NCBI GenBank assembly: GCA_016197225.1
Contig: JACPWC010000119.1
Coordinates: 1 to 64,000, forward strand
Reading direction: 5' to 3'
DNA: 64,000 nucleotides
Source: Chloroflexota bacterium
GTDB taxonomy: Bacteria; Chloroflexota; Anaerolineae; Anaerolineales; VGOW01
This document shows positions 1 to 64,000 of this stretch, piece by piece (positions within the stretch are counted from its first letter, which is position 1; the number at the start of each line of letters is the position of its first letter). The notes under the pieces were generated by a model, which worked only from the letters and a program-made list of their open reading frames with translations, did no database searches and was not told where the DNA came from. The position numbers were made by a program, and so were the translations under genes.

Positions 1-133
1 GATGCCGGGGGACAATATTGAGATGACGGTGGAGTTGATCATCCCGGTGGCGTTGGAGAAGAACTCGAAGTTCGCCATTCGCGAAGGCGGCCTGACCGTC
101 GGCTCCGGCGTCATTACGGAGATTCTGGACTAA
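1..133 (+). CDS. tuf: Elongation factor Tu, C-terminal fragment
   Basis: The open frame enters from the left edge (codon phase from base 2) and stops at 131-133. The 43 visible residues are the end of EF-Tu domain III, including [18 protein letters not shown] and the usual ending [10 protein letters not shown]-Tu is the GTPase that delivers aminoacyl-tRNA to the ribosome. The order tuf, rpmG, tRNA-Trp, secE, nusG is common in bacteria. The start lies outside the window. Confidence 0.97.
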
Positions 134-134
134 C

Positions 135-305
135 ATGGCAAGCAAATCAAAAGACGTTCGCCCGGTGATCGCGCTGGCGTGCGCGGATTGCAAAGAGCGC
201 AACTACACCACGCAGAAGAATCGCCGGAACGATCCGAACCGGATCGAGTTGAAGAAGTTCTGCCCGCGGTGCCGTAAGCATACGGTGCACCGCGAGACGA
301 AGTAG
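135..305 (+). CDS. rpmG: 50S ribosomal protein L33
   Basis: A 56-residue protein too short for most ORF cut-offs. It begins [20 protein letters not shown] and ends [14 protein letters not shown]. The two CxxC pairs (ACADCK and CPRCRK) mark the zinc-binding form of L33. The ATG lies one base after the tuf stop codon, so the two are surely cotranscribed and probably translationally coupled. It is a structural component of the large ribosomal subunit near the E site. Confidence 0.97.
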
Positions 306-390
306 TCGAGTGGTCGAATAGTCGAGTGGTCGGGTAGCCAGAGATAGACTACCTGACTACTAGACCAAGTGACCGCTTGACTAAACAACA
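303..390. repeat. Inverted pair of tandem octamers (word RTRGTCRR), gene-less
   Basis: The left arm (about 303-337) reads as successive 8-base words such as GTCGAGTG and GTCGAATA. The right arm (about 349-387) is the inverse, built of words like GTAGTCAG and GTAGTCTA. The loop is about 11 bases. The left arm matches the outer end of the S23-bearing element at 10142-10572 in roughly 30 of 35 positions by eye. It sits between rpmG and tRNA-Trp inside an apparent operon and has no T-run, so it is not a simple terminator. Confidence 0.75.
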
Positions 391-391
391 C

Positions 392-464
392 AGGCCAGTA
401 GCTCAATTGGCAGAGCACCGCTCTCCAAAAGCGGGGGTTGTGGGTTCAATTCCTACCTGGCCTG
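392..464 (+). tRNA. trnW: tRNA-Trp (anticodon CCA)
   Basis: A 73-base cloverleaf. The acceptor stem is AGGCCAG paired with CTGGCCT, discriminator G464. The anticodon stem CCGCT/AGCGG encloses loop CTCCAAA, giving anticodon CCA. The T arm is GTGGG-TTCAATT-CCTAC. The 3' CCA is not encoded, so a CCA-adding enzyme is needed. A tRNA-Trp just ahead of secE is a known bacterial arrangement. Confidence 0.96.
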
Positions 465-493
465 CCTGATCTAAATCTTTAGGAGACCAAGCT

Positions 494-709
494 GTGTCAA
501 GGGTGTCCACGGTTATGAGTGATAATCCAGTTTTCCGTTACTTGCGCGAAACCCGCGCCGAATTGAGCAAAGTGTCCTGGCCCACCCGGCAGGAGGCCAC
601 CAATTTGACGATTGTGGTGTTGATCACGGTTGTAGCAAGCGCAGCGGTGCTCGGCTCCTTTGACATTTTGTTTGGGAAATTGTTCCAGTTGATCCTGGGG
701 ATCAGCTAA
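494..709 (+). CDS. secE: Preprotein translocase subunit SecE
   Basis: A 71-residue single-span form of SecE. The conserved amphipathic stretch FRYLRETRAELSKVSWPTRQ lies at about residues 14-33 and is followed by one hydrophobic helix (about residues 38-58). SecE clamps SecY in the SecYEG channel of the cytoplasmic membrane. A GTG start at 494 is chosen because AGGAGA at 481-486 lies seven bases upstream; the internal ATG at 515 has no such site. It is followed by nusG as in most bacteria. Confidence 0.95.
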   Translation: MSRVSTVMSDNPVFRYLRETRAELSKVSWPTRQEATNLTIVVLITVVASAAVLGSFDILFGKLFQLILGIS

Positions 710-730
710 CTTGCCGACTCTGGCTGAGAG

Positions 731-1444
731 ATGATGTTATTCATGTCCGAAGAAGAGCGCACTGAAGAAGAAGGCGTGCCTGACGAAAACGAGGGCGCTG
801 AAGAACAGGAATCGCTGTCGACTCCTGAGTCTGAGGCCGCCTCGGCTCCGGAATCGGAAGTGGATGAGACGCGCGGCTCGCCCTCGCCTGAAGTGGCCGA
901 GATTTTGCAGGACGCCGACGATCAGCGTCATTGGTACGTCGTGCATTGCTATTCGGGCTACGAGAACAAAGTCCGGCACAATCTTGAGCAACGCATTGAC
1001 ACGATGGGCATGAAGAACAAAATCTTCGATGTCGTCGTGCCGACCGAAGAAGAGATCGAAGTTAAGGATGGACAACGCCGCACGGTCGAGCGACGGGTCT
1101 TCCCCGGCTATATTTTGGTGCAGATGGTTCTCAGCGAGGACTCGTGGTACGTCGTCCGCAACACACCGGGCGTCACCGGTTTTGTGGGCATGGGCAACAC
1201 GCCCACCCCGCTCCAGCCGCAGGAAGTGTCGCAAATCATGCGCCGCATGGAAGCCGAAGCGCCCAAGATCAAAGTCAGCTTCAAAGTCGGTCAGAAGGTG
1301 CGGATTGTTGACGGGCCGTTCAACGATTTCATTGGAACCGTCGGCGAGATTGACGCCGAACGGGCCAAAGTGCGAGTCATGGTGTCGTTCTTTGGTCGCG
1401 AAACGCCGGTAGAACTGGATTTCTTGCAGGTGGAGAAGGCGTAG
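731..1444 (+). CDS. nusG: Transcription termination/antitermination factor NusG
   Basis: It has an acidic, probably disordered N-terminal extension (about residues 1-60, rich in Glu, Ser and Pro). The NGN domain follows (WYVVHCYSGYENKV; RRVFPGYILVQM; VRNTPGVTGFVG), then a C-terminal KOW domain (FKVGQKVRIVDGPFNDF to LDFLQVEKA). NusG binds the RNA polymerase clamp and couples transcription to Rho or ribosomes. At 237 residues it is longer than the usual ~180 because of the extension. ATGs at 731, 734 and 743 are all possible; 743 (MSEEER) is a good alternative. A separate second KOW gene follows three bases after the stop. Confidence 0.95.
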   Translation: MMLFMSEEERTEEEGVPDENEGAEEQESLSTPESEAASAPESEVDETRGSPSPEVAEILQDADDQRHWYVVHCYSGYENKVRHNLEQRIDTMGMKNKIFDVVVPTEEEIEVKDGQRRTVERRVFPGYILVQMVLSEDSWYVVRNTPGVTGFVGMGNTPTPLQPQEVSQIMRRMEAEAPKIKVSFKVGQKVRIVDGPFNDFIGTVGEIDAERAKVRVMVSFFGRETPVELDFLQVEKA

Positions 1445-1447
1445 AAG

Positions 1448-1645
1448 ATGTTGGCAACAAGCGAACCCGATGACCTGCCTTTTAATACCGGTCAAAAGGT
1501 GCGCGTGATAGAAGGGTCTTTTAGAGATTTCATTGGCATAGTATTTGAAGTTGAGAGAGAACACGCTAAATTGCGGATCAAGGTGTCGCTCTTTGGCCGT
1601 GAGCTAGTTTTGAAGTTGGACTTTTCGCAAATAGAGAAAGTGTAA
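1448..1645 (+). CDS. Stand-alone KOW-domain protein, paralogue of the NusG C-terminus
   Basis: This 65-residue protein aligns along nearly its whole length with the C-terminal domain of the neighbouring NusG: FNTGQKVRVIEGSFRDFIG against FKVGQKVRIVDGPFNDFIG, and LDFSQIEKV against LDFLQVEKA. It lacks the NGN domain, so it should not bind RNA polymerase the way NusG does. It begins three bases after nusG and looks like a tandem partial duplication kept open and diverged, with somewhat AT-richer codons. It could compete with NusG for S10 or Rho, or be an unselected remnant. The conserved reading frame favours a real protein; function is unknown. Confidence 0.75.
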   Translation: MLATSEPDDLPFNTGQKVRVIEGSFRDFIGIVFEVEREHAKLRIKVSLFGRELVLKLDFSQIEKV

Positions 1646-1713
1646 TCTCTAATTCTCCAATCCTCCAAAGTAAGGCAGAGGAATGGAGAATTAGAGAATT
1701 AGAGAATTCGTGG
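1646..1713. repeat. Inverted octamer hairpin (word AATTCTCY)
   Basis: The left arm has the words CTCTAATT and CTCCAATC. The right arm has GGAGAATT followed by two AGAGAATT. The arms are reverse complements around a short spacer. The same word recurs at 3019-3078, 6605-6658 and 9063-9104. It lies between the KOW gene and the rplK leader. Confidence 0.8.
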
Positions 1714-1760
1714 GAGGGCTGGCCCAGGCCGCCCGCTAACACCACAAAGGAGAGACCAAA

Positions 1761-2186
1761 GTGGCAAAGAAACTTAAAGCAGTCGTGCGCCTGCAACTTG
1801 AAGCAGGCAAGGCTAACCCTGCGCCGCCTGTCGGCCCGGCCCTGGCCGGCCACGGCATCAACCTGATGGGGTTCTGCAAAGAATACAATGCTCGAACCTC
1901 CAACCGGCCCGGCGAAGTGATTCCGGTGGACATCACTATTTACAGTGATGGCTCGTTCCAGCTTGCCCTGCGCACTTCACCAACCGCCGTGCTTCTTCGC
2001 AAGGCCGCCGGCCTGGAGAAAGGCTCGGCCGTGCCCAACCGCAATAAAGTAGGCAAGGTGACGCGAGCCCAGGTCAAAGAGATCGCCGAAATCAAAATGA
2101 AAGACCTGAATGCTATCGATCTGCCGGGCGCGATGTTGCAAGTGGAAGGCACCGCCCGCTCGATGGGAATCACGGTCGAAGGCTAA
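1761..2186 (+). CDS. rplK: 50S ribosomal protein L11
   Basis: 141 residues, the usual length. It contains the N-terminal hallmark [20 protein letters not shown] and the C-terminal rRNA-binding part ([41 protein letters not shown]). L11 forms the GTPase-associated centre with 23S rRNA and L10/L12. The GTG start at 1761 follows AAGGAGAG with good spacing. The stretch before it (about 1711-1758) resembles the stretch before rplA (about 2258-2297): both carry TGGGAGGGC, a CCGCC-type segment, CACCACA and GGAGA. This may be a shared leader motif. Confidence 0.97.
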
Positions 2187-2262
2187 ATTCCTTTGTTTCC
2201 CGTGTTTCCTTATCTTGCCTCAAAGGAAATGAAGGAACAAGGGGAAATGCGGGAAAGTGGGA
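2187..2262. repeat. Inverted hairpin built of GTTTCCYT-type words
   Basis: The left arm (2189-2218) contains repeated GTTTCCC/GTTTCCT words. The right arm (2223-2258) carries the complement (AAGGAAATG, GGGGAAATG, GGGAAAG). It separates rplK from rplA and has no T-run. The same word type recurs between ilvE and pheA (19730-19801). Confidence 0.7.
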
Positions 2263-2298
2263 GGGCCGTTGTGCCCGCCAGCACCACAGGAGACTCTA

Positions 2299-3015
2299 AT
2301 GGCTAAACCAGGAAAAAAATATCGCGCCGCGGCGGCGAAAGTTGATCAGAGCAAAGCCTACCAGCCCAAAGAAGCGTTGATGCTGGCGAAAGAAACCAGC
2401 ATCACCAAGTTCGATGCCTCGGTCGAGGTTCACATGCGCATGGGCCTCGATCCCAAGCAGGCCGACCAGCAGGTGCGCGCCGCAGTTGTCATGCCGGCCG
2501 GGCTGGGCAAGCACGTGCGGGTGATGGTCTTCGCCGAAGGCGACGCCGCCCGCGTTGCCAAAGAATCCGGGGCCGATTACGTAGCCGACGACGAAATGAT
2601 GAAGAAGATTCAGGATGGCTGGACGGATTTCGACGTGTCCATCGCCGTCCCGGAAATGATGGGCAAGGTTGGCCGGTTGGGCCGTATCCTCGGCACGCGC
2701 GGCCTCATGCCCAATCCCAAAGCCGGCACCGTGGCTCCGGCCAACGACCTGCCCCGGCTCATCAAAGAAGCCAAAGCCGGCCGCGTCGAGTTCCGCCTCG
2801 ACAAGACGGCCAACATTCACGTCGTCATCGGCAAAGCGTCGTTTACGTCGGACGCCCTGTACGAGAACTTCTCTTCGCTCATGGAAGCGATTAAGAAGGC
2901 CAAGCCCGCCGGCTCAAAGGGTATTTATATCAGGCGAATCACTGTCGCCACCACGATGGGGCCGGGCGTCAAAGTGGACGCCAATGCCGCCCAGTCGTTG
3001 GGCGGGGCGGCATAA
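2299..3015 (+). CDS. rplA: 50S ribosomal protein L1
   Basis: 238 residues from ATG 2299, chosen over upstream in-frame codons because AGGAGA ends eight bases before it and MAKPGKKYR is a normal L1 beginning. Family hallmarks include [14 protein letters not shown] and [19 protein letters not shown]1 builds the stalk at the ribosomal E site and in many bacteria represses its own operon. It follows rplK in the standard L11-L1 order. Confidence 0.97.
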
Positions 3016-3018
3016 TCA

Positions 3019-3078
3019 ATCCCCAATTCTCTAATTCTCCAATTCTCTATTTGAGAATTGGAGAATCAGAGAATTGCC
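3019..3078. repeat. Inverted octamer hairpin (word AATTCTCY)
   Basis: The left-arm words are CCCCAATT, CTCTAATT and CTCCAATT. The right arm reads GAGAATTG, GAGAATCA, GAGAATTG. The word is the same as at 1646, 6605 and 9063. It sits just upstream of the L10 leader. Confidence 0.8.
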
Positions 3079-3080
3079 TT

Positions 3081-3240
3081 CGCCATAGACCGCAGGCGTC
3101 GGGCGCACACTTCGCGCCCGACTTAATCTCCTGCCGAGGTGAAGACTTCTTCTAGAATCAGGCGGCCCCTGCAAAGGCGGCGCGCCCGTTCAGAAAGTCT
3201 TTGCGCGATGCGGGTCGAAGGCGTGAAGACTTTTTGATTT
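3081..3240 (+). promoter_or_regulatory. L10-type ribosomal protein leader with attenuator hairpin
   Basis: A paired element around 3091-3140 joins GCAGG on the 5' side with CCTGC on the 3' side, with an internal GC hairpin (TCGGGCG...CGCCCGA, 3099-3121) and the tract TTAATCTCCTGCCGAGG. This is the form of the L10 leader bound by L10(L12) complexes in other bacteria. Downstream, AAAGTCTT near 3194 can pair with AAGACTTT near 3226 ahead of a T-run, giving a terminator. A copy of GAAGACTT at 3141-3148 could pair with the same 5' arm and block it. Autoregulation of rplJL is therefore inferred. Confidence 0.75.
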
Positions 3241-3321
3241 CCCTTTCGCTGAAATGATTGGGCGATCAAAAGGTCGAGTAAACAGATCGTCCATTCATCA
3301 GCGAAAGGAGGTGACTTACAC

Positions 3322-3861
3322 TTGGCAATCACAAAGAAACGCAGGTCAGAGCTGGTGCAGGAGTACGGCGAACTGCTCAAGAAAAGCGAAGCCCTGATCA
3401 TCACATCGTACAGCGGCCTCAACATGAAGGGCATTGACACGTTGCGCGGCAAGGTGCGCGACGCTTCGGGCGAGTTTCACATTGTGAAGAACACCCTGGC
3501 CGCCCTGGCCCTCAAAGAAGCCGGCCTGCCCGTCCCGGAAGATGTATTGACCGGAAGCAGCGCCATCGGCTTTGCCTTCAAAGATGTGCCGGCTGTGGCT
3601 AAAGCCATTGCCGATTTCGCCAAAGACTCGGAGTTTGTCAAAGTCAAAGGCGCAGTGATGGGCAGTAAAACCCTGAGTATCAAACAGGTGGAAGCGCTGG
3701 CGTCATTGCCGCCCTTGCCTGTGGTTCGGGCGCAACTGCTCGGCCTGCTCAACACACCCGCCACCCGCCTCACCGGTGCCATCGCCGGCGGCGTGCGGCA
3801 AATCGTCAACGTGGTCAAGGCTTACGCCGACAAAGAACAAGAAGTGGCGCCGGCCCAATAA
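3322..3861 (+). CDS. rplJ: 50S ribosomal protein L10
   Basis: 179 residues. It begins MAITKKRRSELVQEYGELLK, has the conserved YSGLNMKGIDTLRGKVRD and VKNTLAALALKEAG, and ends in the long helix that carries L7/L12 dimers (residues about 140-179). The start is a TTG at 3322, set by an almost ideal Shine-Dalgarno AAAGGAGGTGAC at 3304-3315, six bases away. L10 anchors the L12 stalk and probably binds the leader at 3081-3240. Confidence 0.96.
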   Translation: MAITKKRRSELVQEYGELLKKSEALIITSYSGLNMKGIDTLRGKVRDASGEFHIVKNTLAALALKEAGLPVPEDVLTGSSAIGFAFKDVPAVAKAIADFAKDSEFVKVKGAVMGSKTLSIKQVEALASLPPLPVVRAQLLGLLNTPATRLTGAIAGGVRQIVNVVKAYADKEQEVAPAQ

Positions 3862-3915
3862 CCAATAACTAGTAACCAATAACCCATAACTTGTTATTAG
3901 TTATTGGTTATTGGC
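3856..3915. repeat. Inverted heptamer hairpin (word TAACCAA)
   Basis: The left arm has heptamers AACCAAT, AACTAGT, AACCAAT and AACCCAT. The right arm has ATTAGTT, ATTGGTT and ATTGG. It begins within the rplJ stop codon region and ends five bases before the rplL ribosome binding site. The word resembles heptamers known from cyanobacterial STRR repeats. Confidence 0.8.
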
Positions 3916-3935
3916 AAACCAAGGAGAATTTTGCA

Positions 3936-4319
3936 ATGGCTGATTTAAACAAACTCGTCGAGGACCTGAGCGGTCTCACCGTCCTCGAAGCGGCAGAACT
4001 GACGAAGATGCTGGAAGCGAAGTGGGGCGTGTCTGCCGCCGCCCCGGTGGCTATGGCCGCCATGCCCGGCATGATGGCCGGCGCCGCCGCCGCCCCTGTT
4101 GAAGAGAAGACCGAGTTCACTGTCGTTCTCAAGGACGTTGGCCCCAAGAAGATCGAGGTCATCAAGGTCATCCGCCAGCTCACCAGCCTGGGCCTGAAGG
4201 AAGCCAAAGAGATGGCCGAGACTGCCAACGCCAAAGTGCTCGAAGCAGTGGGCAAGGAAGCCGCCGAAGACGGCAAGAAGAAGCTGGTCGAAGTCGGCGC
4301 GACGGTGGACATCGCCTAG
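3936..4319 (+). CDS. rplL: 50S ribosomal protein L7/L12
   Basis: 127 residues from ATG 3936, preceded by AAGGAGAA. It has an N-terminal dimerisation helix ([20 protein letters not shown]), an Ala/Gly/Met hinge (about residues 35-55) and the C-terminal factor-binding domain ([33 protein letters not shown]). It recruits translational GTPases. A terminator follows, and rpoB/rpoC do not, unlike the usual bacterial order. Confidence 0.97.
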
Positions 4320-4396
4320 TTCCAAACCAGACCTGCCGCGCTTGGTCGAAAGTTTGGCAAAACTTCACGGCGAAGCCGGTCAGGTCTTACCGCAAC

Positions 4397-4429
4397 AAGC
4401 GCTCCAGAAGATACTCCTGGGGCGCTTTT
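4397..4429 (+). terminator. Rho-independent terminator after rplL
   Basis: The stem AAGCGCTCCAG pairs with CTGGGGCGCTT (one G-U pair) around an eight-base loop and runs into TTTTG. It closes the ribosomal-protein operon. Confidence 0.8.
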
Positions 4430-4498
4430 GATTCTCTTGTTTGGGGCTTGTGCAACCCCTCCAACCCGCTCCCCACAAACCCTCTTCACTCTTAACAA

Positions 4499-4528
4499 TG
4501 GACTGAATCCGCGCCCCGAAGCTATACT
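4499..4528 (+). promoter_or_regulatory. Candidate promoter of the ilv-leu cluster
   Basis: TGGACT at 4499-4504 and TATACT at 4523-4528 are separated by 18 bases. They lie just upstream of the leader-peptide ribosome binding site. Assigned by eye; the spacing and position fit the attenuator downstream. Confidence 0.5.
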
Positions 4529-4556
4529 GTCTAACAATCACCCGGAGAAACAAATC

Positions 4557-4661
4557 GTGTTCTTCTCACTGTCGGTCGTCCTTATTGTCGTCATTAGCGT
4601 GCTCCTCGTCGAGGAGCGTTTGACGTTTGAGGCGGCGACGGTACCGGTGAGAAAAGATTAG
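4557..4661 (+). CDS. ilv leader peptide (attenuation peptide)
   Basis: A 34-residue peptide starting at GTG 4557 after GGAGAA at 4544-4549. Residues 7-18 read VVLIVVISVLLV: eleven of twelve are branched-chain residues. This is the classic signature of a peptide whose translation measures charged Val/Leu/Ile tRNA. Its 3' half contains the antiterminator strand (4625-4636), and its stop codon at 4659-4661 leads into a terminator. An upstream in-frame ATG at 4428 would give a 77-residue protein but lies in the rplL terminator and is disfavoured. Confidence 0.88.
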   Translation: MFFSLSVVLIVVISVLLVEERLTFEAATVPVRKD

Positions 4662-4719
4662 CAACCGACATCCAGCCACAGGATCAACAATGAGCCGCCT
4701 CAAACGAGGCGGCTTTTTT
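4625..4719 (+). promoter_or_regulatory. Transcription attenuator of the ilv operon
   Basis: Segment 2 (GTTTGAGGCGGC, 4625-4636) is exactly complementary to segment 3 (GCCGCCTCAAAC, 4694-4705). Segment 3 also pairs through GCCGCCTC with segment 4 (GAGGCGGC, 4706-4713), followed by six T residues: a strong terminator. Segment 2 lies within the end of the leader-peptide frame. A ribosome stalled at the Val/Leu/Ile codons (about 4575-4610) leaves 2 free to pair with 3 and permits read-through. A ribosome reaching the stop masks 2 and termination follows. Confidence 0.88.
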
Positions 4720-4740
4720 GTTATCTGTGGCAGGAGCTTA

Positions 4741-4770
4741 CTGTAGAGCGAATTGGCAAATCGCTCTACA
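4741..4770. repeat. Short palindrome TGTAGAGCGA / TCGCTCTACA
   Basis: Perfect ten-base arms (4742-4751 and 4761-4770) flank a nine-base loop, just before the ribosome binding site of the next small gene. The same word in palindromic form occurs inside the DUF58 gene near 40300-40327, so this is a dispersed REP-like unit. Confidence 0.65.
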
Positions 4771-4787
4771 AAAGGAGAGAGAACCTC

Positions 4788-4916
4788 ATGAACGAAGAAT
4801 TTACCCCTCAAGCCGATCTGTCTTACGACGGCGTCCCCGGCGAGCCGGTGGTGACGCCCGAGGCCGAAGCCGCCCAGTGGGTGAGCGACGCCATGTTTGA
4901 TGCTTACAATGGCTGA
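4788..4916 (+). CDS. Small acidic protein upstream of ilvD
   Basis: A 42-residue frame with a strong ribosome binding site (AAAAGGAGAGAG, ending about seven bases before ATG 4788). It begins MNEEFTPQADLSYDG, ends WVSDAMFDAYNG and is acidic, with Pro and Ala but no Cys or membrane span. It lies between the attenuator and ilvD, whose ATG follows 16 bases after the stop; ilvD itself has no clear ribosome binding site, so coupling is possible. I do not recognise the family. Another small acidic protein precedes the Fe-S dehydratase gene leuC. Confidence 0.6.
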   Translation: MNEEFTPQADLSYDGVPGEPVVTPEAEAAQWVSDAMFDAYNG

Positions 4917-4932
4917 TAGCCGATAGCTCACC

Positions 4933-6600
4933 ATGCGTTCCGATCTCATCAAATCCGGTTTCGAGCGCGCTCCGCACCGCGCCCTGCTCAAGGCCACCGG
5001 CGTCACCGACGCCGACATGAGCAAGCCCTTCATCGCCATCGTCAACTCCTACGTTGACGTTGTCCCCGGCCACGTCCATTTGCAGTCGTTCGGCAAAGTG
5101 GTGAAGGAGGCCGTCCGCGCCGCCGGCGGCGTCCCCTTTGAATTCAACACCATCGGCGTGGACGACGGCATTGCCATGGGCCACAAAGGTATGAAGTACA
5201 GTCTGCCCTCACGCGAGCTGATCGCTGACTGCGTGGAGACGATGATCGAGGCCCACCGCTTTGACGGGATGGTGTGCATCCCCAATTGCGACAAGATTGT
5301 GCCGGGCATGCTCATGGCCGCGATGCGCGTTGACATCCCGGCCATTTTTGTTTCCGGCGGGCCGATGGCCGCCGGCCGCACGCCCGACGGCGAAGCCATT
5401 GATCTCATCTCGGTGTTTGAGGGCGTAGGTGCATTCAAAGCCGGCAAGATTGACGAGAAGCGGCTGAAGGTGCTGGAGGACTTTGCCTGTCCTTCGTGCG
5501 GCTCGTGTTCGGGTATGTTCACCGCCAACTCGATGAACTGCCTGATGGAAGCCCTCGGCCTGGCCCTGCCCTACAACGGCTCGGCTCTGGCCCTCACCGC
5601 CGAACGTGAAGCCCTCGCCCGCAAAGCCGCCACCCTCATCCTCGACCTCGTTGCTCAAAACATCACTCCCCGCCAAATCGTCACCGCCGAAGCGCTGGAC
5701 GATGCCTTTGCCCTCGACATGGCCATGGGCGGCTCGACCAACACCGTTCTGCACGCGCTGGCAATCGCGCAAGAGGCCGGGCTGGAGTATCCGCTCGCCC
5801 GCATCAACGCCGTTGCCGACCGCGTGCCGCACCTGTGCAAGGTCAGCCCGGCGGGCAAGTGGCACATGGAAGACGTGCATCGCGCGGGCGGCATCCCGGC
5901 CATCCTCACCGAGATCGCCTCGGACGGAAATACGTTACATCTGGATCGAGTCACGGTGAGCGGGGTAACGTTGCGCGAGTCCATTTCGGGCGCGGCGGTG
6001 AAAGATGCTGAGGTGATCCGGCCTCTGGATAATCCGCACTCCAAGACCGGCGGCCTGGCCGTTCTCTTCGGCAACCTTGCACCCGACGGGGCAGTCGTGA
6101 AAACAGGCGGCGTGAGCGATGGCATGAAGCGGCACAGCGGCCCGGCCCGGATTTACGAATCGCAAGAGGCGGCGATGCGCGGCATCTTGAATCACGAAGT
6201 GCAAGCCGGCGATGTGGTCGTCATTCGCTACGAAGGACCGGCCGGCGGCCCCGGCATGCAGGAAATGTTGTCGCCCACCAGCGCCATCATGGGTATGGGC
6301 CTGGGCGACAAGGTGGCCTTGATCACCGATGGCCGCTTCAGCGGCGGCACGCGCGGCGCTTGCATCGGCCATGTCAGCCCGGAAGCGGCGGCCCGCGGCC
6401 CGATTGCGGCTCTGCAAAACGGCGACATCGTCGAACTCGATCTTTATGCTCGGGCACTCAACGTCCGCCTCTCGGACGAAGAAATTCAATCGCGTTTGGC
6501 CGCCCTGCCGCCCTTCGTGCCTAACATCGAAAGCAAGTGGCTGAGGCGCTACGCCAAAATGGTGCAGAGCGCGGATAAGGGAGCGGTGTTGAGAGACTGA
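4933..6600 (+). CDS. ilvD: Dihydroxy-acid dehydratase
   Basis: 555 residues. It dehydrates 2,3-dihydroxy-isovalerate or -methylvalerate in valine and isoleucine synthesis. Fe-S cysteine motifs are visible: CIPNCDK (C115, C119) and [10 protein letters not shown] (C186, C189, C192). The N-terminal VPGHVHLQ has His/Val where the [2Fe-2S] class has a Cys, as in the E. coli enzyme, so an oxygen-sensitive [4Fe-4S] cluster is likely. It heads the enzyme genes of the cluster, behind the attenuator. ATG 4933 is used; no strong ribosome binding site is visible. Confidence 0.96.
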
Positions 6601-6604
6601 ATGC

Positions 6605-6658
6605 GAATTCTCCAATTCTCTAATTCTCAAATCAGAGAATTGGAGAATTAGAGAATTC
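6605..6658. repeat. Inverted octamer hairpin (word AATTCTCY)
   Basis: Left words AATTCTCC, AATTCTCT, AATTCTCA and right words GAGAATTG, GAGAATTA, GAGAATTC surround a short spacer. It lies between ilvD and the ilvB ribosome binding site, inside the operon. Confidence 0.82.
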
Positions 6659-6671
6659 TTTGGAGGTAATT

Positions 6672-8414
6672 ATGAAACGAACCGGCGCACAAACTGTTTG
6701 GGAATGTTTAGTTCGCGAAGGCGTGAAGACGATCTTCGGCTACCCAGGCGGGGCGATTTTGCCGACTTATGACGCCATGCTCGACTATCCGATCCATCAC
6801 GTTTTGGTCCGGCACGAGCAGGGGGCCACCCACATGGCCGACGGCTACGCCCGGGCTTCGGGCAAAGTGGGAGCCGCCATCGCCACCTCCGGCCCCGGCG
6901 CTACCAACATGGTCACCGGCATCGCCACAGCCATGATGGACTCGTCGCCCATCGTCTGCATCACCGGCCAGGTCGGCTCAAAGGCCATCGGCTCGGATGC
7001 GTTTCAAGAGACCGACGTGACCGGCGTCACCTTGCCGGTCACCAAGCACAATTATCTTGTCACTCGCGCTGAAGATATTGCCCGCACGATTCGCGAAGCG
7101 TTCTACATCGCCGCCAGTGGCCGCCCCGGCCCGGTGCTGGTGGACATCACTAAAGACGCCCAGCAGAGTTCGTGCGAATTTGACTGGGAGGCCGCCGCCC
7201 CGCAACTCCCCGGCTATCGTCCCAACCTTCGCGCCCTGCCCGAAGAATTTCAAAAGGCCCTCGACCTGATCAACAACGCCAAACGCCCGCTCATTCTCGC
7301 CGGGCATGGCATCCTAATGAGTGGCGCGCGCAAGCAGGTGCTGGAGTTCGCCGAACGGGCGCAAGTGCCGATTGCGATGACGCTTCTCGGCCTCGGCGCC
7401 ATCCCCGCCAGCCACCCGCTCAACCTGGGCATGATGGGCATGCACGGCGAAGCCTGGGTCAACAACGCCATCCAGCAAGCCGATCTTCTGCTCGCCTTCG
7501 GCATGAGGTTCGACGACCGGGTGACCGGTAACATCAAGACTTACGCGCTGAATGCCAAAAAGATTCACATTGAGATCGATCCTTCTGAGATCAACAAGAA
7601 CGTGAAGGTGGACGTGGGCATCGTCGGCGATTTGCGGGAGACGTTGGACGAGTTGTTGCCCGGCGTGAAGTCTGCCGACCACAGCGAGTGGATCGATCAC
7701 ATCAACGAGATGAAGGGCGACACGGCGGTGCGCGACATCCAGAGCCTGCCCGACAGCGGCCACCTGTACGCGGCGCACGTCATCAACGACATCTGGCATT
7801 ACACCAGCGGCAAGGCGATTGTCGTCAGCGACGTGGGCCAGCACCAGATGTGGGAAGCGCAATACTACAAGCACGACGACGAGCGTTCGCTCATCACCTC
7901 CGGCGGCCTGGGCACGATGGGCTTTGCTTTGCCAGCGGCCATCGGCGCAAAATTCGCCTGCCCCGACAAAGAAGTGTGGGTCGTCGCCGGCGACGGCGGC
8001 TTCCAGATGACGATGGCCGAACTGGCCACCATCGCTCAGGAGAATCTCAAGATCAACATCGCCATCATCAACAACGGCTACCTGGGCATGGTGCGCCAGT
8101 GGCAGGAATTTTTCTACGAGAAGCGTTACGCGGCCACGCCCATGCTCAGCCCCGATTTTGTGAAACTGGCCGACGCCTTCGACATCAAAGGCGTGCGAGT
8201 CACCAAACGCTCCGAAGTGCAGGTGGCTGTCGAAGAGGCCCGCGCTCACCCTGGCACGGTCATCATGGACTTCCGCGTGGAGCAGGAAGACAGTGTCTTC
8301 CCGATGGTTCCCGCCGGGGCTGACCTGCAAGCCATGATCCGCCGCCCCAAGCGCGATGTGATGGCCGAGACGGGCGCGGACGAGAGTGAGTGGGATTTGG
8401 GAGCAACCAAGTAG
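6672..8414 (+). CDS. ilvB: Acetolactate synthase, catalytic subunit
   Basis: 580 residues from ATG 6672, set by GGAGGT at 6662-6667. It has an N-terminal ThDP-binding part (FGYPGGAILPTYDAML, VRHEQGATHMADGYAR with the catalytic Glu), a central FAD/Rossmann part, and a C-terminal pyrophosphate part (GDGGFQMTMAEL...NNGYLGMVRQWQEFF). It makes acetolactate or acetohydroxybutyrate from pyruvate. The small subunit ilvN follows after a hairpin. Confidence 0.96.
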   Translation: MKRTGAQTVWECLVREGVKTIFGYPGGAILPTYDAMLDYPIHHVLVRHEQGATHMADGYARASGKVGAAIATSGPGATNMVTGIATAMMDSSPIVCITGQVGSKAIGSDAFQETDVTGVTLPVTKHNYLVTRAEDIARTIREAFYIAASGRPGPVLVDITKDAQQSSCEFDWEAAAPQLPGYRPNLRALPEEFQKALDLINNAKRPLILAGHGILMSGARKQVLEFAERAQVPIAMTLLGLGAIPASHPLNLGMMGMHGEAWVNNAIQQADLLLAFGMRFDDRVTGNIKTYALNAKKIHIEIDPSEINKNVKVDVGIVGDLRETLDELLPGVKSADHSEWIDHINEMKGDTAVRDIQSLPDSGHLYAAHVINDIWHYTSGKAIVVSDVGQHQMWEAQYYKHDDERSLITSGGLGTMGFALPAAIGAKFACPDKEVWVVAGDGGFQMTMAELATIAQENLKINIAIINNGYLGMVRQWQEFFYEKRYAATPMLSPDFVKLADAFDIKGVRVTKRSEVQVAVEEARAHPGTVIMDFRVEQEDSVFPMVPAGADLQAMIRRPKRDVMAETGADESEWDLGATK

Positions 8415-8486
8415 ACAGGGAGACAAGGAGAAGGGGAGAGTCGGATTCTCCGTGTCTCCCCTTTTCCCCTTCTCCTTGTCTTGTGA
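8414..8486. repeat. Inverted octamer hairpin (word AGACAAGG)
   Basis: Left words AGACAGGG, AGACAAGG and AGAAGGGG pair with a right arm reading TCTCCCC, TTCCCC, TTCTCC, TTGTCTTG. The loop is near 8440-8450. It fills the ilvB-ilvN gap; the arm ends about six bases before the ilvN ATG. The same word is found at 34371-34442. Confidence 0.78.
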
Positions 8487-8489
8487 AGA

Positions 8490-9059
8490 ATGGCAAACCA
8501 TATTTTCGTAGCTTATGTTGAAGACAAACCCGGCGTGCTCAATCGCGTCGCTTCGCTCTTCCGCCGGCGCGCCTTCAACATCGAGTCGCTCACCGTCGGC
8601 CACACCGAACAGCTTGGCGTGAGCCGCATGACGATTGTGGTGGACGGGGACGACCTGACCGCCCGCCGCATCGAGGCCAACCTTTACAAGCTGGTCAACG
8701 TTCTGCGCGTGGACGACGTAACCCACCAGCCCTCGGTCGTGCGCGACCTGGCGCTCATCAAAGTGGCCGTCACTTCCGCCAACCGCACCGAAGTCATGCA
8801 GTTGGCCGACGTCTTCCGCGCCCGCATCGTGGACGTGACCAACGACTCGCTCGTCATCGAAATCACCGGCGTCGAAGACAAGATCGAAGGCCTGATCGAA
8901 GTCCTGCGCCCGTTCGGCATCATCGAGATGGTGCGCACCGGTTTGGTTGCCATGTCGCGCGGGGCCAGTTCGGTCAGCCCCAACCCGCCGCTGGTGGCCG
9001 CCGCCGTGCCCGAAGGCGCGCCCGCCCAGCTTGACCCGGCGGTTGCAATGTCAGTTTAG
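8490..9059 (+). CDS. ilvN: Acetolactate synthase, regulatory small subunit
   Basis: 189 residues. The N-terminal ACT domain is FVAYVEDKPGVLNRVASLF with the conserved RRAFNIESLTVG. A second ACT-like C-terminal domain follows from about residue 85 (DLALIKVAVTSANRTEVMQLADVF). The subunit gives valine feedback and raises activity of IlvB. Its last ~25 residues (NPPLVAAAVPEG...) look disordered. Confidence 0.95.
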   Translation: MANHIFVAYVEDKPGVLNRVASLFRRRAFNIESLTVGHTEQLGVSRMTIVVDGDDLTARRIEANLYKLVNVLRVDDVTHQPSVVRDLALIKVAVTSANRTEVMQLADVFRARIVDVTNDSLVIEITGVEDKIEGLIEVLRPFGIIEMVRTGLVAMSRGASSVSPNPPLVAAAVPEGAPAQLDPAVAMSV

Positions 9060-9062
9060 TGA

Positions 9063-9104
9063 TAGAGGATTGGAGAATTCTCCAATCCTCTAATTCTCAA
9101 ATTT
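9063..9104. repeat. Short AATTCTCC hairpin
   Basis: GAGGATTGGAGAATT is followed directly by AATTCTCCAATCCTC-type sequence, then one more CTAATTCTC word. It lies between ilvN and the ilvC ribosome binding site (CGGAGAA). Confidence 0.75.
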
Positions 9105-9116
9105 TTCGGAGAACTC

Positions 9117-10136
9117 ATGGCAAAAATTTACTACGACAACAACGCCGACCTGGCCCTCATCCAGGCCAAAAAAGTGGCCGTCGTCGGCTATGGCTCGCAG
9201 GGCCACGCCCACTCGCTCAGCCTGAAGGACAGCGGCGTGCAGGTGAAGGTAGGACTCGCGCCCGACAGCAAATCGAAGGCCAAAGCCGAAGCCGCCGGCC
9301 TCACCGTGGAGGCAGTCGCCGACGTCTCAGCCTGGGCCGACGTGATCATGATTCTGGCCCCCGACACCAAGCAGGCCAAAATCTACAAGGACTCAATTGA
9401 GGGACATCTGACCAAAGGCAAGATGCTGATGTTCGGGCACGGCTTCAACATTCGCTTCGGGGCCATCGTTCCACCCGCCGACGTGGACGTGACCATGATC
9501 GCCCCCAAAGCCCCCGGCCACCGCGTGCGCGAAGTGTTTGTGGAAGGCGGCGGCACCCCGGCGCTGTTGGCAGTTCACCAGGACGCGACCGGGGACGCGA
9601 AAGCGCTGGCGCTGTCTTACGCCAAAGCGATGGGCCTCACCCGGGCCGGAGTCATCGAAACCACCTTCGCCGAAGAAACCGAGACCGATCTGTTTGGTGA
9701 GCAAGTGGTGTTGTGTGGCGGCGTCAGCGCGCTGGTCAAGGCCGCGTTTGAGACGCTGGTGAAGGCCGGCTACCAGCCGGAGATCGCGTACTTCGAGTGC
9801 ATGCACGAACTCAAGCTCATCGTGGACTTGATGTATCGCGGCGGCCTCAACTACATGCACTACTCGGTGAGCGACACCGCCGAGCACGGCAGTTACACCG
9901 GCGGCCCGCGCATCATCACCGAAGAGACGATGGGTGAGATGAAGAAGATGCTGTCCGAAATTCAGGACGGCACGTACGCCAAAAAGTGGATCGCCGAAAA
10001 CGAAGCGGGCCGCCCCTGGTTCAAAGAACAGCGCCGCCTCGGCCAGGATCATCCCATCGAAAAGATCGGCGTTGAGCTACGTGGCATGATGCCGTTTTTG
10101 AATCCGGTGGTCGTCAGGCCCGAAGAGCAAGGCTAG
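9117..10136 (+). CDS. ilvC: Ketol-acid reductoisomerase (class I, NADP)
   Basis: 339 residues, a class I length. N-terminal Rossmann motif [36 protein letters not shown], then the knotted C-terminal domain with metal ligands ([29 protein letters not shown]). It isomerises and reduces acetolactate to dihydroxy-isovalerate. The order ilvB-ilvN-ilvC is standard. The gene end abuts the S23-bearing element. Confidence 0.96.
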
Positions 10137-10137
10137 G

Positions 10138-10570
10138 CCTGGTAGTCAGGTAGTCGAGTGGTCAGGTAGTCAACGGATGAAGATCGAACGATTTGAAGAT
10201 GTAAAAGCATGGCAGGCGGCGCGAGTGTTAGCGAACTTGGTTTACGATGCAACGGGGAGTGGCGCTTTTGCCAAAGATTTCGGGTTGCGCAACCAGATTC
10301 AATCTGCCGCCGGATCGGTCATGCACAACATTGCCGAAGGCTTCGAGTCCGGTTCCGATGCCGAGTTTGTTCGTTTTCTGAAATACGCCCGCCGTTCAGC
10401 GAGTGAAGTGCAATCGGAAACCTATCTTGCCTTAGATCGCAAATACGTTGACAACCAGGTCTTCCAAAGAATCTACGACAAGGCCACCGAAACCAAAAAA
10501 CTTATCAACGCTTTCATCGGCTATCTCAACCATTGACTACTCGACCACTCGACCATTTGACTACTCGACT

Positions 10571-10572
<2 letters not shown>
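10138..10572 (+). mobile_element. S23-bearing inverted-octamer element 1
   Basis: The left arm is four in-phase octamers (GTAGTCAG, GTAGTCGA, GTGGTCAG, GTAGTCAA; 10142-10173). The right arm, read in reverse complement, is five in-phase octamers (GTAGTCAA, GTGGTCGA, ATGGTCGA, GTAGTCAA, ATAGTCGA; 10533-10572). The space between is filled exactly by one S23-type gene whose stop codon lies in the first right-arm octamer. The final octamer supplies the AT of the leuA start codon. It looks like a discrete inserted unit between ilvC and leuA. No target duplication was identified. Confidence 0.7.
10177..10536 (+). CDS. Four-helix-bundle protein, S23/IVS (Avd-like) family
   Basis: 119 residues. It starts [20 protein letters not shown], has the family core [21 protein letters not shown] and continues [15 protein letters not shown]. 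This matches the S23 family encoded in intervening sequences of some 23S rRNA genes and related to the Avd protein of diversity-generating retroelements. The fold is a basic four-helix bundle that forms pentamers in Avd. No reverse transcriptase or variable repeat is nearby. The gene sits in the loop of a long inverted repeat and has no recognisable ribosome binding site. Function in this setting is unknown. Confidence 0.85.
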
Positions 10573-12193
<1,621 letters not shown>

Positions 12194-12195
12194 TT

Positions 12196-12272
12196 CTCGC
12201 CACGAGTCGCACGAATTATCATGAATTGGCTTCAAAAGGAATTCGTGTTCATTCGTGGAATTCGTGGCAAAA
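12196..12272. repeat. Inverted hairpin with CGTGAATT-type words
   Basis: CCACGAGTCGCACGAATTATCATGAATT on the left is answered by GGAATTCGTGTTCATTCGTGGAATTCGTGGC on the right (given here only as word types ATTCGTG/CACGAAT). It lies between leuA and the small gene before leuC. A related word (CGCGAATT) is at 39237-39302. Confidence 0.65.
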
Positions 12273-12276
12273 AGCT

Positions 12277-12468
12277 ATGACCACTTCTGACCCTCACGAC
12301 GACTCCATGCCCGACTGGTATGACCCATTCGGCGAACCACACACCATTCCCGGCGGCTGGGATTTGTCGGGCATGGACGCCGCCAACCCGACTCCGAGCC
12401 AGCAACCCGGCCCGGCCCGGCGGCAACTGCTCGAACTTTTCTATCGTCTCGACCTCAACCCAAACTAA
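12277..12468 (+). CDS. Small acidic protein upstream of leuC
   Basis: 63 residues from ATG 12277. Features: MTTSDPHDDSMPDWYDPFGE, a Gly/Pro/Trp-rich middle (IPGGWDLSGMD), a Pro/Gln linker and a short C-terminal helix (RRQLLELFYRLDL). The stop is three bases before leuC, so coupling is likely. I do not recognise the family. An in-frame ATG at 12226 would add a repeat-derived tail and is less likely. Its place directly before a [4Fe-4S] dehydratase gene parallels the small gene before ilvD. Confidence 0.55.
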   Translation: MTTSDPHDDSMPDWYDPFGEPHTIPGGWDLSGMDAANPTPSQQPGPARRQLLELFYRLDLNPN

Positions 12469-12471
12469 ATC

Positions 12472-13881
12472 ATGTCTCAGCCCCAAACCCTTTTTGAAAA
12501 AGTCTGGAACGCGCACGTCGTATCTCAGGAGCCGGACTCCCCGGCGGTGCTTTATATTGATCTTCACCTTGTTCACGAGGTGACCTCACCGCAAGCCTTC
12601 ACCGGCCTGCGCGGGCGCGGCCTCAAAGTCCGCCGCCCCGATAAGACGCTGGCGACTATGGATCACAGTATCCCCACTCACGATCCGTCGCTTCCCATCT
12701 TAGACGAACTGGCGGCCAAACAAATTCGACAAATGGAAATCAATGCCAAAGAGTTTGGCATTACCCTGCACGGCATGAACAGCCCGCATCGCGGCATCGT
12801 CCACGTCATCGGCCCGGAGCTTGGCGCGACGCAACCGGGCATGACGATTGTGTGCGGCGACAGCCACACCAGCACCCACGGCGCGTTCGGGGCGCTGGCT
12901 TTCGGCATCGGCACCAGCGAAGTAGAGATGGTGCTGGCCTCGCAATGCCTGCTCCAGCGCAAACCGAAAACCTGTGAAGTGCGTGTTGAAGGTCAATTGA
13001 GCAAAGGCGTCTCGTCTAAAGACATCATCCTGGCCCTCATCGCCAAAATCGGCGTGGGCGGCGGGACGGGCCACGTGCTCGAATACACCGGCCCGGCCAT
13101 TCGCGCCCTGACGATGGAACAGCGGATGACGATCTGCAACATGTCCATCGAAGGCGGTGCGCGGGCGGGGATGATTGCGCCCGACGAGGCGACGTTTGAC
13201 TATATTGCCGACCGCGAGTTTGCGCCGAAAGGTGAGGATTGGGAAGCCGCCACTGCCAGGTGGCGGCGTCTGCCTACCGATGACGGCGCCACCTACGATA
13301 AAACCGTCACCCTGAATGCCGGCGAACTTGTCCCCATGATCACTTACGGAACGAATCCTGGTATGGGCATGGCGATCACCGACCGCATTCCCGACCCTGA
13401 TCAACTGGCCGACGCTTCGCAAAAGCTGGCCTTGAGCAAGGCGCTCATTTACATGGGCCTCCAACCCGGCCAGCCCTTGCTCGGCCATCCGGTGGACGTA
13501 GTCTTCATCGGCAGTTGCACCAACTCGCGCATCTCGGATTTGCGGCTGGCGGCCTCGCTGTTGAAGGATCGCAAAGTCGCGCCTAGCTTGCGGGTGATGG
13601 TCGTGCCCGGCTCGCAAGAGGTGAAGAAGCAGGCCGAGCAGGAAGGCTTAGACAGGATTTTCAAAGAAGCGGGCGCAGAGTGGCGCGAAGCCGGTTGCAG
13701 TATGTGCATCGCCATGAATGGCGATCAATTGCAACCGGGCCAGTACGCCGTCAGTACCAGCAACCGCAACTTTGAAGGTCGGCAGGGCAAAGGCGGCCGC
13801 ACGTTTTTGGCGAGTCCGCTCACGGCGGCGGCGGCGGCCCTGACGGGAAAGATTACGGATGTGCGAACGTTATTGAACTGA
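12472..13881 (+). CDS. leuC: 3-isopropylmalate dehydratase, large subunit
   Basis: 469 residues, usual length for the bacterial LeuC type. Aconitase-fold motifs: [21 protein letters not shown]; [4Fe-4S] ligands in GSCTNSR (Cys about 349) and CSMC near the C-terminus; [10 protein letters not shown] at the end. With LeuD it isomerises 2- to 3-isopropylmalate. LeuD follows after a gene-less octamer hairpin. Confidence 0.96.
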
Positions 13882-13956
13882 CACGATGACAAGATGAAGG
13901 GATGACAAGATGATCTGTCGTTTTGGATCACCTTGTCACCTTGTCATCCTGTCACC
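13878..13956. mobile_element. Gene-less inverted-octamer element (word RTGACARG)
   Basis: The left arm 13878-13917 is a perfect 40/40 inverted copy of 17586-17625, the right arm of the S23 element in front of leuB. The right arm is in-phase octamers CACCTTGT, CACCTTGT, CATCCTGT (13929-13952). Its reverse complement shares the run GTGACAGGATGACAAG with the left arm at 17146-17161. An 11-base loop (13918-13928) replaces the gene. It overlaps the leuC stop and ends 12 bases before the leuD ATG. It is best read as an internally deleted copy of the S23 element. Confidence 0.8.
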
Positions 13957-13968
13957 CACTCATCGAAG

Positions 13969-14556
13969 ATGGCTCAATTCACCACCCTCACCTCCCGCAT
14001 CCTCCCTCTCCCCGTCAACGACATTGACACGGATCAGATCATCCCGGCCCGGTTCCTCAAGGCCACCGACAAGAACGGCATGGGCGACAACTTGTTCGCC
14101 GACTGGCGCTACAACGCCGACGGTTCGCCCAAGCCCGACTTCGCCTTGAACAAGCCTGAATACAAAGGCGCGCAAATTTTGCTGGCCGGCGACAACTTTG
14201 GTTGCGGATCGTCGCGTGAGCACGCGCCCTGGGCCTTGCGCGGCTACGGCTTCCAGGTCGTCATCAGCACCTCGTTCGCCGACATCTTCTGCAACAACGC
14301 GCTCAAGAACGGCTTGCTTCCCATCGCCGTTGACTCACAAACACACCGTGAACTGCTTGACCTGACCGAAGAGGCCTCGCAAGCTGAAGTTGCTGTTGAT
14401 CTGGCCTCGCAAACCGTGACTCTGCCCGGCGGCAAAAAAGTATCGTTTCCGATTGACGGCTTCTCAAAGGCTTGCCTGCTCAACGGTGTGGACGAACTGG
14501 GTTATTTGTTGGGTTTTGAGGAAAAGATTGTGGCGTATGAAACTGCGCACGCCTGA
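13969..14556 (+). CDS. leuD: 3-isopropylmalate dehydratase, small subunit
   Basis: 195 residues from ATG 13969; the 12 residues upstream in frame come from the repeat. Motifs: [35 protein letters not shown] and [20 protein letters not shown]. It forms the swivel domain partner of LeuC. The next gene starts one base after its stop codon. Confidence 0.96.
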
Positions 14557-14557
14557 G

Positions 14558-15514
14558 ATGAGCACGTCAACATTTGAAGACCTGATGCGTGAGATGTTTC
14601 GCCTGTATGAGGAAAAAGCCTATGCAGACGGGTTGGCTATGCTCGTGCGAGAAGCTGATCGCTTCTCAGGGCACCGTAGCCGGACGCTGTTTTGGTGCGC
14701 GTGTTTCGCCTCGCTCACAGGCGACAGTGCTGGAGCGCTCCAGTGGTTGCAAACGGGCGTGGCTGAGGGTGAGTGGTTTTCGCCAGATCAATTGCGCGGT
14801 GACCCGGACTTGAAACCGTTGCAGGGCGTAGCGGAGTTTGAACACATCGTAGCTTACTGTGAACAGAGGTTGGCTGAGGCTGAAAAAGAAGTTGCACCTG
14901 ACCGCCGTGTGCTCGTGCCACAGAACATCGCTCCGCCCTTTCCATTGCTCATCGCGTTGCATGGCTACAACGTAACGCAGGTCTATTTCGAGACCGTTCA
15001 CCTTGATGCGTGGAAACCGGTTGTGGAAATGGGATGGCTTTTGGCTTCGCCTCGGGCCTCTCAGCGCGCCGGGCCGGATTCGTATGCCTGGCGTGACACG
15101 GCGCGGTCGCTACAAGAAGTGTATGACCATTACACCCAGGTATGTATGCAATATGCCATTGACCCGGAGCGGATTGTCATCAGCGGTTTCTCGCGAGGCG
15201 GAGCGTTGGCGCTTGAACTGGCGTTGCACGCGCGAATACCGGCGTGCGGGGTGATAGCTGTTGGGCCTGGCGCGGCGGTGATGCGCGAACTCAACGCGTG
15301 GTTGCCAACTGGCGATGCAAGACGTGCACGGGTGTATTTCGTTATGGGAGAACTGGACACACCTTGTCTGCCCGAGGTGAACGCGATGGCTGGGATTTTC
15401 AAATCATTGGGCATCTCGTATGAGATTGAACTGCATCCCAATCTTGGGCATGAGTTCCCGCCGACCTTTGAACAGAGCTTGAAGCGCGCTCTCGATTTCA
15501 TTACCCAAAGTTAG
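14558..15514 (+). CDS. Alpha/beta-hydrolase (esterase-like) with helical N-terminus
   Basis: 318 residues from ATG 14558. Residues 1-105 are helical and TPR-like. From about residue 120 an alpha/beta-hydrolase fold follows: LLIALHGYN (oxyanion side), nucleophile elbow GFSRGGALALELA (Ser), MGELDTPCLP (acid) and NLGHEFP (His). The catalytic triad appears complete. No signal peptide, so it is cytosolic. It is tightly coupled to leuD, yet no leucine-pathway step needs an esterase. The substrate is unknown; phospholipase/carboxylesterase or PHB-depolymerase-like families are the nearest. Confidence 0.8.
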   Translation: MSTSTFEDLMREMFRLYEEKAYADGLAMLVREADRFSGHRSRTLFWCACFASLTGDSAGALQWLQTGVAEGEWFSPDQLRGDPDLKPLQGVAEFEHIVAYCEQRLAEAEKEVAPDRRVLVPQNIAPPFPLLIALHGYNVTQVYFETVHLDAWKPVVEMGWLLASPRASQRAGPDSYAWRDTARSLQEVYDHYTQVCMQYAIDPERIVISGFSRGGALALELALHARIPACGVIAVGPGAAVMRELNAWLPTGDARRARVYFVMGELDTPCLPEVNAMAGIFKSLGISYEIELHPNLGHEFPPTFEQSLKRALDFITQS

Positions 15515-15516
15515 AG

Positions 15517-15578
15517 CAAGGAGTTAGAGTCAGATCGCCTGACTCCAATCTCTAATCCTCTAATCTCCAATCTCTAAC
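15517..15578. repeat. Hairpin with CTAATCYC / GAGTTAGAG words
   Basis: The left side has GGAGTTAGAGTCAG. The right side has CTGACTCCAATC followed by several CTAATC/CCAATC words that end at the cimA ATG. The right arm is longer than the left. No ribosome binding site is left before cimA. Confidence 0.65.
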
Positions 15579-17135
15579 ATGCACATCCAAATCTACGACA
15601 CCACTCTCCGAGACGGCACCCAGCGCGAAGGCATTTCGCTTTCGTGCGAAGACAAACTTAAGATTGCCCAGAAGCTGGACGACCTGGGCGTGGAATACAT
15701 TGAAGGCGGCTGGCCCGGATCGAACCCGAAGGACGCCGAGTTCTTCGAGCGGGTGCAGGACATGAAGTTTAAGAACGCCACCATTTGCGCTTTCGGCGCT
15801 ACTTGTCGCGTGGACAGCGACCCTGCCGACGACCCCAACGTCAAGGCTCTGCTCGACTCGCACACTGGCGTTTGCACCGTGGTCGGCAAAACCTCCATGC
15901 TCCACGTCACCGAAGTTCTGCAAACCACGCCCGGCGAGAATCTGCGCATCATTGAAGAGAGCATTCGTTATTTGCTGAGTCAGGGGCGACGGGTGATTTA
16001 CGACGCCGAACATTTCTTCGACGGCTTCAAGCTGGACAAGACCTACGCCCTCGAAACCCTGCGCGCCGCCTCGCGCGGGGGAGCCGACATCGTGGTGTTG
16101 TGCGACACCAACGGCGGCGCCATGCCCTGGGAGATTGCCGACATCGTCCGGGCCGTCAAACGCGATCGCGGCGGCCTGCTCGGAATCCACACTCACAACG
16201 ACGGCGAGTGCGCGGTGGCGAACTCGCTGGCGGCGGTGCGCGAGGGCTGTGTGCAAGTGCAAGGCACAATCAACGGTTATGGCGAGCGGTGCGGCAACGC
16301 CAACCTGGTCTCCATCATCGCCGACCTTGAGTTGAAGATGGGGCACAAGTGCGTGCCCAACGGCAATGCCAAACGCCTGACAGAGGTGGCTCACTTCGTG
16401 GCCGAGATTGCCAACCTGTCGCCCGACGAGCACATGGCCTACGTGGGCAAGTCGGCTTTTGCCCACAAAGGCGGCATCCACGTGGCCGCCATCCGCCGCA
16501 ACGTGGACTCGTATCAGCACATCAACCCGGAACTGGTGGGCAACAAGATGCGGATCGTCGTCTCGGAACTTTCGGGGCGGGGCAATTTGTTGAGCAAAGC
16601 CGAAGAATACGGCCTGGACGTGAACGGCGGGGCCGAAGTGGCCGAGGTGTTGAACGAAATCAAGGTCCTCGAAGCGCAAGGCTTCTCGTTTGAGGCCGCC
16701 GAGGCCTCGGTGGCGATGATGCTCAAACGGCAACAGTCCGGCTACACCCCGCCGTTTGAGTTGGTTGACTTTTCGGTGAACGTCGAACACCGCCAGGGCC
16801 GGGGCATCTTTGCCGAAGCAACAGTGAAGGTGAAGGTTGACGGCGAAACCATTCACACTGTGGCCGAGGGCAACGGCCCGGTCAACGCCCTCGACGCGGC
16901 GCTCCGCAAGGCGCTCACGCCCGTCTATCCTCAATTGAGTCACTTCCAACTGGCCGATTACAAAGTCCGCATCCTCGACGGCGAGAACGGCACTGCCGCG
17001 CTGACCCGCGTGTTGATTGACACCCAAAACGGCACGAATCGCTGGAGCACGGTGGGCGCGAGCACCAACATCATCGAAGCTTCGTGGCGGGCGCTGGCGG
17101 ATTCGGTGGAGTATGGGTTGACAGTCGCAGGTTGA
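15579..17135 (+). CDS. cimA: Citramalate synthase
   Basis: 518 residues. It belongs to the LeuA-like TIM-barrel family: IYDTTLRDGTQREGISLS, GGWPGSNPKD, VVLCDTNGGAMPWE, GIHTHNDGECAVANSLA, GYGERCGNANL, with a C-terminal allosteric domain (residues ~385-518). The TQREGIS and WPGSNPKD motifs separate it from true LeuA ([10 protein letters not shown]), also in this cluster. It condenses acetyl-CoA and pyruvate to citramalate. LeuCD and LeuB then carry this to 2-oxobutyrate for isoleucine, so threonine deaminase may be dispensable. Confidence 0.9.
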   Translation: MHIQIYDTTLRDGTQREGISLSCEDKLKIAQKLDDLGVEYIEGGWPGSNPKDAEFFERVQDMKFKNATICAFGATCRVDSDPADDPNVKALLDSHTGVCTVVGKTSMLHVTEVLQTTPGENLRIIEESIRYLLSQGRRVIYDAEHFFDGFKLDKTYALETLRAASRGGADIVVLCDTNGGAMPWEIADIVRAVKRDRGGLLGIHTHNDGECAVANSLAAVREGCVQVQGTINGYGERCGNANLVSIIADLELKMGHKCVPNGNAKRLTEVAHFVAEIANLSPDEHMAYVGKSAFAHKGGIHVAAIRRNVDSYQHINPELVGNKMRIVVSELSGRGNLLSKAEEYGLDVNGGAEVAEVLNEIKVLEAQGFSFEAAEASVAMMLKRQQSGYTPPFELVDFSVNVEHRQGRGIFAEATVKVKVDGETIHTVAEGNGPVNALDAALRKALTPVYPQLSHFQLADYKVRILDGENGTAALTRVLIDTQNGTNRWSTVGASTNIIEASWRALADSVEYGLTVAG

Positions 17136-17625
17136 CACGCTTCGCGTGACAGGATGACAAGATGACCGGATGACAGGATGACAGGATGAGTGTTATGGCG
17201 ACAAAGATAATGAATCACACTGAGTTGCAGGTTTACCAAAAGGCCTTTGCAACAGCGATGAAGATTTTTGAGTTGTCGAAAGCTTTTCCTAAAGAAGAAA
17301 CCTATTCGCTCACTGATCAGGTTCGCCGGTCATCTCGCTCGGTTTGCGCTAACTTGGCCGAAGCCTGGCGCAAGCGACGTTATGAAGCCGCTTTTATCAG
17401 CAAGCTTTCCGACTCGGAAGCCGAAGCGTCTGAAACTCAGGTGTGGTTGGAATTCGCGGTGGAATGCAAATATGTGAACCGAAACGATGCCGCCGAACTC
17501 TACAAGACCTATAATGAAATCATAAAAACTCTCGTCGGCATGATCAACCACGCCGACACTTGGGTAATCACAAAGAAGTGACCATCAGATCATCTTGTCA
17601 TCCCTTCATCTTGTCATCGTGTCAG
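17135..17625 (+). mobile_element. S23-bearing inverted-octamer element 2
   Basis: The left arm is six in-phase octamers (GTGACAGG, ATGACAAG, ATGACCGG, ATGACAGG, ATGACAGG, ATGAGTGT; 17146-17193), preceded by a small palindrome CACGCTTCGCGTG. The right arm is CATCTTGT, CATCCCTT, CATCTTGT, CATCGTGT (17591-17622), the inverse. One S23-type gene fills the loop. The right arm 17586-17625 is an exact inverted copy of 13878-13917. It lies between cimA and leuB, in the same orientation as the operon. Confidence 0.75.
17195..17581 (+). CDS. Four-helix-bundle protein, S23/IVS (Avd-like) family
   Basis: 128 residues from ATG 17195; an ATG at 17186 lies within the last left-arm octamer, and 17210 is a third choice. 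No ribosome binding site is visible for any. The core reads DQVRRSSRSVCANLAEAWRK, then LSDSEAEASETQVWLEFA. These match the S23 family pattern, with low identity to the copy at 10177-10536, so the two are separate lineages. The protein is basic and probably all-helical. No reverse transcriptase is nearby. Role unknown; the setting suggests association with the flanking repeat. Confidence 0.85.
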   Translation: MATKIMNHTELQVYQKAFATAMKIFELSKAFPKEETYSLTDQVRRSSRSVCANLAEAWRKRRYEAAFISKLSDSEAEASETQVWLEFAVECKYVNRNDAAELYKTYNEIIKTLVGMINHADTWVITKK

Positions 17626-17641
17626 GGAAGAAGAGGAATCC

Positions 17642-18697
17642 TTGAAAGCTAGTATCACCACCATCCCCGGCGACGGCATTGGCCCCGAAGTGGTGGCCGA
17701 GGCCGTGCGCGTGTTGGACATCATTGCTAACAAGTTCGGCCACGAGTTCGCTTACGGCGAACGGCTGATGGGCGGTTGCTCGATTGACAAACACGGCGTG
17801 GCGCTGACCGACGAGGCGCTGGCTGACTGCAAAGCGTCCGATGCGGTTCTGCTCGGCGCGGTGGGCGGCCCCAAGTGGGACGACCCGAACGCAAAGGTGC
17901 GTCCCGAGCAGGGTATTCTGGCTTTGCGAAAGGGACTCGGCGTTTTCGCCAACCTGCGCCCGGCCAGGCCGCACCCGGCCTTGTTCGATACGTCGCCGCT
18001 CAAACCCGAAAAGCTCAAGGGTGTGGATGTGCTCGTCATACGCGAGTTGACGGGCGGCCTGTACTTCGGCCACAAGGCGCGCGAACGAACCAACGGCCAC
18101 ACCCGCGCCATTGACACCCTCGAGTATCATGACTACGAAATCGAGCGCGTGATCAACCTGGCCTTCCGGCTGGCCGATGGCCGCCGCAAAAAAGTTTCTT
18201 CGGTGGACAAGGCCAATATTTTGGAGTCGAGCCGGCTGTGGCGGCAGATTGCGGCCGGCATCGCCGCTGAACACGCCGACATCACCTTTGAGAACGTGTT
18301 GGTGGACACGGCGGCCATGCGCCTCGTCAACGCCCCGGCCAGCTTCGACGTGCTCGTCACCGAAAATATGTTTGGCGACATTCTCACCGACGAGGCCTCG
18401 GTGCTGTGCGGCTCGATGGGCATGTTGCCCTCGGCCTCGCTGGGCGACGGCGGCCCCGGCCTCTACGAGCCGATTCACGGCTCGGCCCCGGACATTGCCG
18501 GAAAAGGGATCGCCAACCCGGTTGGCACGATTTTGAGCGTTGCCCTGTTACTGCGGCATTCGCTTCACCTGGAGAAAGAAGCCGCCACTGTTGAAGTTGC
18601 AGTGGACTCGGCCATCACCGACGGTTGCCGCACCGCCGATCTGGGTGGGAAGCTGACGACGAGGCAAATGGCGGACGAAGTCATCAGCCGATTGTAG
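17642..18697 (+). CDS. leuB: 3-isopropylmalate dehydrogenase
   Basis: 351 residues from a TTG start at 17642, preceded by AGAGGAA; no ATG or GTG near the natural N-terminus KASITTIPGDGIGPEV exists. Beta-decarboxylating dehydrogenase motifs: RPEQGILALRKGLG, RELTGGLYFGHKARE and DEASVLCGSMGMLPSASLG. It oxidises 3-isopropylmalate with NAD and probably also 3-methylmalate in the citramalate route. Confidence 0.95.
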   Translation: MKASITTIPGDGIGPEVVAEAVRVLDIIANKFGHEFAYGERLMGGCSIDKHGVALTDEALADCKASDAVLLGAVGGPKWDDPNAKVRPEQGILALRKGLGVFANLRPARPHPALFDTSPLKPEKLKGVDVLVIRELTGGLYFGHKARERTNGHTRAIDTLEYHDYEIERVINLAFRLADGRRKKVSSVDKANILESSRLWRQIAAGIAAEHADITFENVLVDTAAMRLVNAPASFDVLVTENMFGDILTDEASVLCGSMGMLPSASLGDGGPGLYEPIHGSAPDIAGKGIANPVGTILSVALLLRHSLHLEKEAATVEVAVDSAITDGCRTADLGGKLTTRQMADEVISRL

Positions 18698-18757
18698 ATT
18701 TTAGATTTCGGATTTTGGATTTCCCAAATCTAAAATCTAAAATCCAAAATCCAAAAT
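18698..18757. repeat. Inverted heptamer hairpin (word AAAATCY)
   Basis: The left arm has AGATTTT, AGATTTC, GGATTTTGG. The right arm has CTAAAAT twice and CCAAAAT twice. It ends at the ilvE ribosome binding site. The same heptamer is well known among cyanobacterial STRR repeats. Confidence 0.8.
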
Positions 18758-18768
18758 GGAGAGAACTT

Positions 18769-19728
18769 ATGGGCATGGAATCAAAATTCGTCTGGATGGA
18801 CGGCGAGTTGGTGGAATACGAAAAGGCGACTCTGCACTTTCTCACACCCGCTCTGCATTACGGCATCGGCGTGTTTGAGGGCATTCGCTCTTACGCCACC
18901 GACGACGGCCCGGCGGTGTTCCGCCTCAAGGAGCACGCCGAGCGGCTGGTGAACTCGGCCAAAATACTTGGCTTCCGCGATTTGCCCTACACGGCGGAAG
19001 AGATCGCCGAAGCGATTAAGCTCACGGTGGCGGCCAATGGCTTTGCCGAGTGCTACATTCGCCCGCTCATCTATCTCACCGGCGGCGGCTGGAACTTGAA
19101 CATTGACGGAGGCAAGGCGGCGGTAGGCATCGCCGTGTGGGAGTGGAACCAGTATCTTGGCCCCGAAGCGCTGGAGAAAGGCATTCGCGCCAACATCGCC
19201 TCGTTCACCCGTCACCACCCGAACGTGATGATGACGAAAGCCAAAGTGACCGGCAACTACGCCAACAGCGTGCTGGCTCGCACCGAGTCGGTGCGCCTCG
19301 GCTTCGACGAAGCCATCATGCTCGACCCGCAGGGCTACGTGGCTGAATGCACCGGCGAGAATTTGTTCATGGTGAAAGGCGGCAAGGTTTACGCGCCCAG
19401 CCTGGCCCCGCAACTCGAAGGCATTACCCGCGACTCGCTCATCACCCTGGCCGGAGATTTGGGCTACGAGGTGATCGAATGCCTCGTCTCGCGCGATCAA
19501 CTCTACGTCGCCGACGAGGTGTTTGTGTGCGGCACAGCGGCAGAGTGCATTGCCCTGTGCGAGATTGACTTTCGCACCATCGGCGCCGGCAAAATGGGGC
19601 CGATCACCCGGGCCATCCAGCAGGCCTTCCATGCCGTCATTCACGGCAAGCACCCGCGCTCGAAGGAGTGGCTGGCTTACGTGAATACAACCGCAACGGT
19701 TCCGGTGCGAGAGACGGCGTCGGCGTAA
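18769..19728 (+). CDS. ilvE: Branched-chain amino acid aminotransferase
   Basis: 319 residues from ATG 18769 with GGAGAG six bases upstream; a longer in-frame start would only add repeat-derived residues. Fold type IV PLP enzyme: HYGIGVFEGIRSY, KAKVTGNYANSVLA (with the PLP lysine), GYVAECTGENLFMVKGG, EGITRDSLITLA, and FVCGTAAECIAL. It performs the last transamination for Leu, Ile and Val. Confidence 0.95.
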   Translation: MGMESKFVWMDGELVEYEKATLHFLTPALHYGIGVFEGIRSYATDDGPAVFRLKEHAERLVNSAKILGFRDLPYTAEEIAEAIKLTVAANGFAECYIRPLIYLTGGGWNLNIDGGKAAVGIAVWEWNQYLGPEALEKGIRANIASFTRHHPNVMMTKAKVTGNYANSVLARTESVRLGFDEAIMLDPQGYVAECTGENLFMVKGGKVYAPSLAPQLEGITRDSLITLAGDLGYEVIECLVSRDQLYVADEVFVCGTAAECIALCEIDFRTIGAGKMGPITRAIQQAFHAVIHGKHPRSKEWLAYVNTTATVPVRETASA

Positions 19729-19729
19729 A

Positions 19730-19801
19730 ATAAGGAAATGAGGGAAATCAAGGAAAGGAAGGAATTTCCTTCTTCCCCGCGTTTCCCTGAGTTTCCAGCA
19801 T
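19730..19801. repeat. Inverted hairpin (GAAATGAGG / CCTTTCC words)
   Basis: The left arm is AAGGAAATGAGGGAAATCAAGG-like words; the right arm is TTTCCTT, CCCCGCG, TTTCCCT, GAGTTTCC. It fills the ilvE-pheA gap and ends three bases before the pheA ATG. Confidence 0.7.
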
Positions 19802-19803
19802 TC

Positions 19804-20631
19804 ATGCGAGTTGCGTTTCAGGGCGAGCGCGGCGCTTACTCGGAGGCCGCCGCGATTGCGTATTTTGGCGAGAGCATTCAGCCGGTTCCCTGCCCCTCGT
19901 TCGACGAGGTGTTCGAGGGCGTGGAGTCGGGCGCAGTGGAGCGCGGCGCGATCCCCATTGAAAATTCGCTGGCCGGGAGCATTCACCGCAACTACGATTT
20001 GCTTCTGCGGCACAACCTGCACATCGTCGGCGAAAAAATCTTCCGGGTCAAGCACTGCCTCATCGCTCACCCCGGCGTGGCCCTGGCCGATGTGAAGCAG
20101 GTCTGGTCGCACCCGCAGGCCCTGGCCCAGTGTGAGCACTTCGTCAAACGACTCGGCGCAACCATCGAAGCAACTTACGACACCGCCGGGTCGGTGAAAC
20201 TGCTCAAAGAGGCCGGGCGGCGGGATGTGGCCGCCATTGCCTCGCGGCGGGCCGCCGAAGTGTATGAAATGCAGATTCTGGAAGAGGGCGTTGAAGATGA
20301 CGCCGCCAACTTCACCCGCTTCCTCGTCCTCAGCCGCCAGCCCGAACCGACTGACCTCCCCAGCAAAACGTCAATCGTCTTTAGTTTGCGCAACACGCCC
20401 GGCGCGTTGTTCAAAGCCCTGAGTGTCTTTGCCCTGCGCGACCTTGATCTGACCAAGATCGAGTCGCGGCCCATCCCCGGCAAGACGTGGGAGTACTCGT
20501 TCTATCTCGATTTCGCCGGCAACACCGCCGAGCCGGTGACCGCGCGCGCGCTCGATCACTTGCAGGAGATTGCGACGACGATGAGGGTGTTGGGGTCGTA
20601 TCCGAGGGATTTGAGCAACACTCAAACATAG
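19804..20631 (+). CDS. pheA: Prephenate dehydratase
   Basis: 275 residues from ATG 19804; the upstream in-frame ATG 19738 lies in the repeat. Periplasmic-binding-like catalytic part: FQGERGAYSEAAAI, PIENSLAGSIHRNYDLL and the catalytic NFTRFLVLSR. The C-terminal ACT domain (residues ~185-270) has GALFKALSVFALRDLDLTKIESRP for phenylalanine feedback. It makes phenylpyruvate, which IlvE or another transaminase can convert. No chorismate mutase domain is present. Confidence 0.94.
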   Translation: MRVAFQGERGAYSEAAAIAYFGESIQPVPCPSFDEVFEGVESGAVERGAIPIENSLAGSIHRNYDLLLRHNLHIVGEKIFRVKHCLIAHPGVALADVKQVWSHPQALAQCEHFVKRLGATIEATYDTAGSVKLLKEAGRRDVAAIASRRAAEVYEMQILEEGVEDDAANFTRFLVLSRQPEPTDLPSKTSIVFSLRNTPGALFKALSVFALRDLDLTKIESRPIPGKTWEYSFYLDFAGNTAEPVTARALDHLQEIATTMRVLGSYPRDLSNTQT

Positions 20632-20652
20632 GGGCGACTCACTGAGTCGCCC
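20632..20652 (+). repeat. Perfect palindrome after pheA
   Basis: GGGCGACTCA (20632-20641) and TGAGTCGCCC (20643-20652) are exact inverses with one base between, starting at the pheA stop codon. There is no T-run, so it is a hairpin or 3' end stabiliser rather than a proven terminator. The rest of 20653-20797 shows no gene. Confidence 0.6.
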
Positions 20653-20797
20653 TGTATCCACAGCCCGTTCCAAAAGCCGCTCTTCGTGGCCGCCGCCTTC
20701 AGACATCACGACCTGGCACAATGGGCAGTGTCACGTGACATTGTCACGAGTCGAAGTAGGGAATAGTCAAAAAATCTCTACTTGTGAGCGCAACTTA

Positions 20798-20825
20798 TTG
20801 ACTCTTAGTGCCTTGTGCTTAATAT
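20798..20825 (+). promoter_or_regulatory. Candidate promoter, possibly leaderless
   Basis: TTGACT at 20798-20803 and TAATAT at 20820-20825 are 16 bases apart. The predicted transcription start (about 20832) nearly coincides with the GTG at 20833, and there is no ribosome binding site. A leaderless mRNA is an inference. Confidence 0.45.
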
Positions 20826-20832
20826 ATGAATT

Positions 20833-23800
20833 GTGACTTTTGTCTCAATTCGGACTAAGGAACTCGCATTACGCCCTCGCATTCGCCGTCAGGGTCTGCG
20901 TCAATTCACACTGCTCGGCGTCATTGCTCTGAGTCTGGCGGCTTTGCTGTTTCCCGGCGGAAGGCCAGTTGAAGCTGCCATCAATAACTTCACGCCTGTT
21001 TCTGGAACTGACACAACAAGTGGCGCGACCCAGCCCCTGACTGCCGCCGACATTTCCAATCTGAGTTCTAGTAACGATGTTCGTCAGGTTAGCGACGGAA
21101 ACTGGCCGATGAATGGGGCTTATGACAAGAATGTTTATATCGAATATGCGTTCAATCCGGGCATTCCCCTCGGGCAAATAGTCTCCAGCGTCATTATCAC
21201 CCATGAGTTTCGGCGCTCTGCAGTTCTCACCGCCGCCAAGCTGGAGGTGTACGAAGCCGATGCTAACACATGGCATGACGAGCCCCTCACTTTGCCGGGC
21301 GCGGCCAATACTGATCTCTCTCAAAGCATAGATGTTTCCGCTTATATCAACTCAGTTGCAGATGTTAATGGCTTGAAGATCCGTTTTCTGGCCTATCGCT
21401 CGACTGTGGTAGCGGCTATCACCACCAGCCACGATTTCCTTCAGGCGCAAGTAACTTACAACCCGCCAACGGATACGCCGACTCCTACCGACGTTGCGAC
21501 CGACACTCCAACCCCAACCGACATACCTCTCATCACCGACACGCCTTCAAACACGCCGCCGCCTACCGACACGGCTACCCAGACTCCGACTGAAACCCCA
21601 ACGCTGACGCCCAGCGCCACGTTTACAGCCTCAGATACGCCCACGCCGTCTGACACCCCGACCCCAACCGCCACTTTTACTGATACGCCTACGCCGCTTC
21701 CGCCCGGCTCGGTAGTGATCAACGAAGTGGCTTGGATGGGAACGAACGCAGACGCAAACGATGAATGGCTGGAACTCTATAACAACACTGGTGACAATAT
21801 TGATCTCGCGGGTTGGACAATTTCCATTGGCGCTGGCGGGCCAATTGCTTTGACTGGCGCTGTCCCGGCTAACGGATTCTATTTGCTTGAGCGAACTGAT
21901 CAGACGACTATCAGCGATACCACTGCTGATCTCATTTACACCGGCGCACTGGTGAATGGCGGCAGCACAATTACTCTGCGCGATCCATTTTCTAACGTAA
22001 TTGACGCCGCGAACGGCGATGGCGGCCCCTGGCCGGCAGGTGATGCGGCCTTGCGCGCCTCGATGGAGCGCATCAATCCCGCAATGCCGGACACGGATAG
22101 TAACTGGACAACCAATGATGGCATCACAGTCAATGGCTTGGATGCAAACAGTAACCCTGTTCGCGGCACACCGAAACAGCCTAACTCGCCTCTCTTCCCT
22201 ACAGCCACTCCAACCGAAACATGGACTCCCACGCCGACCGACACACCGACACCTTCAGAGACGCCGACGATTGCGCCGACCGACACACCCTCTGAAACAC
22301 CTTCGCCGACTGCCACCTTTATTGATACATTGACGCCGACGACCACAGCAGTTCCACCATCGCCCGGTGACATCGTAATCAATGAAGTGATGTGGATGGG
22401 CACAAACGCTAACGCAAATGATGAATGGATCGAGCTTTACAACACAACTGCCAACTCAATTGATCTCGCCGGCTGGTCCATTGCCATTGATGCGGGTGCG
22501 CCAATTGTCTTGACAGGCACAATCTCCGCTAATAGCTTTTATCTGCTTGAACGCACTGACGACACGACCGTTAGCGATATCACCGCCGACCTTGTTTACA
22601 CAGGCGCGCTTGCCAACGGCGGCGGCGCCCTCACCCTGCGCGATCCATCCTCTAACCTGATTGACACCGCTAACGGCGACGGCGGCCTTTGGCCCGCAGG
22701 CGACGCCGCCTTGCGCGCCTCAATGGAACGCATAAACGCCGGCCTGCCCGACACCGACGGCAACTGGGCCACCAATGACGGCGTCATCGTCAACGGCTTT
22801 GATGCGAACGGCGGCCCCATTCGTGGCACACCCCGGCAGCCCAACTCAACGCTTTTCCCGACCGCCACTCCAACCGCGACGTTGATCCCGACTGACACAC
22901 TTACGCCTACCACCACCAACACCCCTGCTCCGCAGTTCGTGATCATCAACGAAGCGGTCGTTGACCCACAGCAGGACTGGAGCGGGTCGGGGTTTGCTTT
23001 ACTTCCTGGAGCAGGCGCCGTGACCGCTGTTGACGAGTGGATTGAGCTTTACAATGCCGGCCCGGCCTCCATCAACCTGCTGGCCGGAGCGGGCTGGACG
23101 CTGGCGATGAATGACGGCCTGACCGCCGCCACCCTCAACTTCAGTGCGCCCGGCGCGTCAGTATTTGTCTTTAGCAGCGGCGGTTCGCTCGCCAACTTCC
23201 AGCCTGGCGAGTATCTTGTCATCGGCAACCCGCCGGGAGACATGAATTTGAACATCTACCTGGCGCTGAACAATGAAGTTGGCGTGAAGATAGACGATGT
23301 GGAAATAGGCAACACCGACTTTGAAGGCGACGGGATTGCGAACAATGCCCCCGGCGGCAACGCAACGGGTATCGCTGACGAAGCGGTTGCTCGCGCGCCG
23401 AATGCCGTTGATACTAATAACGCCGCCGCCGACTTCACCAAACAGCAGGCGACGATTGGCGGGACGAACAACCTGCCGCCTACCGCCACCCCAACCTCAA
23501 CCGACACAGCCACTGACACTCCAACCCCGACAGCCACTCTCACTCCCAGCCCCACGCCCACCGCTTTTCCGGCATTGAGCGTGGTCATCAACGAAGTGGC
23601 CTGGATGGGCACAGGAGCCAGCGCCAACGATGAGTGGGTTGAACTTCGCAATAACACCGCCGCGCCGATTGACCTCGCCGGTTGGACACTGATCATTGAC
23701 GACGGCATTCCACCCGATGACACCGCCATCGCCTTGAGCGGCGTCATCCCGGCGGGCGGCTTCTTTCTGCTGGAGCGCACCGACGACTCGACGGTGAGCG

Positions 23801-26745
23801 ACATCCCCGCCGACTTGATTTACACCGGCGGTCTGGCCGACGCCGGACGCTTGCTAACCTTGCGCGACCCAACGCTGGCCGTCATTGACACGGCCAACGG
23901 CGACGGCGGCGCGTGGCCCGCCGGTGACGCCGCCCTCAACGCCTCGATGGAGCGCGTGAATGCAAACGCGCTCGACGGCGACGCCAACTGGACAACAAAC
24001 TTCGGCCATGTGATCAACGGTCTCGACGCCAACGGCAACCCGATTCGCGGCACGCCCAAACAGCCGAACTCAGCCCTCGTGCCAACGCCGACCTTCACCC
24101 CGACAGAGACGGCCACACCCTCGTTCACGCCCACGAACACGCTAACGCCGACCAACACGCCTCTCGTCTCCAACACGCCCACACCTATCCCGGTCATTTT
24201 GATCAACGAAGTCGTGGCTGACCCGCAACAGGACTGGAACGACAACACCGGCGGCGATGGCATTGCCTTCAACAGCACGCCGGGAGACGGCTCAATCACC
24301 GACACCGACGAATGGGTTGAGCTTTACAACGCCGGAACGACCGCCGTGAACTTGCAGGCCGGCGCCGGCTGGACTCTGGCGATGACCGACTCGGCGACGG
24401 CCACGATCAACTTCCTCGACCCCGGTTCAGCCGTCTTTGTTTTCAGTAACGGCGGCTCGCTCGCCAACTTCCAGCCGGGCGAGTATCTCGTCATCGGCAA
24501 CCCGCCGGATGCGATGAACAACGACGTTTATCTTGTGTTGAAGAGTCCTGATGGAACGACGGTGGACGACGTTGAGATTGGCGACAACCCTGAAAATGAC
24601 ACGACGAGCGAAGGCGCGCCCGACGGCGGCGCGAGCGACGCCAACGCGACCGGACTCAACGATGAAGCCGTCGCCCGCGCCCCGAACGCGATGGACTCGA
24701 ACAACGATGTAGCCGACTTTGAGAAACAGGCGGCCACCATCGGCTCGGCCAATCACCCGCCCTCGCCGCCCACCGCCACCTTCACTCCCTCGCCGACCCG
24801 GACGCCCAGCCCGACCCGCACACCCACCCTCGCCCCAACTGCCTCCTCGACAACCGCGCCCTCGACCGGCCCGCATCGAGTCCTCATCAACGAAGTTGTC
24901 ACCGACCCGCAACAGGACTGGAGCGACAACACCGGCGGCGATGGCATTGCCTTCAACAGCACGCCGGGAGACGGCTCAATCACCGACACCGACGAGTGGA
25001 TCGAACTTTACAACGCTGGCTCGACGGCAATCAACTTGCTTGAAGGCTCAGGCTGGACGCTGGCAATGACCGACTCGTCGCCGGAGACGCTCAACTTCAA
25101 CGCGCCCGGCACGACCCTCTTTGTCTTCAGCAGTGGCGGCTCGCTCACCAATTTTCAGCCGGGCGAGTACCTGGTTGTTGGCAATGCGCCGGGGGCGATG
25201 AACAACGACGTGCATCTGGCGCTGATGAATGCGCTTGGCGCGATCGTTGACGACGTTGAGATCGGCGACAACCCTGAGAACGATGCAACGGGCGACGGTG
25301 CGCCCGACGGCGGCACGAGCGACGGCAACGCCGGTAGTCTTGATGACGAATCCATCGCCCGCGCCCCGGATGCCGTAGACACCGATGACGATGCCGCCGA
25401 CTTTGAAAAACAGGCGGTCACCATCGGGGCGGCCAATCACCCACCGTCACCCATTGCCGCGACGGCCACCCCGGCCTCACGGGCAAAGATTGCGCCCACC
25501 TCCACAATCATTCCCGTAGCTTATTTCGCCCGCGCTGTTGTCGTCAACGAAGTGATGTGGGGCGGGTCAAAGGCTAACGCTAACGACGAATGGATCGAAC
25601 TGCTCAACACAACAGATGCGCCGATTGACTTGACGGCTTGGACGTTGCTTATCGGTGACAAAGAGATCGCCTTGAGCGGCGACATTTCGGCGGGCGGCTT
25701 CTTCCTGCTGGAGCGCACCGACGACTCGACCGTGAGCGACATCCCCGCCGACTTGATTTACACCGGCTCGTTGAGCAACGATGGGCTGGCGATTATCTTG
25801 CGCGATCCGTCTGGTCTGGTGATTGACACGGCTAACGGGGCCGGCGGCGCGTGGCCGGCGGGCGACTCATCTCTGCGCGCTTCGATGGAACGGTTGAGCG
25901 CCACGCCTGACTCGGACAACAACTGGGCGACGAACGACGGCCTGACCATCAACGGCCACGACGCCGACGGCAACCCGCTCCGGGCCACGCCCAAACAACC
26001 CAACTCGGCCCGCGCCAGCGCAACCGCGCCGACGGCAACTCCCAGCGCAACCTTTGCGCCAACGCCCACACCCGCCTCTTCTGTCGTCGAAGCCACGCCG
26101 ACGGCAAACGTGTTGTTCCCGGTTGTTGAAGAGGGCGGCAATTCAAATGTGATTACCGGATCGTTCATCACCTTTGTCGGGCGCGTGACCGGGCCGGCGC
26201 CGCTGTTCGGTAGCCGGGTGATTTACGCGCAGGATGAATCGGGCCGGGGGCTGGCGATCTTCTTGCGTAGCGGCTCATGGCCGAGGATGCTGGTCGGGCA
26301 GGCTATCAAAGCCGGCGGTTATCTGTGGACGCGCAACGGCGAACGCACCCTGCTGGTGAAAGACGCCGGGCAGGTCTCGCTGGGCAAGATCGGTTCTGCG
26401 CCGGAGCCGGTGCTGGCGCGCACCGGCGAAGTTGGCGAAAGCTTTGAAGGCAGGCTGGTGACGGTGACGGGGAAAGTGATTGAGGTGGCCTCCAACGCAT
26501 TTTGGATTGACGATGGCTCCGGCCCGGCTCGCGTCTTCTTTGTCAGCGCCACCGGCCTCAAGCGCCCCGACGCCCGGCCCGGCCAGGTTTGGTCGGCAAC
26601 CGGCGTTGTGGACGAGTTCACCCACCGCCTCTCAAACGCCGAAGGCCACCGGGTGCTGATCCGGTTTGCCAGCGACGTTTTTCAAATGGCCGATGAAGAC
26701 GCCATCATCGGCTTCCCTGCAAAAGACGCTCTCCCGGCGGAATAG
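20833..26745 (+). CDS. Giant secreted protein with seven lamin-tail domains
   Basis: 1970 residues. N-terminal basic stretch, hydrophobic core (FTLLGVIALSLAALLF) and cleavage-like PVEAAI form a signal peptide. A beta-rich domain lies at ~50-215. Seven lamin-tail (LTD) repeats begin near residues 293, 512, 702, 915, 1121, 1349 and 1568. Two subtypes alternate: A (INEVAWMGT..ANDEW; 1, 2, 4, 7) and B (INEVV.DPQQDW; 3, 5, 6). Thr/Pro/Ser linkers (TDTPTPT type) join them and could be O-glycosylated. Residues ~1771-1960 look like OB-fold modules (VTGKVIEV...WIDDGSGPARVF). It is probably an extracellular adhesin or envelope-associated protein. No sortase motif or C-terminal anchor is seen. Confidence 0.85.
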   Translation: MTFVSIRTKELALRPRIRRQGLRQFTLLGVIALSLAALLFPGGRPVEAAINNFTPVSGTDTTSGATQPLTAADISNLSSSNDVRQVSDGNWPMNGAYDKNVYIEYAFNPGIPLGQIVSSVIITHEFRRSAVLTAAKLEVYEADANTWHDEPLTLPGAANTDLSQSIDVSAYINSVADVNGLKIRFLAYRSTVVAAITTSHDFLQAQVTYNPPTDTPTPTDVATDTPTPTDIPLITDTPSNTPPPTDTATQTPTETPTLTPSATFTASDTPTPSDTPTPTATFTDTPTPLPPGSVVINEVAWMGTNADANDEWLELYNNTGDNIDLAGWTISIGAGGPIALTGAVPANGFYLLERTDQTTISDTTADLIYTGALVNGGSTITLRDPFSNVIDAANGDGGPWPAGDAALRASMERINPAMPDTDSNWTTNDGITVNGLDANSNPVRGTPKQPNSPLFPTATPTETWTPTPTDTPTPSETPTIAPTDTPSETPSPTATFIDTLTPTTTAVPPSPGDIVINEVMWMGTNANANDEWIELYNTTANSIDLAGWSIAIDAGAPIVLTGTISANSFYLLERTDDTTVSDITADLVYTGALANGGGALTLRDPSSNLIDTANGDGGLWPAGDAALRASMERINAGLPDTDGNWATNDGVIVNGFDANGGPIRGTPRQPNSTLFPTATPTATLIPTDTLTPTTTNTPAPQFVIINEAVVDPQQDWSGSGFALLPGAGAVTAVDEWIELYNAGPASINLLAGAGWTLAMNDGLTAATLNFSAPGASVFVFSSGGSLANFQPGEYLVIGNPPGDMNLNIYLALNNEVGVKIDDVEIGNTDFEGDGIANNAPGGNATGIADEAVARAPNAVDTNNAAADFTKQQATIGGTNNLPPTATPTSTDTATDTPTPTATLTPSPTPTAFPALSVVINEVAWMGTGASANDEWVELRNNTAAPIDLAGWTLIIDDGIPPDDTAIALSGVIPAGGFFLLERTDDSTVSDIPADLIYTGGLADAGRLLTLRDPTLAVIDTANGDGGAWPAGDAALNASMERVNANALDGDANWTTNFGHVINGLDANGNPIRGTPKQPNSALVPTPTFTPTETATPSFTPTNTLTPTNTPLVSNTPTPIPVILINEVVADPQQDWNDNTGGDGIAFNSTPGDGSITDTDEWVELYNAGTTAVNLQAGAGWTLAMTDSATATINFLDPGSAVFVFSNGGSLANFQPGEYLVIGNPPDAMNNDVYLVLKSPDGTTVDDVEIGDNPENDTTSEGAPDGGASDANATGLNDEAVARAPNAMDSNNDVADFEKQAATIGSANHPPSPPTATFTPSPTRTPSPTRTPTLAPTASSTTAPSTGPHRVLINEVVTDPQQDWSDNTGGDGIAFNSTPGDGSITDTDEWIELYNAGSTAINLLEGSGWTLAMTDSSPETLNFNAPGTTLFVFSSGGSLTNFQPGEYLVVGNAPGAMNNDVHLALMNALGAIVDDVEIGDNPENDATGDGAPDGGTSDGNAGSLDDESIARAPDAVDTDDDAADFEKQAVTIGAANHPPSPIAATATPASRAKIAPTSTIIPVAYFARAVVVNEVMWGGSKANANDEWIELLNTTDAPIDLTAWTLLIGDKEIALSGDISAGGFFLLERTDDSTVSDIPADLIYTGSLSNDGLAIILRDPSGLVIDTANGAGGAWPAGDSSLRASMERLSATPDSDNNWATNDGLTINGHDADGNPLRATPKQPNSARASATAPTATPSATFAPTPTPASSVVEATPTANVLFPVVEEGGNSNVITGSFITFVGRVTGPAPLFGSRVIYAQDESGRGLAIFLRSGSWPRMLVGQAIKAGGYLWTRNGERTLLVKDAGQVSLGKIGSAPEPVLARTGEVGESFEGRLVTVTGKVIEVASNAFWIDDGSGPARVFFVSATGLKRPDARPGQVWSATGVVDEFTHRLSNAEGHRVLIRFASDVFQMADEDAIIGFPAKDALPAE

Positions 26746-26844
26746 CCCCGGTGAGGCCGCCTCGTGCGCACCATTGCAATATTAATGATGTGCTGGCCGT
26801 GAGAAGTAGTACAATGCTCTAAAAATAAACGGCTGGAGGTGTTT

Positions 26845-27267
26845 ATGTTCCACCACATCCTCATCGGTTATGACGGCTCGGCCAACGGCAAGAAGGCGCT
26901 CGAATACGGCATTGACTTTGCCATGCACGCCGAGGCCGCGGTGACGATTGTCACTGTCTTTCCCCGGTTGCCCGACTATCTTGGCTCGCCTCAATACGAT
27001 CAAATCGTCGCCCGGCTGACCACCGAAGCGAATCAGATCGCCGAAATGGCCGCCGAGCAGGCCCGCGCTTGCGGCATTGAGCAGGTGCGGGTGGAAGTGC
27101 TTGAAGGTTCACCGGCGGAGTGCATCCTCACTGTGGCCGACACGCGCAAGTGCGACTGTATCGTCGTCGGTTCGCGGGGCCGGGGCGAAATGGCCGGCCT
27201 CTTGCTTGGCAGTGCAAGCGACCGGCTGGCTCACCATGCCAAAGTGCCGGTGTTGATCGTGAAGTGA
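26845..27267 (+). CDS. Universal stress protein, UspA family
   Basis: 140 residues from ATG 26845 with GGAGGT directly before it (26834-26839). A single Usp domain: HHILIGYDGSANGKKALEYG at the start and the ATP-binding loop VVGSRGRGEMAGLLLGSAS near the end. A TACAAT box at 26810-26815 could be its -10 element. Role in stress survival is known only for the family. Confidence 0.9.
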   Translation: MFHHILIGYDGSANGKKALEYGIDFAMHAEAAVTIVTVFPRLPDYLGSPQYDQIVARLTTEANQIAEMAAEQARACGIEQVRVEVLEGSPAECILTVADTRKCDCIVVGSRGRGEMAGLLLGSASDRLAHHAKVPVLIVK

Positions 27268-27295
27268 TTCTATCCACAAGGAGGAGGGTACGCCC

Positions 27296-27991
27296 ATGAA
27301 GAAAAACCGTTTATCGTTCCTGTCAGTGTTAGCGTTAATCTGGTTAGCCGGGTGTGGCGGCCCCTCGACTCCGCCGCCTACGCCCACTCCCACGCCCGAC
27401 GAATGGCTCGACCGCGCCGCGCAGGCCGCCCTGGCCATCAAGAGCGCCCAGTTCACCCTCATTCGCGAAGGCGCTCCGGCGGTGCTCGACCCGGCCACCA
27501 ACACCACCTTCACCGAAGCGGCGGGCAAATACCAGTCGCCCGATCGGGTGAGCGCCGACGTTAAGGTCAGCTTGTTCGGCAACGTCGTCTCAGTGCAAAT
27601 GCTCTGGCTCCCTGAGGGCAATTTCATCTCCAACCCGCTCACCGGAGCCTTCAGCGAAGCCCCCGCCGGGGCCACCTTCAACGGCGTCGCCGTGTTCGGG
27701 GCCGACGGCATCCCCGGCGTGCTGAAAGACGGCATTCAAAATGCCACGCTGGTCGGCGCTGAGACCGTTGAGGAAGTCGAAACATATCACCTCAAAGGCG
27801 AAGCCGACGGCGATAAACTGGCGGCCCTCACCGCCGACACGCTTGCCGCCGGCACGTCGTATCCGGTGGACGTGTGGATGAACACAACCACCTATAACCC
27901 CGTCCGCCTGCACATCGCCGAACCCGACGGCAACGGCTGGACGATTGACCTCTTCGCCTTCGACGAGCCGGTTGAGATCAACGCGCCGTAA
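27296..27991 (+). CDS. LppX/LprG-like lipoprotein
   Basis: 231 residues. A type II signal peptide ends in the lipobox LAGC (Cys about 19), followed by a Pro/Thr linker (PSTPPPTPTPTP). The body (residues ~34-231) shows the layout of the LppX_LprAFG family: SAQFTLIREG, SVQMLWLPEGNFISNP, YPVDVWMNTTTYNPVRLHI. Members elsewhere bind lipids in a half-barrel. A strong ribosome binding site (AGGAGGAGGG) precedes ATG 27296. Confidence 0.75.
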   Translation: MKKNRLSFLSVLALIWLAGCGGPSTPPPTPTPTPDEWLDRAAQAALAIKSAQFTLIREGAPAVLDPATNTTFTEAAGKYQSPDRVSADVKVSLFGNVVSVQMLWLPEGNFISNPLTGAFSEAPAGATFNGVAVFGADGIPGVLKDGIQNATLVGAETVEEVETYHLKGEADGDKLAALTADTLAAGTSYPVDVWMNTTTYNPVRLHIAEPDGNGWTIDLFAFDEPVEINAP

Positions 27992-28029
27992 ACGGATCAG
28001 CTTTGAAAGCAGAGATGAGGATGAGGGGG

Positions 28030-28145
28030 GCTTTTCTAATCCGCTAATCCCCTTTGTTCTTTCATCACCTTTGTGTCAACGGTGGAACTGCCCCGGCAGA
28101 GCGCGGGATCACTTAAGACCAAAGGTGATGGCGGATTAGAAGGTC
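28030..28145. repeat. Long imperfect inverted repeat upstream of the MFS gene
   Basis: CTTTTCTAATCCGC near 28032 pairs with GCGGATTAGAAGG near 28131, and TCATCACCTTTG near 28062 pairs with CAAAGGTGATGG near 28121. The middle also has GCCCCGGCAGAGCGCGGGATC. It has no T-run in the operon direction and fills the 170-base gap before the exporter. Confidence 0.65.
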
Positions 28146-28161
28146 CCTTACGGCTCACCGC

Positions 28162-29754
28162 ATGATGAAAAGCCGCCCCGCCCTCATCCTGGCCCTCGTC
28201 TGCCTGCCGGTCTTCGTCGGCGCGCTCGACCTCACCATCATCTCCGCCGTTCTGCCCGCCGTCATCGCCGACCTCAACATTCCACTGCAAACCGGGCTGG
28301 ACGACGCGGCCTGGGCGGTGAACGGATACTTGCTGGCCTATGCGGTGAGCATGACCTTCATGGGCCGCGTGTCCGACGTGTGGGGCCGCAGGCGCGTCTA
28401 CCTGATCTGCCTGGCGATATTTTTCGCCGGCTCGTGGTGGGTGGCCGCCTCGGGTGGCGCGCCGGCCCAACTCGCTTATCAGGTTGCGCGGCTCCTTGTC
28501 GGCGGTCGCCCCGACCGCAGTCTCATGGCCCTCTACGCTCTCATCTTCGGGCGCGTGGTGCAGGCCTTTGGCGCGGGCGCGATGGTTCCGGTGAGCATGG
28601 CCCTCGTGGCCGACCTCTATCCGCCTCAGCGCCGCGCCTTGCCGCTCGGCATCGTCGGCGCAGTGGACACCGCTGGCTGGGTGCTGGGCCACCTCTACGG
28701 CGGCATCGCAGTGCAGTTCTTCGCCTGGCCGTTCCTGTTCTGGATCAACCTGCCCGTCGTCGCCTTGATGTTCGGCCTGACAGCCTGGGCACTGCGCGGT
28801 TTGCCATCCATGCAAAGTGATGGCCGGGTTGATTGGATCGGAGCCGGGCTGATCTCGTTGACTCTCGTTGGACTGAATCTCGGACTGGGCGCGGGCGCGG
28901 ATGCGGCCGCCTCTGCTTCCCCGCCGCCTTATGCCGCCCCGGCCCTGCTCATCGCCGCCATCTGTTTCGTCCTCTTTCTCTGGGCCGAGCGCCGTGCTAC
29001 GAATCCCTTGCTCAGCCTGCGCGTCTTCGCCGAACGAAACGTCTCGGCGGCGAGCGGCATGAACTTGCTCATTGGGTTTTGTTTGATGGTGGGACTGGTG
29101 AGCGTGCCGCTGTTCATCAACGTGGCTGGTGGAGCCGACAGCGGCCAGAGCGCGCTGGTGAGCGGCTATCTGCTCTCGGCCTTTACCGTGCCAATGGCGC
29201 TGGCGGCTGTGCCTGGTGGTTGGCTCACCGGCAAACTTGGCTACCGTTGGACGGCGGCCAGCGGCGTGCTAATTGCGCTCATCGGGTTTATACTCATGAG
29301 CAGGTGGCAGAGCGAGATGGCCGGGCAGGCTGTGGCCGTTTTCGTCGGCGGGGGAACGCCCGAAGCTGTGAACGGCATTCTGCAAATGATCGCCGGTTTG
29401 CTCCTCGGCGGTGTCGGGCTGGGGTTGACGGTGGCCCCGATTGGCGCGGCGGTGATCAACGGCGTGTCCGAGTCCCAGCGGGGCATGGCCTCGGCCCTGG
29501 TCATCATCTTGCGATTGATCGGCATGAGCGTGAGCATCAGCGCGCTCACGGCTTACGGCTTGCGGCGCTCCACCGAGATCAGCCGCCAACTGTTGGAAGG
29601 CGTGGCCCTCACCGATTTTGCGCGGCTGGCCGAGGCCGCGCTCCAGGCCGCCACGCGAGTGACGGCTGAAATGGCGTTGATCGCGGCGGCGGTGTGCGCC
29701 GTTGCCCTCGTCCCGGCGTTGATACTGCGTCGTCGTGATGCAGGCGTTCGATAA
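28162..29754 (+). CDS. MFS exporter, DHA2 (14-TM, EmrB/QacA-like)
   Basis: 530 residues, very hydrophobic, about 14 predicted membrane helices. It starts near LPVFVGALDLTIISAVLPAV, the usual DHA2 TM1 with an acidic residue. Motif A follows as GRVSDVWGRRRVYL, and motif C type sequence is LGIVGAVDTAGWVLGHLYGG. The DHA2 family exports drugs or small metabolites using the proton gradient. No periplasmic adaptor gene is adjacent. The ligand cannot be predicted. Confidence 0.88.
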   Translation: MMKSRPALILALVCLPVFVGALDLTIISAVLPAVIADLNIPLQTGLDDAAWAVNGYLLAYAVSMTFMGRVSDVWGRRRVYLICLAIFFAGSWWVAASGGAPAQLAYQVARLLVGGRPDRSLMALYALIFGRVVQAFGAGAMVPVSMALVADLYPPQRRALPLGIVGAVDTAGWVLGHLYGGIAVQFFAWPFLFWINLPVVALMFGLTAWALRGLPSMQSDGRVDWIGAGLISLTLVGLNLGLGAGADAAASASPPPYAAPALLIAAICFVLFLWAERRATNPLLSLRVFAERNVSAASGMNLLIGFCLMVGLVSVPLFINVAGGADSGQSALVSGYLLSAFTVPMALAAVPGGWLTGKLGYRWTAASGVLIALIGFILMSRWQSEMAGQAVAVFVGGGTPEAVNGILQMIAGLLLGGVGLGLTVAPIGAAVINGVSESQRGMASALVIILRLIGMSVSISALTAYGLRRSTEISRQLLEGVALTDFARLAEAALQAATRVTAEMALIAAAVCAVALVPALILRRRDAGVR

Positions 29755-29865
29755 TAAATGTCGTTCAATTATCTGGCTTCACTACAGCGCGTAGAGATCA
29801 CCGAGTCGTTCATGAAAACTCAGTGTTCTCCGTGTTATCAGTGGCGACGAATAGGAGACTCTCAC

Positions 29866-31011
29866 ATGGCTCACAGACATTCCATCCTGTGCATCACCCC
29901 GCCTCACCTTTTGCGGGAAGTGGCCACGCGGGGCACGCCGGCCCAGCGCGACTGGGCCTTGCGAACGCTGACGACCACCGCCCAGTTTCGGGGGCAACGT
30001 CAGACCTTCGCCGAGTTCCCGGCCCTGGCCGCCCCGGCCGCCGCCCTGGCGGGCAGGCAACGCATCGTCTATAACGCCGATCAAGGTTCCTCATTGCCGG
30101 GCCGCAAGGTGCGCGGCGAGGGCGACCCGCCCACTGGCGACGCGGCGAGCGACGAAGCCTTCGACGGCTCCGGGGCCACGTACGATCTATTTCGCGACAT
30201 CTACCAGCGCGACTCGATTGACGGCAACGGCTTGCGCCTGGACTCGACCGTGCATTATCAGAAGGGCTACGACAACGCCTTCTGGAACGGCCAGCAAATG
30301 GTGTACGGCGACGGCGACGAAGACCTGCCCCCGGCGGAAAGGATTTTCAACCGTTTCACTATTGCCATTGACATCATCGGCCACGAGTTGACGCACGGGG
30401 TGACGCAGTACGAAGCCAAACTTGTTTACGGCGACCAGCCCGGCGCGCTCAACGAATCCATGTCCGACGTGTTCGGCTCGCTGGTCAAACAACGCGCCCT
30501 CGGCCAGAGCGCCGATCAGGCCGACTGGTTGATCGGCCAGGGCTTGCTCACGGCCAACGTCAAAGGCGTGGCCCTGCGATCCATGAAAGCGCCCGGCACG
30601 GCTTACGACGACCCGGTGCTGGGCAAAGACCCGCAACCGGCGCACATGAAAGACTACAAAAACGTGAACTACGACAACGGCGGTGTTCACATCAACTCCG
30701 GCATTCCCAACCACGCCTTTTACGTGGTGGCGCGGGAGCTAGGCGGCAATGCGGGTGAGAAGGCAGGCCGAATCTGGTATGTGGCTCTGCGTGACAAGCT
30801 TCAGCCGCGCTCGAACTTTCAGAACGCGGCTGACCTCACCCACCAGACGGCGGGCGAATTATTCGGCGCGGGCAGTCTGGAGCAGAAGGCGGTGCAAAAC
30901 GGCTGGGCCGCCGTGGGCATCACCGCCGGTGGCGGCGGCACCGAGCCTCCGCCGCCGGAGCCGCCAAAGGGATGCGGGCAGACCGTTCGTGAACTGTTAG
31001 GAATGAAGTGA
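29866..31011 (+). CDS. Protealysin-like M4 metalloprotease
   Basis: 381 residues from ATG 29866 (AGGAGA upstream). Zinc site GHELTHGVTQYEA (H173, E174, H177) with third ligand in GALNESMSDVFG (E197) and catalytic His in NSGIPNHAFY. There is no signal peptide; the short N-terminal region with CITPPHLL resembles the short propeptide of protealysin rather than the long thermolysin one. It ends in a Pro/Glu linker and GCGQTVRELLG. The next gene, eight bases downstream, looks like its inhibitor emfourin. An upstream in-frame start at 29758 is less likely. Confidence 0.88.
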   Translation: MAHRHSILCITPPHLLREVATRGTPAQRDWALRTLTTTAQFRGQRQTFAEFPALAAPAAALAGRQRIVYNADQGSSLPGRKVRGEGDPPTGDAASDEAFDGSGATYDLFRDIYQRDSIDGNGLRLDSTVHYQKGYDNAFWNGQQMVYGDGDEDLPPAERIFNRFTIAIDIIGHELTHGVTQYEAKLVYGDQPGALNESMSDVFGSLVKQRALGQSADQADWLIGQGLLTANVKGVALRSMKAPGTAYDDPVLGKDPQPAHMKDYKNVNYDNGGVHINSGIPNHAFYVVARELGGNAGEKAGRIWYVALRDKLQPRSNFQNAADLTHQTAGELFGAGSLEQKAVQNGWAAVGITAGGGGTEPPPPEPPKGCGQTVRELLGMK

Positions 31012-31018
31012 GGGTATT

Positions 31019-31336
31019 ATGAAAAACGAACCCATCAAGATCATGTTTGAGCGTTCGGGCGGCGTGGCCGGGATGCGGGTGACGACGACCGTGAACACCG
31101 ACACCCTGCCGGCCAACGAGGCCCAAATGTTGCGCGAGATGGTGGACAAGGCCAAGTTCTTCGACCTGCCCGCTGTGCTGGCCGCGCCCAAGTCGAACAA
31201 CGCCGATCGATTCCAGTACAAACTGACAGTGGAAGTAGGCAACCGCCGCCACACGGTGGAAACCGGCGAGACCGCCGCCCCGCCGACTCTGCAACCGCTG
31301 ATCCAGCGCCTGGGCGAGATGGCGAAGAAGAGATAG
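31019..31336 (+). CDS. Emfourin-like M4 protease inhibitor
   Basis: 105 residues. It begins with a beta-strand pattern IKIMFERSGGVAGMRVTTTV and has LREMVDKAKFFDLP, YKLTVEVGNRRHTVET and a helical end. This matches the emfourin family: a cytosolic inhibitor encoded together with protealysin-type proteases in a two-gene operon. The gap from the protease stop is seven bases. Identification rests on motif layout plus context. Confidence 0.75.
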   Translation: MKNEPIKIMFERSGGVAGMRVTTTVNTDTLPANEAQMLREMVDKAKFFDLPAVLAAPKSNNADRFQYKLTVEVGNRRHTVETGETAAPPTLQPLIQRLGEMAKKR

Positions 31337-31358
31337 AACCGGCGCGGCGAAGCTAAAA

Positions 31359-32300
31359 ATGTTTGGCCAGGGACTGAAACAAGTACAGCAAGCGTTGGGC
31401 CACAGAGCAGACGGCATCCAGCGCGAGTTTAGCGCGGCCAATGACCGGCTGGGAGTCATTGGCCGCAAATTGTTGGAGAGTGAGGTCGAGAACCGCGAAC
31501 AGTTGGTGGCCGAGCAAGAGGCCCTGCGCGAGCGGCGGGCCGAGTTGGCCGACGAAGTCAACCTGTGGCGCGACCGGGCCAAGAACTTGATGCAACAGCC
31601 GGGCGATAACGCCCTCCGCATCTATTTGAAAGAACTGCTGGAAATAGACGATGAGACCCTTCGCCCTGCCGTCGAACACGTTTTATATTTGCTTGACGCT
31701 TCCGACGAAGAACTGGCGGGCCTGACCGAAAACCGCGCCGAGGCCAAGCCGCTCACCGCCGCCGGGCGCTTGCTCGAACGCGCCCGAACGTCTTACGACT
31801 TGCGCGGAAGCGACCCGGCCCCGCGCCAGCAAGCCGCCTCGGAGTTTGCTGGCCGCTCCGGCATGGCTCAGGACGAGCAAGCCATTGCCGAAATAGAGGC
31901 CGCCGGCAACGACCCCGACGCCATCGTGCGCGAACTGGCCGTTCTAACCCTCATCCAACTTCACCGCTATCGAGCCATGCGTTTGGCCGACCTGGATGCG
32001 GCGCATCACTCTGTTGAGCAACTGGCGCGCCTGACTCATCCCGCCGTCGTGCCGGTGCTCATCGGCGTGCTGGAGACTCCGCGCGCCGGGTTTGCCCGAA
32101 GCCAGGACAGTGAGGCGCCGGTGGACTCCAACAACGACCGCGCGCGCCTCGTCGCCCTCAAACGATTGATCGAGTGGCATACCTCTGAAGCCCGCATCGC
32201 CGTCCAGTCGCGCCAATTTGATCGCGACTCGAAAATTAGCGAGTTGGCCGTCAAGGCTCTGGAGGCGTTTCCCGGCGAGTGGGCCGGGCGGCTCCGATGA
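31359..32300 (+). CDS. Helical-repeat protein with N-terminal coiled coil, unknown
   Basis: 313 residues, no signal or membrane span. Residues ~15-75 are a charged coiled coil (LLESEVENREQLVAEQEALR). Residues ~185-313 look like HEAT-type helix pairs (DPDAIVRELAVLTLIQLHRY, LTHPAVVPVLIGVLETP, DSKISELAVKALEAFPGEW). I do not recognise a named family. It is 22 bases behind the emfourin gene, so it may belong to the same transcript. Confidence 0.65.
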   Translation: MFGQGLKQVQQALGHRADGIQREFSAANDRLGVIGRKLLESEVENREQLVAEQEALRERRAELADEVNLWRDRAKNLMQQPGDNALRIYLKELLEIDDETLRPAVEHVLYLLDASDEELAGLTENRAEAKPLTAAGRLLERARTSYDLRGSDPAPRQQAASEFAGRSGMAQDEQAIAEIEAAGNDPDAIVRELAVLTLIQLHRYRAMRLADLDAAHHSVEQLARLTHPAVVPVLIGVLETPRAGFARSQDSEAPVDSNNDRARLVALKRLIEWHTSEARIAVQSRQFDRDSKISELAVKALEAFPGEWAGRLR

Positions 32301-32331
32301 TTTCCGTGACAGAGTTGTAATGATTGGCACT

Positions 32332-32359
32332 TTGCCAGACAAGGATTTTGCGCCATAAT
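32332..32359 (+). promoter_or_regulatory. Candidate promoter of fhs
   Basis: TTGCCA (32332-32337) and CATAAT (32354-32359) are 16 bases apart, about 38 bases before the fhs ATG, whose ribosome binding site is AGGAGA. Assigned by eye. Confidence 0.5.
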
Positions 32360-32396
32360 AGCCCCTGTCATCAAACCCTTTTCTCAGGAGACCCTT

Positions 32397-34370
32397 ATGG
32401 CCAAAACAAACAAAAAAGCAAAGGCAAAGGCGAAAACCAAAGCCCCGGCGCGAAAGCCCACCCCAAAACCCGCGCCTAGTTTCAAACCCACCAAACTCAA
32501 ACTCCTCTCCCCGGTTCCATCCGACATCGAAATTGCCCAGGCCGGCAAACTCAAGCCCATTCTGCAAATTGCCGCCGAAGTCGGCTTGAAAGAAGCCGAG
32601 TTGGAAATGTATGGGCCGTACAAAGCCAAAGTGCATTTGAATGTGCGTGACCGCCTGGCCCGGCGCAAGAATGGCAAGTACATTGACGTGACGGCCATCA
32701 CCCCCACGCCGCTCGGCGAAGGCAAGACCACCACCACCGTCGGCCTCTCGCAGGCGCTGGGCGCGCATCTCGGCCAGAAAGTCTTCACCTGCATTCGCCA
32801 GCCCTCGCAAGGCCCCACGTTCGGAATCAAGGGCGGGGCCGCCGGCGGCGGCTACAGCCAGATCATCCCGATGGAAGATTTCAACCTCCATCTCACCGGC
32901 GACATCCACGCCATCACCGCCGCTAATAATCTTATGGCCGCCGCGATTGACGCCCGCATGTTCCACGAGCACGAACAGCCCGACGACGAAAAACTGTTCA
33001 ATGCCTTCTGCCCCAAAGATAAACAAGGCAAACGACATTTTGCGGAAGCCCATTTGCGTCGCATGAAGAGAATCGGCATTGTGGCCGATGACCCTGATCA
33101 ACTGACTCTTGAACAAAAACGCGCCCTGTTCCGGCTCGACATTGACCCCGCCTCTATCACCTGGAACCGGGTGGTGGACATCAACGACCGGATGTTGCGG
33201 CAGATCACCGTCGGCCAGGGGCCGGAAGAAAAAGGCTTCACCCGCACCACCGGCTACGACATCACCGTAGCCAGCGAGATCATGGCCATTCTGGCCCTCA
33301 CCACTTCGCTCGAGAATATGCGCGAGCAACTGGGACGCATGGTCTTTGGCACCAACAAACGCGGCGAGCCGGTGACGGCTGAAGACCTGGGTGTGGCTGG
33401 TGCGCTCACCGTGCTGATGAAAGACGCCATCATGCCCAACCTGATGCAGACTCTCGAAGGCACGCCGGCCTTCGTCCACGCCGGGCCGTTCGCCAACATT
33501 GCTCACGGCCAGTCGTCCATCGTCGCCGACCAGATCGCCCTCAAGCTGGCCGACTACGTCGTCACCGAGTCCGGCTTCGGGGCCGACATCGGCATGGAAA
33601 AATTCATGGACATCAAGTGCCGCTACTCCGGCCTGACGCCCGACGTGGTGGTGCTGGTGGCCACCGTGCGCGCCCTGAAGATGCACGGCGGCGGGCCGAA
33701 GGTGGTGGCCGGCAAACCGCTCGACTTTGCTTACACCAACGAGAATTTGGATCTGCTCCGGGCCGGCCTGCCCAACCTGTTGCGCCACATCAAGAACGCC
33801 AAAGGCTACGGCGTGCCGGTGGTGGTGGCCGTCAACTCCTTTGCCACCGACACCGACGCCGAGATCGAAGTGATCCGCCAGGCCGCCGTCGAGGCCGGGG
33901 CTGAGGGCGCGTACAAGTGCACCCACTGGATGCACGGCGGCAAGGGCGCGCTCGACCTGGCAAAAGCCGTGATTGCGGCGGCAGAGAAGCCCAAGAACTT
34001 CCAGTTCCTCTATCCGCTCGAAGCCGGCGTCAAAGAGAAGATTGAAGCCATCGCTAAATTCTACGGCGCGGACGGCGTGGATTACTCGCCCGAAGCCGAA
34101 GCCAAGATCGATCTTTACACCCGTTCCGGCTTCGACAAACTGCCGATCTGCATGGCCAAGACTCACCTCTCGTTCACCGACAAGCCGGAGATCAAAGGCG
34201 CGCCGACCGGCTTCCGCATTCCGATCCGCGACGTGCGGGCTTCGGTGGGCGCAGGCTTTATCTATCCGCTCGTCGGCTCCATGCGCACCATGCCCGGCCT
34301 GCCCACCCGGCCCGTGTTCTTCGACGTGGATTTGGATTTGGCGACGGGGAAGGTGAAGGGGCTGTTCTAA
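32397..34370 (+). CDS. fhs: Formate-tetrahydrofolate ligase, with basic N-terminal tail
   Basis: 657 residues, longer than the ~560 usual in acetogens. Residues 1-38 are a Lys/Ala/Pro-rich tail ([19 protein letters not shown]). The catalytic body starts [14 protein letters not shown] and has the P-loop [40 protein letters not shown], and [14 protein letters not shown]. It makes 10-formyl-THF from formate with ATP. The extra length after [12 protein letters not shown] suggests the eukaryote-like subgroup. The tail resembles histone-H1-like sequences; icd carries one at its C-terminus. Confidence 0.94.
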
Positions 34371-34442
34371 ACAGACAAGGAGACAAGGAAGCACGGAGAC
34401 AGGGAGAGCGCCATCTCCCTGTCTCCCCTTCTCCTTGTCTCG
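34371..34442. repeat. Inverted octamer hairpin (word GGAGACAA)
   Basis: Left words AGACAAGG, AGACAAGG, GGAGACAGGGAG and right words CTCCCTGTCTCC, CCTTCTCC, TTGTCTC. Same word as the ilvB-ilvN hairpin (8414-8486). It separates fhs from the membrane protein gene. Confidence 0.78.
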
Positions 34443-34455
34443 CAGTCAAGCTGGG

Positions 34456-35028
34456 ATGCGCGCGATTTCCCTCTTCACCCTCTTCGGTCTCAAAACCACC
34501 ATCTCGCCGTTGGGCATCGTCTGGTTTCTCGGCCTCATCCCGTTCTTTGCGTGGGTGGCGGCGCGTGCTTTGTCGCTTTCGTTTTGGGAGGCGGCGGCTG
34601 CCGGGGTGCTCTCGACGCTGGTGATATACGTGTTCGAATGGGTGCACCAGTTGGGCCACGCGCTGGCCGCCCGCCGTGTGGGCTACCCGATGATCGGCGT
34701 TCACTGGGGCTGGTGGCTCTCGTCCTCCATTTACCCAAAAGACGAGCCGCCTCTGCCGCCGCGCACGCACATTCAGCGCGCGCTGGGCGGATTCTGGATC
34801 AACGTGTTGATTGGCTTACTGCTTACGCCGCTGGCGTTTTACCTGTGGCCGCGCGGCGGTCTCTGGGCCTGGGTGGCCGTGTTCACCGCCGCCTGGAATT
34901 TTTTCGTCCTCGGCCTCGGCGCGCTCACGCCGATTGACATCCCCGGTGTGTTCACGATTGACGGAGGCACAATCTGGCGTTACTGGCGCGAGAGTCGACA
35001 AACGTCAAACGACAAACGTCAACGGTGA
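34456..35028 (+). CDS. Site-2-protease-like membrane protein with HQxGH motif
   Basis: 190 residues from ATG 34456 (MRAISLFTLFGLK), with four or five membrane helices. FEWVHQLGHALAARRVG in a helix resembles the HExxH zinc motif of M50 proteases, but Gln replaces the catalytic Glu. A later GVFTIDGGTIWRYW may correspond to the second metal-ligand region. If the relation is right it would be an inactive pseudoprotease; if not, a protein of unknown function. The last ~10 residues (RQTSNDKRQR) are encoded by a heptamer repeat and overlap the 3' end of mobA on the other strand. Confidence 0.6.
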   Translation: MRAISLFTLFGLKTTISPLGIVWFLGLIPFFAWVAARALSLSFWEAAAAGVLSTLVIYVFEWVHQLGHALAARRVGYPMIGVHWGWWLSSSIYPKDEPPLPPRTHIQRALGGFWINVLIGLLLTPLAFYLWPRGGLWAWVAVFTAAWNFFVLGLGALTPIDIPGVFTIDGGTIWRYWRESRQTSNDKRQR

Positions 35029-35047
35029 TCTTTGACGTTCGCGTGCT
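34998..35047. repeat. Heptamer repeat (word AAACGTC/AAACGAC)
   Basis: Words AAACGTC, AAACGAC, AAACGTC run from 35002 and are answered by TTTGACGTT at about 35031-35040. The block spans the convergent 3' ends of the HQxGH protein gene and mobA, and codes for the tails of both. The same word occurs at 61872-61922 and 63048-63095. Confidence 0.72.
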
Positions 35048-35750
35048 TTTCGCGGGCCGTGCCTGACGTTGGCGTAGCCCCCTGTGGGTGTCGTTTGATC
35101 TCCCTCTTTTCCCAAATTTCTCTAATCCTTCTCAGTTCTTCCGGCGTGTTGCAATTCAAAAAAGTTAATAGCTCCGGGTCGAACTGCTTGATCTCGTCCT
35201 CATCCAGCCAGCGCAGATTCATGTCGGGGAAGAAACTGATGACGCGCATCTTGCCCGCGTCGAGGGCGCGGCGGATTGGCTCGAGGCAGGCTTTGCTATA
35301 AACGGCGCGAAAGGGTTCGGCTTCGACCCTTTTCCCCTCCCCTGCCGGGTGCGTTTCCGGCGGGGGAGGGGTTAGGGGTGGGGGCGGGGTGATGCGCGGT
35401 ACGACGGCGTCGAACTGCGGCGCGAGGGAGATCATGTGTTCAAGCAGGGGGCGGTTGACGAAGGGCATGTCGCAAGCCAGCACCAGCACATAAGGTTGGG
35501 CCGCCGCGTGAATGGCGGTGTAGAGTCCACCCAAAGCGCCCTTGTCCGGCAACACATCCTTGAATATTGGCAGGCCGAGGTAGGCGTAACCTTCCGGCGT
35601 GTTGGTGATGATGATCTGCTCGCCCAGCCCGGCGGTTCCGGCGATGATGTGCTCGATCATAGGCCGCCCGCCAACTTCCAGCAGGGCTTTGTCGGATCCC
35701 ATTCGCGTGGACTTGCCGCCGGCGTTGATGGCGACGGTGACGGCGGCCAT
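35019..35750 (-). CDS. mobA: Molybdenum cofactor guanylyltransferase
   Basis: 243 residues. GT-A nucleotidyltransferase fold: INAGGKSTRMGSDKALLEVGG (GTP-binding loop), LACDMPFVNRPLLEHM (metal-binding DMP) and NCNTPEEL near the end. It attaches GMP to molybdopterin. Residues ~121-141 (Pro-rich, PPPPLTPPPPETHPAGEGK) interrupt the fold between AVVPRIT and PFRAVYS. They are encoded by a GC-rich palindrome (35334-35371) inserted in frame. The C-terminal ~25 residues also look repeat-derived. Confidence 0.9.
   Translation of the reverse strand: MAAVTVAINAGGKSTRMGSDKALLEVGGRPMIEHIIAGTAGLGEQIIITNTPEGYAYLGLPIFKDVLPDKGALGGLYTAIHAAAQPYVLVLACDMPFVNRPLLEHMISLAPQFDAVVPRITPPPPLTPPPPETHPAGEGKRVEAEPFRAVYSKACLEPIRRALDAGKMRVISFFPDMNLRWLDEDEIKQFDPELLTFLNCNTPEELRRIREIWEKREIKRHPQGATPTSGTAREKHANVKDHR
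35334..35371. repeat. GC-rich palindrome inserted in mobA
   Basis: CCCCTCCCCTGCCGG (35334-35348) and CCGGCGGGGGAGGGG (35357-35371) are inverse in 14 of 15 positions around an eight-base loop. The insertion keeps the mobA frame. Confidence 0.8.
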
Positions 35751-36911
35751 CTAACCTGTTGTCCTTTCGTTCCCGTAAAGCGTCGAGAACAAGTGGCGGA
35801 AAAGAATCGCGATGGCGGCGAGCAAAGCCACCGCCAACAGCGGCAGGGGGACGACTTCGATTTTGAACAGGAAGAGGAAATAGGTGAACAGTGACGTTGT
35901 CCCCACGACGAGAGGGATGAAAAAGTAGCGGGGAAAATAAAAGGCAAAGACGATTGACAAGACATCCGCCGCGAAAAAATATCGATCGTGCATCTTGGGC
36001 AGGAAGTAGGGCATGATCAAAACAGAGATGGCCGCCAGTTCAATCGTCAGTTCGTTTGTGAGCAACAAGCGGCTTTTGTGGACGATCAACAGCAATAGGA
36101 AGACAACGGCGGCGGTCCCGATGACTCCGGCCGGGTAGAGGATGTCGTAGTATTTATTCGAGAACCATTGATAGATGTTGGGGGCGTTCTTTGTCAGGTC
36201 ATTGTAGAAATCGGCCTGCTTGAAGTAGATGGTGAGCAGATCGGGCAAAGGCCGGCCCAACAGCCACGCCGGCAGAATCGCCGCAATGTAAACGCCCGGA
36301 ATGATCAGGAAGCGCCTGAGGGAGATGGCGCGTTTTATCAGGAGGGTGAGAAGCAGTGGAGCGAGAAAGACCGCCTGAAGCTTGAAGGCGAAGGCCAGGC
36401 CGAAGGCGACGAAGGCCGATGTTTCGCGCCGGGTGAGCAGAAAGTAGAGGCAGGCCAGGAGGCCGGTGGTGTAAATGATGTCCACCTGGCCCCAGAGTGA
36501 ACTGTTGAGGACGACGGTAGGCGCGAATAGAATCGCGAAAAAGGCAAAGAGCGGCGCCGGGCCGCTCGGGTATTTGAGGCGGACGATTCGATGAACGAAG
36601 AAAGCGCAAATGAAATCGAAGGGGATCGAGATCAGCTTGATGGCGAAAACTTTGGGGATGCTGGAGAAGGGGATCGCCATGAGCGCGATCAGGTAGAGAT
36701 AAAACGGAGTGTAGTTGGCGAAGTCGTATTTCAGCGCGCCGAAGCCGCTGTTGTTTTGGATGAAGTCGTACCAGGGGCTGGTGAAGCTTCGGAAGTCGCC
36801 GCTCTCGAAGTTGCGCAGGCTGAAGCGAAGGAGCAGGGCCAACAGCACGCCGAGGGCGAGGATGGCGTGATCTTCGTATTGCTTTAGTCGGCTTAAGCTG
36901 AGGCCATTCAC
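35751..36911 (-). CDS. GT-C type membrane glycosyltransferase
   Basis: 386 residues with about nine or ten membrane helices. After TM1 there is an acidic loop (ESGDFRSF, then PWYDFIQ). GQVDIIYTTGLLACL and FALKLQA-type sequence (AFKLQAVFLAPLL) plus a late MPYFLPKMHDRYFF are typical of GT87/PMT-like mannosyltransferases that use lipid-linked sugars. The catalytic Asp probably lies in the first outer loop. The gene abuts mobA without a gap and follows the transglutaminase gene on the same strand. The acceptor is unknown. Confidence 0.75.
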   Translation of the reverse strand: MNGLSLSRLKQYEDHAILALGVLLALLLRFSLRNFESGDFRSFTSPWYDFIQNNSGFGALKYDFANYTPFYLYLIALMAIPFSSIPKVFAIKLISIPFDFICAFFVHRIVRLKYPSGPAPLFAFFAILFAPTVVLNSSLWGQVDIIYTTGLLACLYFLLTRRETSAFVAFGLAFAFKLQAVFLAPLLLTLLIKRAISLRRFLIIPGVYIAAILPAWLLGRPLPDLLTIYFKQADFYNDLTKNAPNIYQWFSNKYYDILYPAGVIGTAAVVFLLLLIVHKSRLLLTNELTIELAAISVLIMPYFLPKMHDRYFFAADVLSIVFAFYFPRYFFIPLVVGTTSLFTYFLFLFKIEVVPLPLLAVALLAAIAILFRHLFSTLYGNERTTG

Positions 36912-36955
36912 GGTCGGGCGCTCTCCTCGAGAAGGAGTGTATCACGGTTAGCGCT

Positions 36956-39226
36956 TCACTTCTTCATCCGCATCTTCACCACACTTGTAGCCAGCGCCTC
37001 CTCCGGCGGTTCGGGTCGGTAGGCGGCGATGTCCACTGCGTCGGCCAGGTCGGCAAATTCGGGGCGCAGAGTGGCGTGCTCTTGCGCGGTTTGGGCCGGG
37101 GCACGTTTGGAGCGCAAGCGGCTCTGGGCGCGGCGGTAGGCGTTGAAGATTTTGCGGCGTAGAGGATGATTTTGTAGGCCGCGCGGGCGCGGTGGATGAT
37201 TCCCTCTCCAGTTGGACCATAGAGTCCACAGCCCCCAGGCGATGGCGGCCAACCCGGCGAACGTGCCGACGACGATCAACGGTTTGGCCGCTACTGCAAA
37301 AATGGCCGCGCCGGTTTCCGCAATCGCTCCAATTGGCAGTCTCGGCAAATTCAAATTCTCCCCAAGTCCCGAAAATATCCACGTCTTCACCGGGCCGGTG
37401 CGCGGGTCGCCGTTCCAGCCCGGCGTGGGGTCGAACGGAACCCATTCGACGTTTGGGAAATAAACTTCGGCCCAGGCGTGGGCGTCGTTCGCGCGCACTT
37501 CGTAGAGGTTGGTAACGGGGTTGTAGTCGCCCGTGCCGTAGCCGGCCACGAGCCGGGCCGGGATGCCGAGACTGCGAAGCATGACGACCAGGGCGCTGAC
37601 GTATTGCTCGCACACGCCTTCCTTGTCTACGAACAGAAATTGGTCAACAGAGTCCGTGCCGGGTTGTTGCGGCGGCGGGAAGTAGTTGTAAGGATAAGTG
37701 TCGCGAAGGTAGTCGCGCAGGATGATGACTTTGTCGTAGGGCGTGAGGGCGTTGCGAGTCAGTTCGAGGGTGAGGTCGCGGGTGCGTTGGGTGACGGTGT
37801 CGGGAAGTTGTAAGTAGCGATTAGTAATTGGTAATTGGTAATTGGTTCCGGCGGTGCGGAGGGCTTCGGGCGGGAAGTCCTGGCTGACGGAGACGACGGA
37901 GTAGTACATGGGCGGCTTGAGGGCTTCGCCTACGCGGACGCCGCCGGAGTTATCTATAGCAATTTCGTTGGAGGCGATGTAAAGCTCAACCGGTGCGCCG
38001 CCCATGAAGACGAGGTTGGGAAGCGGCTGGGCGATGAAGAACGTTTGCACGAATTGCTGGCCGGGCGGCGCGGGCGAGCGCAACAAGAAACGACCCGGCT
38101 GAATGTTGTACGAGTACGTTTGGACTTCGCCATCGCCGGTTTGCGACCACGAGCGACCATCGTAAAAATCGTAGCCGTGACTGCGCCAGTAACTCCGCGC
38201 TGAACTGCGGACGTACATCATGATTTTGTCGCTGAGACCGCCGCGATAGCTCAAGTCGAGACTGCCCGCGAAGCCGTAATAGTATTCGCCGCTGTCGGTG
38301 GACATGCCCTGAATTTGCACCAGCGGCACGGCGGGGTTGATGATCTCGGACGAGGGATTTTGCCGGATGGGAACTTGGAGCGAGATGGGCATGAAGATGG
38401 GGCGGCCGGCGAAGTGGGGGGTGAGGAGAAAGACGAGGGCGGTGGCGAGGAAGATGGGGAGGGTGAAGCGAAGAGCGAAGAGAGAAGAGGGAAGAGAGAA
38501 GAGAGAGGAGCGAGGAATGTGAAAGCTTGATGTTTTTAGGATGGTTGGGTTGTCCTTCACCCCATCTTCCGAGTCGGCTTGCCAGAAGAAGGCCAGGAAG
38601 AGGATGAGGAAGGCGGTGAGGAAGAGGGCGAAGGCGAGATCGCGGCTGAGGGTGGCGGCGACGTAGAGGTTGATGAGGGCCAGGCCGAAGCCTGAATACA
38701 GGTTGAGGCGGCTGAACTGTTCGAAGCTGACGATGCCCATCGCCAGCATGGCGAACTGGGCTTGTGGGTAGGGCTGGCCGATGAACAACCCGGCCATCAT
38801 CCACAGGAAGGCGAGATGAAAGGCGGCGAAGATCGCCACGCGCACGGTAAGGATGGGCTTGTGCTGGATGTGGTAGAGCGCGTAACGATGGCCGAAGATG
38901 AGTAGGGCGGCTGAGAGCAAAGCGGCGATCCATACTTGCGAGGTGTAACCGAGCGCCAGCAGGCCGGTAAGCTGTGCACCGAAAGTGAGCCAGCGCAGGC
39001 GCAAAGATTTTTCCGGCTCTTTGCGGACGGCGTAGCTCAGGATTTTGAGTTGCAGGCGCGGGAGGTAGAACAGGGCGGCGGCCCCGGCGAACATGATGAT
39101 GGCCGCCAGCAAGCGCAAGGGCGTAAAGCGAAAGAGAGCTATCGCCAGCCACATCAATCCCATCAGGCTGAAGACGGCGCTGAGGGAATAGCAGAGGAGT
39201 TTGGCGGCGCGGTTGAAAAGTGACAT
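36956..39226 (-). CDS. TgpA-like membrane transglutaminase
   Basis: 756 residues. Residues ~1-270 hold several membrane helices (DUF3488-like). The outer part carries a transglutaminase core with Cys in DKEGVCEQYVSAL (about residue 539), His in NDAHAWAEVYFP and Asp in VPFDPTPGW: a complete triad. One more helix and a basic cytosolic tail (DUF4129-like) follow. The MoxR/DUF58/transglutaminase gene order is a known set. Two repeat-derived stretches lie in frame: residues ~235-253 (octamers, 38467-38520) and ~460-468 (three TAATTGG heptamers, 37825-37845). Confidence 0.88.
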   Translation of the reverse strand: MSLFNRAAKLLCYSLSAVFSLMGLMWLAIALFRFTPLRLLAAIIMFAGAAALFYLPRLQLKILSYAVRKEPEKSLRLRWLTFGAQLTGLLALGYTSQVWIAALLSAALLIFGHRYALYHIQHKPILTVRVAIFAAFHLAFLWMMAGLFIGQPYPQAQFAMLAMGIVSFEQFSRLNLYSGFGLALINLYVAATLSRDLAFALFLTAFLILFLAFFWQADSEDGVKDNPTILKTSSFHIPRSSLFSLPSSLFALRFTLPIFLATALVFLLTPHFAGRPIFMPISLQVPIRQNPSSEIINPAVPLVQIQGMSTDSGEYYYGFAGSLDLSYRGGLSDKIMMYVRSSARSYWRSHGYDFYDGRSWSQTGDGEVQTYSYNIQPGRFLLRSPAPPGQQFVQTFFIAQPLPNLVFMGGAPVELYIASNEIAIDNSGGVRVGEALKPPMYYSVVSVSQDFPPEALRTAGTNYQLPITNRYLQLPDTVTQRTRDLTLELTRNALTPYDKVIILRDYLRDTYPYNYFPPPQQPGTDSVDQFLFVDKEGVCEQYVSALVVMLRSLGIPARLVAGYGTGDYNPVTNLYEVRANDAHAWAEVYFPNVEWVPFDPTPGWNGDPRTGPVKTWIFSGLGENLNLPRLPIGAIAETGAAIFAVAAKPLIVVGTFAGLAAIAWGLWTLWSNWRGNHPPRPRGLQNHPLRRKIFNAYRRAQSRLRSKRAPAQTAQEHATLRPEFADLADAVDIAAYRPEPPEEALATSVVKMRMKK

Positions 39227-39236
39227 CTTCTTTGCC

Positions 39237-39302
39237 GCGAATTACGCGAATTGCCGCGAATTGGTTGTTGGTAATTCGCGTTCATTAGCGAAATTCGCGG
39301 CT
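39237..39302. repeat. Inverted repeat with CGCGAATT words
   Basis: GCGAATTACGCGAATTGCCGCGAATT-type words on the left and AATTCGCGTTCATTAGCGAAATTCGCGG-type words on the right. It covers the 15-base gap between the transglutaminase and DUF58 genes and the last ~17 codons of DUF58. Confidence 0.7.
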
Positions 39303-40498
39303 GGTGTTTTCGTGTCAGCCAACTTCTGTTCCCAGTCGTCGCCAAACTTGACGAGGCGGGATTCGATTCCGAGCGCGCTCAACTCGTCGGCCAGGGCGCG
39401 GGCGGAGGGGCCGCTTGCTGGAAATGACTCGGGGTCGAGGAGGATGGCCAGCACTTCGAGGCCGCGATGGCGAAGGGCGACGAGGGACTCGACGACGGTT
39501 GAGTCGGGCCAGGGGAGGAGGACGGCGACGAAGGTTTGGGCGGCGCGGTTGTTAAGTACGTCAACTAATTTGTTTTCGCCAACGGGTTGAACACGGGCCA
39601 GATATTCAAGCAGGGCGATGCGAGTCACTGCGCCTGAGGGCGCGGGCCAGGCTGAAGAGTCAGTGGCCAGGTGAACGGGGTAATTTCGCCGCAGGGCGTA
39701 GTCGCCGATGCTGGCAACAATTTTGACAGCCCACTCGAACGGCGTGTGCTTGCTTTGAGTTTGCGGGTAAGGGTGGCGAAAAAGGTCGAGGGCGAGAGTC
39801 AGGCCGGGCTGGGTTTCGTCGGCGAATTCTTTGCTGGCAAGCTGGCCGGTGCGGGCGGCGGTACGCCAGTGAATGTGGCGGGGCGAGTCGCCACTGCGAA
39901 ACGGGCGCACGCCGATGATTTCGGTGCCAAGCCCGGCGCGGGGGTGAGAAAGCTGGGCGGCGGGCTGGCGGTCCAACAAACTGAGGCGGCGCAACCGGCG
40001 AACTTCGGGGTAGACCAGCACGCGAGTCGGCGCGAGCAGAGTCCGCTTGCGTTGGAAGAATCCGAACGGGGCGCGGGAGGCCAGCTTGAGCGCCGGAAAC
40101 TCATGCAGGCCACGACGATCTATTGTGACTTCGTAATCGAGTCGAACCGAGCCATTGGCTGGGAGCGAGGGAATGAAGAGTTGGAGAGGCATCGACTCGG
40201 CAGGCATGAGCGGGCAGTGCTCGGCGGCGTGGATGAGGGCGGCGTTGGCGCGGCCTGTGTTGCGGAGGGTGAGGCCGACGGTGACGGCGTCACCTTCGTA
40301 GAGCGAGATGCCATCTCGCTCTACAGTTCGGTCGGCGGAGATGAGGCGTAGAGCGCCGCGCCCCAGCCACCATGCGGCCAGCACTGTGCCGGCCAGCAGG
40401 GCCGACATGACGTACAGCCAGCCGACTTGAGTCTGGTTGGCGAAGAAGTAGAGGGCGAGGGCGGCGAGGAGGAAGGAGGCGGCGCGGGAGGTGGGCAT
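39242..40498 (-). CDS. DUF58 domain protein
   Basis: 418 residues from the ATG ending at 40498 (MPTSRAASFLLAALALYFF). Two N-terminal membrane helices are followed by a beta-rich region and the DUF58 core: RPFRSGDSPRHIHWRTAARTG, then a VWA-like fold. It works with MoxR ATPases in an uncharacterised chaperone or envelope system. Upstream in-frame ATGs (to 40684) lie in a tandem heptamer array. A palindrome encoding TVERDGISLYEGD is inside the gene (40299-40327), and the last residues (NFANERELPTTNSRQFA) are repeat-encoded. Confidence 0.87.
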   Translation of the reverse strand: MPTSRAASFLLAALALYFFANQTQVGWLYVMSALLAGTVLAAWWLGRGALRLISADRTVERDGISLYEGDAVTVGLTLRNTGRANAALIHAAEHCPLMPAESMPLQLFIPSLPANGSVRLDYEVTIDRRGLHEFPALKLASRAPFGFFQRKRTLLAPTRVLVYPEVRRLRRLSLLDRQPAAQLSHPRAGLGTEIIGVRPFRSGDSPRHIHWRTAARTGQLASKEFADETQPGLTLALDLFRHPYPQTQSKHTPFEWAVKIVASIGDYALRRNYPVHLATDSSAWPAPSGAVTRIALLEYLARVQPVGENKLVDVLNNRAAQTFVAVLLPWPDSTVVESLVALRHRGLEVLAILLDPESFPASGPSARALADELSALGIESRLVKFGDDWEQKLADTKTPAANFANERELPTTNSRQFA

Positions 40499-40690
40499 AA
40501 TAATGACAAATGATGAATGACAAATGATGAATGACACATGACAAATGATGAATGACAAATGACAAATGATGAATGACAAATGACAAATGACAAATGATGA
40601 ATGACAAATGACAAATGATGAATGACAAATGATGAATGACGAATGACGAATGACAAATGATGAATGACAAATGATGAATGACAAATGACG
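40499..40690. repeat. 190-base tandem heptamer array (ATGACAA/ATGATGA)
   Basis: About 27 consecutive heptamers in one direction, mostly ATGACAA or ATGATGA with few variants. It is not inverted, unlike most repeats here. On the minus strand no frame has a stop, so all three read as a seven-residue repeat (SFVICHS type). It separates MoxR from DUF58 and leaves no ribosome binding site for DUF58. Confidence 0.9.
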
Positions 40691-40699
40691 AAAGGCCGA

Positions 40700-41623
40700 C
40701 TACTCTACGGGAACCGGCACTTCGCTCAACACTTGCGCTACAATCTCGCGCGCGGTCTCGGTGCGGCGGTCACGGGCGAGGAGGCGGTGGGGCATGACGG
40801 CGTGGGCGGCGGATTTGATGTCGTCGGGGGTGACGAAGGTGCGCTTGCGGATGAGGGCCAACGACTGGGCGCATCTCTGTAGAGCCACGCCGCCGCGCGG
40901 GCTGAGGCCGAGCACCGCGTCGGGGTGGGCGCGAGTGGCGGCGGCCACCCGCACGATGTACTCTTTGAGCGGGCGCACCACATCCACAGCGCGGGCGGCG
41001 TGTTGCAGAGTCATGATCTCTCCCAGGTCTACCGCCGGTTCGAGTTTGTCGAGCGGGTCGTCGTGCTCTTCGCGCTCCAAAATCATTACTTCGTCTTCGT
41101 AACCGGGATAACCCAGACTGAGGGCGACGAGGAAGCGGTCGAGCTGGGCTTCGGGCAGGGGAAACGTGCCGGCCATCTCCACCGGATTCTGGGTGGCGAT
41201 GATGAAGAACGGTTGGGCCAGAGCGTGGGTGAAGCCGTCACTGGTTACCTGGCCTTCGGCCATGCTCTCCAGCAGACTCGACTGGGTGCGCGGCGAGGCG
41301 CGGTTGATCTCGTCCACGAGGACGACGTTGGCGAAGATGGGGCCGGGCGCAAACTCGAAGCGCCCCTCACGCTGGTTGTAGATGGCACTGCCGGTGATGT
41401 CGCTTGGTAAAAGGTCGGGTGTGCATTGGATGCGCTTGAACGAGGCATGGATGGAGCGGGCGAGCGCTTTGGCGACAAGAGTCTTGCCCATGCCGGGCAC
41501 GTCTTCCAACAACACGTGGCCCTGGGCCAACAGCGCCGCCAGAATCAACTCCAGCCTGGCCGGGTCAATGACGACGGCCTGCCGCACCGTGTCCATGAGT
41601 CGTTGAATAATGTGGTCAGACAT
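40700..41623 (-). CDS. MoxR-family AAA+ ATPase
   Basis: 307 residues from the ATG ending at 41623 ([13 protein letters not shown]); a start at 41671 is possible. Walker [12 protein letters not shown], Walker [16 protein letters not shown], sensor 1 [22 protein letters not shown] and a C-terminal lid with [11 protein letters not shown]. MoxR ATPases act as chaperones for metal insertion or for VWA partners; here the partner is DUF58. It is the first gene of the minus-strand run. Confidence 0.92.
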
Positions 41624-41696
41624 GTCGGGGGTTGATTTGGTATCGAGGGCGAAGGCGAGGTCAGTATACACTTAAAGGCAACCTTTCTTCGGGTGC

Positions 41697-41850
41697 TATA
41701 ATGATCAAGGTGGAGGCGCGCATCCCTTGAGATTAAGATAACGCGGGAAGCGTGCCGAGTCGAGATGGCAATCGGTGACGACGGGGAGGCCGCCGGTGAC
41801 GATGGGCGGCACGAAAGTGCCGAGACGGCTTCCCCGGCGTTTGATGGAGC
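41697..41850 (+). promoter_or_regulatory. TATAAT box and GC-rich structured leader
   Basis: TATAAT at 41697-41702 is a likely -10 box. The next ~145 bases have no gene but can fold: GGGGAGGCCG (41788-41797) pairs with CGGCTTCCCC (41827-41836), and GGCAC-GAAA-GTGCC forms a hairpin inside it. The motif CGGTGACGAYGGG occurs twice. I do not recognise it as a known riboswitch. It precedes the intein-bearing radical SAM gene. Confidence 0.5.
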
Positions 41851-41856
41851 AGTAAG

Positions 41857-44322
41857 ATGGCTCAGTCACTTGAAGCGCTGTTGGATTCGCTGACGATGGA
41901 AGGCACGTTGTACGAGCGCTTGCCCGACAACGCAGTGCGATGTTACGCCTGCGGCCACCGTTGTCTGATCAAGGAAGGCCGGCGCGGCATCTGCCAGGTG
42001 CGCTTCAACGAAGGCGGGACACTCAAAGTGCCCTGGGGCTACGTGGGCGCTTTGCAGTGCGACCCGACCGAGAAGAAGCCCTTCTTCCACATTTATCCCG
42101 GCTCGGATACGTTGACGTTCGGGATGCTGGGATGTGATTTTCATTGCGCCTACTGTCTCTCGCCAAACACGCATATTGCAACTTCAGAAGGAACAAAGCC
42201 GATCGCGTCGCTGTTTGCCGAAGGCCGAACACTTCGACGAGCAGGCGACGAAGAAGTACGCCGCCCCACACGGGAAGTCGCCGTTTACACTCGCACCGGG
42301 CAGGCCCGCCGGGTCGAAAAACTTTTCCGCCATCCGTATCGCGGCCAGATGAAACGCATTCGGGCATGGTACCTGCCGCCGCTGGAATGTACACCTGAGC
42401 ACGAGCTTTTGGCAACGACTGCGCCCTCGGTTTCCCCGCAGTTCGTTCAGTCTGGCCGTCTTACCCCTGACCACCTTTTGGCTGTTCCGAAGCGTTTTGC
42501 ATTCTCTCATTCTGTCACTGTTAATACTGCCGAGTTGCTCAAGCCGCTGGTCAAGCCTTATCACGTCGAGCACACGATCAATCGCGAAACACTGGCCGAA
42601 GTCTTGCAACTATCAGCAGAAGGCTTGTCGTCGCGCGAGATTGGCGGGCGGATTGGGAAAGAGGCCTCTCACGTCCGGCATCTGCGGAGCAAGCTCAATC
42701 GCGGCGTTTGGGATTTGGAGCGGCTGGGCAAAGTGAACGCAGGGCTGACGGTTGAAGACGGGTATGTTCGTTTGCCGAAAGAGCACCGGCCCGGCATCCC
42801 GTTGGCGCTTGCGTTGGACACGCGGCTTGCCAAACTGCTCGGCTACTACTGCGCCGAAGGCTGTGTCGTTCGCTCGAAAGACAGAGTTCACTCGGCGGTG
42901 TTGAATTTCTCTTTCGGTCATCACGAAGAATCGCTAGCCGACGAAGTAATAGGGCTGTTGAACGACGTGTTCGGCGTGCAGGCTCAGAAGGTTTACCGCG
43001 AGACAACCGTTGGCGTTGCGGTGAGCAAAGCTTCTATCGCTTTGTGCTTTGAGTCGCTCTGCGGGCACGGGGCGCGAACGAAGCGCGTTCCGCCGCCCCT
43101 CTTTGAAGCGCATCGCGAAGTGGCCGATGCGTTTCTGCGGGCTTACGCTGAAGGCGACGGTAGCACTCGCGCCAACGGCCTGACTCAGATTCACACCGTC
43201 TCGGAGGAACTTGCTCACGGCGTTGCCTGGCTTGCCCTCAAGCTGGGAATGTTGCCCTCACTCTCCCGCCACCATTTGGGCGATCGCCCAATCCTGGGGC
43301 GGCAGGTGAAGGCTTCGCCGTACCAGTATGCCGTCAACTGGTATTTTGGCGAGCATCGCCGCAAGTTTGCCTTTGAAGACGACAACCACTGGTATGTTCG
43401 TATTCGGGGAATTGAGACTTTTGATTACGACGGCGATGTTTACAATCTTCAGGTTGAGGGCGAACATTCCTATCTTGCAAATTTGCTGGCAACTCACAAC
43501 TGCCAGAATTGGCAGACATCACAGACACTGCGAGATGATGTGGCTGGAGCGCCGCCGCAAATTGTGACGCCCCAGGAATTGGTGAACTATGGTTTGCGCG
43601 CCGGGGCAAAGCTGGTCGGGTCGTCGTATAACGAGCCGCTCATCACGTCTGAATGGGCGGTGGCGGTGTTCAAAGAGGCGGGCAAACACGGCCTCCAGTG
43701 CGTCTACATTTCAAACGGCAACGTCACGCGCGACGCTCTTGAGCACATTCGCCCGTACACGATTGGCTACAAGATCGATCTCAAGTCCATGTCGGATAAA
43801 CGCTACCGGCAGTTGGGCGGCGTTTTGCGGAACACGCTCGACGGCATCAAGCTGGCGAAGGAGATGGGCTTTTGGGTGGAAGTGGTGACTCTTGTCATCC
43901 CCGGCTTCAACGACAGCAACGAGGAGTTGATGGAGGCGGCTCAATATATCGAGTCGGTGTCCCCGGAGATTCCGTGGCACGTCACCGCCTTTCATCCTGA
44001 TTACAAGATGACGGAACCCGATCCGACTCGCGCTTCGACACTGATCCGCGCCGCCGAGATCGGGCAGGAGGCGGGCTTGCAGTTTGTGTATGCCGGCAAC
44101 CTGTCGGGGCAGGTGGGTGAGTATGAAAACACCTTTTGCCCGTCCTGCAACCACAAGCTAATTGCTCGCTACGGCTACGTTATTCTCGACTACCAGATCG
44201 CCGACGACGGTTGTTGCCCCAACTGCAAGGCGGCCATCCCCGGCATCTGGCCGAAACGCGCCGAAGTGCGGCTGGGGACGACGGGCGATTTGTATCGCCG
44301 CGTTCCGCGCCGAGTGCGATAG
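41857..44322 (+). CDS. AmmeMemoRadiSam-type radical SAM enzyme, interrupted by an intein
   Basis: 821 residues, of which 449 (42154-43500) are intein; the spliced protein would be 372. The extein has an N-terminal Cys-rich part (CYACGHRCLIKEGRRGICQVR), the radical SAM motif CDFHCAYC (C93, C97, C100 before splicing), the PflA-like core KLVGSSYNEPLI and IGYKIDLKSM, and a C-terminal zinc-ribbon (CPSCNHKLI, CCPNCKA). It matches the PflA-like enzyme of the AmmeMemoRadiSam system; partner genes are not seen here. After splicing, Cys43501 restores the third cluster cysteine, so the uncut protein should lack its [4Fe-4S] cluster. Confidence 0.9.
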   Translation: MAQSLEALLDSLTMEGTLYERLPDNAVRCYACGHRCLIKEGRRGICQVRFNEGGTLKVPWGYVGALQCDPTEKKPFFHIYPGSDTLTFGMLGCDFHCAYCLSPNTHIATSEGTKPIASLFAEGRTLRRAGDEEVRRPTREVAVYTRTGQARRVEKLFRHPYRGQMKRIRAWYLPPLECTPEHELLATTAPSVSPQFVQSGRLTPDHLLAVPKRFAFSHSVTVNTAELLKPLVKPYHVEHTINRETLAEVLQLSAEGLSSREIGGRIGKEASHVRHLRSKLNRGVWDLERLGKVNAGLTVEDGYVRLPKEHRPGIPLALALDTRLAKLLGYYCAEGCVVRSKDRVHSAVLNFSFGHHEESLADEVIGLLNDVFGVQAQKVYRETTVGVAVSKASIALCFESLCGHGARTKRVPPPLFEAHREVADAFLRAYAEGDGSTRANGLTQIHTVSEELAHGVAWLALKLGMLPSLSRHHLGDRPILGRQVKASPYQYAVNWYFGEHRRKFAFEDDNHWYVRIRGIETFDYDGDVYNLQVEGEHSYLANLLATHNCQNWQTSQTLRDDVAGAPPQIVTPQELVNYGLRAGAKLVGSSYNEPLITSEWAVAVFKEAGKHGLQCVYISNGNVTRDALEHIRPYTIGYKIDLKSMSDKRYRQLGGVLRNTLDGIKLAKEMGFWVEVVTLVIPGFNDSNEELMEAAQYIESVSPEIPWHVTAFHPDYKMTEPDPTRASTLIRAAEIGQEAGLQFVYAGNLSGQVGEYENTFCPSCNHKLIARYGYVILDYQIADDGCCPNCKAAIPGIWPKRAEVRLGTTGDLYRRVPRRVR
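42154..43500 (+). other. Intein with LAGLIDADG homing endonuclease
   Basis: 449 residues within the radical SAM gene. Block A begins at Cys1 with CLSPNTHIATSEG. The splice end is YLANLLATHN followed by Cys+1 (CQNW). Endonuclease motifs are LGYYCAEGCVV (block C) and LRAYAEGDGS (block E). A helix-turn-helix-like stretch (LSAEGLSSREIGGRIGKEASHV) lies before them, possibly for DNA binding. Both nucleophiles and the terminal His-Asn are present, so splicing should work. The frame continues cleanly through both junctions. Confidence 0.92.
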
Positions 44323-44332
44323 AATTAAGGGT

Positions 44333-44653
44333 ATGACAGAAGACTTAACCAGCTACACCAAAGTTTTGTTGAGCTACGACATCATTCCTGAAACGCAGGA
44401 GTCGTATTACCAGTTCATGCTTGGCGAACTGGTGCCGACGGTTCAGAAGATGGGCCTGGGCATGGCCGAAGCCTGGCACACCGCTGTGGGCGATTATCCG
44501 CTGAGGCTGGTGGCCTTTGTGGGCGAGTCGCGGGAGACGGTGGATGAGGTGATGGAGAGCGAGAAGTGGGAAGAGCTTGAGGATCGGCTACAACAGTACG
44601 TCACCAACTACACGCGGCGTGTGGTGCCGTTCCGCAACCGGTTTCAATTCTGA
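44333..44653 (+). CDS. Small cytosolic protein, unknown (possible alpha/beta barrel)
   Basis: 106 residues from ATG 44333; the upstream in-frame start overlaps the radical SAM gene in another frame. It has SYDIIPETQESYYQFMLGEL, LGMAEAWHTAVGDYP, LVAFVGESRETVDEVMESEKW and a basic end (TRRVVPFRNRFQF). The alternation of strand and helix suggests a dimeric ferredoxin-like barrel. I do not recognise the family. It is 10 bases behind the radical SAM gene and ends at a terminator, so the two form one transcript. Confidence 0.7.
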   Translation: MTEDLTSYTKVLLSYDIIPETQESYYQFMLGELVPTVQKMGLGMAEAWHTAVGDYPLRLVAFVGESRETVDEVMESEKWEELEDRLQQYVTNYTRRVVPFRNRFQF

Positions 44654-44669
44654 TTGAAGACTTCAAGGT

Positions 44670-44719
44670 ACAGAAGCCGGAAGACAGCGTCCTCGCTGTC
44701 ATCTGGCTTCTGTTTTTTT
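44670..44719 (+). terminator. Rho-independent terminator
   Basis: ACAGAAGCCGGAAGACAGCG (44670-44689) pairs with CGCTGTCATCTGGCTTCTGT (44694-44713) in about 18 of 20 positions with loop TCCT, followed by a T-run. It closes the radical SAM transcript. Confidence 0.88.
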
Positions 44720-44745
44720 GGCTCTCCCGTTTTTAACGGGAAGTG

Positions 44746-44824
44746 GGACGCAGACGCAAAGCGCGCGGATGAACGCGGTTTTGTTTTTTATCAGCGAAAA
44801 TCAGCGCGCAAAGCGTCTGCGTCC
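44746..44824. repeat. Long inverted repeat between convergent genes
   Basis: GGACGCAGACGC...GCGCGC (from 44746) is answered by GCGCGC...GCGTCTGCGTCC (44804-44824). The middle holds GATGAACGCGGTTTTG and TCAGCGAAAATCAGCG, a phrase seen in many bacterial intergenic repeats. No gene is visible in 44720-44874. Confidence 0.7.
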
Positions 44825-44874
44825 TAAAAAATTTTTCACGTTAAATCTGGTAGAGCCGTTTTTTGAAATCCGTT

Positions 44875-46227
44875 TCACGACGTTGGGGTAGCCGGAACAA
44901 TAGCCGGAGCGGCATTGGCCGCCCGCCACTGGCGGAAGAGCAACCACATCGCGCCCACGCCCACCAGAGTCACGGCGATGCCGACGAGCCAGCCCAACAG
45001 CGGGATCGCGCGGAACAAAACATAGAGCGTCACGCCTGCCACCAGCGGCCACCACTTATTGTCGGGGGCTTGTGGGGCAAAGGCCTTCACAATTACCTTG
45101 CCCACAAGATAAGCCACCACCAGTTTACTGCCGTACGACACCAACAGGGTGAAGACGGTGAAGGCCAGGCTGAGGGTGGAGAAGCCCACGCCGAAGATCG
45201 TCTGCGAGAGGCCGCCGAGGGTGATGATGCCGAACAGGATGCCCGCCACAAAAATCATCACGCCGATGATGGCCGCCCCAACGTAGCCCACGATCACGAC
45301 GACCAGCCCCCAGCCCGCCGACGGCAAGAGTTTGGCGCGTGCCTGTTCCGTGGCCGAGGTGAGCAGTGACGGAAGTTTCCACACGGCCAGCGCGCCCAAC
45401 AGCATGAGCGTCACGAACTCGCGGAGGCGATCAAATATCCAGCCGAAGATGTTGAAGGTAAAACCGGCGCGAGGTTGAGGCCCGGGTGTCTGGCCCGGCT
45501 GAGGCGTTTGATAAGCCACGCCGCCTTCAGGCGCAGATTGAATTGCGGTGGCTTGTTCAACTGAACTGGTGTAGGTGAGCTTGCCGCCAATCGCCGCTCC
45601 TTCGCTCACCCGCAGTCCGGGCGCGACTGCCTTTGGCATTCCGGACATGAAGGTGAACGGTCTCGATTGGAAACTAGCGTCGGGCGACTCGACTTCGGCC
45701 ATCACGTCGCCGCCTACCTTGCCATTCAGTTCCAACGCGCTTCCGCCAAACTTCAGGTCGCGCCCGACCTCGCCGTCGAGCAAGGCTTGATAGCCGCCCA
45801 TCAGCAAGTCGCGGTTGACGACGCTCCCCGACTCGGCCTTGAGGCTGAAGCCGCCGAAGAGCGCGTTGCGCCCGACGCTGGCTTGCGGCCCGAAGGTTAG
45901 CGACATTGCGCCTCCGTACACTGAGCCGGTGACCGTGCCGTTGATCTTCACCGTCTGGCCGCCGACGAACAGACTGCCGTTGACCACGCCATTCACTTCC
46001 ACGTCCGAGCCGCTGGCGAACAAATCTCCGTTCACCGTTCCATCCACGACGACAGTGTTGCCGCCAACGAACAGGTCGTCGTCAACCACTTCGCCGGCTC
46101 CGATGGTGACGGTGTCGCCGCCGCGAAAATCAAAGGCGGCGGCCCGGCCGGCGGTTGCGCCGATCAGCAAGAGCATCAGGCTGACGGTCGCAATAAGCCG
46201 GACTCTATTTCTACGATTTGTGTGCAT
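44875..46227 (-). CDS. Polymer-forming (bactofilin-like) membrane protein
   Basis: 450 residues from the ATG ending at 46227, with GAGGAGGG five bases upstream. A signal peptide (LIATVSLMLLLIGATAGRAAA) is followed by about 170 residues of short beta-helix repeats of the form G-x-V-x-G-DLF-x-GG, as in polymer-forming cytoskeletal or bactofilin proteins but here exported. A Pro/Gln linker leads to five or six membrane helices (residues ~275-430). It might be an envelope sensor or scaffold. The precise family is uncertain. Confidence 0.7.
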   Translation of the reverse strand: MHTNRRNRVRLIATVSLMLLLIGATAGRAAAFDFRGGDTVTIGAGEVVDDDLFVGGNTVVVDGTVNGDLFASGSDVEVNGVVNGSLFVGGQTVKINGTVTGSVYGGAMSLTFGPQASVGRNALFGGFSLKAESGSVVNRDLLMGGYQALLDGEVGRDLKFGGSALELNGKVGGDVMAEVESPDASFQSRPFTFMSGMPKAVAPGLRVSEGAAIGGKLTYTSSVEQATAIQSAPEGGVAYQTPQPGQTPGPQPRAGFTFNIFGWIFDRLREFVTLMLLGALAVWKLPSLLTSATEQARAKLLPSAGWGLVVVIVGYVGAAIIGVMIFVAGILFGIITLGGLSQTIFGVGFSTLSLAFTVFTLLVSYGSKLVVAYLVGKVIVKAFAPQAPDNKWWPLVAGVTLYVLFRAIPLLGWLVGIAVTLVGVGAMWLLFRQWRAANAAPAIVPATPTS

Positions 46228-46291
46228 ATTGCCCTCCTCTGGGAATTGTCCCAATGAATAAGACAGGCGGGCGGGGTGAAAGTTTCAGGAG

Positions 46292-46329
46292 AAAAAAGCG
46301 CCCTGGTTCTCAAACACAACCAGGGCGCT
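46292..46329 (-). terminator. Rho-independent terminator of the VanW gene
   Basis: On the minus strand AGCGCCCTGGTT (46329-46318), loop of nine, AACCAGGGCGCT (46308-46297) and six T residues: a perfect 12-base stem. It lies immediately downstream of the VanW stop. Confidence 0.9.
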
Positions 46330-46333
46330 AAAA

Positions 46334-48214
46334 TTACGGCGTCGGGGTGGGGGTGGCCGTCGCTTCGGCGTTTGCCCCTTCGGGCAACGTGGTGCCGGGG
46401 CCGTATTGGTAAACAGCTTGCCAGGGCAGGTAGTGGGTGCGAATAGCGTCTTCCCACAACACTTGCCCGTCGCGCTCCACCTTGCGAATCACCACCGTAT
46501 CCGCGCCGTCGGCCTTGAAGTCCACCTGCTTGATAGTGCCTGTTGCCAGTTCCGCGTTCTCTTCGTACTTGTCGTTCGGTGCCGGCACGACGTTCTTGAC
46601 ATCGGGCGTGCCCACCGTCACCTTGCGCCCATCGTCCGCCGAGTAAAACTTGAACTGCAAAACGCCGTTGTTGTAAACGTATGTTTCAATCAACAGCCAG
46701 GCCTGTCGGTCGTTGATAAATTTGAAATCGGCCACCGGCGAAAAGATCGTGGCGTCGAGGCCGGGGCCAAACCCTTTTTCGTAGTAGCCCACGCGATAAG
46801 CGTGCGAGTGGCGCTCGACGATGGGGTAGCCGCCGAAGAGGGCGGCCCGGAACGCCGTCGTGCTCACCTGGCAGATTCCGCCGCCCACGCCTTTGATCGT
46901 CCGCCCGGCGTAAATGATCAAGGCTTCCGAGAAACCGGTGTCGAGGCTGATGTCACCCAGAACCTCGTTGAACGAGAACGTGCCGCCCGGCGGCACCAGC
47001 ACGCCGTGAAAGGCCGCCGAGCCGGTGCGAATGTTATTGATGCGCTCGGCGCTCGACCCGGCGAAGTAAGTGACCTGATCTGACACCAGGCCGGTGATGC
47101 CGAGGTCGGCGGCTTTGGTGTCCTTGCCGATTTGGGGCGCGACGATGTCGAACACGAGCGGGATGGTGTGGCCGCCGGTCACGGCCTGGGCGTTGATGTT
47201 CTGAATGGTGGCCGCCACGTTTAAGAGGCGGCCATCCACTGCCTCCTTGCCCGGAATAATTTCCAACTCGTGTTTCTCGTCGTTGAAAATGAAGCGGGCA
47301 TCTTGAGGCTTGACCTCCAGCAACGGCGTGAGCGTCTCTAGGAACGGCGTGAGCTTGGTTGCCTCCAGCCCCACTTCGTAGCGCGCCCCGTTGGCGTCTT
47401 CAGTGCGATTGATGGTCAGCATCGAAGCCAACTCATTCTGATCGAACGTCCACGGGCCGGGGTCGCCGGGTCTTGGGTTTTCGACGACCAGCGTCATGGG
47501 CTGGCTGAGGATGGTTTGGGCAATCGCCGCTTGTTGGGAAGCATCGAGGACGCCGGGACGATATTCGACGATGACCAGCGGCACGTCGGCGCTGCCGAGG
47601 GCGCGAAGCGGGGTGATAATTTGATCCAGTGTCCCACCGACGTTGACGGTTCGACCGTAGGCGCCGGGTGTGACGACGACTTGTGTGCCATTCACCGTGA
47701 GCGCCGCTTCAACCGGCGGGGTGTCAATCTGGGAAGCGATACTGCTCAAATAGGCGGTTGCCCGGTTAGGATCGAACATCATCACTGGCGCAATGTCGGT
47801 TCCTTCGTACCACGCCCAAAACTGATCTTCGAGATCGAGCCGCAAGTTGCCGGAGCGGCCATAAGCAAAGGCCCGGTTCACCGTCTCTTCGACGGCGAAG
47901 GTTGCGCCGAGTTCTGCCGGGGTGGCTGTCCACGCTTTGTCGCCGTCGCGGAAAGTGAACGAGGGCGTTTGCGGGTAGGTGAACGCGCGCGAGAGCAGGT
48001 CGCTGGCCTCGGCCTGGCTGAGGCCGGAAAGATCAATGCCGCGCACCGACACGCCGGGATACAGGGTGTTGCCGTAGGCGATTTCCACCCCGCCCAGCCC
48101 GAGGCCGAGAATGGAAACGGCGATGACGGCCAGGGCGGCCAGCATCGCCAGCCAGCGGCTGAGGCTGTTGAGAGGTGATTCCTGGGAAGAATAGGAAGCA
48201 GAAATGGAGGCCAT
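46334..48214 (-). CDS. VanW-family protein with peptidoglycan-binding-4 domains
   Basis: 626 residues. One N-terminal membrane anchor (WLAMLAALAVIAVSILGLGL) is followed by repeats of the YoaR/PG_binding_4 type (LYPGVSVRGIDLSGLSQAEA...; later DANGARYEVGLEA). The VanW domain is seen in GTFSFNEVLGDIS...GGGICQVSTTAFRAAL...RHSHAYRVGYYEKGFGPGLDATIF. A C-terminal G5-like region and a Thr/Pro tail finish it. It is an outward-facing, probably wall-associated protein. The link to vancomycin resistance is historical only. Confidence 0.9.
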   Translation of the reverse strand: MASISASYSSQESPLNSLSRWLAMLAALAVIAVSILGLGLGGVEIAYGNTLYPGVSVRGIDLSGLSQAEASDLLSRAFTYPQTPSFTFRDGDKAWTATPAELGATFAVEETVNRAFAYGRSGNLRLDLEDQFWAWYEGTDIAPVMMFDPNRATAYLSSIASQIDTPPVEAALTVNGTQVVVTPGAYGRTVNVGGTLDQIITPLRALGSADVPLVIVEYRPGVLDASQQAAIAQTILSQPMTLVVENPRPGDPGPWTFDQNELASMLTINRTEDANGARYEVGLEATKLTPFLETLTPLLEVKPQDARFIFNDEKHELEIIPGKEAVDGRLLNVAATIQNINAQAVTGGHTIPLVFDIVAPQIGKDTKAADLGITGLVSDQVTYFAGSSAERINNIRTGSAAFHGVLVPPGGTFSFNEVLGDISLDTGFSEALIIYAGRTIKGVGGGICQVSTTAFRAALFGGYPIVERHSHAYRVGYYEKGFGPGLDATIFSPVADFKFINDRQAWLLIETYVYNNGVLQFKFYSADDGRKVTVGTPDVKNVVPAPNDKYEENAELATGTIKQVDFKADGADTVVIRKVERDGQVLWEDAIRTHYLPWQAVYQYGPGTTLPEGANAEATATPTPTP

Positions 48215-48223
48215 CGTTTGGCT

Positions 48224-48551
48224 TTACAACGGAAGAAAAACCACCTGATTGTCCAAGTCCTCGGGTTCGCTGGCTTTGGCGATGATCTCCAAATCATAGA
48301 TGCACGTGCCAATCGAGACCCGAAGCTGATGCGCATAAATGACGCCGTTAAAGGGAACACTGCTCCTTTGCCGTTTGACTGCCTCGGCCAGAAGATCGTC
48401 GTCTCGTGTGAAAAGCGCGTGCCAGTTCGCTTGCGCGATCCAGCAGATCTGAATCGCTCATCTGGCTTGCGTCATCTTCATGGGCTGTTATCACATCCAC
48501 CTCGCGCAGGCGCAGGCCGACGGTGATAGAGCGCGGCACGTGATGATCCAT
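48224..48551 (-). pseudogene. DUF5615 PIN-like toxin gene, frameshifted
   Basis: Two frames together give a whole DUF5615 protein. The 5' part reads MDHHVPRSITVGLRLREVDV...LLDRASELARA. The 3' part, in another frame, reads ALFTRDDDLLAEAVKRQ...FNGVIYAHQLRVSIG...DLEIIAKASEPEDL...VVFLPL and stops at 48224-48226. One base is missing near 48420. A second slip is likely near the start, since the ATG overlapping the antitoxin stop (TGATG) is out of frame with SLYMDHHVP. An assembly error cannot be excluded. Confidence 0.75.
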
Positions 48552-48572
48552 GTAGAGAGAGACAGCCAGCCA

Positions 48573-48887
48573 TCAGATTAGCCTCTTGGCTTTCAATTTG
48601 GCTATTAAGGGCGATGGGCCGATTTCTTTCTGTGTGTTTTCTACAAGTGCCAGTCGCCGCTCGATGTCGCGATCAAGCTCTTCGGCGTGGTCCCAATAGT
48701 AAGCCAGGGCCGAGTGAATTTGGCCCATTGTCAAATCGGGATGGTTGAGTTGAATCTCTTCCGGACTCCAGCCATAGGCAATCTTGTCGAGCACAAGCTC
48801 GACAATCTTCATAGTTGTGCCGATGATAACCGGGACTTTATCTTCGTTGAGAGCAACATGCTCATAGCGAGTTTCAGTCATCAACAT
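48573..48887 (-). CDS. DUF433 antitoxin-like protein
   Basis: 104 residues. It shows the DUF433 pattern: KVPVIIGTTMKIVELVLDKIAYGWSPEEIQ...HPDLTMGQIHSALAYYWDH, a helical MerR/HTH-like DNA-binding unit. DUF433 genes usually precede DUF5615 toxin genes, and that is the order here. The stop overlaps the presumed toxin start as TGATG. The second Met (MTETRYEH) may be the real start. Confidence 0.85.
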   Translation of the reverse strand: MLMTETRYEHVALNEDKVPVIIGTTMKIVELVLDKIAYGWSPEEIQLNHPDLTMGQIHSALAYYWDHAEELDRDIERRLALVENTQKEIGPSPLIAKLKAKRLI

Positions 48888-48946
48888 GGCTTGTTACCTC
48901 ACTTTCCAGACTTGGAAAGTATATCATCTTGCCTCGCTCGGAATGC

Positions 48947-50074
48947 TCAATTCCCCCCGGCCTGCAACCACACCTTCGCAAACTCCTGCAAATAGGCCTG
49001 CGCAATTTCCGGGCTGTGGATGATGAGCACGTTCTCGTCGTTCTTGTCCTCGGCGGCTTTAGTGAAGTTATAGGAACCGGTGACGACAATCTGGTTGTCA
49101 ATGACGAAGAATTTGTGGTGCATGGTGTACTGGTTGCCGTCGAGTAGAACTTGCACGCCGGCCCCTTTGAGCAAGTTGTATGACTCGTCCGAGCCGGCGC
49201 TCACCTGCCGCGTTTCGTATACGCCGCGCACGGCCAGGCCGGCGTTGGCTTTGGCGACGATGGCTTGCGAGAAGTCGTCGCGGGTGAAGGTGAAGGCGGC
49301 GAAGTAGATGCTCTGGCTGGCGCTGTTGAGCGCGTCGAGGATGTGCTGGGCCACGCCGTCTTCGGATGAGAAGTAGTTTTCGACCAGCACGCCGTCCACG
49401 GTGACTTGCGGGTAGGGCGTGTTGGCCGACGACTTCGGGCCGAATTCATGCCGCTCGAACATCTCGTCGAATTCGGTCTGGTAGTTGGCGACGATTTTTT
49501 GCGAGGTCAGGGCAAGCAAGTTGTTGTTGTTGCGGTAGGTGTCGTTCTCGGTGAAGTTCCACGAGCCGGCCCACACGGTTGTCCCGTCCACGATCACAAA
49601 CTTGTCGTGCATGATCGGTTCGCGGTCGTCTTCCACCACCGGGATTCCAGAGTCAATAATTTCCTGCACCGCTTCTTCGCCCATGCTGTCAGTGTCGGTC
49701 ACCAGCCGCACGATCAGGCCGCGATTGTGGGCGTCAATCAAGGCCTCTTTCATAGATGGCAGGTTGAACTCGTAGCTGACGGCATCCACTGTGCGTTTGG
49801 CCGAGTGGATGCTGGCGACGACGTAATCGTCAACGCTTTCTTCAGGCCGGTTGTTCTTGTCGTCTGGATTGCGCGGGTCGGTAAAGTAAAGTTGATACCA
49901 GCTGCCACTGGTCGGGGCGGATTCAACAGCCGGGGTTGGCGTGGCGGCTGAACCGAGCAGGCCGCCAAAGAGTTGTTGCGCGCCGTAAATTAGCCCAATG
50001 CAAAGCAAGACGCCGAGGCTGGCGGCAAGTGAGGTGGTCGTTCGACGGGATGAGGAGCGGCGACGTTTGGACAT
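48947..50074 (-). CDS. Phospholipase-D-like protein, membrane-anchored
   Basis: 375 residues. After a basic, Ser/Arg-rich start there is one hydrophobic helix (LAASLGVLLCIGLIYGAQQLF), a signal anchor or signal peptide. Two HKD motifs follow: HDKFVIVDGTTVWAGSWNFTEND and HHKFFVIDNQIVVTGSYNFTKAAEDKND. Both carry His, Lys and Asp, so the enzyme should be active as a phosphodiesterase. The short form with FT-type endings resembles Nuc-like nucleases as much as phospholipases. The substrate is unknown. Confidence 0.87.
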   Translation of the reverse strand: MSKRRRSSSRRTTTSLAASLGVLLCIGLIYGAQQLFGGLLGSAATPTPAVESAPTSGSWYQLYFTDPRNPDDKNNRPEESVDDYVVASIHSAKRTVDAVSYEFNLPSMKEALIDAHNRGLIVRLVTDTDSMGEEAVQEIIDSGIPVVEDDREPIMHDKFVIVDGTTVWAGSWNFTENDTYRNNNNLLALTSQKIVANYQTEFDEMFERHEFGPKSSANTPYPQVTVDGVLVENYFSSEDGVAQHILDALNSASQSIYFAAFTFTRDDFSQAIVAKANAGLAVRGVYETRQVSAGSDESYNLLKGAGVQVLLDGNQYTMHHKFFVIDNQIVVTGSYNFTKAAEDKNDENVLIIHSPEIAQAYLQEFAKVWLQAGGN

Positions 50075-50202
50075 GGGGGGAGTTTAGCAGTGATCGCGTT
50101 CGGCGGCAATGGAAATGGGGCGGTGATTATTCACAAGTGCTCTTGGCCCGCGTCCTCGCGGACGGGGATTTGTCTCATTGTTCCCCTTCTCTTTCCTTTG
50201 GT

Positions 50203-51027
50203 ATGATTACCTCAATGCTTCCCACCCTTTCCTTTGGCCCAATTGCGTTTTCCACCTATACCGTCCTCGTTGACCTCGGCCTCGTCGCCACGCTGGCCTG
50301 GCTGTGGTTTCGCGCCCTAGCGCATGGGCGCGAGTCGGGCCGCTGGCTTGATGCTGGGCTGTTTGCGGCGGCGGGCGCGCTCGTGGGCGGGCGGCTGGCC
50401 TTTGCTTTTGGCAACTGGGCTTATTTTCAGAATCATGTCGGCGAAATGTTTCGGCTGTGGGAAGGCGGCTACGCCTGGCCCGGCGCGGCGATTGGCGGGT
50501 TGATCGGCCTCTTTGTGTTTGGCTGGCTCCGTCGTGAACCGATCGCGCCGATCCTGGATGAACTGGCCCTGCCGGCCTTACTCCTTTCGGCGCTTGGCTG
50601 GCTGGGTTGCGCCGCCGCCGGTTGCGCCGCCGGTTTGGATGTGCCGCCCGGTGCTCTGCCCTTCGCCGTCAACTGGCCCGACCTGTACGGCGTCGTCCTG
50701 CCGCGCTGGCCGTCACAGATCATCGGCCTTGGCCTCAGCCTGCTTGCATTCGGCTACTTATTCTCTCAACGTTCTCGTTCGCGGCCACGCGGCTTTCGCT
50801 TTGCGCTTGCGATCACACTGATCGCCGTCGCCGGTTCTGCCGTCAGCTTCGTTCGCGGCGACGACATGCCCCTGGTCGGCAGTTGGCGATTGGATGCGGC
50901 GGCGAACGCCGTTATGATCGTGCTGGGCCTCGTCGGTCTCGTAGTTGCCTGGGCGCTCGAACCGGGCGCCGCCGCCAAACAAACCGAATCGAACCGCGAA
51001 GACGCGAAGGACGCTAAGACCTTATAA
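50203..51027 (+). CDS. Lgt-like prolipoprotein diacylglyceryl transferase homologue
   Basis: 274 residues from ATG 50203 (50215 also possible); in-frame sequence further upstream overlaps the promoter of the divergent PLD gene. Seven or so membrane helices. LPTLSFGPIAFSTYTVLVDLG is typical of an Lgt start, and GGYAWPGAAIGGLIGL resembles the Lgt signature region, but the classic G-x-x-x-N-E-x-R segment is not evident. It may be a divergent or degenerate homologue. The last residues (NREDAKDAKTL) are encoded by a repeat (50990-51060). Confidence 0.6.
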   Translation: MITSMLPTLSFGPIAFSTYTVLVDLGLVATLAWLWFRALAHGRESGRWLDAGLFAAAGALVGGRLAFAFGNWAYFQNHVGEMFRLWEGGYAWPGAAIGGLIGLFVFGWLRREPIAPILDELALPALLLSALGWLGCAAAGCAAGLDVPPGALPFAVNWPDLYGVVLPRWPSQIIGLGLSLLAFGYLFSQRSRSRPRGFRFALAITLIAVAGSAVSFVRGDDMPLVGSWRLDAAANAVMIVLGLVGLVVAWALEPGAAAKQTESNREDAKDAKTL

Positions 51028-51060
51028 AAGCTTTGCGCTCTTTGCGCCTTCGCGGTGAAT
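50990..51060. repeat. Inverted repeat with ACGCGAAGG / CGCAAAG words
   Basis: ACCGCGAAGACGCGAAGGACGC on the left is answered by GCGCTCTTTGCGCCTTCGCGGT-like words on the right. Its twin lies at 51923-51993, on the other side of the nitrilase gene. This word type is widely seen between genes in many bacterial genomes. Confidence 0.75.
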
Positions 51061-51067
51061 CTTTTCT

Positions 51068-51922
51068 ATGACGACTCTCACTCTCGGTCTTGCCCAAATC
51101 AAAACCAAACTTGGCGACGTGCCAGCCAACCTTGAGAAGCACCTGGCTTACGCCGATCAGGCTGCCGCTCAGGGCGTGCAGGTGTTGTGCTTCCCCGAAC
51201 TCTCGCTCACCGGCTACGTTCTGCAAGACCTCGTGCCCACCGTCGCTCACCGGCCCTCGCCCGACGATCCGATCTTCGCCGAACTGCTGACCGCCAGCCG
51301 TAAACTCGATCTCATGGTCGGCTTTGTGGACGAGGACGCCCGCCACCGTTTCTTCATCGCCGCCGCCTATCTCTCAAAAGGGCAAGTCGCCCACGTCCAC
51401 CACAAAGTCTATTTGCCCACTTACGGCATGTTCGACGAAGGCCGCTTCTTTGCCTGGGGCGATGCCATCCGCGCCTTCGACACGCAGTGGGGCCGGGTGG
51501 GCATGTTGATCTGCGAAGACTTCTGGCACGCCAGCCCGCCGTATTTGTTGTGGCTCGACGGGGCCGACATTTTGCTCATGCAGTCGGCCAGCCCGGGGCG
51601 CGGCCTCGACAACGCCGACAAGCTGGACTCGGCCCGTTGGGTGGAACACGTCAACCAGGCTTATGCCAGCCTGTTCACCAATTTTATCGCGCACACCAAC
51701 CGGGTCGGGTTTGAAGACGGCCTCAATTTTTGGGGCGGCGCCACTGTGTTCGATCCGGACGGCAATTTAGTCGTTCGCGGCCCGTACTTCGACGAAGCCC
51801 TGACCGTCACCACCATTGACCTGAATCAACTGCACCGCACCCGCGCCCGCCTGCCGATCCTGCGCGACGAACGCACCGGGCTGGTCGCTCGTGAATTGAG
51901 TCGTATTGTGGGCAAAGAGTAA
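51068..51922 (+). CDS. Nitrilase-family glutaminase, probable NAD synthetase partner
   Basis: 284 residues. The Glu-Lys-Cys triad is complete: FPELSLTGY (E44), HHKVYLPTYGMFDE (K113) and MLICEDFWH (C149). The YLPTYGMFDE and ICEDFWH motifs are those of the N-terminal glutaminase domain of glutamine-dependent NAD synthetase. The synthetase domain is encoded separately 78 bases downstream. Together they would convert NaAD to NAD using glutamine. It could also be an independent amidohydrolase. Confidence 0.85.
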   Translation: MTTLTLGLAQIKTKLGDVPANLEKHLAYADQAAAQGVQVLCFPELSLTGYVLQDLVPTVAHRPSPDDPIFAELLTASRKLDLMVGFVDEDARHRFFIAAAYLSKGQVAHVHHKVYLPTYGMFDEGRFFAWGDAIRAFDTQWGRVGMLICEDFWHASPPYLLWLDGADILLMQSASPGRGLDNADKLDSARWVEHVNQAYASLFTNFIAHTNRVGFEDGLNFWGGATVFDPDGNLVVRGPYFDEALTVTTIDLNQLHRTRARLPILRDERTGLVARELSRIVGKE

Positions 51923-51993
51923 TTTCACCGCAAAGACGCAAAGGACGCAAAGAATTTAAAAGATTTCTTCGCGCTCTTCGCGCCTTCGCGGTT
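51923..51993. repeat. Inverted repeat with CGCAAAGA words
   Basis: ACCGCAAAGACGCAAAGGACGCAAAG-type words on the left, CTTCGCGCTCTTCGCGCCTTCGCGGT-type words on the right, loop near 51952-51966. It lies between the nitrilase gene and nadE. Confidence 0.8.
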
Positions 51994-52000
51994 CCAATTT

Positions 52001-52837
52001 ATGAATGACATTTCGGAACGACTGCGTATCAACACTGATCTGGCTCGCAAGATTCTAGTTTCATTCATCCGCGAGGAGGTGACGCGCACCGGACTCTCGC
52101 GGGCGGTGATCGGCTTGTCGGGCGGCATTGATTCGGCGCTGTCGTGCGCGCTGGCCGTTGAGGCGCTGGGGGCCGGGAACGTGCTGGCCGTGCGCATGCC
52201 TTACAAAACCTCCTCGCCCGAAAGCCTGGCCGACGCCGACCTGCTCATCAACAAGTTCAACCTTCACAACAACCTTGTGGTCGAGATCACCTCGATGGTT
52301 GACCCGCTCTTCGAGCATGTGCCGGACGCCGACAGCAAGCGGCGCGGCAACGCCATGGCCCGCGCCCGGATGATCGTCCTCTACGATCAGTCGTCGGCTT
52401 TCAACGGGCTGGTGATCGGAACCGGCAACAAGACCGAAATCCTGCTCGGCTACACCACCATCTTCGGCGACGCGGCCTCGGCCCTCAACCCGCTGGGCGA
52501 CCTCTACAAGACGCAGGTGCGCCAACTGGCAACCGCCGTCGGCGTGCCAGCGCCCATCATTGACAAGCCGCCCACCGCCGACCTGTGGATGGGCCAGACC
52601 GACGAGGGCGAACTCGGCTTCACCTACGAGCGCGTGGATCAACTGCTCTACCTGTTGGTGGATCAGCGCTACCGCCGTGACGAAGCCATCGCCGCCGGTT
52701 TCGAGCCGGAGTTCGTGGACAGAGTCCTAACCACCATCCGCCGCAACCAGTTCAAGCGCATGCCGCCCCTCATTGCCAAGCTTAGCAACCGGACGGTGGG
52801 ATACGACTTTTTGTATTTGAGGGATTGGGGGAGTTGA
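52001..52837 (+). CDS. nadE: NAD+ synthetase
   Basis: 278 residues, the length of the synthetase domain alone. PP-loop ATPase motif [21 protein letters not shown], then [48 protein letters not shown] and [21 protein letters not shown]. It adenylates NaAD and amidates it; ammonia could come from free ammonium or from the nitrilase product upstream. Confidence 0.93.
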
Positions 52838-52913
52838 GGGGAAGGATGAATTAGGAACGCTTCGCGTGAAGGACGAAGTAATACAACAGAGCGATATATA
52901 AAGGTAGCCCACA

Positions 52914-53144
52914 ATGTGCCGAAGCATCAAAAAACTCCGCAACCCCGACGAACCGCCCACCGACGATGAAGTGCGCGCCGCCGCTCTGCAATTCGTCCGC
53001 AAAGTGAGCGGCTACCGTGCTCCCTCACGGGCCAACGAAGAAGCCTTCAATCACGCTGTTGACGTTGTTGCCGAAGCAACGCGCCGGTTGTTGGCCGATC
53101 TGAAAACCCCCGGTCAAGAGAAGCCGCCAACTGATTTCGGTTAA
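52914..53144 (+). CDS. DUF2277 protein
   Basis: 76 residues. It begins MCRSIKKLRNPDEPPTDDEV and continues AALQFVRKVSGYRAPSRANE, the pattern of DUF2277, a small helical family of unknown role with a conserved N-terminal MCR(S/N)IK. The ATG follows AGGTAGCCC. It precedes the BMP lipoprotein gene by nine bases. Confidence 0.87.
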   Translation: MCRSIKKLRNPDEPPTDDEVRAAALQFVRKVSGYRAPSRANEEAFNHAVDVVAEATRRLLADLKTPGQEKPPTDFG

Positions 53145-53153
53145 AATAGCTCC

Positions 53154-54299
53154 ATGTCTAAATTCACTTCACTACCGCTCAAGGCGGCATTTTTATTTCT
53201 GCTCATAATTGCGTTCAGCGCGTGCGCCTTCGGATCCATTGATGGCAATGGCCCGAATGCAACTCCGGCCGGGGCGACGAGCGAGCCGCCCCCATCAGAG
53301 GCGGCCCCCACCCAGAGTCCAACGGTGGAGCCGCCACCCACCGCCCCGCCTGTTTCTACCGTCACCGTTGGCTTTGTCGCCCGCGCCGCCAACGCGCCCG
53401 CCGGTTCAATCCCGGCCCTGAGCTTGAACGGCATGCAACTTGTTGCCTCCACGAACTCGGCCCTCTTTCAGTTGGACCTCATCGAGATTGAGGCGCTGGA
53501 CTCGGCAGACCCGGAAGCGGCGATCGCCATGGCCGTCGGTCACGGCGATACGATCATTGTGGTCGCGGGAGCTGACCTGGCTGAAGTCACGCGCAACGCG
53601 GCGCAAGCGCATCCAGAAGCCACATTTGTCGGCGTGGATCAACCCGGCGACGAAACGCTGGCCAACTACTACACGTTGGGCGGGCCGGGGAGCCGGCTCG
53701 ATCAGGAAGGATTTGTGGCCGGGGCGCTGGCCGGATACGTCACACAGGAGCGCATTGTGGGCCTGGTAGTTGTCGCCAACACGCTCGAAGGCAAGCTTTA
53801 CACGAACGGCTTTACTCACGGTTTGCGTTACGCTTGCGGCGATTGCAAATTGTGGACGATTGAACTGGAGAACACGACCGACCTTGAAACCGGGGCGGGC
53901 ACAGCGGCGCGGCTCAAAGAAGTTAAAGCGGATGTGATATTCGCCGCCGCCGGCGAGGCAGGCAACGCCGGGCTGGAAGCCGCCGCCGCGCAGGGGACGT
54001 GGGTGATCGGCCTCGGGCAGGATGAGGCGGCCACACTCACCGTTGGCGCTGACAAGGTGTTGAACAGCGTCCTTCGCCGCCCCGATTTGTTGTTGCCGTC
54101 GGTGATCATGAATCTGCTGGCCGGCACGCCGCCGGCTAAATCCATTCCATTTGATCTGGCCAATGGCCTCTCTCTGGCTTCCAACTTTGGCCCGAATGTC
54201 AGCCCGGCAGTTGCCGGATTGATGGATGAACTGCTGCCGCAGTTGGCCTCCGGCTTTTTGGATACGGGCGTTGACCCGGCGACGGGCGAGGTGCGATAG
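53154..54299 (+). CDS. BMP-family substrate-binding lipoprotein
   Basis: 381 residues. A lipoprotein signal ends at FSAC (Cys about 24). A Pro/Thr/Ser linker (residues ~30-62) leads to a periplasmic-binding fold: VTVGFVARAANAPAGSIPAL, VDQPGDETLANYYTLGG, GALAGYVTQERIVGLVV, VIGLGQDEAATL. This is the layout of the BMP/Med family that binds nucleosides or related ligands. ABC transporter permease and ATPase genes are not nearby, so it may act as a sensor. Confidence 0.83.
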   Translation: MSKFTSLPLKAAFLFLLIIAFSACAFGSIDGNGPNATPAGATSEPPPSEAAPTQSPTVEPPPTAPPVSTVTVGFVARAANAPAGSIPALSLNGMQLVASTNSALFQLDLIEIEALDSADPEAAIAMAVGHGDTIIVVAGADLAEVTRNAAQAHPEATFVGVDQPGDETLANYYTLGGPGSRLDQEGFVAGALAGYVTQERIVGLVVVANTLEGKLYTNGFTHGLRYACGDCKLWTIELENTTDLETGAGTAARLKEVKADVIFAAAGEAGNAGLEAAAAQGTWVIGLGQDEAATLTVGADKVLNSVLRRPDLLLPSVIMNLLAGTPPAKSIPFDLANGLSLASNFGPNVSPAVAGLMDELLPQLASGFLDTGVDPATGEVR

Positions 54300-54305
54300 A
54301 GCAAT

Positions 54306-54321
54306 CATGACAATTGTCATG
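54306..54321. promoter_or_regulatory. Perfect 16-base palindrome, operator-like
   Basis: CATGACAATTGTCATG lies just after the BMP gene stop. It could be a regulator binding site or chance; no start codon of a gene lies nearby. Confidence 0.3.
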
Positions 54322-54331
54322 TGAAAAAGTG

Positions 54332-54369
54332 AAAAAGCACACGCCAGCAGTCTGCTGGCGTGTGTTAGT
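54332..54369. terminator. Bidirectional terminator
   Basis: CACACGCCAGCA (54338-54349) and TGCTGGCGTGTG (54353-54364) form a perfect 12-base stem. On the minus strand it is followed by CTTTTTC, serving the response regulator gene; on the plus strand by TTAGTTT, serving the BMP gene. Confidence 0.82.
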
Positions 54370-54421
54370 TTAAGCGGCAGTCCAATTTCCCAAAGTCTGG
54401 GGAGGCTTTGGGCGTTTGGTT

Positions 54422-55081
54422 TCAGGACTCGAGCGTGTCTTTGAGGTTGTGTTTAATGGCGTAGGCGGCGGCTTCGGCGCGGTTGGCAACGGACAGTTTG
54501 GAAAGAATGCTCGACACGTAGTTGCGCACCGTGCCTTCACCCAGGTGCAGGCTGTGGGCGATCTCGCGGTTGGTCTTGCCGTCGGCCACCAGGGCCAGCA
54601 CCCGGCGTTCCTGTTCGGTAAGCTTGGCAAACGCTTCGGATTCAAATTGGCGGGCGGCCCGGCGCACTTCGGCAAAGACGCGCTCGGTGATGGCCGGGTC
54701 GAGAAGCGAGTCGCCCCGGCCCACCGTTTCAATCGCCCGGATCAAATCCTGGCCGCCGGCCTGTTTTAGCACATAGCCCGCCGCGCCGGCGCGAATGGCG
54801 GCGAAGAGCATTTCGTCTTCGGCGTAGCTGGTGAGCATGATGATTTTAGTTCCGGGCAGGTCGGCGGAGATTTCGCGGCAGGCGTCAATGCCGCTCGCGC
54901 CCGGCAGGCGGATGTCCAAAACGACGACATCCGGTTTGTAGGCGTTGGCTTTGGTCACGGCTTCACTGGCGCTGGCGGCCTCGGCCACCACTTCCATGTC
55001 GGGGTGGCGGTCAATCAGGGCGCGCAGGCCGAGCCGCACCACTTCATGATCATCTACTAACATAATGCGTTGGCGTTTCAT
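54422..55081 (-). CDS. NarL/LuxR-type response regulator
   Basis: 219 residues. Receiver domain: acidic pocket D10/D11, phosphoacceptor D56 in [10 protein letters not shown], Thr in MLTSYAED and Lys in [10 protein letters not shown]-terminal LuxR helix-turn-helix follows ([21 protein letters not shown], then [16 protein letters not shown]). It is divergent from a GAF-domain histidine kinase gene that is surely its partner. The overall form resembles DevR/DosR. Confidence 0.94.
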
Positions 55082-55172
55082 GAGACAAAGTATAACCGCA
55101 AGCGGCGAAATCGGGCAACCGATTCCTCCAGAGAGACCCAGTTACCTGGGTTTACGAGAACTAGTCTTGATA

Positions 55173-55201
55173 TTGTCGGAATGGCCGTTCGTCGTTACAA
55201 T
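55173..55201 (+). promoter_or_regulatory. Candidate promoter of the histidine kinase gene
   Basis: TTGTCG (55173-55178) and TACAAT (55196-55201) are separated by 17 bases. The predicted start site (about 55208) is only two bases from GTG 55210, so the message may be leaderless. Confidence 0.45.
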
Positions 55202-55209
55202 CGGGGCTT

Positions 55210-56916
55210 GTGACCCAGCCTCTCAAGTTGCAATCCCGGCAGGAGCTTGAGCAGATGAACGCTCAACTGCTCGCTCTGCGCGACTCGGTACTGGCAATTT
55301 CGACAGACTTGTCTCTGCCGGAAGTGCTTCAGCGGATTGTGAACGCCGCCGCCCTGCTGGCCGACGCTCAGTACGCGGCCCTCGGTGTCCCCGACGAAAC
55401 CGGGCGGGCGCTGGCCGAGTTTATCACTGTTGGGCTGTCGCCCGAAGAGCGCGAGCGCATTAGCCACTGGCCGCGCGGGCTGGGGTTGTTGGGCATCATT
55501 TTGCGCGAGGGCCGATCAGTGCGCGTCCGCGACATTGCCGCCGACCCCCGTTCAGTCGGTTTCCCACCCGGTCACCCGGTGATGGGCAGTTTCCTGGGCG
55601 TCCCCATCCTCTACAAAGGCCAGTGCCTCGGCAACCTTTACCTGACCAACAAGAAAAGCGCCGACGAATTCAGCGAGGCCGATCAGGCGCTGATCGAATT
55701 GCTGGCCGCTCACGCCGCCAGCGCGATTCAAAACGCCCGTCTCTATCACTCCATAATGAAGCACAGCCGGGAACTAGAGGAGCGCAACCGCGAACTGGCC
55801 GCTCTCAACGCCGTGGCCGTAGCCACCAGCCATTATCTTGATCTCAATCGAGTCATGATCGAGGCGCTGGATCAGGTGTTGTCGGTTTCGGGCGCGGAGG
55901 CGGGCGAGATTTTCCTGCGCCACGAATTGACGGACGAGATGGTCATGGCCCTGCACCGGGGCATATTTCCGGAAGCGTTTCAATCCATCACCACCTTCAG
56001 ACTGGGCGAGGGCTTTCCGGGCCAGGTGGCTTTGACGGGCCAGCCGATAGTATCGAATGACCTGGCGAACGATGGCCGCTATTTGCGGAAGCAGGTGGTG
56101 AGCGCCGGTTTCAAAGCCTACGCCTGCATTCCTTTGTTTGCCAGAGGCAAGGTGGTGGGGAGCCTCGATCTGGCGGCTCGCGCTCCGGGCGCTTTCGACG
56201 AATCGAGCCTGACTTTGTTGACGGCCATCGGCCACCAGATCGGCGTGGCCGTTGAAAATGCGCGGCTGTATGAGCAGGTGGCTCAATTGGCCGTGCTCGA
56301 AGAACGCCAGCGCATTGGCATGGATTTGCACGATGGAGTCATTCAGTCCATTTACGCCGTCGGCCTCCAGTTGGAGTATATTCAGGGCCTGATTGACGAC
56401 GGCGAAGCGGCCAACGCCCGCGAACGGCTGGGCGGGGCTATTGACGGCCTGAACAATACCATTCGCGAGATACGCTCTTACATTCTCGATATGCGCCCGC
56501 TTAACTTTCAGGGCGACGACCTCAACGACGGCTTGCGGCGGCTGGCCGCCGAGTTCAAGGCCAACACGCTGGTAATCACCGATCTGGAACTGGCCCCGGA
56601 AGCCAACGACGAGTTAAATTCGGAAGCGCGCATCGCCCTCTTTCAGATCACTCAAGAGGCGCTGGCCAACGTGGCCAAACACGCCCACGCCAACCGGGTT
56701 TTGCTTCGGCTTGCGACAAACTCCGAGCGAGTCCTGTTGGAAATTCAAGACAACGGCCAGGGCCTGCCGCCTCGCGGCACGCCGAGGCGGGTGGGGCACG
56801 GCCTCTCGAACATGGCCCGGCGGGCGCAGGCCATTGGCGCCGAGTTTGAAACGAACAGCCTGCCCAGCAAAGGAATGGCGATCCTGGTGCGCGTGCCCAA
56901 ACATCGCCAACCATAA
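55210..56916 (+). CDS. GAF-domain sensor histidine kinase
   Basis: 568 residues from GTG 55210. Two GAF domains (about 25-175 and 195-350), each with a GxLxLxxK/A-type core ([35 protein letters not shown]). A HisKA_3 dimer domain has the phosphoacceptor His374 in [17 protein letters not shown]. The HATPase domain has N-box [11 protein letters not shown] and G-box [12 protein letters not shown]...[11 protein letters not shown]. No membrane span: cytosolic, like DosS/DevS. The GAF ligand is not known. Confidence 0.93.
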
Positions 56917-56942
56917 ACAAAACATACTTCACGGAGAATTTA

Positions 56943-58361
56943 ATGACTTACCAATATATCAAAGTCCCGGAAACGGGCGACAAGATCAGCATTGCCGGTG
57001 GCGCGCAGGGCATTAGTGTGCCCGATCGGCCCATCATCCCTTTTATCGAGGGCGACGGCACGGGGCGCGACATCTGGCGGGCCTCGGTGCGCGTGCTCGA
57101 CGCGGCGGTGGCTAAAGCCTACGGCGGCCAGCGGCAGATTCAGTGGATGGAGGTGTACGCCGGAGAAAAATGCTTCAACCTGTTCAGCACCTGGTTGCTG
57201 GATGAAACCGTGGACGCCTTCCGCGAATACCTGGTGGGGATCAAGGGGCCGCTCACCACGCCCATCGGCGGCGGCATCCGGAGTCTCAATGTGGCCCTGC
57301 GGAAACTGCTCGACTTGTATGCTTGTGTCCGCCCGGTGCGCTGGTTCACCGGTGTGCCGTCGCCGGTGAAACGGCCTCAGGACGTGGACATGGTGATCTT
57401 CCGTGAGAACACGGAAGACATTTACACCGGCATCGATCTCGAAAACGGCTCCGACGACAACAACCGCTTCAAGCAGTTGCTCAAGGAACACTTTCCGAAA
57501 GAGTATGCCAAGATGCGGTTCCCCGACACGGCGGGCATCGGCGTGAAACCCGTTTCGCAGGAAGGCACCGAGCGGCTGGTGCGAGCCGCGATCCAGTACG
57601 CGCTGGCGAACAAACGCAAGAGCATAACCCTGGCTCACAAGGGCAACATTATGAAGTACACCGAGGGCGCATTCCGCAATTGGGGCTACGCCCTGGCCGA
57701 GCGCGAATTCGGCGACAAGGTGTACACGTGGGAGCGGTGGGAGCGGACGAAAAAGGACAAGGGCGAAGAGGCGGCCAATGCTGAGCAAAAGGCGGCCCTG
57801 GCTTCGGGCAAGTTGTTGATCAAAGACGTGATCGCCGATATCGTCTTCCAGCAAACGATCACTCGCGCCACCGAGTTCGATATGATCGCCACCATGAATT
57901 TGAACGGCGACTATCTCTCCGATGCCCTCGCCGCGCAGGTGGGCGGCATTGGCATCGCCCCCGGCGGCAACATCAACTACGACACCGGCCACGCCGTGTT
58001 CGAGGCCACGCACGGAACCGCGCCCAAATATGCCGACCTCGACAAGGTGAACCCCGGCTCGGTCATCCTCTCCGGCGAGATGATGTTGCGTTACCTGGGC
58101 TGGACGGAAGCCGCCGACCTGATCGTCAAAGGCATGGACGGCGCGATTGGGGCCAAGACCGTGACCTACGATTTTGCCCGCCTGATGGACGGCGCGAAGG
58201 AAGTGAAGTGTAGCGAGTTCGGCGACGCGGTGATTGCCTGGATGGATGGGAAGAAAAGGGAAATGGCGCGAAAGACAGGAAAGAAGACTGCTAAAAAGAA
58301 GGCGGTTGTAAAGAAGAAAACGGTTGCCAGAAAAAAGGCGGCTAAAAAAACCAGACGGTAA
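56943..58361 (+). CDS. icd: NADP isocitrate dehydrogenase, with Lys/Ala-rich C-terminal tail
   Basis: 472 residues; E. coli Icd has 416. [20 protein letters not shown] at the start; the substrate and phosphorylation loop [15 protein letters not shown]; cofactor motif [19 protein letters not shown] with Lys-Tyr typical of NADP enzymes. The conserved body ends near [18 protein letters not shown]. After it come about 30 residues of [13 protein letters not shown] type, like a histone H1 tail. It converts isocitrate to 2-oxoglutarate in the TCA cycle. Confidence 0.95.
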
Positions 58362-58369
58362 GAGTGTGG

Positions 58370-58403
58370 CGGGTCGAGGTTGAAAACTTCGGCCCGTTTT
58401 TTT
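58370..58403 (+). terminator. Rho-independent terminator after icd
   Basis: CGGGTCGAGG (58370-58379) pairs with CTTCGGCCCG (58387-58396) using G-U pairs, followed by seven T residues. Confidence 0.82.
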
Positions 58404-58513
58404 GCCTTACTGTAGGATTAGAAAAGACTGAGTCAATCAATCTTGAAGCGCGACTATGGTATATTGTTTGTTGGATATCCGTTGCATTCCCGGGTACAAA
58501 ACAGACAGGCAAC

Positions 58514-59164
58514 ATGTTCCCGCGTTCAAATCAGGACTGGTTGTGGGCGCTCAACGAATCGCCCGGCGAGGCTCAGACCGAGGCGCTGGATGAATTGCAC
58601 GATTTCCTCCTGCGCGCTGTTCTGGTTTACCTGTCTCAAAACCGCCATGAGTTGGCCGAGTGGGGACGGCAAGCGGTGCGCGGCCTGGCCGAAGACCTGG
58701 CCCAGGAAGCCCTGCTTGAAGTGCGCGACAACCTGCACACCTTTCGCGGCGAGTCCAAATTTACTACCTGGGCCTGCCGCGTCGTCATCAACCGCGCCGC
58801 CAGCGAATTGCGACGGCGGCGCTACAGCGACCTCTCGCTCGACAGCCTGCGCGAAAACGAACCGGCGGTCTTCCAATCCCTCGTCGCCGACAAAGAAAGG
58901 GCCGAACCGGAACACCTGGCCGAACGGCGCAACTACCTGGCCCTGCTCCGCGAGATCGTCGAGACCGAACTTGGCGAGCGCCAGCGTTTGGCCGTCATCG
59001 CCGTTCACTGGCAGGGCCGTTCGATGGACGAAGTGGCCGAGGCGCTCGGCCTCTCCCGCAACGCCCTTTATAAACTCTTGCACGACGCCCGCAAAAACAT
59101 CCGCGACCAGCTCATCGCCCGCCACCTCACCCCGGGCGATATCTTGGCCGCCTTCGAGGAATAG
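58514..59164 (+). CDS. ECF-type RNA polymerase sigma factor
   Basis: 216 residues from ATG 58514; a longer frame to 58364 runs through the icd terminator and is rejected. Region 2: VRGLAEDLAQEALLEVRDNLHTF, then FTTWACRVVINRAASELRRRR. Region 4: LGERQRLAVIAVHWQGRSMDEVAEALGLSRNALYKLLHDARKNI. It directs polymerase to a small regulon. A zinc-finger protein gene follows and may encode its anti-sigma factor. Confidence 0.9.
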   Translation: MFPRSNQDWLWALNESPGEAQTEALDELHDFLLRAVLVYLSQNRHELAEWGRQAVRGLAEDLAQEALLEVRDNLHTFRGESKFTTWACRVVINRAASELRRRRYSDLSLDSLRENEPAVFQSLVADKERAEPEHLAERRNYLALLREIVETELGERQRLAVIAVHWQGRSMDEVAEALGLSRNALYKLLHDARKNIRDQLIARHLTPGDILAAFEE

Positions 59165-59250
59165 TGGTAAGATAACGCCTACCCAAAGCGTCTAACCTAT
59201 TGGTGCAGGGAGCAACAATTCTGCCAAATCTTCTCACCGGGAGAGCAAAC

Positions 59251-59562
59251 GTGGACCGCATTCAACTACTGCACTGGCTGGATCAGATTTATTCGACGCA
59301 CGACACGGAGATTGACTGCGAAACACTAAGAGAGATTCTTCCGGTTTACGTGGATGCCGAAATAACCGGCAATGGCCGGACTCCCTTGGGCGACCGCCTC
59401 GTGCCCGTCACCGTTCACCTGGCCCAGTGCCCCGACTGCGCCGAAGAACATGCCGCCCTGCTTACCGTAGCCCGCATGTTGGCCGACGGCGCCCTGCCGC
59501 AAGCCGAAAAACTCCTGGCCACCTTCGAGGAAGAAGAGACGTTGGAAGGCGAAGTCGTGTAA
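59251..59562 (+). CDS. Zinc-finger protein, probable anti-sigma factor
   Basis: 103 residues from GTG 59251 (GGGAG upstream); a TTG at 59200 would add 17. The HLAQCPDCAEEHAALL stretch has the H-x3-C-x2-C pattern of ZAS anti-sigma factors. LREILPVYVDAEITG resembles the start of putative zinc-finger anti-sigma domains. There is no membrane span, so it would be a soluble, perhaps redox-sensing regulator. It lies 86 bases behind the sigma gene. Confidence 0.75.
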   Translation: MDRIQLLHWLDQIYSTHDTEIDCETLREILPVYVDAEITGNGRTPLGDRLVPVTVHLAQCPDCAEEHAALLTVARMLADGALPQAEKLLATFEEEETLEGEVV

Positions 59563-59581
59563 ACAAACCGGTTTTCGATAA

Positions 59582-59634
59582 ACCGCCCAGACACCAAATG
59601 TTCGCTTCGCGAAAACACTTGGTGTCTGGGCGGT
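59582..59634. repeat. Long perfect hairpin in the 260-base gap before prkA
   Basis: ACCGCCCAGACACCAA (59582-59597) and TTGGTGTCTGGGCGGT (59619-59634) are perfect inverses. The loop holds a smaller palindrome TTCGCTTCGCGAA. The remaining 59635-59821 is AT-richer and has no gene; it must hold the prkA promoter, but I cannot place the boxes. Confidence 0.8.
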
Positions 59635-59833
59635 GTTGTTTAAGACGAAGCTCCCCTTTAGTCATAATTCACTACTTGTCCTCAAACTATTTCTACCGAT
59701 TTTCGACCAAACCCTAACCAAACCGTCGTAAGACGCCGCCCATTCACATCGTCCAATCTATCAAGACCGACACCATTTGTCGGCACTGATGTCTTAACGA
59801 CTGCTGTTTGTCAGTCAAAAAATGGAGATGAAC

Positions 59834-61870
<2,037 letters not shown>

Positions 61871-61871
61871 A

Positions 61872-61922
61872 ACGGCAAACGTCAAACGACAAACGCGCTT
61901 CGCGAGTCGTTTGACGTTTGGC
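61872..61922. repeat. Inverted heptamer hairpin (word AAACGTC)
   Basis: GCAAACGTCAAACGACAAACGC on the left and GTCGTTTGACGTTTGGC on the right pair around CGCTTCGCGA. It lies between prkA and yeaH. Confidence 0.82.
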
Positions 61923-61954
61923 CCGAAGTTGTGATTGGGTAGGAGTGATAAGCC

Positions 61955-63049
61955 ATGATACTAGCGATTGAACAGGACGCCAGCCGGTTCCGGCAAATTG
62001 TGCGCGGCCAGGTGCGCCAGAATTTGCGCAAGTACATGTCCAACGGCGAATTGATTGGCCGCCAGGGCAGGGACTTGGTCAGCATCCCGATCCCGCAGAT
62101 TGAACTGCCGCACTTTCGTTTTGGCAACGGGCAGGGCGGGGTGGGCCAGGGCGACGGTGAACCCGGCACGCCGCTCGGCCCCGGCCAGCCGGGAAACGGC
62201 GATGGCGTGGCCGGCGATCAGCCCGGCGCGCACATTCTCGAAGTGGAATTGACACTGGAAGAGTTGGTGCAGATGCTGGGCGAGGAGCTTGGCCTGCCCC
62301 GAATCCAGCCCAGGAGCAAGAATCACGTTCAGGGCGAAACCACCCGCTACACCGGCATCCGTCGCGTCGGCCCGGAAGGCCTGCGCCACTTCAAACGGAC
62401 GTATCGCGAAGCCCTCAAGCGGCAAATGGTGTCCGGCACGTATAACCCTCAGCGCCCGGCCATCATCCCCATTCACGACGACAAGCGCTATCGCTCGTGG
62501 AAGACTTACCCGCGCCCGGACAGCAACGCCGTCATCATTTACATGATGGACGTGTCGGGAAGTATGACTCAGCGCAAGAAAGAGCTGGTGCGATTAACGG
62601 CTTTCTGGATCGACTCCTGGCTGAAGGCTCACTACAAGAATCTGGTGACGCGCTACCTTGTCCACGATGCCGCCGCCCACGAAGTGGACGCCCACACTTT
62701 TTTCCACGTCCGCGAGAGCGGCGGCACCAAGATTTCGTCGGCCTACGAACTGTGCCGCGACATCATTCGCAAAGATTATCCGGCTGACGAGTGGAACTTG
62801 TACGCTTTTCATTTTTCCGATGGCGAGAATTTTGGCGACGAGGACGACAAACGATGCCTGGCTCTGTTGAAAGAAGAGTTGTTGCCGCCGATGAATTTGT
62901 TCTGCTACGGACAGGTGCAGGGCGGGTATGGCCGCCAGTTCATGGAAACGCTGGGCGATGTCCATAACGAAAAGCTGGCGACGGCCAAAATCAACGAGGA
63001 CGGGGATGTTTATTCGGCGATCAAGACGTTTTTGGGGAAAGGTGTGTAA
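61955..63049 (+). CDS. yeaH: DUF444/YeaH-family protein
   Basis: 364 residues. It starts with a basic region (RFRQIVRGQVRQNLRKYMS), then a Gly-rich linker (residues ~50-90) and a VWA-like domain: IYMMDVSGSMTQRKKEL with the metal-binding DxSxS at D199. ESGGTKISSAYELCRDII and FHFSDGENFGDEDD complete it. It works with PrkA in the stationary-phase and stress response known from enterobacteria. Confidence 0.94.
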   Translation: MILAIEQDASRFRQIVRGQVRQNLRKYMSNGELIGRQGRDLVSIPIPQIELPHFRFGNGQGGVGQGDGEPGTPLGPGQPGNGDGVAGDQPGAHILEVELTLEELVQMLGEELGLPRIQPRSKNHVQGETTRYTGIRRVGPEGLRHFKRTYREALKRQMVSGTYNPQRPAIIPIHDDKRYRSWKTYPRPDSNAVIIYMMDVSGSMTQRKKELVRLTAFWIDSWLKAHYKNLVTRYLVHDAAAHEVDAHTFFHVRESGGTKISSAYELCRDIIRKDYPADEWNLYAFHFSDGENFGDEDDKRCLALLKEELLPPMNLFCYGQVQGGYGRQFMETLGDVHNEKLATAKINEDGDVYSAIKTFLGKGV

Positions 63050-63095
63050 AGTCAAACGACAAACGTCAAGGTTTTACGTTTTACGTTTGTCGTTT
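63048..63095. repeat. Inverted heptamer hairpin (word AAACGTC/AAACGAC)
   Basis: GTCAAACGACAAACGTCAAGG on the left and TTTTACGTTTTACGTTTGTCGTTTG-type words on the right. It starts at the yeaH stop and lies before spoVR. Confidence 0.8.
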
Positions 63096-63109
63096 GCTGG
63101 AGATAAGGA

Positions 63110-64000
63110 ATGTCGCTCTCGCTTGATCTTCTCGAACTACAATGCGTCATCGAAGGCTACGCCCGCGAGTTTGGGCTGGACTTCTTCGAGACGCGCTTTG
63201 AGATGCTCGACTACCGGACGTTGAACCAGGTGGCGGCCTACGATGGCTTCCCGACGCGCTACCCGCACTGGCGCTTTGGCATGGAATACGAGCGCCTGTC
63301 GAAGTCTTATGCTTACGGCCTGCACCGCATTTACGAGATGGTGATCAACACCGACCCGTGCTATGCCTACCTGCTGGCAAGCAATCTGCGAGTCGATCAG
63401 AAGCTGGTGATGGCCCACGTTTACGGCCACTGTGATTTCTTCAAGAACAATTTGTGGTTCGCCCACACCAACCGCAAGATGTTGGACGAGATGGCGAACC
63501 ACGCCACCCGCGTCCGCCGCCACATCGAACGGCAGGGCATTGACAAGGTCGAGGCCTTCGTTGATACCTGCCTCTCGCTCGACAACCTGATTGACATTCA
63601 CGCCGCCGGGATTCGGCGGCGACCGCATCCCACTTCAGAGACGGCTGAACCCGAGTCGGTGCGGAAACTTCCGGCGAAGGAATACATGGATCAGTTTATC
63701 AATCCGCCGGAATTTTTGGCCGAGCAACAGCGCAGGATCGAAGCCGCCGAGCAGGCGCGTCAGCATTTCCCCGAGTCGCCGGAGCGCGACGTTCTGCTCT
63801 TCCTGCTCGAAAACGCGCCGCTGGCTCACTGGCAACACGACATCCTCGACATCATTCGCGAGGAAGCCTATTACTTTGCGCCGCAACGCCAGACGAAAAT
63901 TATGAATGAAGGCTGGGCCGTGTTCACCCACACTCACATCATGACCGAAAAGGCCATGACGCCCGACGAATTGATTGACTACGCCGAGCATCACTCCGGC
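63110..64000 (+). CDS. spoVR: SpoVR/YcgB-family protein, 5' part
   Basis: 297 codons from ATG 63110 (AAGGA upstream) run off the right edge. Conserved SpoVR features: [52 protein letters not shown] and INEGWA-type [13 protein letters not shown]. The family occurs without sporulation in many bacteria, usually with prkA and yeaH, as here. The last part of the protein is outside the window. Confidence 0.95.

Follow-up and report, generated by a model that had tools for sequence, protein, structure and literature searches.

An apparently intact class 1 intein before the third cluster cysteine codon of the radical SAM enzyme AmrS in a Chloroflexota bacterium, at a site where inteins recur

Among the closest described systems to the element reported here is the intein in MoaA of Pyrococcus abyssi. 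According to the reviews PMC3922620 and PMC10663303, MoaA is an oxygen-labile enzyme, and a disulfide between the cysteine at position -3 (Cys-3) and the first residue of the intein (Cys1) blocks splicing until it is reduced. Whether inteins are no more than parasites or can at times act as regulators is an open question; this redox-gated intein is one of the few natural examples of a regulator.

We have analysed a window of 64,000 nucleotides, the whole stretch of DNA under study, from a Chloroflexota bacterium, and found an amrS gene that is interrupted within its cluster motif. All positions are those of the window, and all features of the gene lie on the plus strand. From the open reading frame and its domain matches, the precursor (41857-44322) has 821 residues and combines the host radical SAM enzyme with an intein. 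The N-extein of 99 residues (41857-42153) ends in GCDFHCAY, in which Cys-7 and Cys-3 provide ligands one and two of the cluster. The intein of 449 residues (42154-43500), delimited by motifs and profile matches, occupies residues 100-548 of the reading frame and ends in LLATHN. The C-extein of 273 residues (43501-44319) begins with C+1 in CQNW, and this cysteine would be the third cluster ligand once the protein is spliced. With a slash for the splice junction, the two borders read GCDFHCAY/CLSPNTHIATSEG and LLATHN/CQNWQTS. In the precursor, the motif CX3CX2C (CDFHCAYC, residues 93-100, 42133-42156) is completed by Cys1 of the intein, which is residue 100 of the reading frame. The sequence-only reading had given the intein exactly these limits, with its start at the third cysteine of the motif, and had expected C+1 to take that place after splicing; both points agree with our analysis. 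We consider it highly probable that the insert, placed directly before the codon of the third cluster cysteine, is a class 1 intein that is mobile and able to splice, and that its LAGLIDADG homing endonuclease is apparently intact.

The host was identified by a profile search, in which residues 1-99 and 549-821 matched TIGR04337, as two pieces abutting the intein, with a score of 261.5 bits (cut-off, 220). When the intein was excised in silico, a continuous AmrS of 372 residues with a restored CX3CX2C motif was obtained, in line with the earlier assignment of the host as the AmmeMemoRadiSam radical SAM enzyme. The source genome (4.8 Mb in 126 contigs, 98% complete) also carries the partners of this system, with one copy each of Memo (PF01875, on contig C117) and AMMECR1 (PF01871, on contig C46), and its amrS is a single copy, with no second amrS found in the genome. 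To our knowledge, the substrate of AmrS is unknown. Elsewhere in the window, short repeats at 40290-40684, near the start of a DUF58 reading frame, encode peptides resembling SFIICHSS or SFVIHHLS in all three minus-strand frames, and seem to be repetitive DNA, not a coding region.

The intein matched PF14890 (6e-11) and LAGLIDADG_3 (1.6e-11), and scored above the cut-offs of both TIGR01445 and TIGR01443. The residues expected for class 1 splicing are all present, namely C1, T80 and H83 of block B (TPEH, 42391-42402, with Cys79 just before it), H438, the penultimate H448, N449 and C+1; blocks F and G, DYDGDVYNLQVEGEHSYLANLLATHN, extend from 43423 to 43500. Both catalytic acids of the endonuclease are also present, E235 in motif 1 (LLGYYCAEGC, 42835-42864) and D335 in motif 2 (FLRAYAEGDGS, 43132-43164). 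Thus, what had been read from the sequence about the identity of the intein, its splicing residues and its two LAGLIDADG motifs holds. An AlphaFold2 model of the precursor, built with 27 homologues (mean pLDDT 85.8, pTM 0.57), resembles the intein endonucleases 2cw7 and 7qsu, and its extein part resembles the PFL-activating enzyme 3c8f. Values of pLDDT fall below 50 in the cluster loop (92-97) and where the C-extein begins (551-565), and accordingly the geometry of the junction is not predicted. Between the splicing and endonuclease parts, the model places three helices (intein residues 144-182, 42583-42699), for which HTH_23 gave a weak match below its cut-off (E=0.005). Judging from the model, this segment is probably the DNA-recognition part of the endonuclease.

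Class 1 splicing is proposed because these residues are intact. During the reaction, Cys1 would attack the carbonyl of Tyr-1 in an N-to-S shift, the N-extein would pass to C+1, and Asn449 would cyclise with the aid of His448. Ligation would then give CDFHCAY-CQNW, in which CX3CX2C is rebuilt with C+1 as the third ligand. It is very unlikely that AmrS is fully active before splicing, because the remaining barrel lies past the insert of 449 residues. Across the family, the residue before the last Asn is Ser, Gly or Ala in most members, and splicing rates may differ among them on this account.

Comparison of the window genome with four congeneric genomes (G001-G004) showed that the amrS site is filled in three species of the genus and empty in two. 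At the identical codon, G001 carries an intein of 449 residues that is 71% identical to that of the window, and G002 one of 445 residues that is 42% identical, with Lys as the first endonuclease acid and Ser as the penultimate residue. The empty sites of G003 and G004 read CDLHCANCQNW and CDFHCAFCQNW, and over a shared extein stretch of 116 residues the filled G001 and the empty G003 are 91% identical. In each of the three filled members, the intein has a lower third-position GC than the extein. Since the same codon is filled in two congeners, empty in two others and filled in unrelated assemblies, chance or an assembly artefact is excluded as the origin of the insert.

The trees point to horizontal movement. 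The exteins of the window, G001 and G002 group together with a support of 99. Their inteins do not: the AU test rejects a tree that joins them (p=7.8e-5), and the inteins of the window and G001 are nearer to an intein from Omnitrophota. On the same lines, two Bipolaricaulota have closely similar exteins and inteins from different clades (AU p=5e-10). The codons that flank the insertion site are strongly conserved across AmrS and therefore offer a stable target to a homing endonuclease; the endonuclease may recognise these codons around the cluster motif and so drive horizontal homing. Every stage of an intein life cycle was seen in the family, from intact endonucleases through endonucleases with a lost acid and a mini-intein of 185 residues to the empty site. 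Degenerate endonucleases occur in L032, L046, L055 and G002, and where an acid is lost, the changes are E to K and D to G, A or N. No viral carrier of the AmrS-intein family was found, as scans of viral, phage and plasmid sequences gave only distant inteins in other hosts. Taken together, the empty sites in congeners, the discordant trees, the decayed endonucleases and the mini-inteins fit a mobile and largely selfish element.

The same site is occupied in many other organisms. We scanned one genome per species using the intein alone as the query, with patterns placed in the endonuclease region and none in the extein, and obtained 35 loci. Among the complete loci, all but two have the intein precisely at the third cysteine of CX3CX2C; the two exceptions (L060 and L061) are not at this site and were excluded from the same-site set. 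We gave no weight to the strict conservation of Cys233 and E235, since both residues are in the search pattern LLGYYCA[EK], which partly imposes the conservation of E235. In all, about 40 inteins lie at the third cysteine, in a set gathered by similarity to AmrS inteins in which other insertion positions are under-sampled. Read directly, they comprise 31 in AmrS, 4 in PflA-like proteins, 6 in Tes and 2 in B12-binding radical SAM proteins. No intein was seen at the first or second cluster cysteine among the loci examined, a sample biased towards relatives of the AmrS intein.

The AmrS hosts include several archaea and bacteria of at least seven phyla; by record title they include Chloroflexota, Acidobacteriota, Omnitrophota, Bipolaricaulota, Armatimonadetes, Falkowbacteria, Micrarchaeota, a euryarchaeote and Rokubacteria, the last with the C-terminal junction only. 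Among 400 sampled Chloroflexota genomes, 115 have AmrS above the cut-off, and AmrS is split by a same-site intein in six (G000, G092, G101, G156, G431 and G140), that of G140 being the 185-residue mini-intein, which is without an endonuclease. In four further genomes, those of archaeon HR02, Calditenuis, a member of the Thermoproteota and the Chloroflexota G243, this intein family interrupts a different radical SAM protein, which is PflA-like, at the same cysteine. In the three PflA-like-intein genomes checked (G434, G437 and G243), a separate AmrS gene is uninterrupted. One family has probably spread to this site both in AmrS, across many phyla, and in a PflA-like paralogue; more distant inteins occupy the same site in Tes and in the B12-binding enzyme. 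In Tes, the tetraether-lipid synthase, six loci (L110-L115) have the form NRCNFSCWY/C ... SN/CFF, and those of L113 and L114 are mini-inteins of 235 residues without an endonuclease. In the B12-binding protein, the form is GCPFCCDF/C ... HN/CWRP (L197, 790-3492, plus strand, and L198).

Inteins with a cysteine at -3 were also observed in two other redox proteins. Two archaeal thioredoxin reductases, with TIGR01292 above its cut-off, carry an intein inside the redox-active CATC as CAT/C1 ... VHN/C+1 DG (L170, 976-3087, minus strand; L188, 724-2832, plus strand). In a small archaeal ferredoxin (Fer4_15; L186, reverse strand, reading frame of 452 residues), the cluster motif is interrupted as CIG/C1 ... 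VHN/CAAC.

Because the insertion site is CXX/C, every such precursor has Cys-3 beside Cys1, here as CAY/C, the residue pair of the redox trap described for MoaA. It is conceivable that the intein is kept as a benefit to the host, with a Cys-3/Cys1 disulfide blocking the first splicing step under oxidation and reduction freeing an oxygen-sensitive enzyme. The pair is the same as that reported as disulfide-gated in the P. abyssi intein (PMC3922620 and PMC10663303). Also in keeping with a switch, Cys-3 is found in all same-site inteins, mini-inteins without an endonuclease persist at the site in both AmrS and Tes, and further CXX/C inteins occur in thioredoxin reductase and ferredoxin. Moreover, Cys-3 is missing from the three other inteins of the source genome (L022, L023 and L024, on contigs 80, 59 and 9), whose hosts, read from sequence, are RtcB, ribonucleotide reductase and GyrB. 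However, the host enzyme itself demands Cys-3, so that its conservation is uninformative about a switch, and mini-inteins can persist without any benefit. The presence of the intein is patchy, in three of five congeners and, among 121 Chloroflexota of the sample in which an AmrS could be recognised, in about 6, and the transfer and replacement seen in the trees are expected from a selfish element. A selfish element accounts just as well for such a scattered distribution with horizontal movement. Accordingly, we regard the redox-switch idea, which by analogy with MoaA is plausible and not new in principle, as unlikely to be an adaptation in AmrS, and we favour a mobile element as the default since presence is patchy and transfer is evident. 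Under the mobile-element reading, oxidation or a thiophilic metal could still slow splicing, possibly as a mere by-product of the chosen site.

A related idea is that the precursor motif binds a [4Fe-4S] cluster, iron or zinc, which would occupy Cys1 and restrain splicing. The sequence-only reading had held that the cluster cannot bind until the intein leaves, but this is not established, as Cys1 holds the third-ligand position and the precursor still reads CX3CX2C. With Cys-7, Cys-3 and Cys1 in exact cluster spacing, binding of a cluster or of zinc by the precursor is conceivable in principle, and zinc is reported to inhibit splicing of the mycobacterial DnaB intein reversibly (PMC7360933). 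On the other hand, the rest of the barrel is displaced in the precursor and the low pLDDT on both sides of the insert leaves the geometry without a prediction, and we consider gating by metal or cluster quite improbable. Slightly less probable still is a decaying intein that has lost splicing or only cleaves, with a non-functional AmrS in this organism: decay does occur in the family, as in the lost endonuclease acid of G002, in L039, where the N-terminal part is mostly gone, and in L045, which a change of frame splits, and many genomes of the order lack AmrS, but in the window every splicing residue and the extein are intact, no second amrS was found in the genome, and the inteins of the window and G001 share 71% protein over 67% DNA identity, as expected under purifying selection, although silent sites are saturated within the genus and dN/dS is not taken as proof.

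Relative to the searchable literature, the AmrS host, the recurrence of the site and the thioredoxin reductase and ferredoxin cases are new. The element itself belongs to an ordinary class, and it is the recurrent site that stands out. AmrS joins the list of intein hosts, and about 40 inteins at one cluster cysteine, spread over several bacterial and archaeal radical SAM enzymes, make the question of parasite or regulator directly testable. The single published example of MoaA becomes a testable series, which offers filled as well as empty alleles within a single genus, both full-length inteins and mini-inteins, and Cys-3 controls that are built in.

In comparison with known systems, the extein is a full AmmeMemoRadiSam radical SAM enzyme (TIGR04337) with Memo and AMMECR1 in the genome, but its gene is interrupted and the partner genes are on other contigs rather than adjacent. 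The class 1 LAGLIDADG inteins Tko Pol-2 (PI-PkoII, 2cw7) and Tli VMA (7qsu) share the splicing fold and the two-motif endonuclease, and differ in their hosts, their target sites and the DNA-contacting segment, which gives the weak HTH signal in the AmrS intein. The Tes inteins (NCBIfam NF045703) likewise sit at the third Cys of CX3CX2C, but they are in another host family, are only about 23-25% identical to AmrS inteins over the full length, and are followed by CFF, or in one case CFA, where AmrS has CQN. The intein of P. abyssi MoaA (Callahan et al. 2011, compared here as the reviews PMC3922620 and PMC10663303 describe it) shares a radical SAM host, Cys-3 with Cys1 as CXX/C, and a host that is rebuilt by loss of the intein; it differs in host enzyme and domain of life, and the oxidation trap is reported there. 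The CXX/C inteins of redox proteins, MoaA included, form a suggestive set, gathered by similarity to the AmrS intein and hence not unbiased. The CXX/C sites of AmrS, PflA-like, Tes and B12-binding radical SAM proteins, thioredoxin reductase, ferredoxin and MoaA might be a recurrent home for inteins because a built-in redox or metal brake holds back the assembly of oxygen-sensitive enzymes until conditions in the cell are reducing, a speculation to which we give only a small chance.
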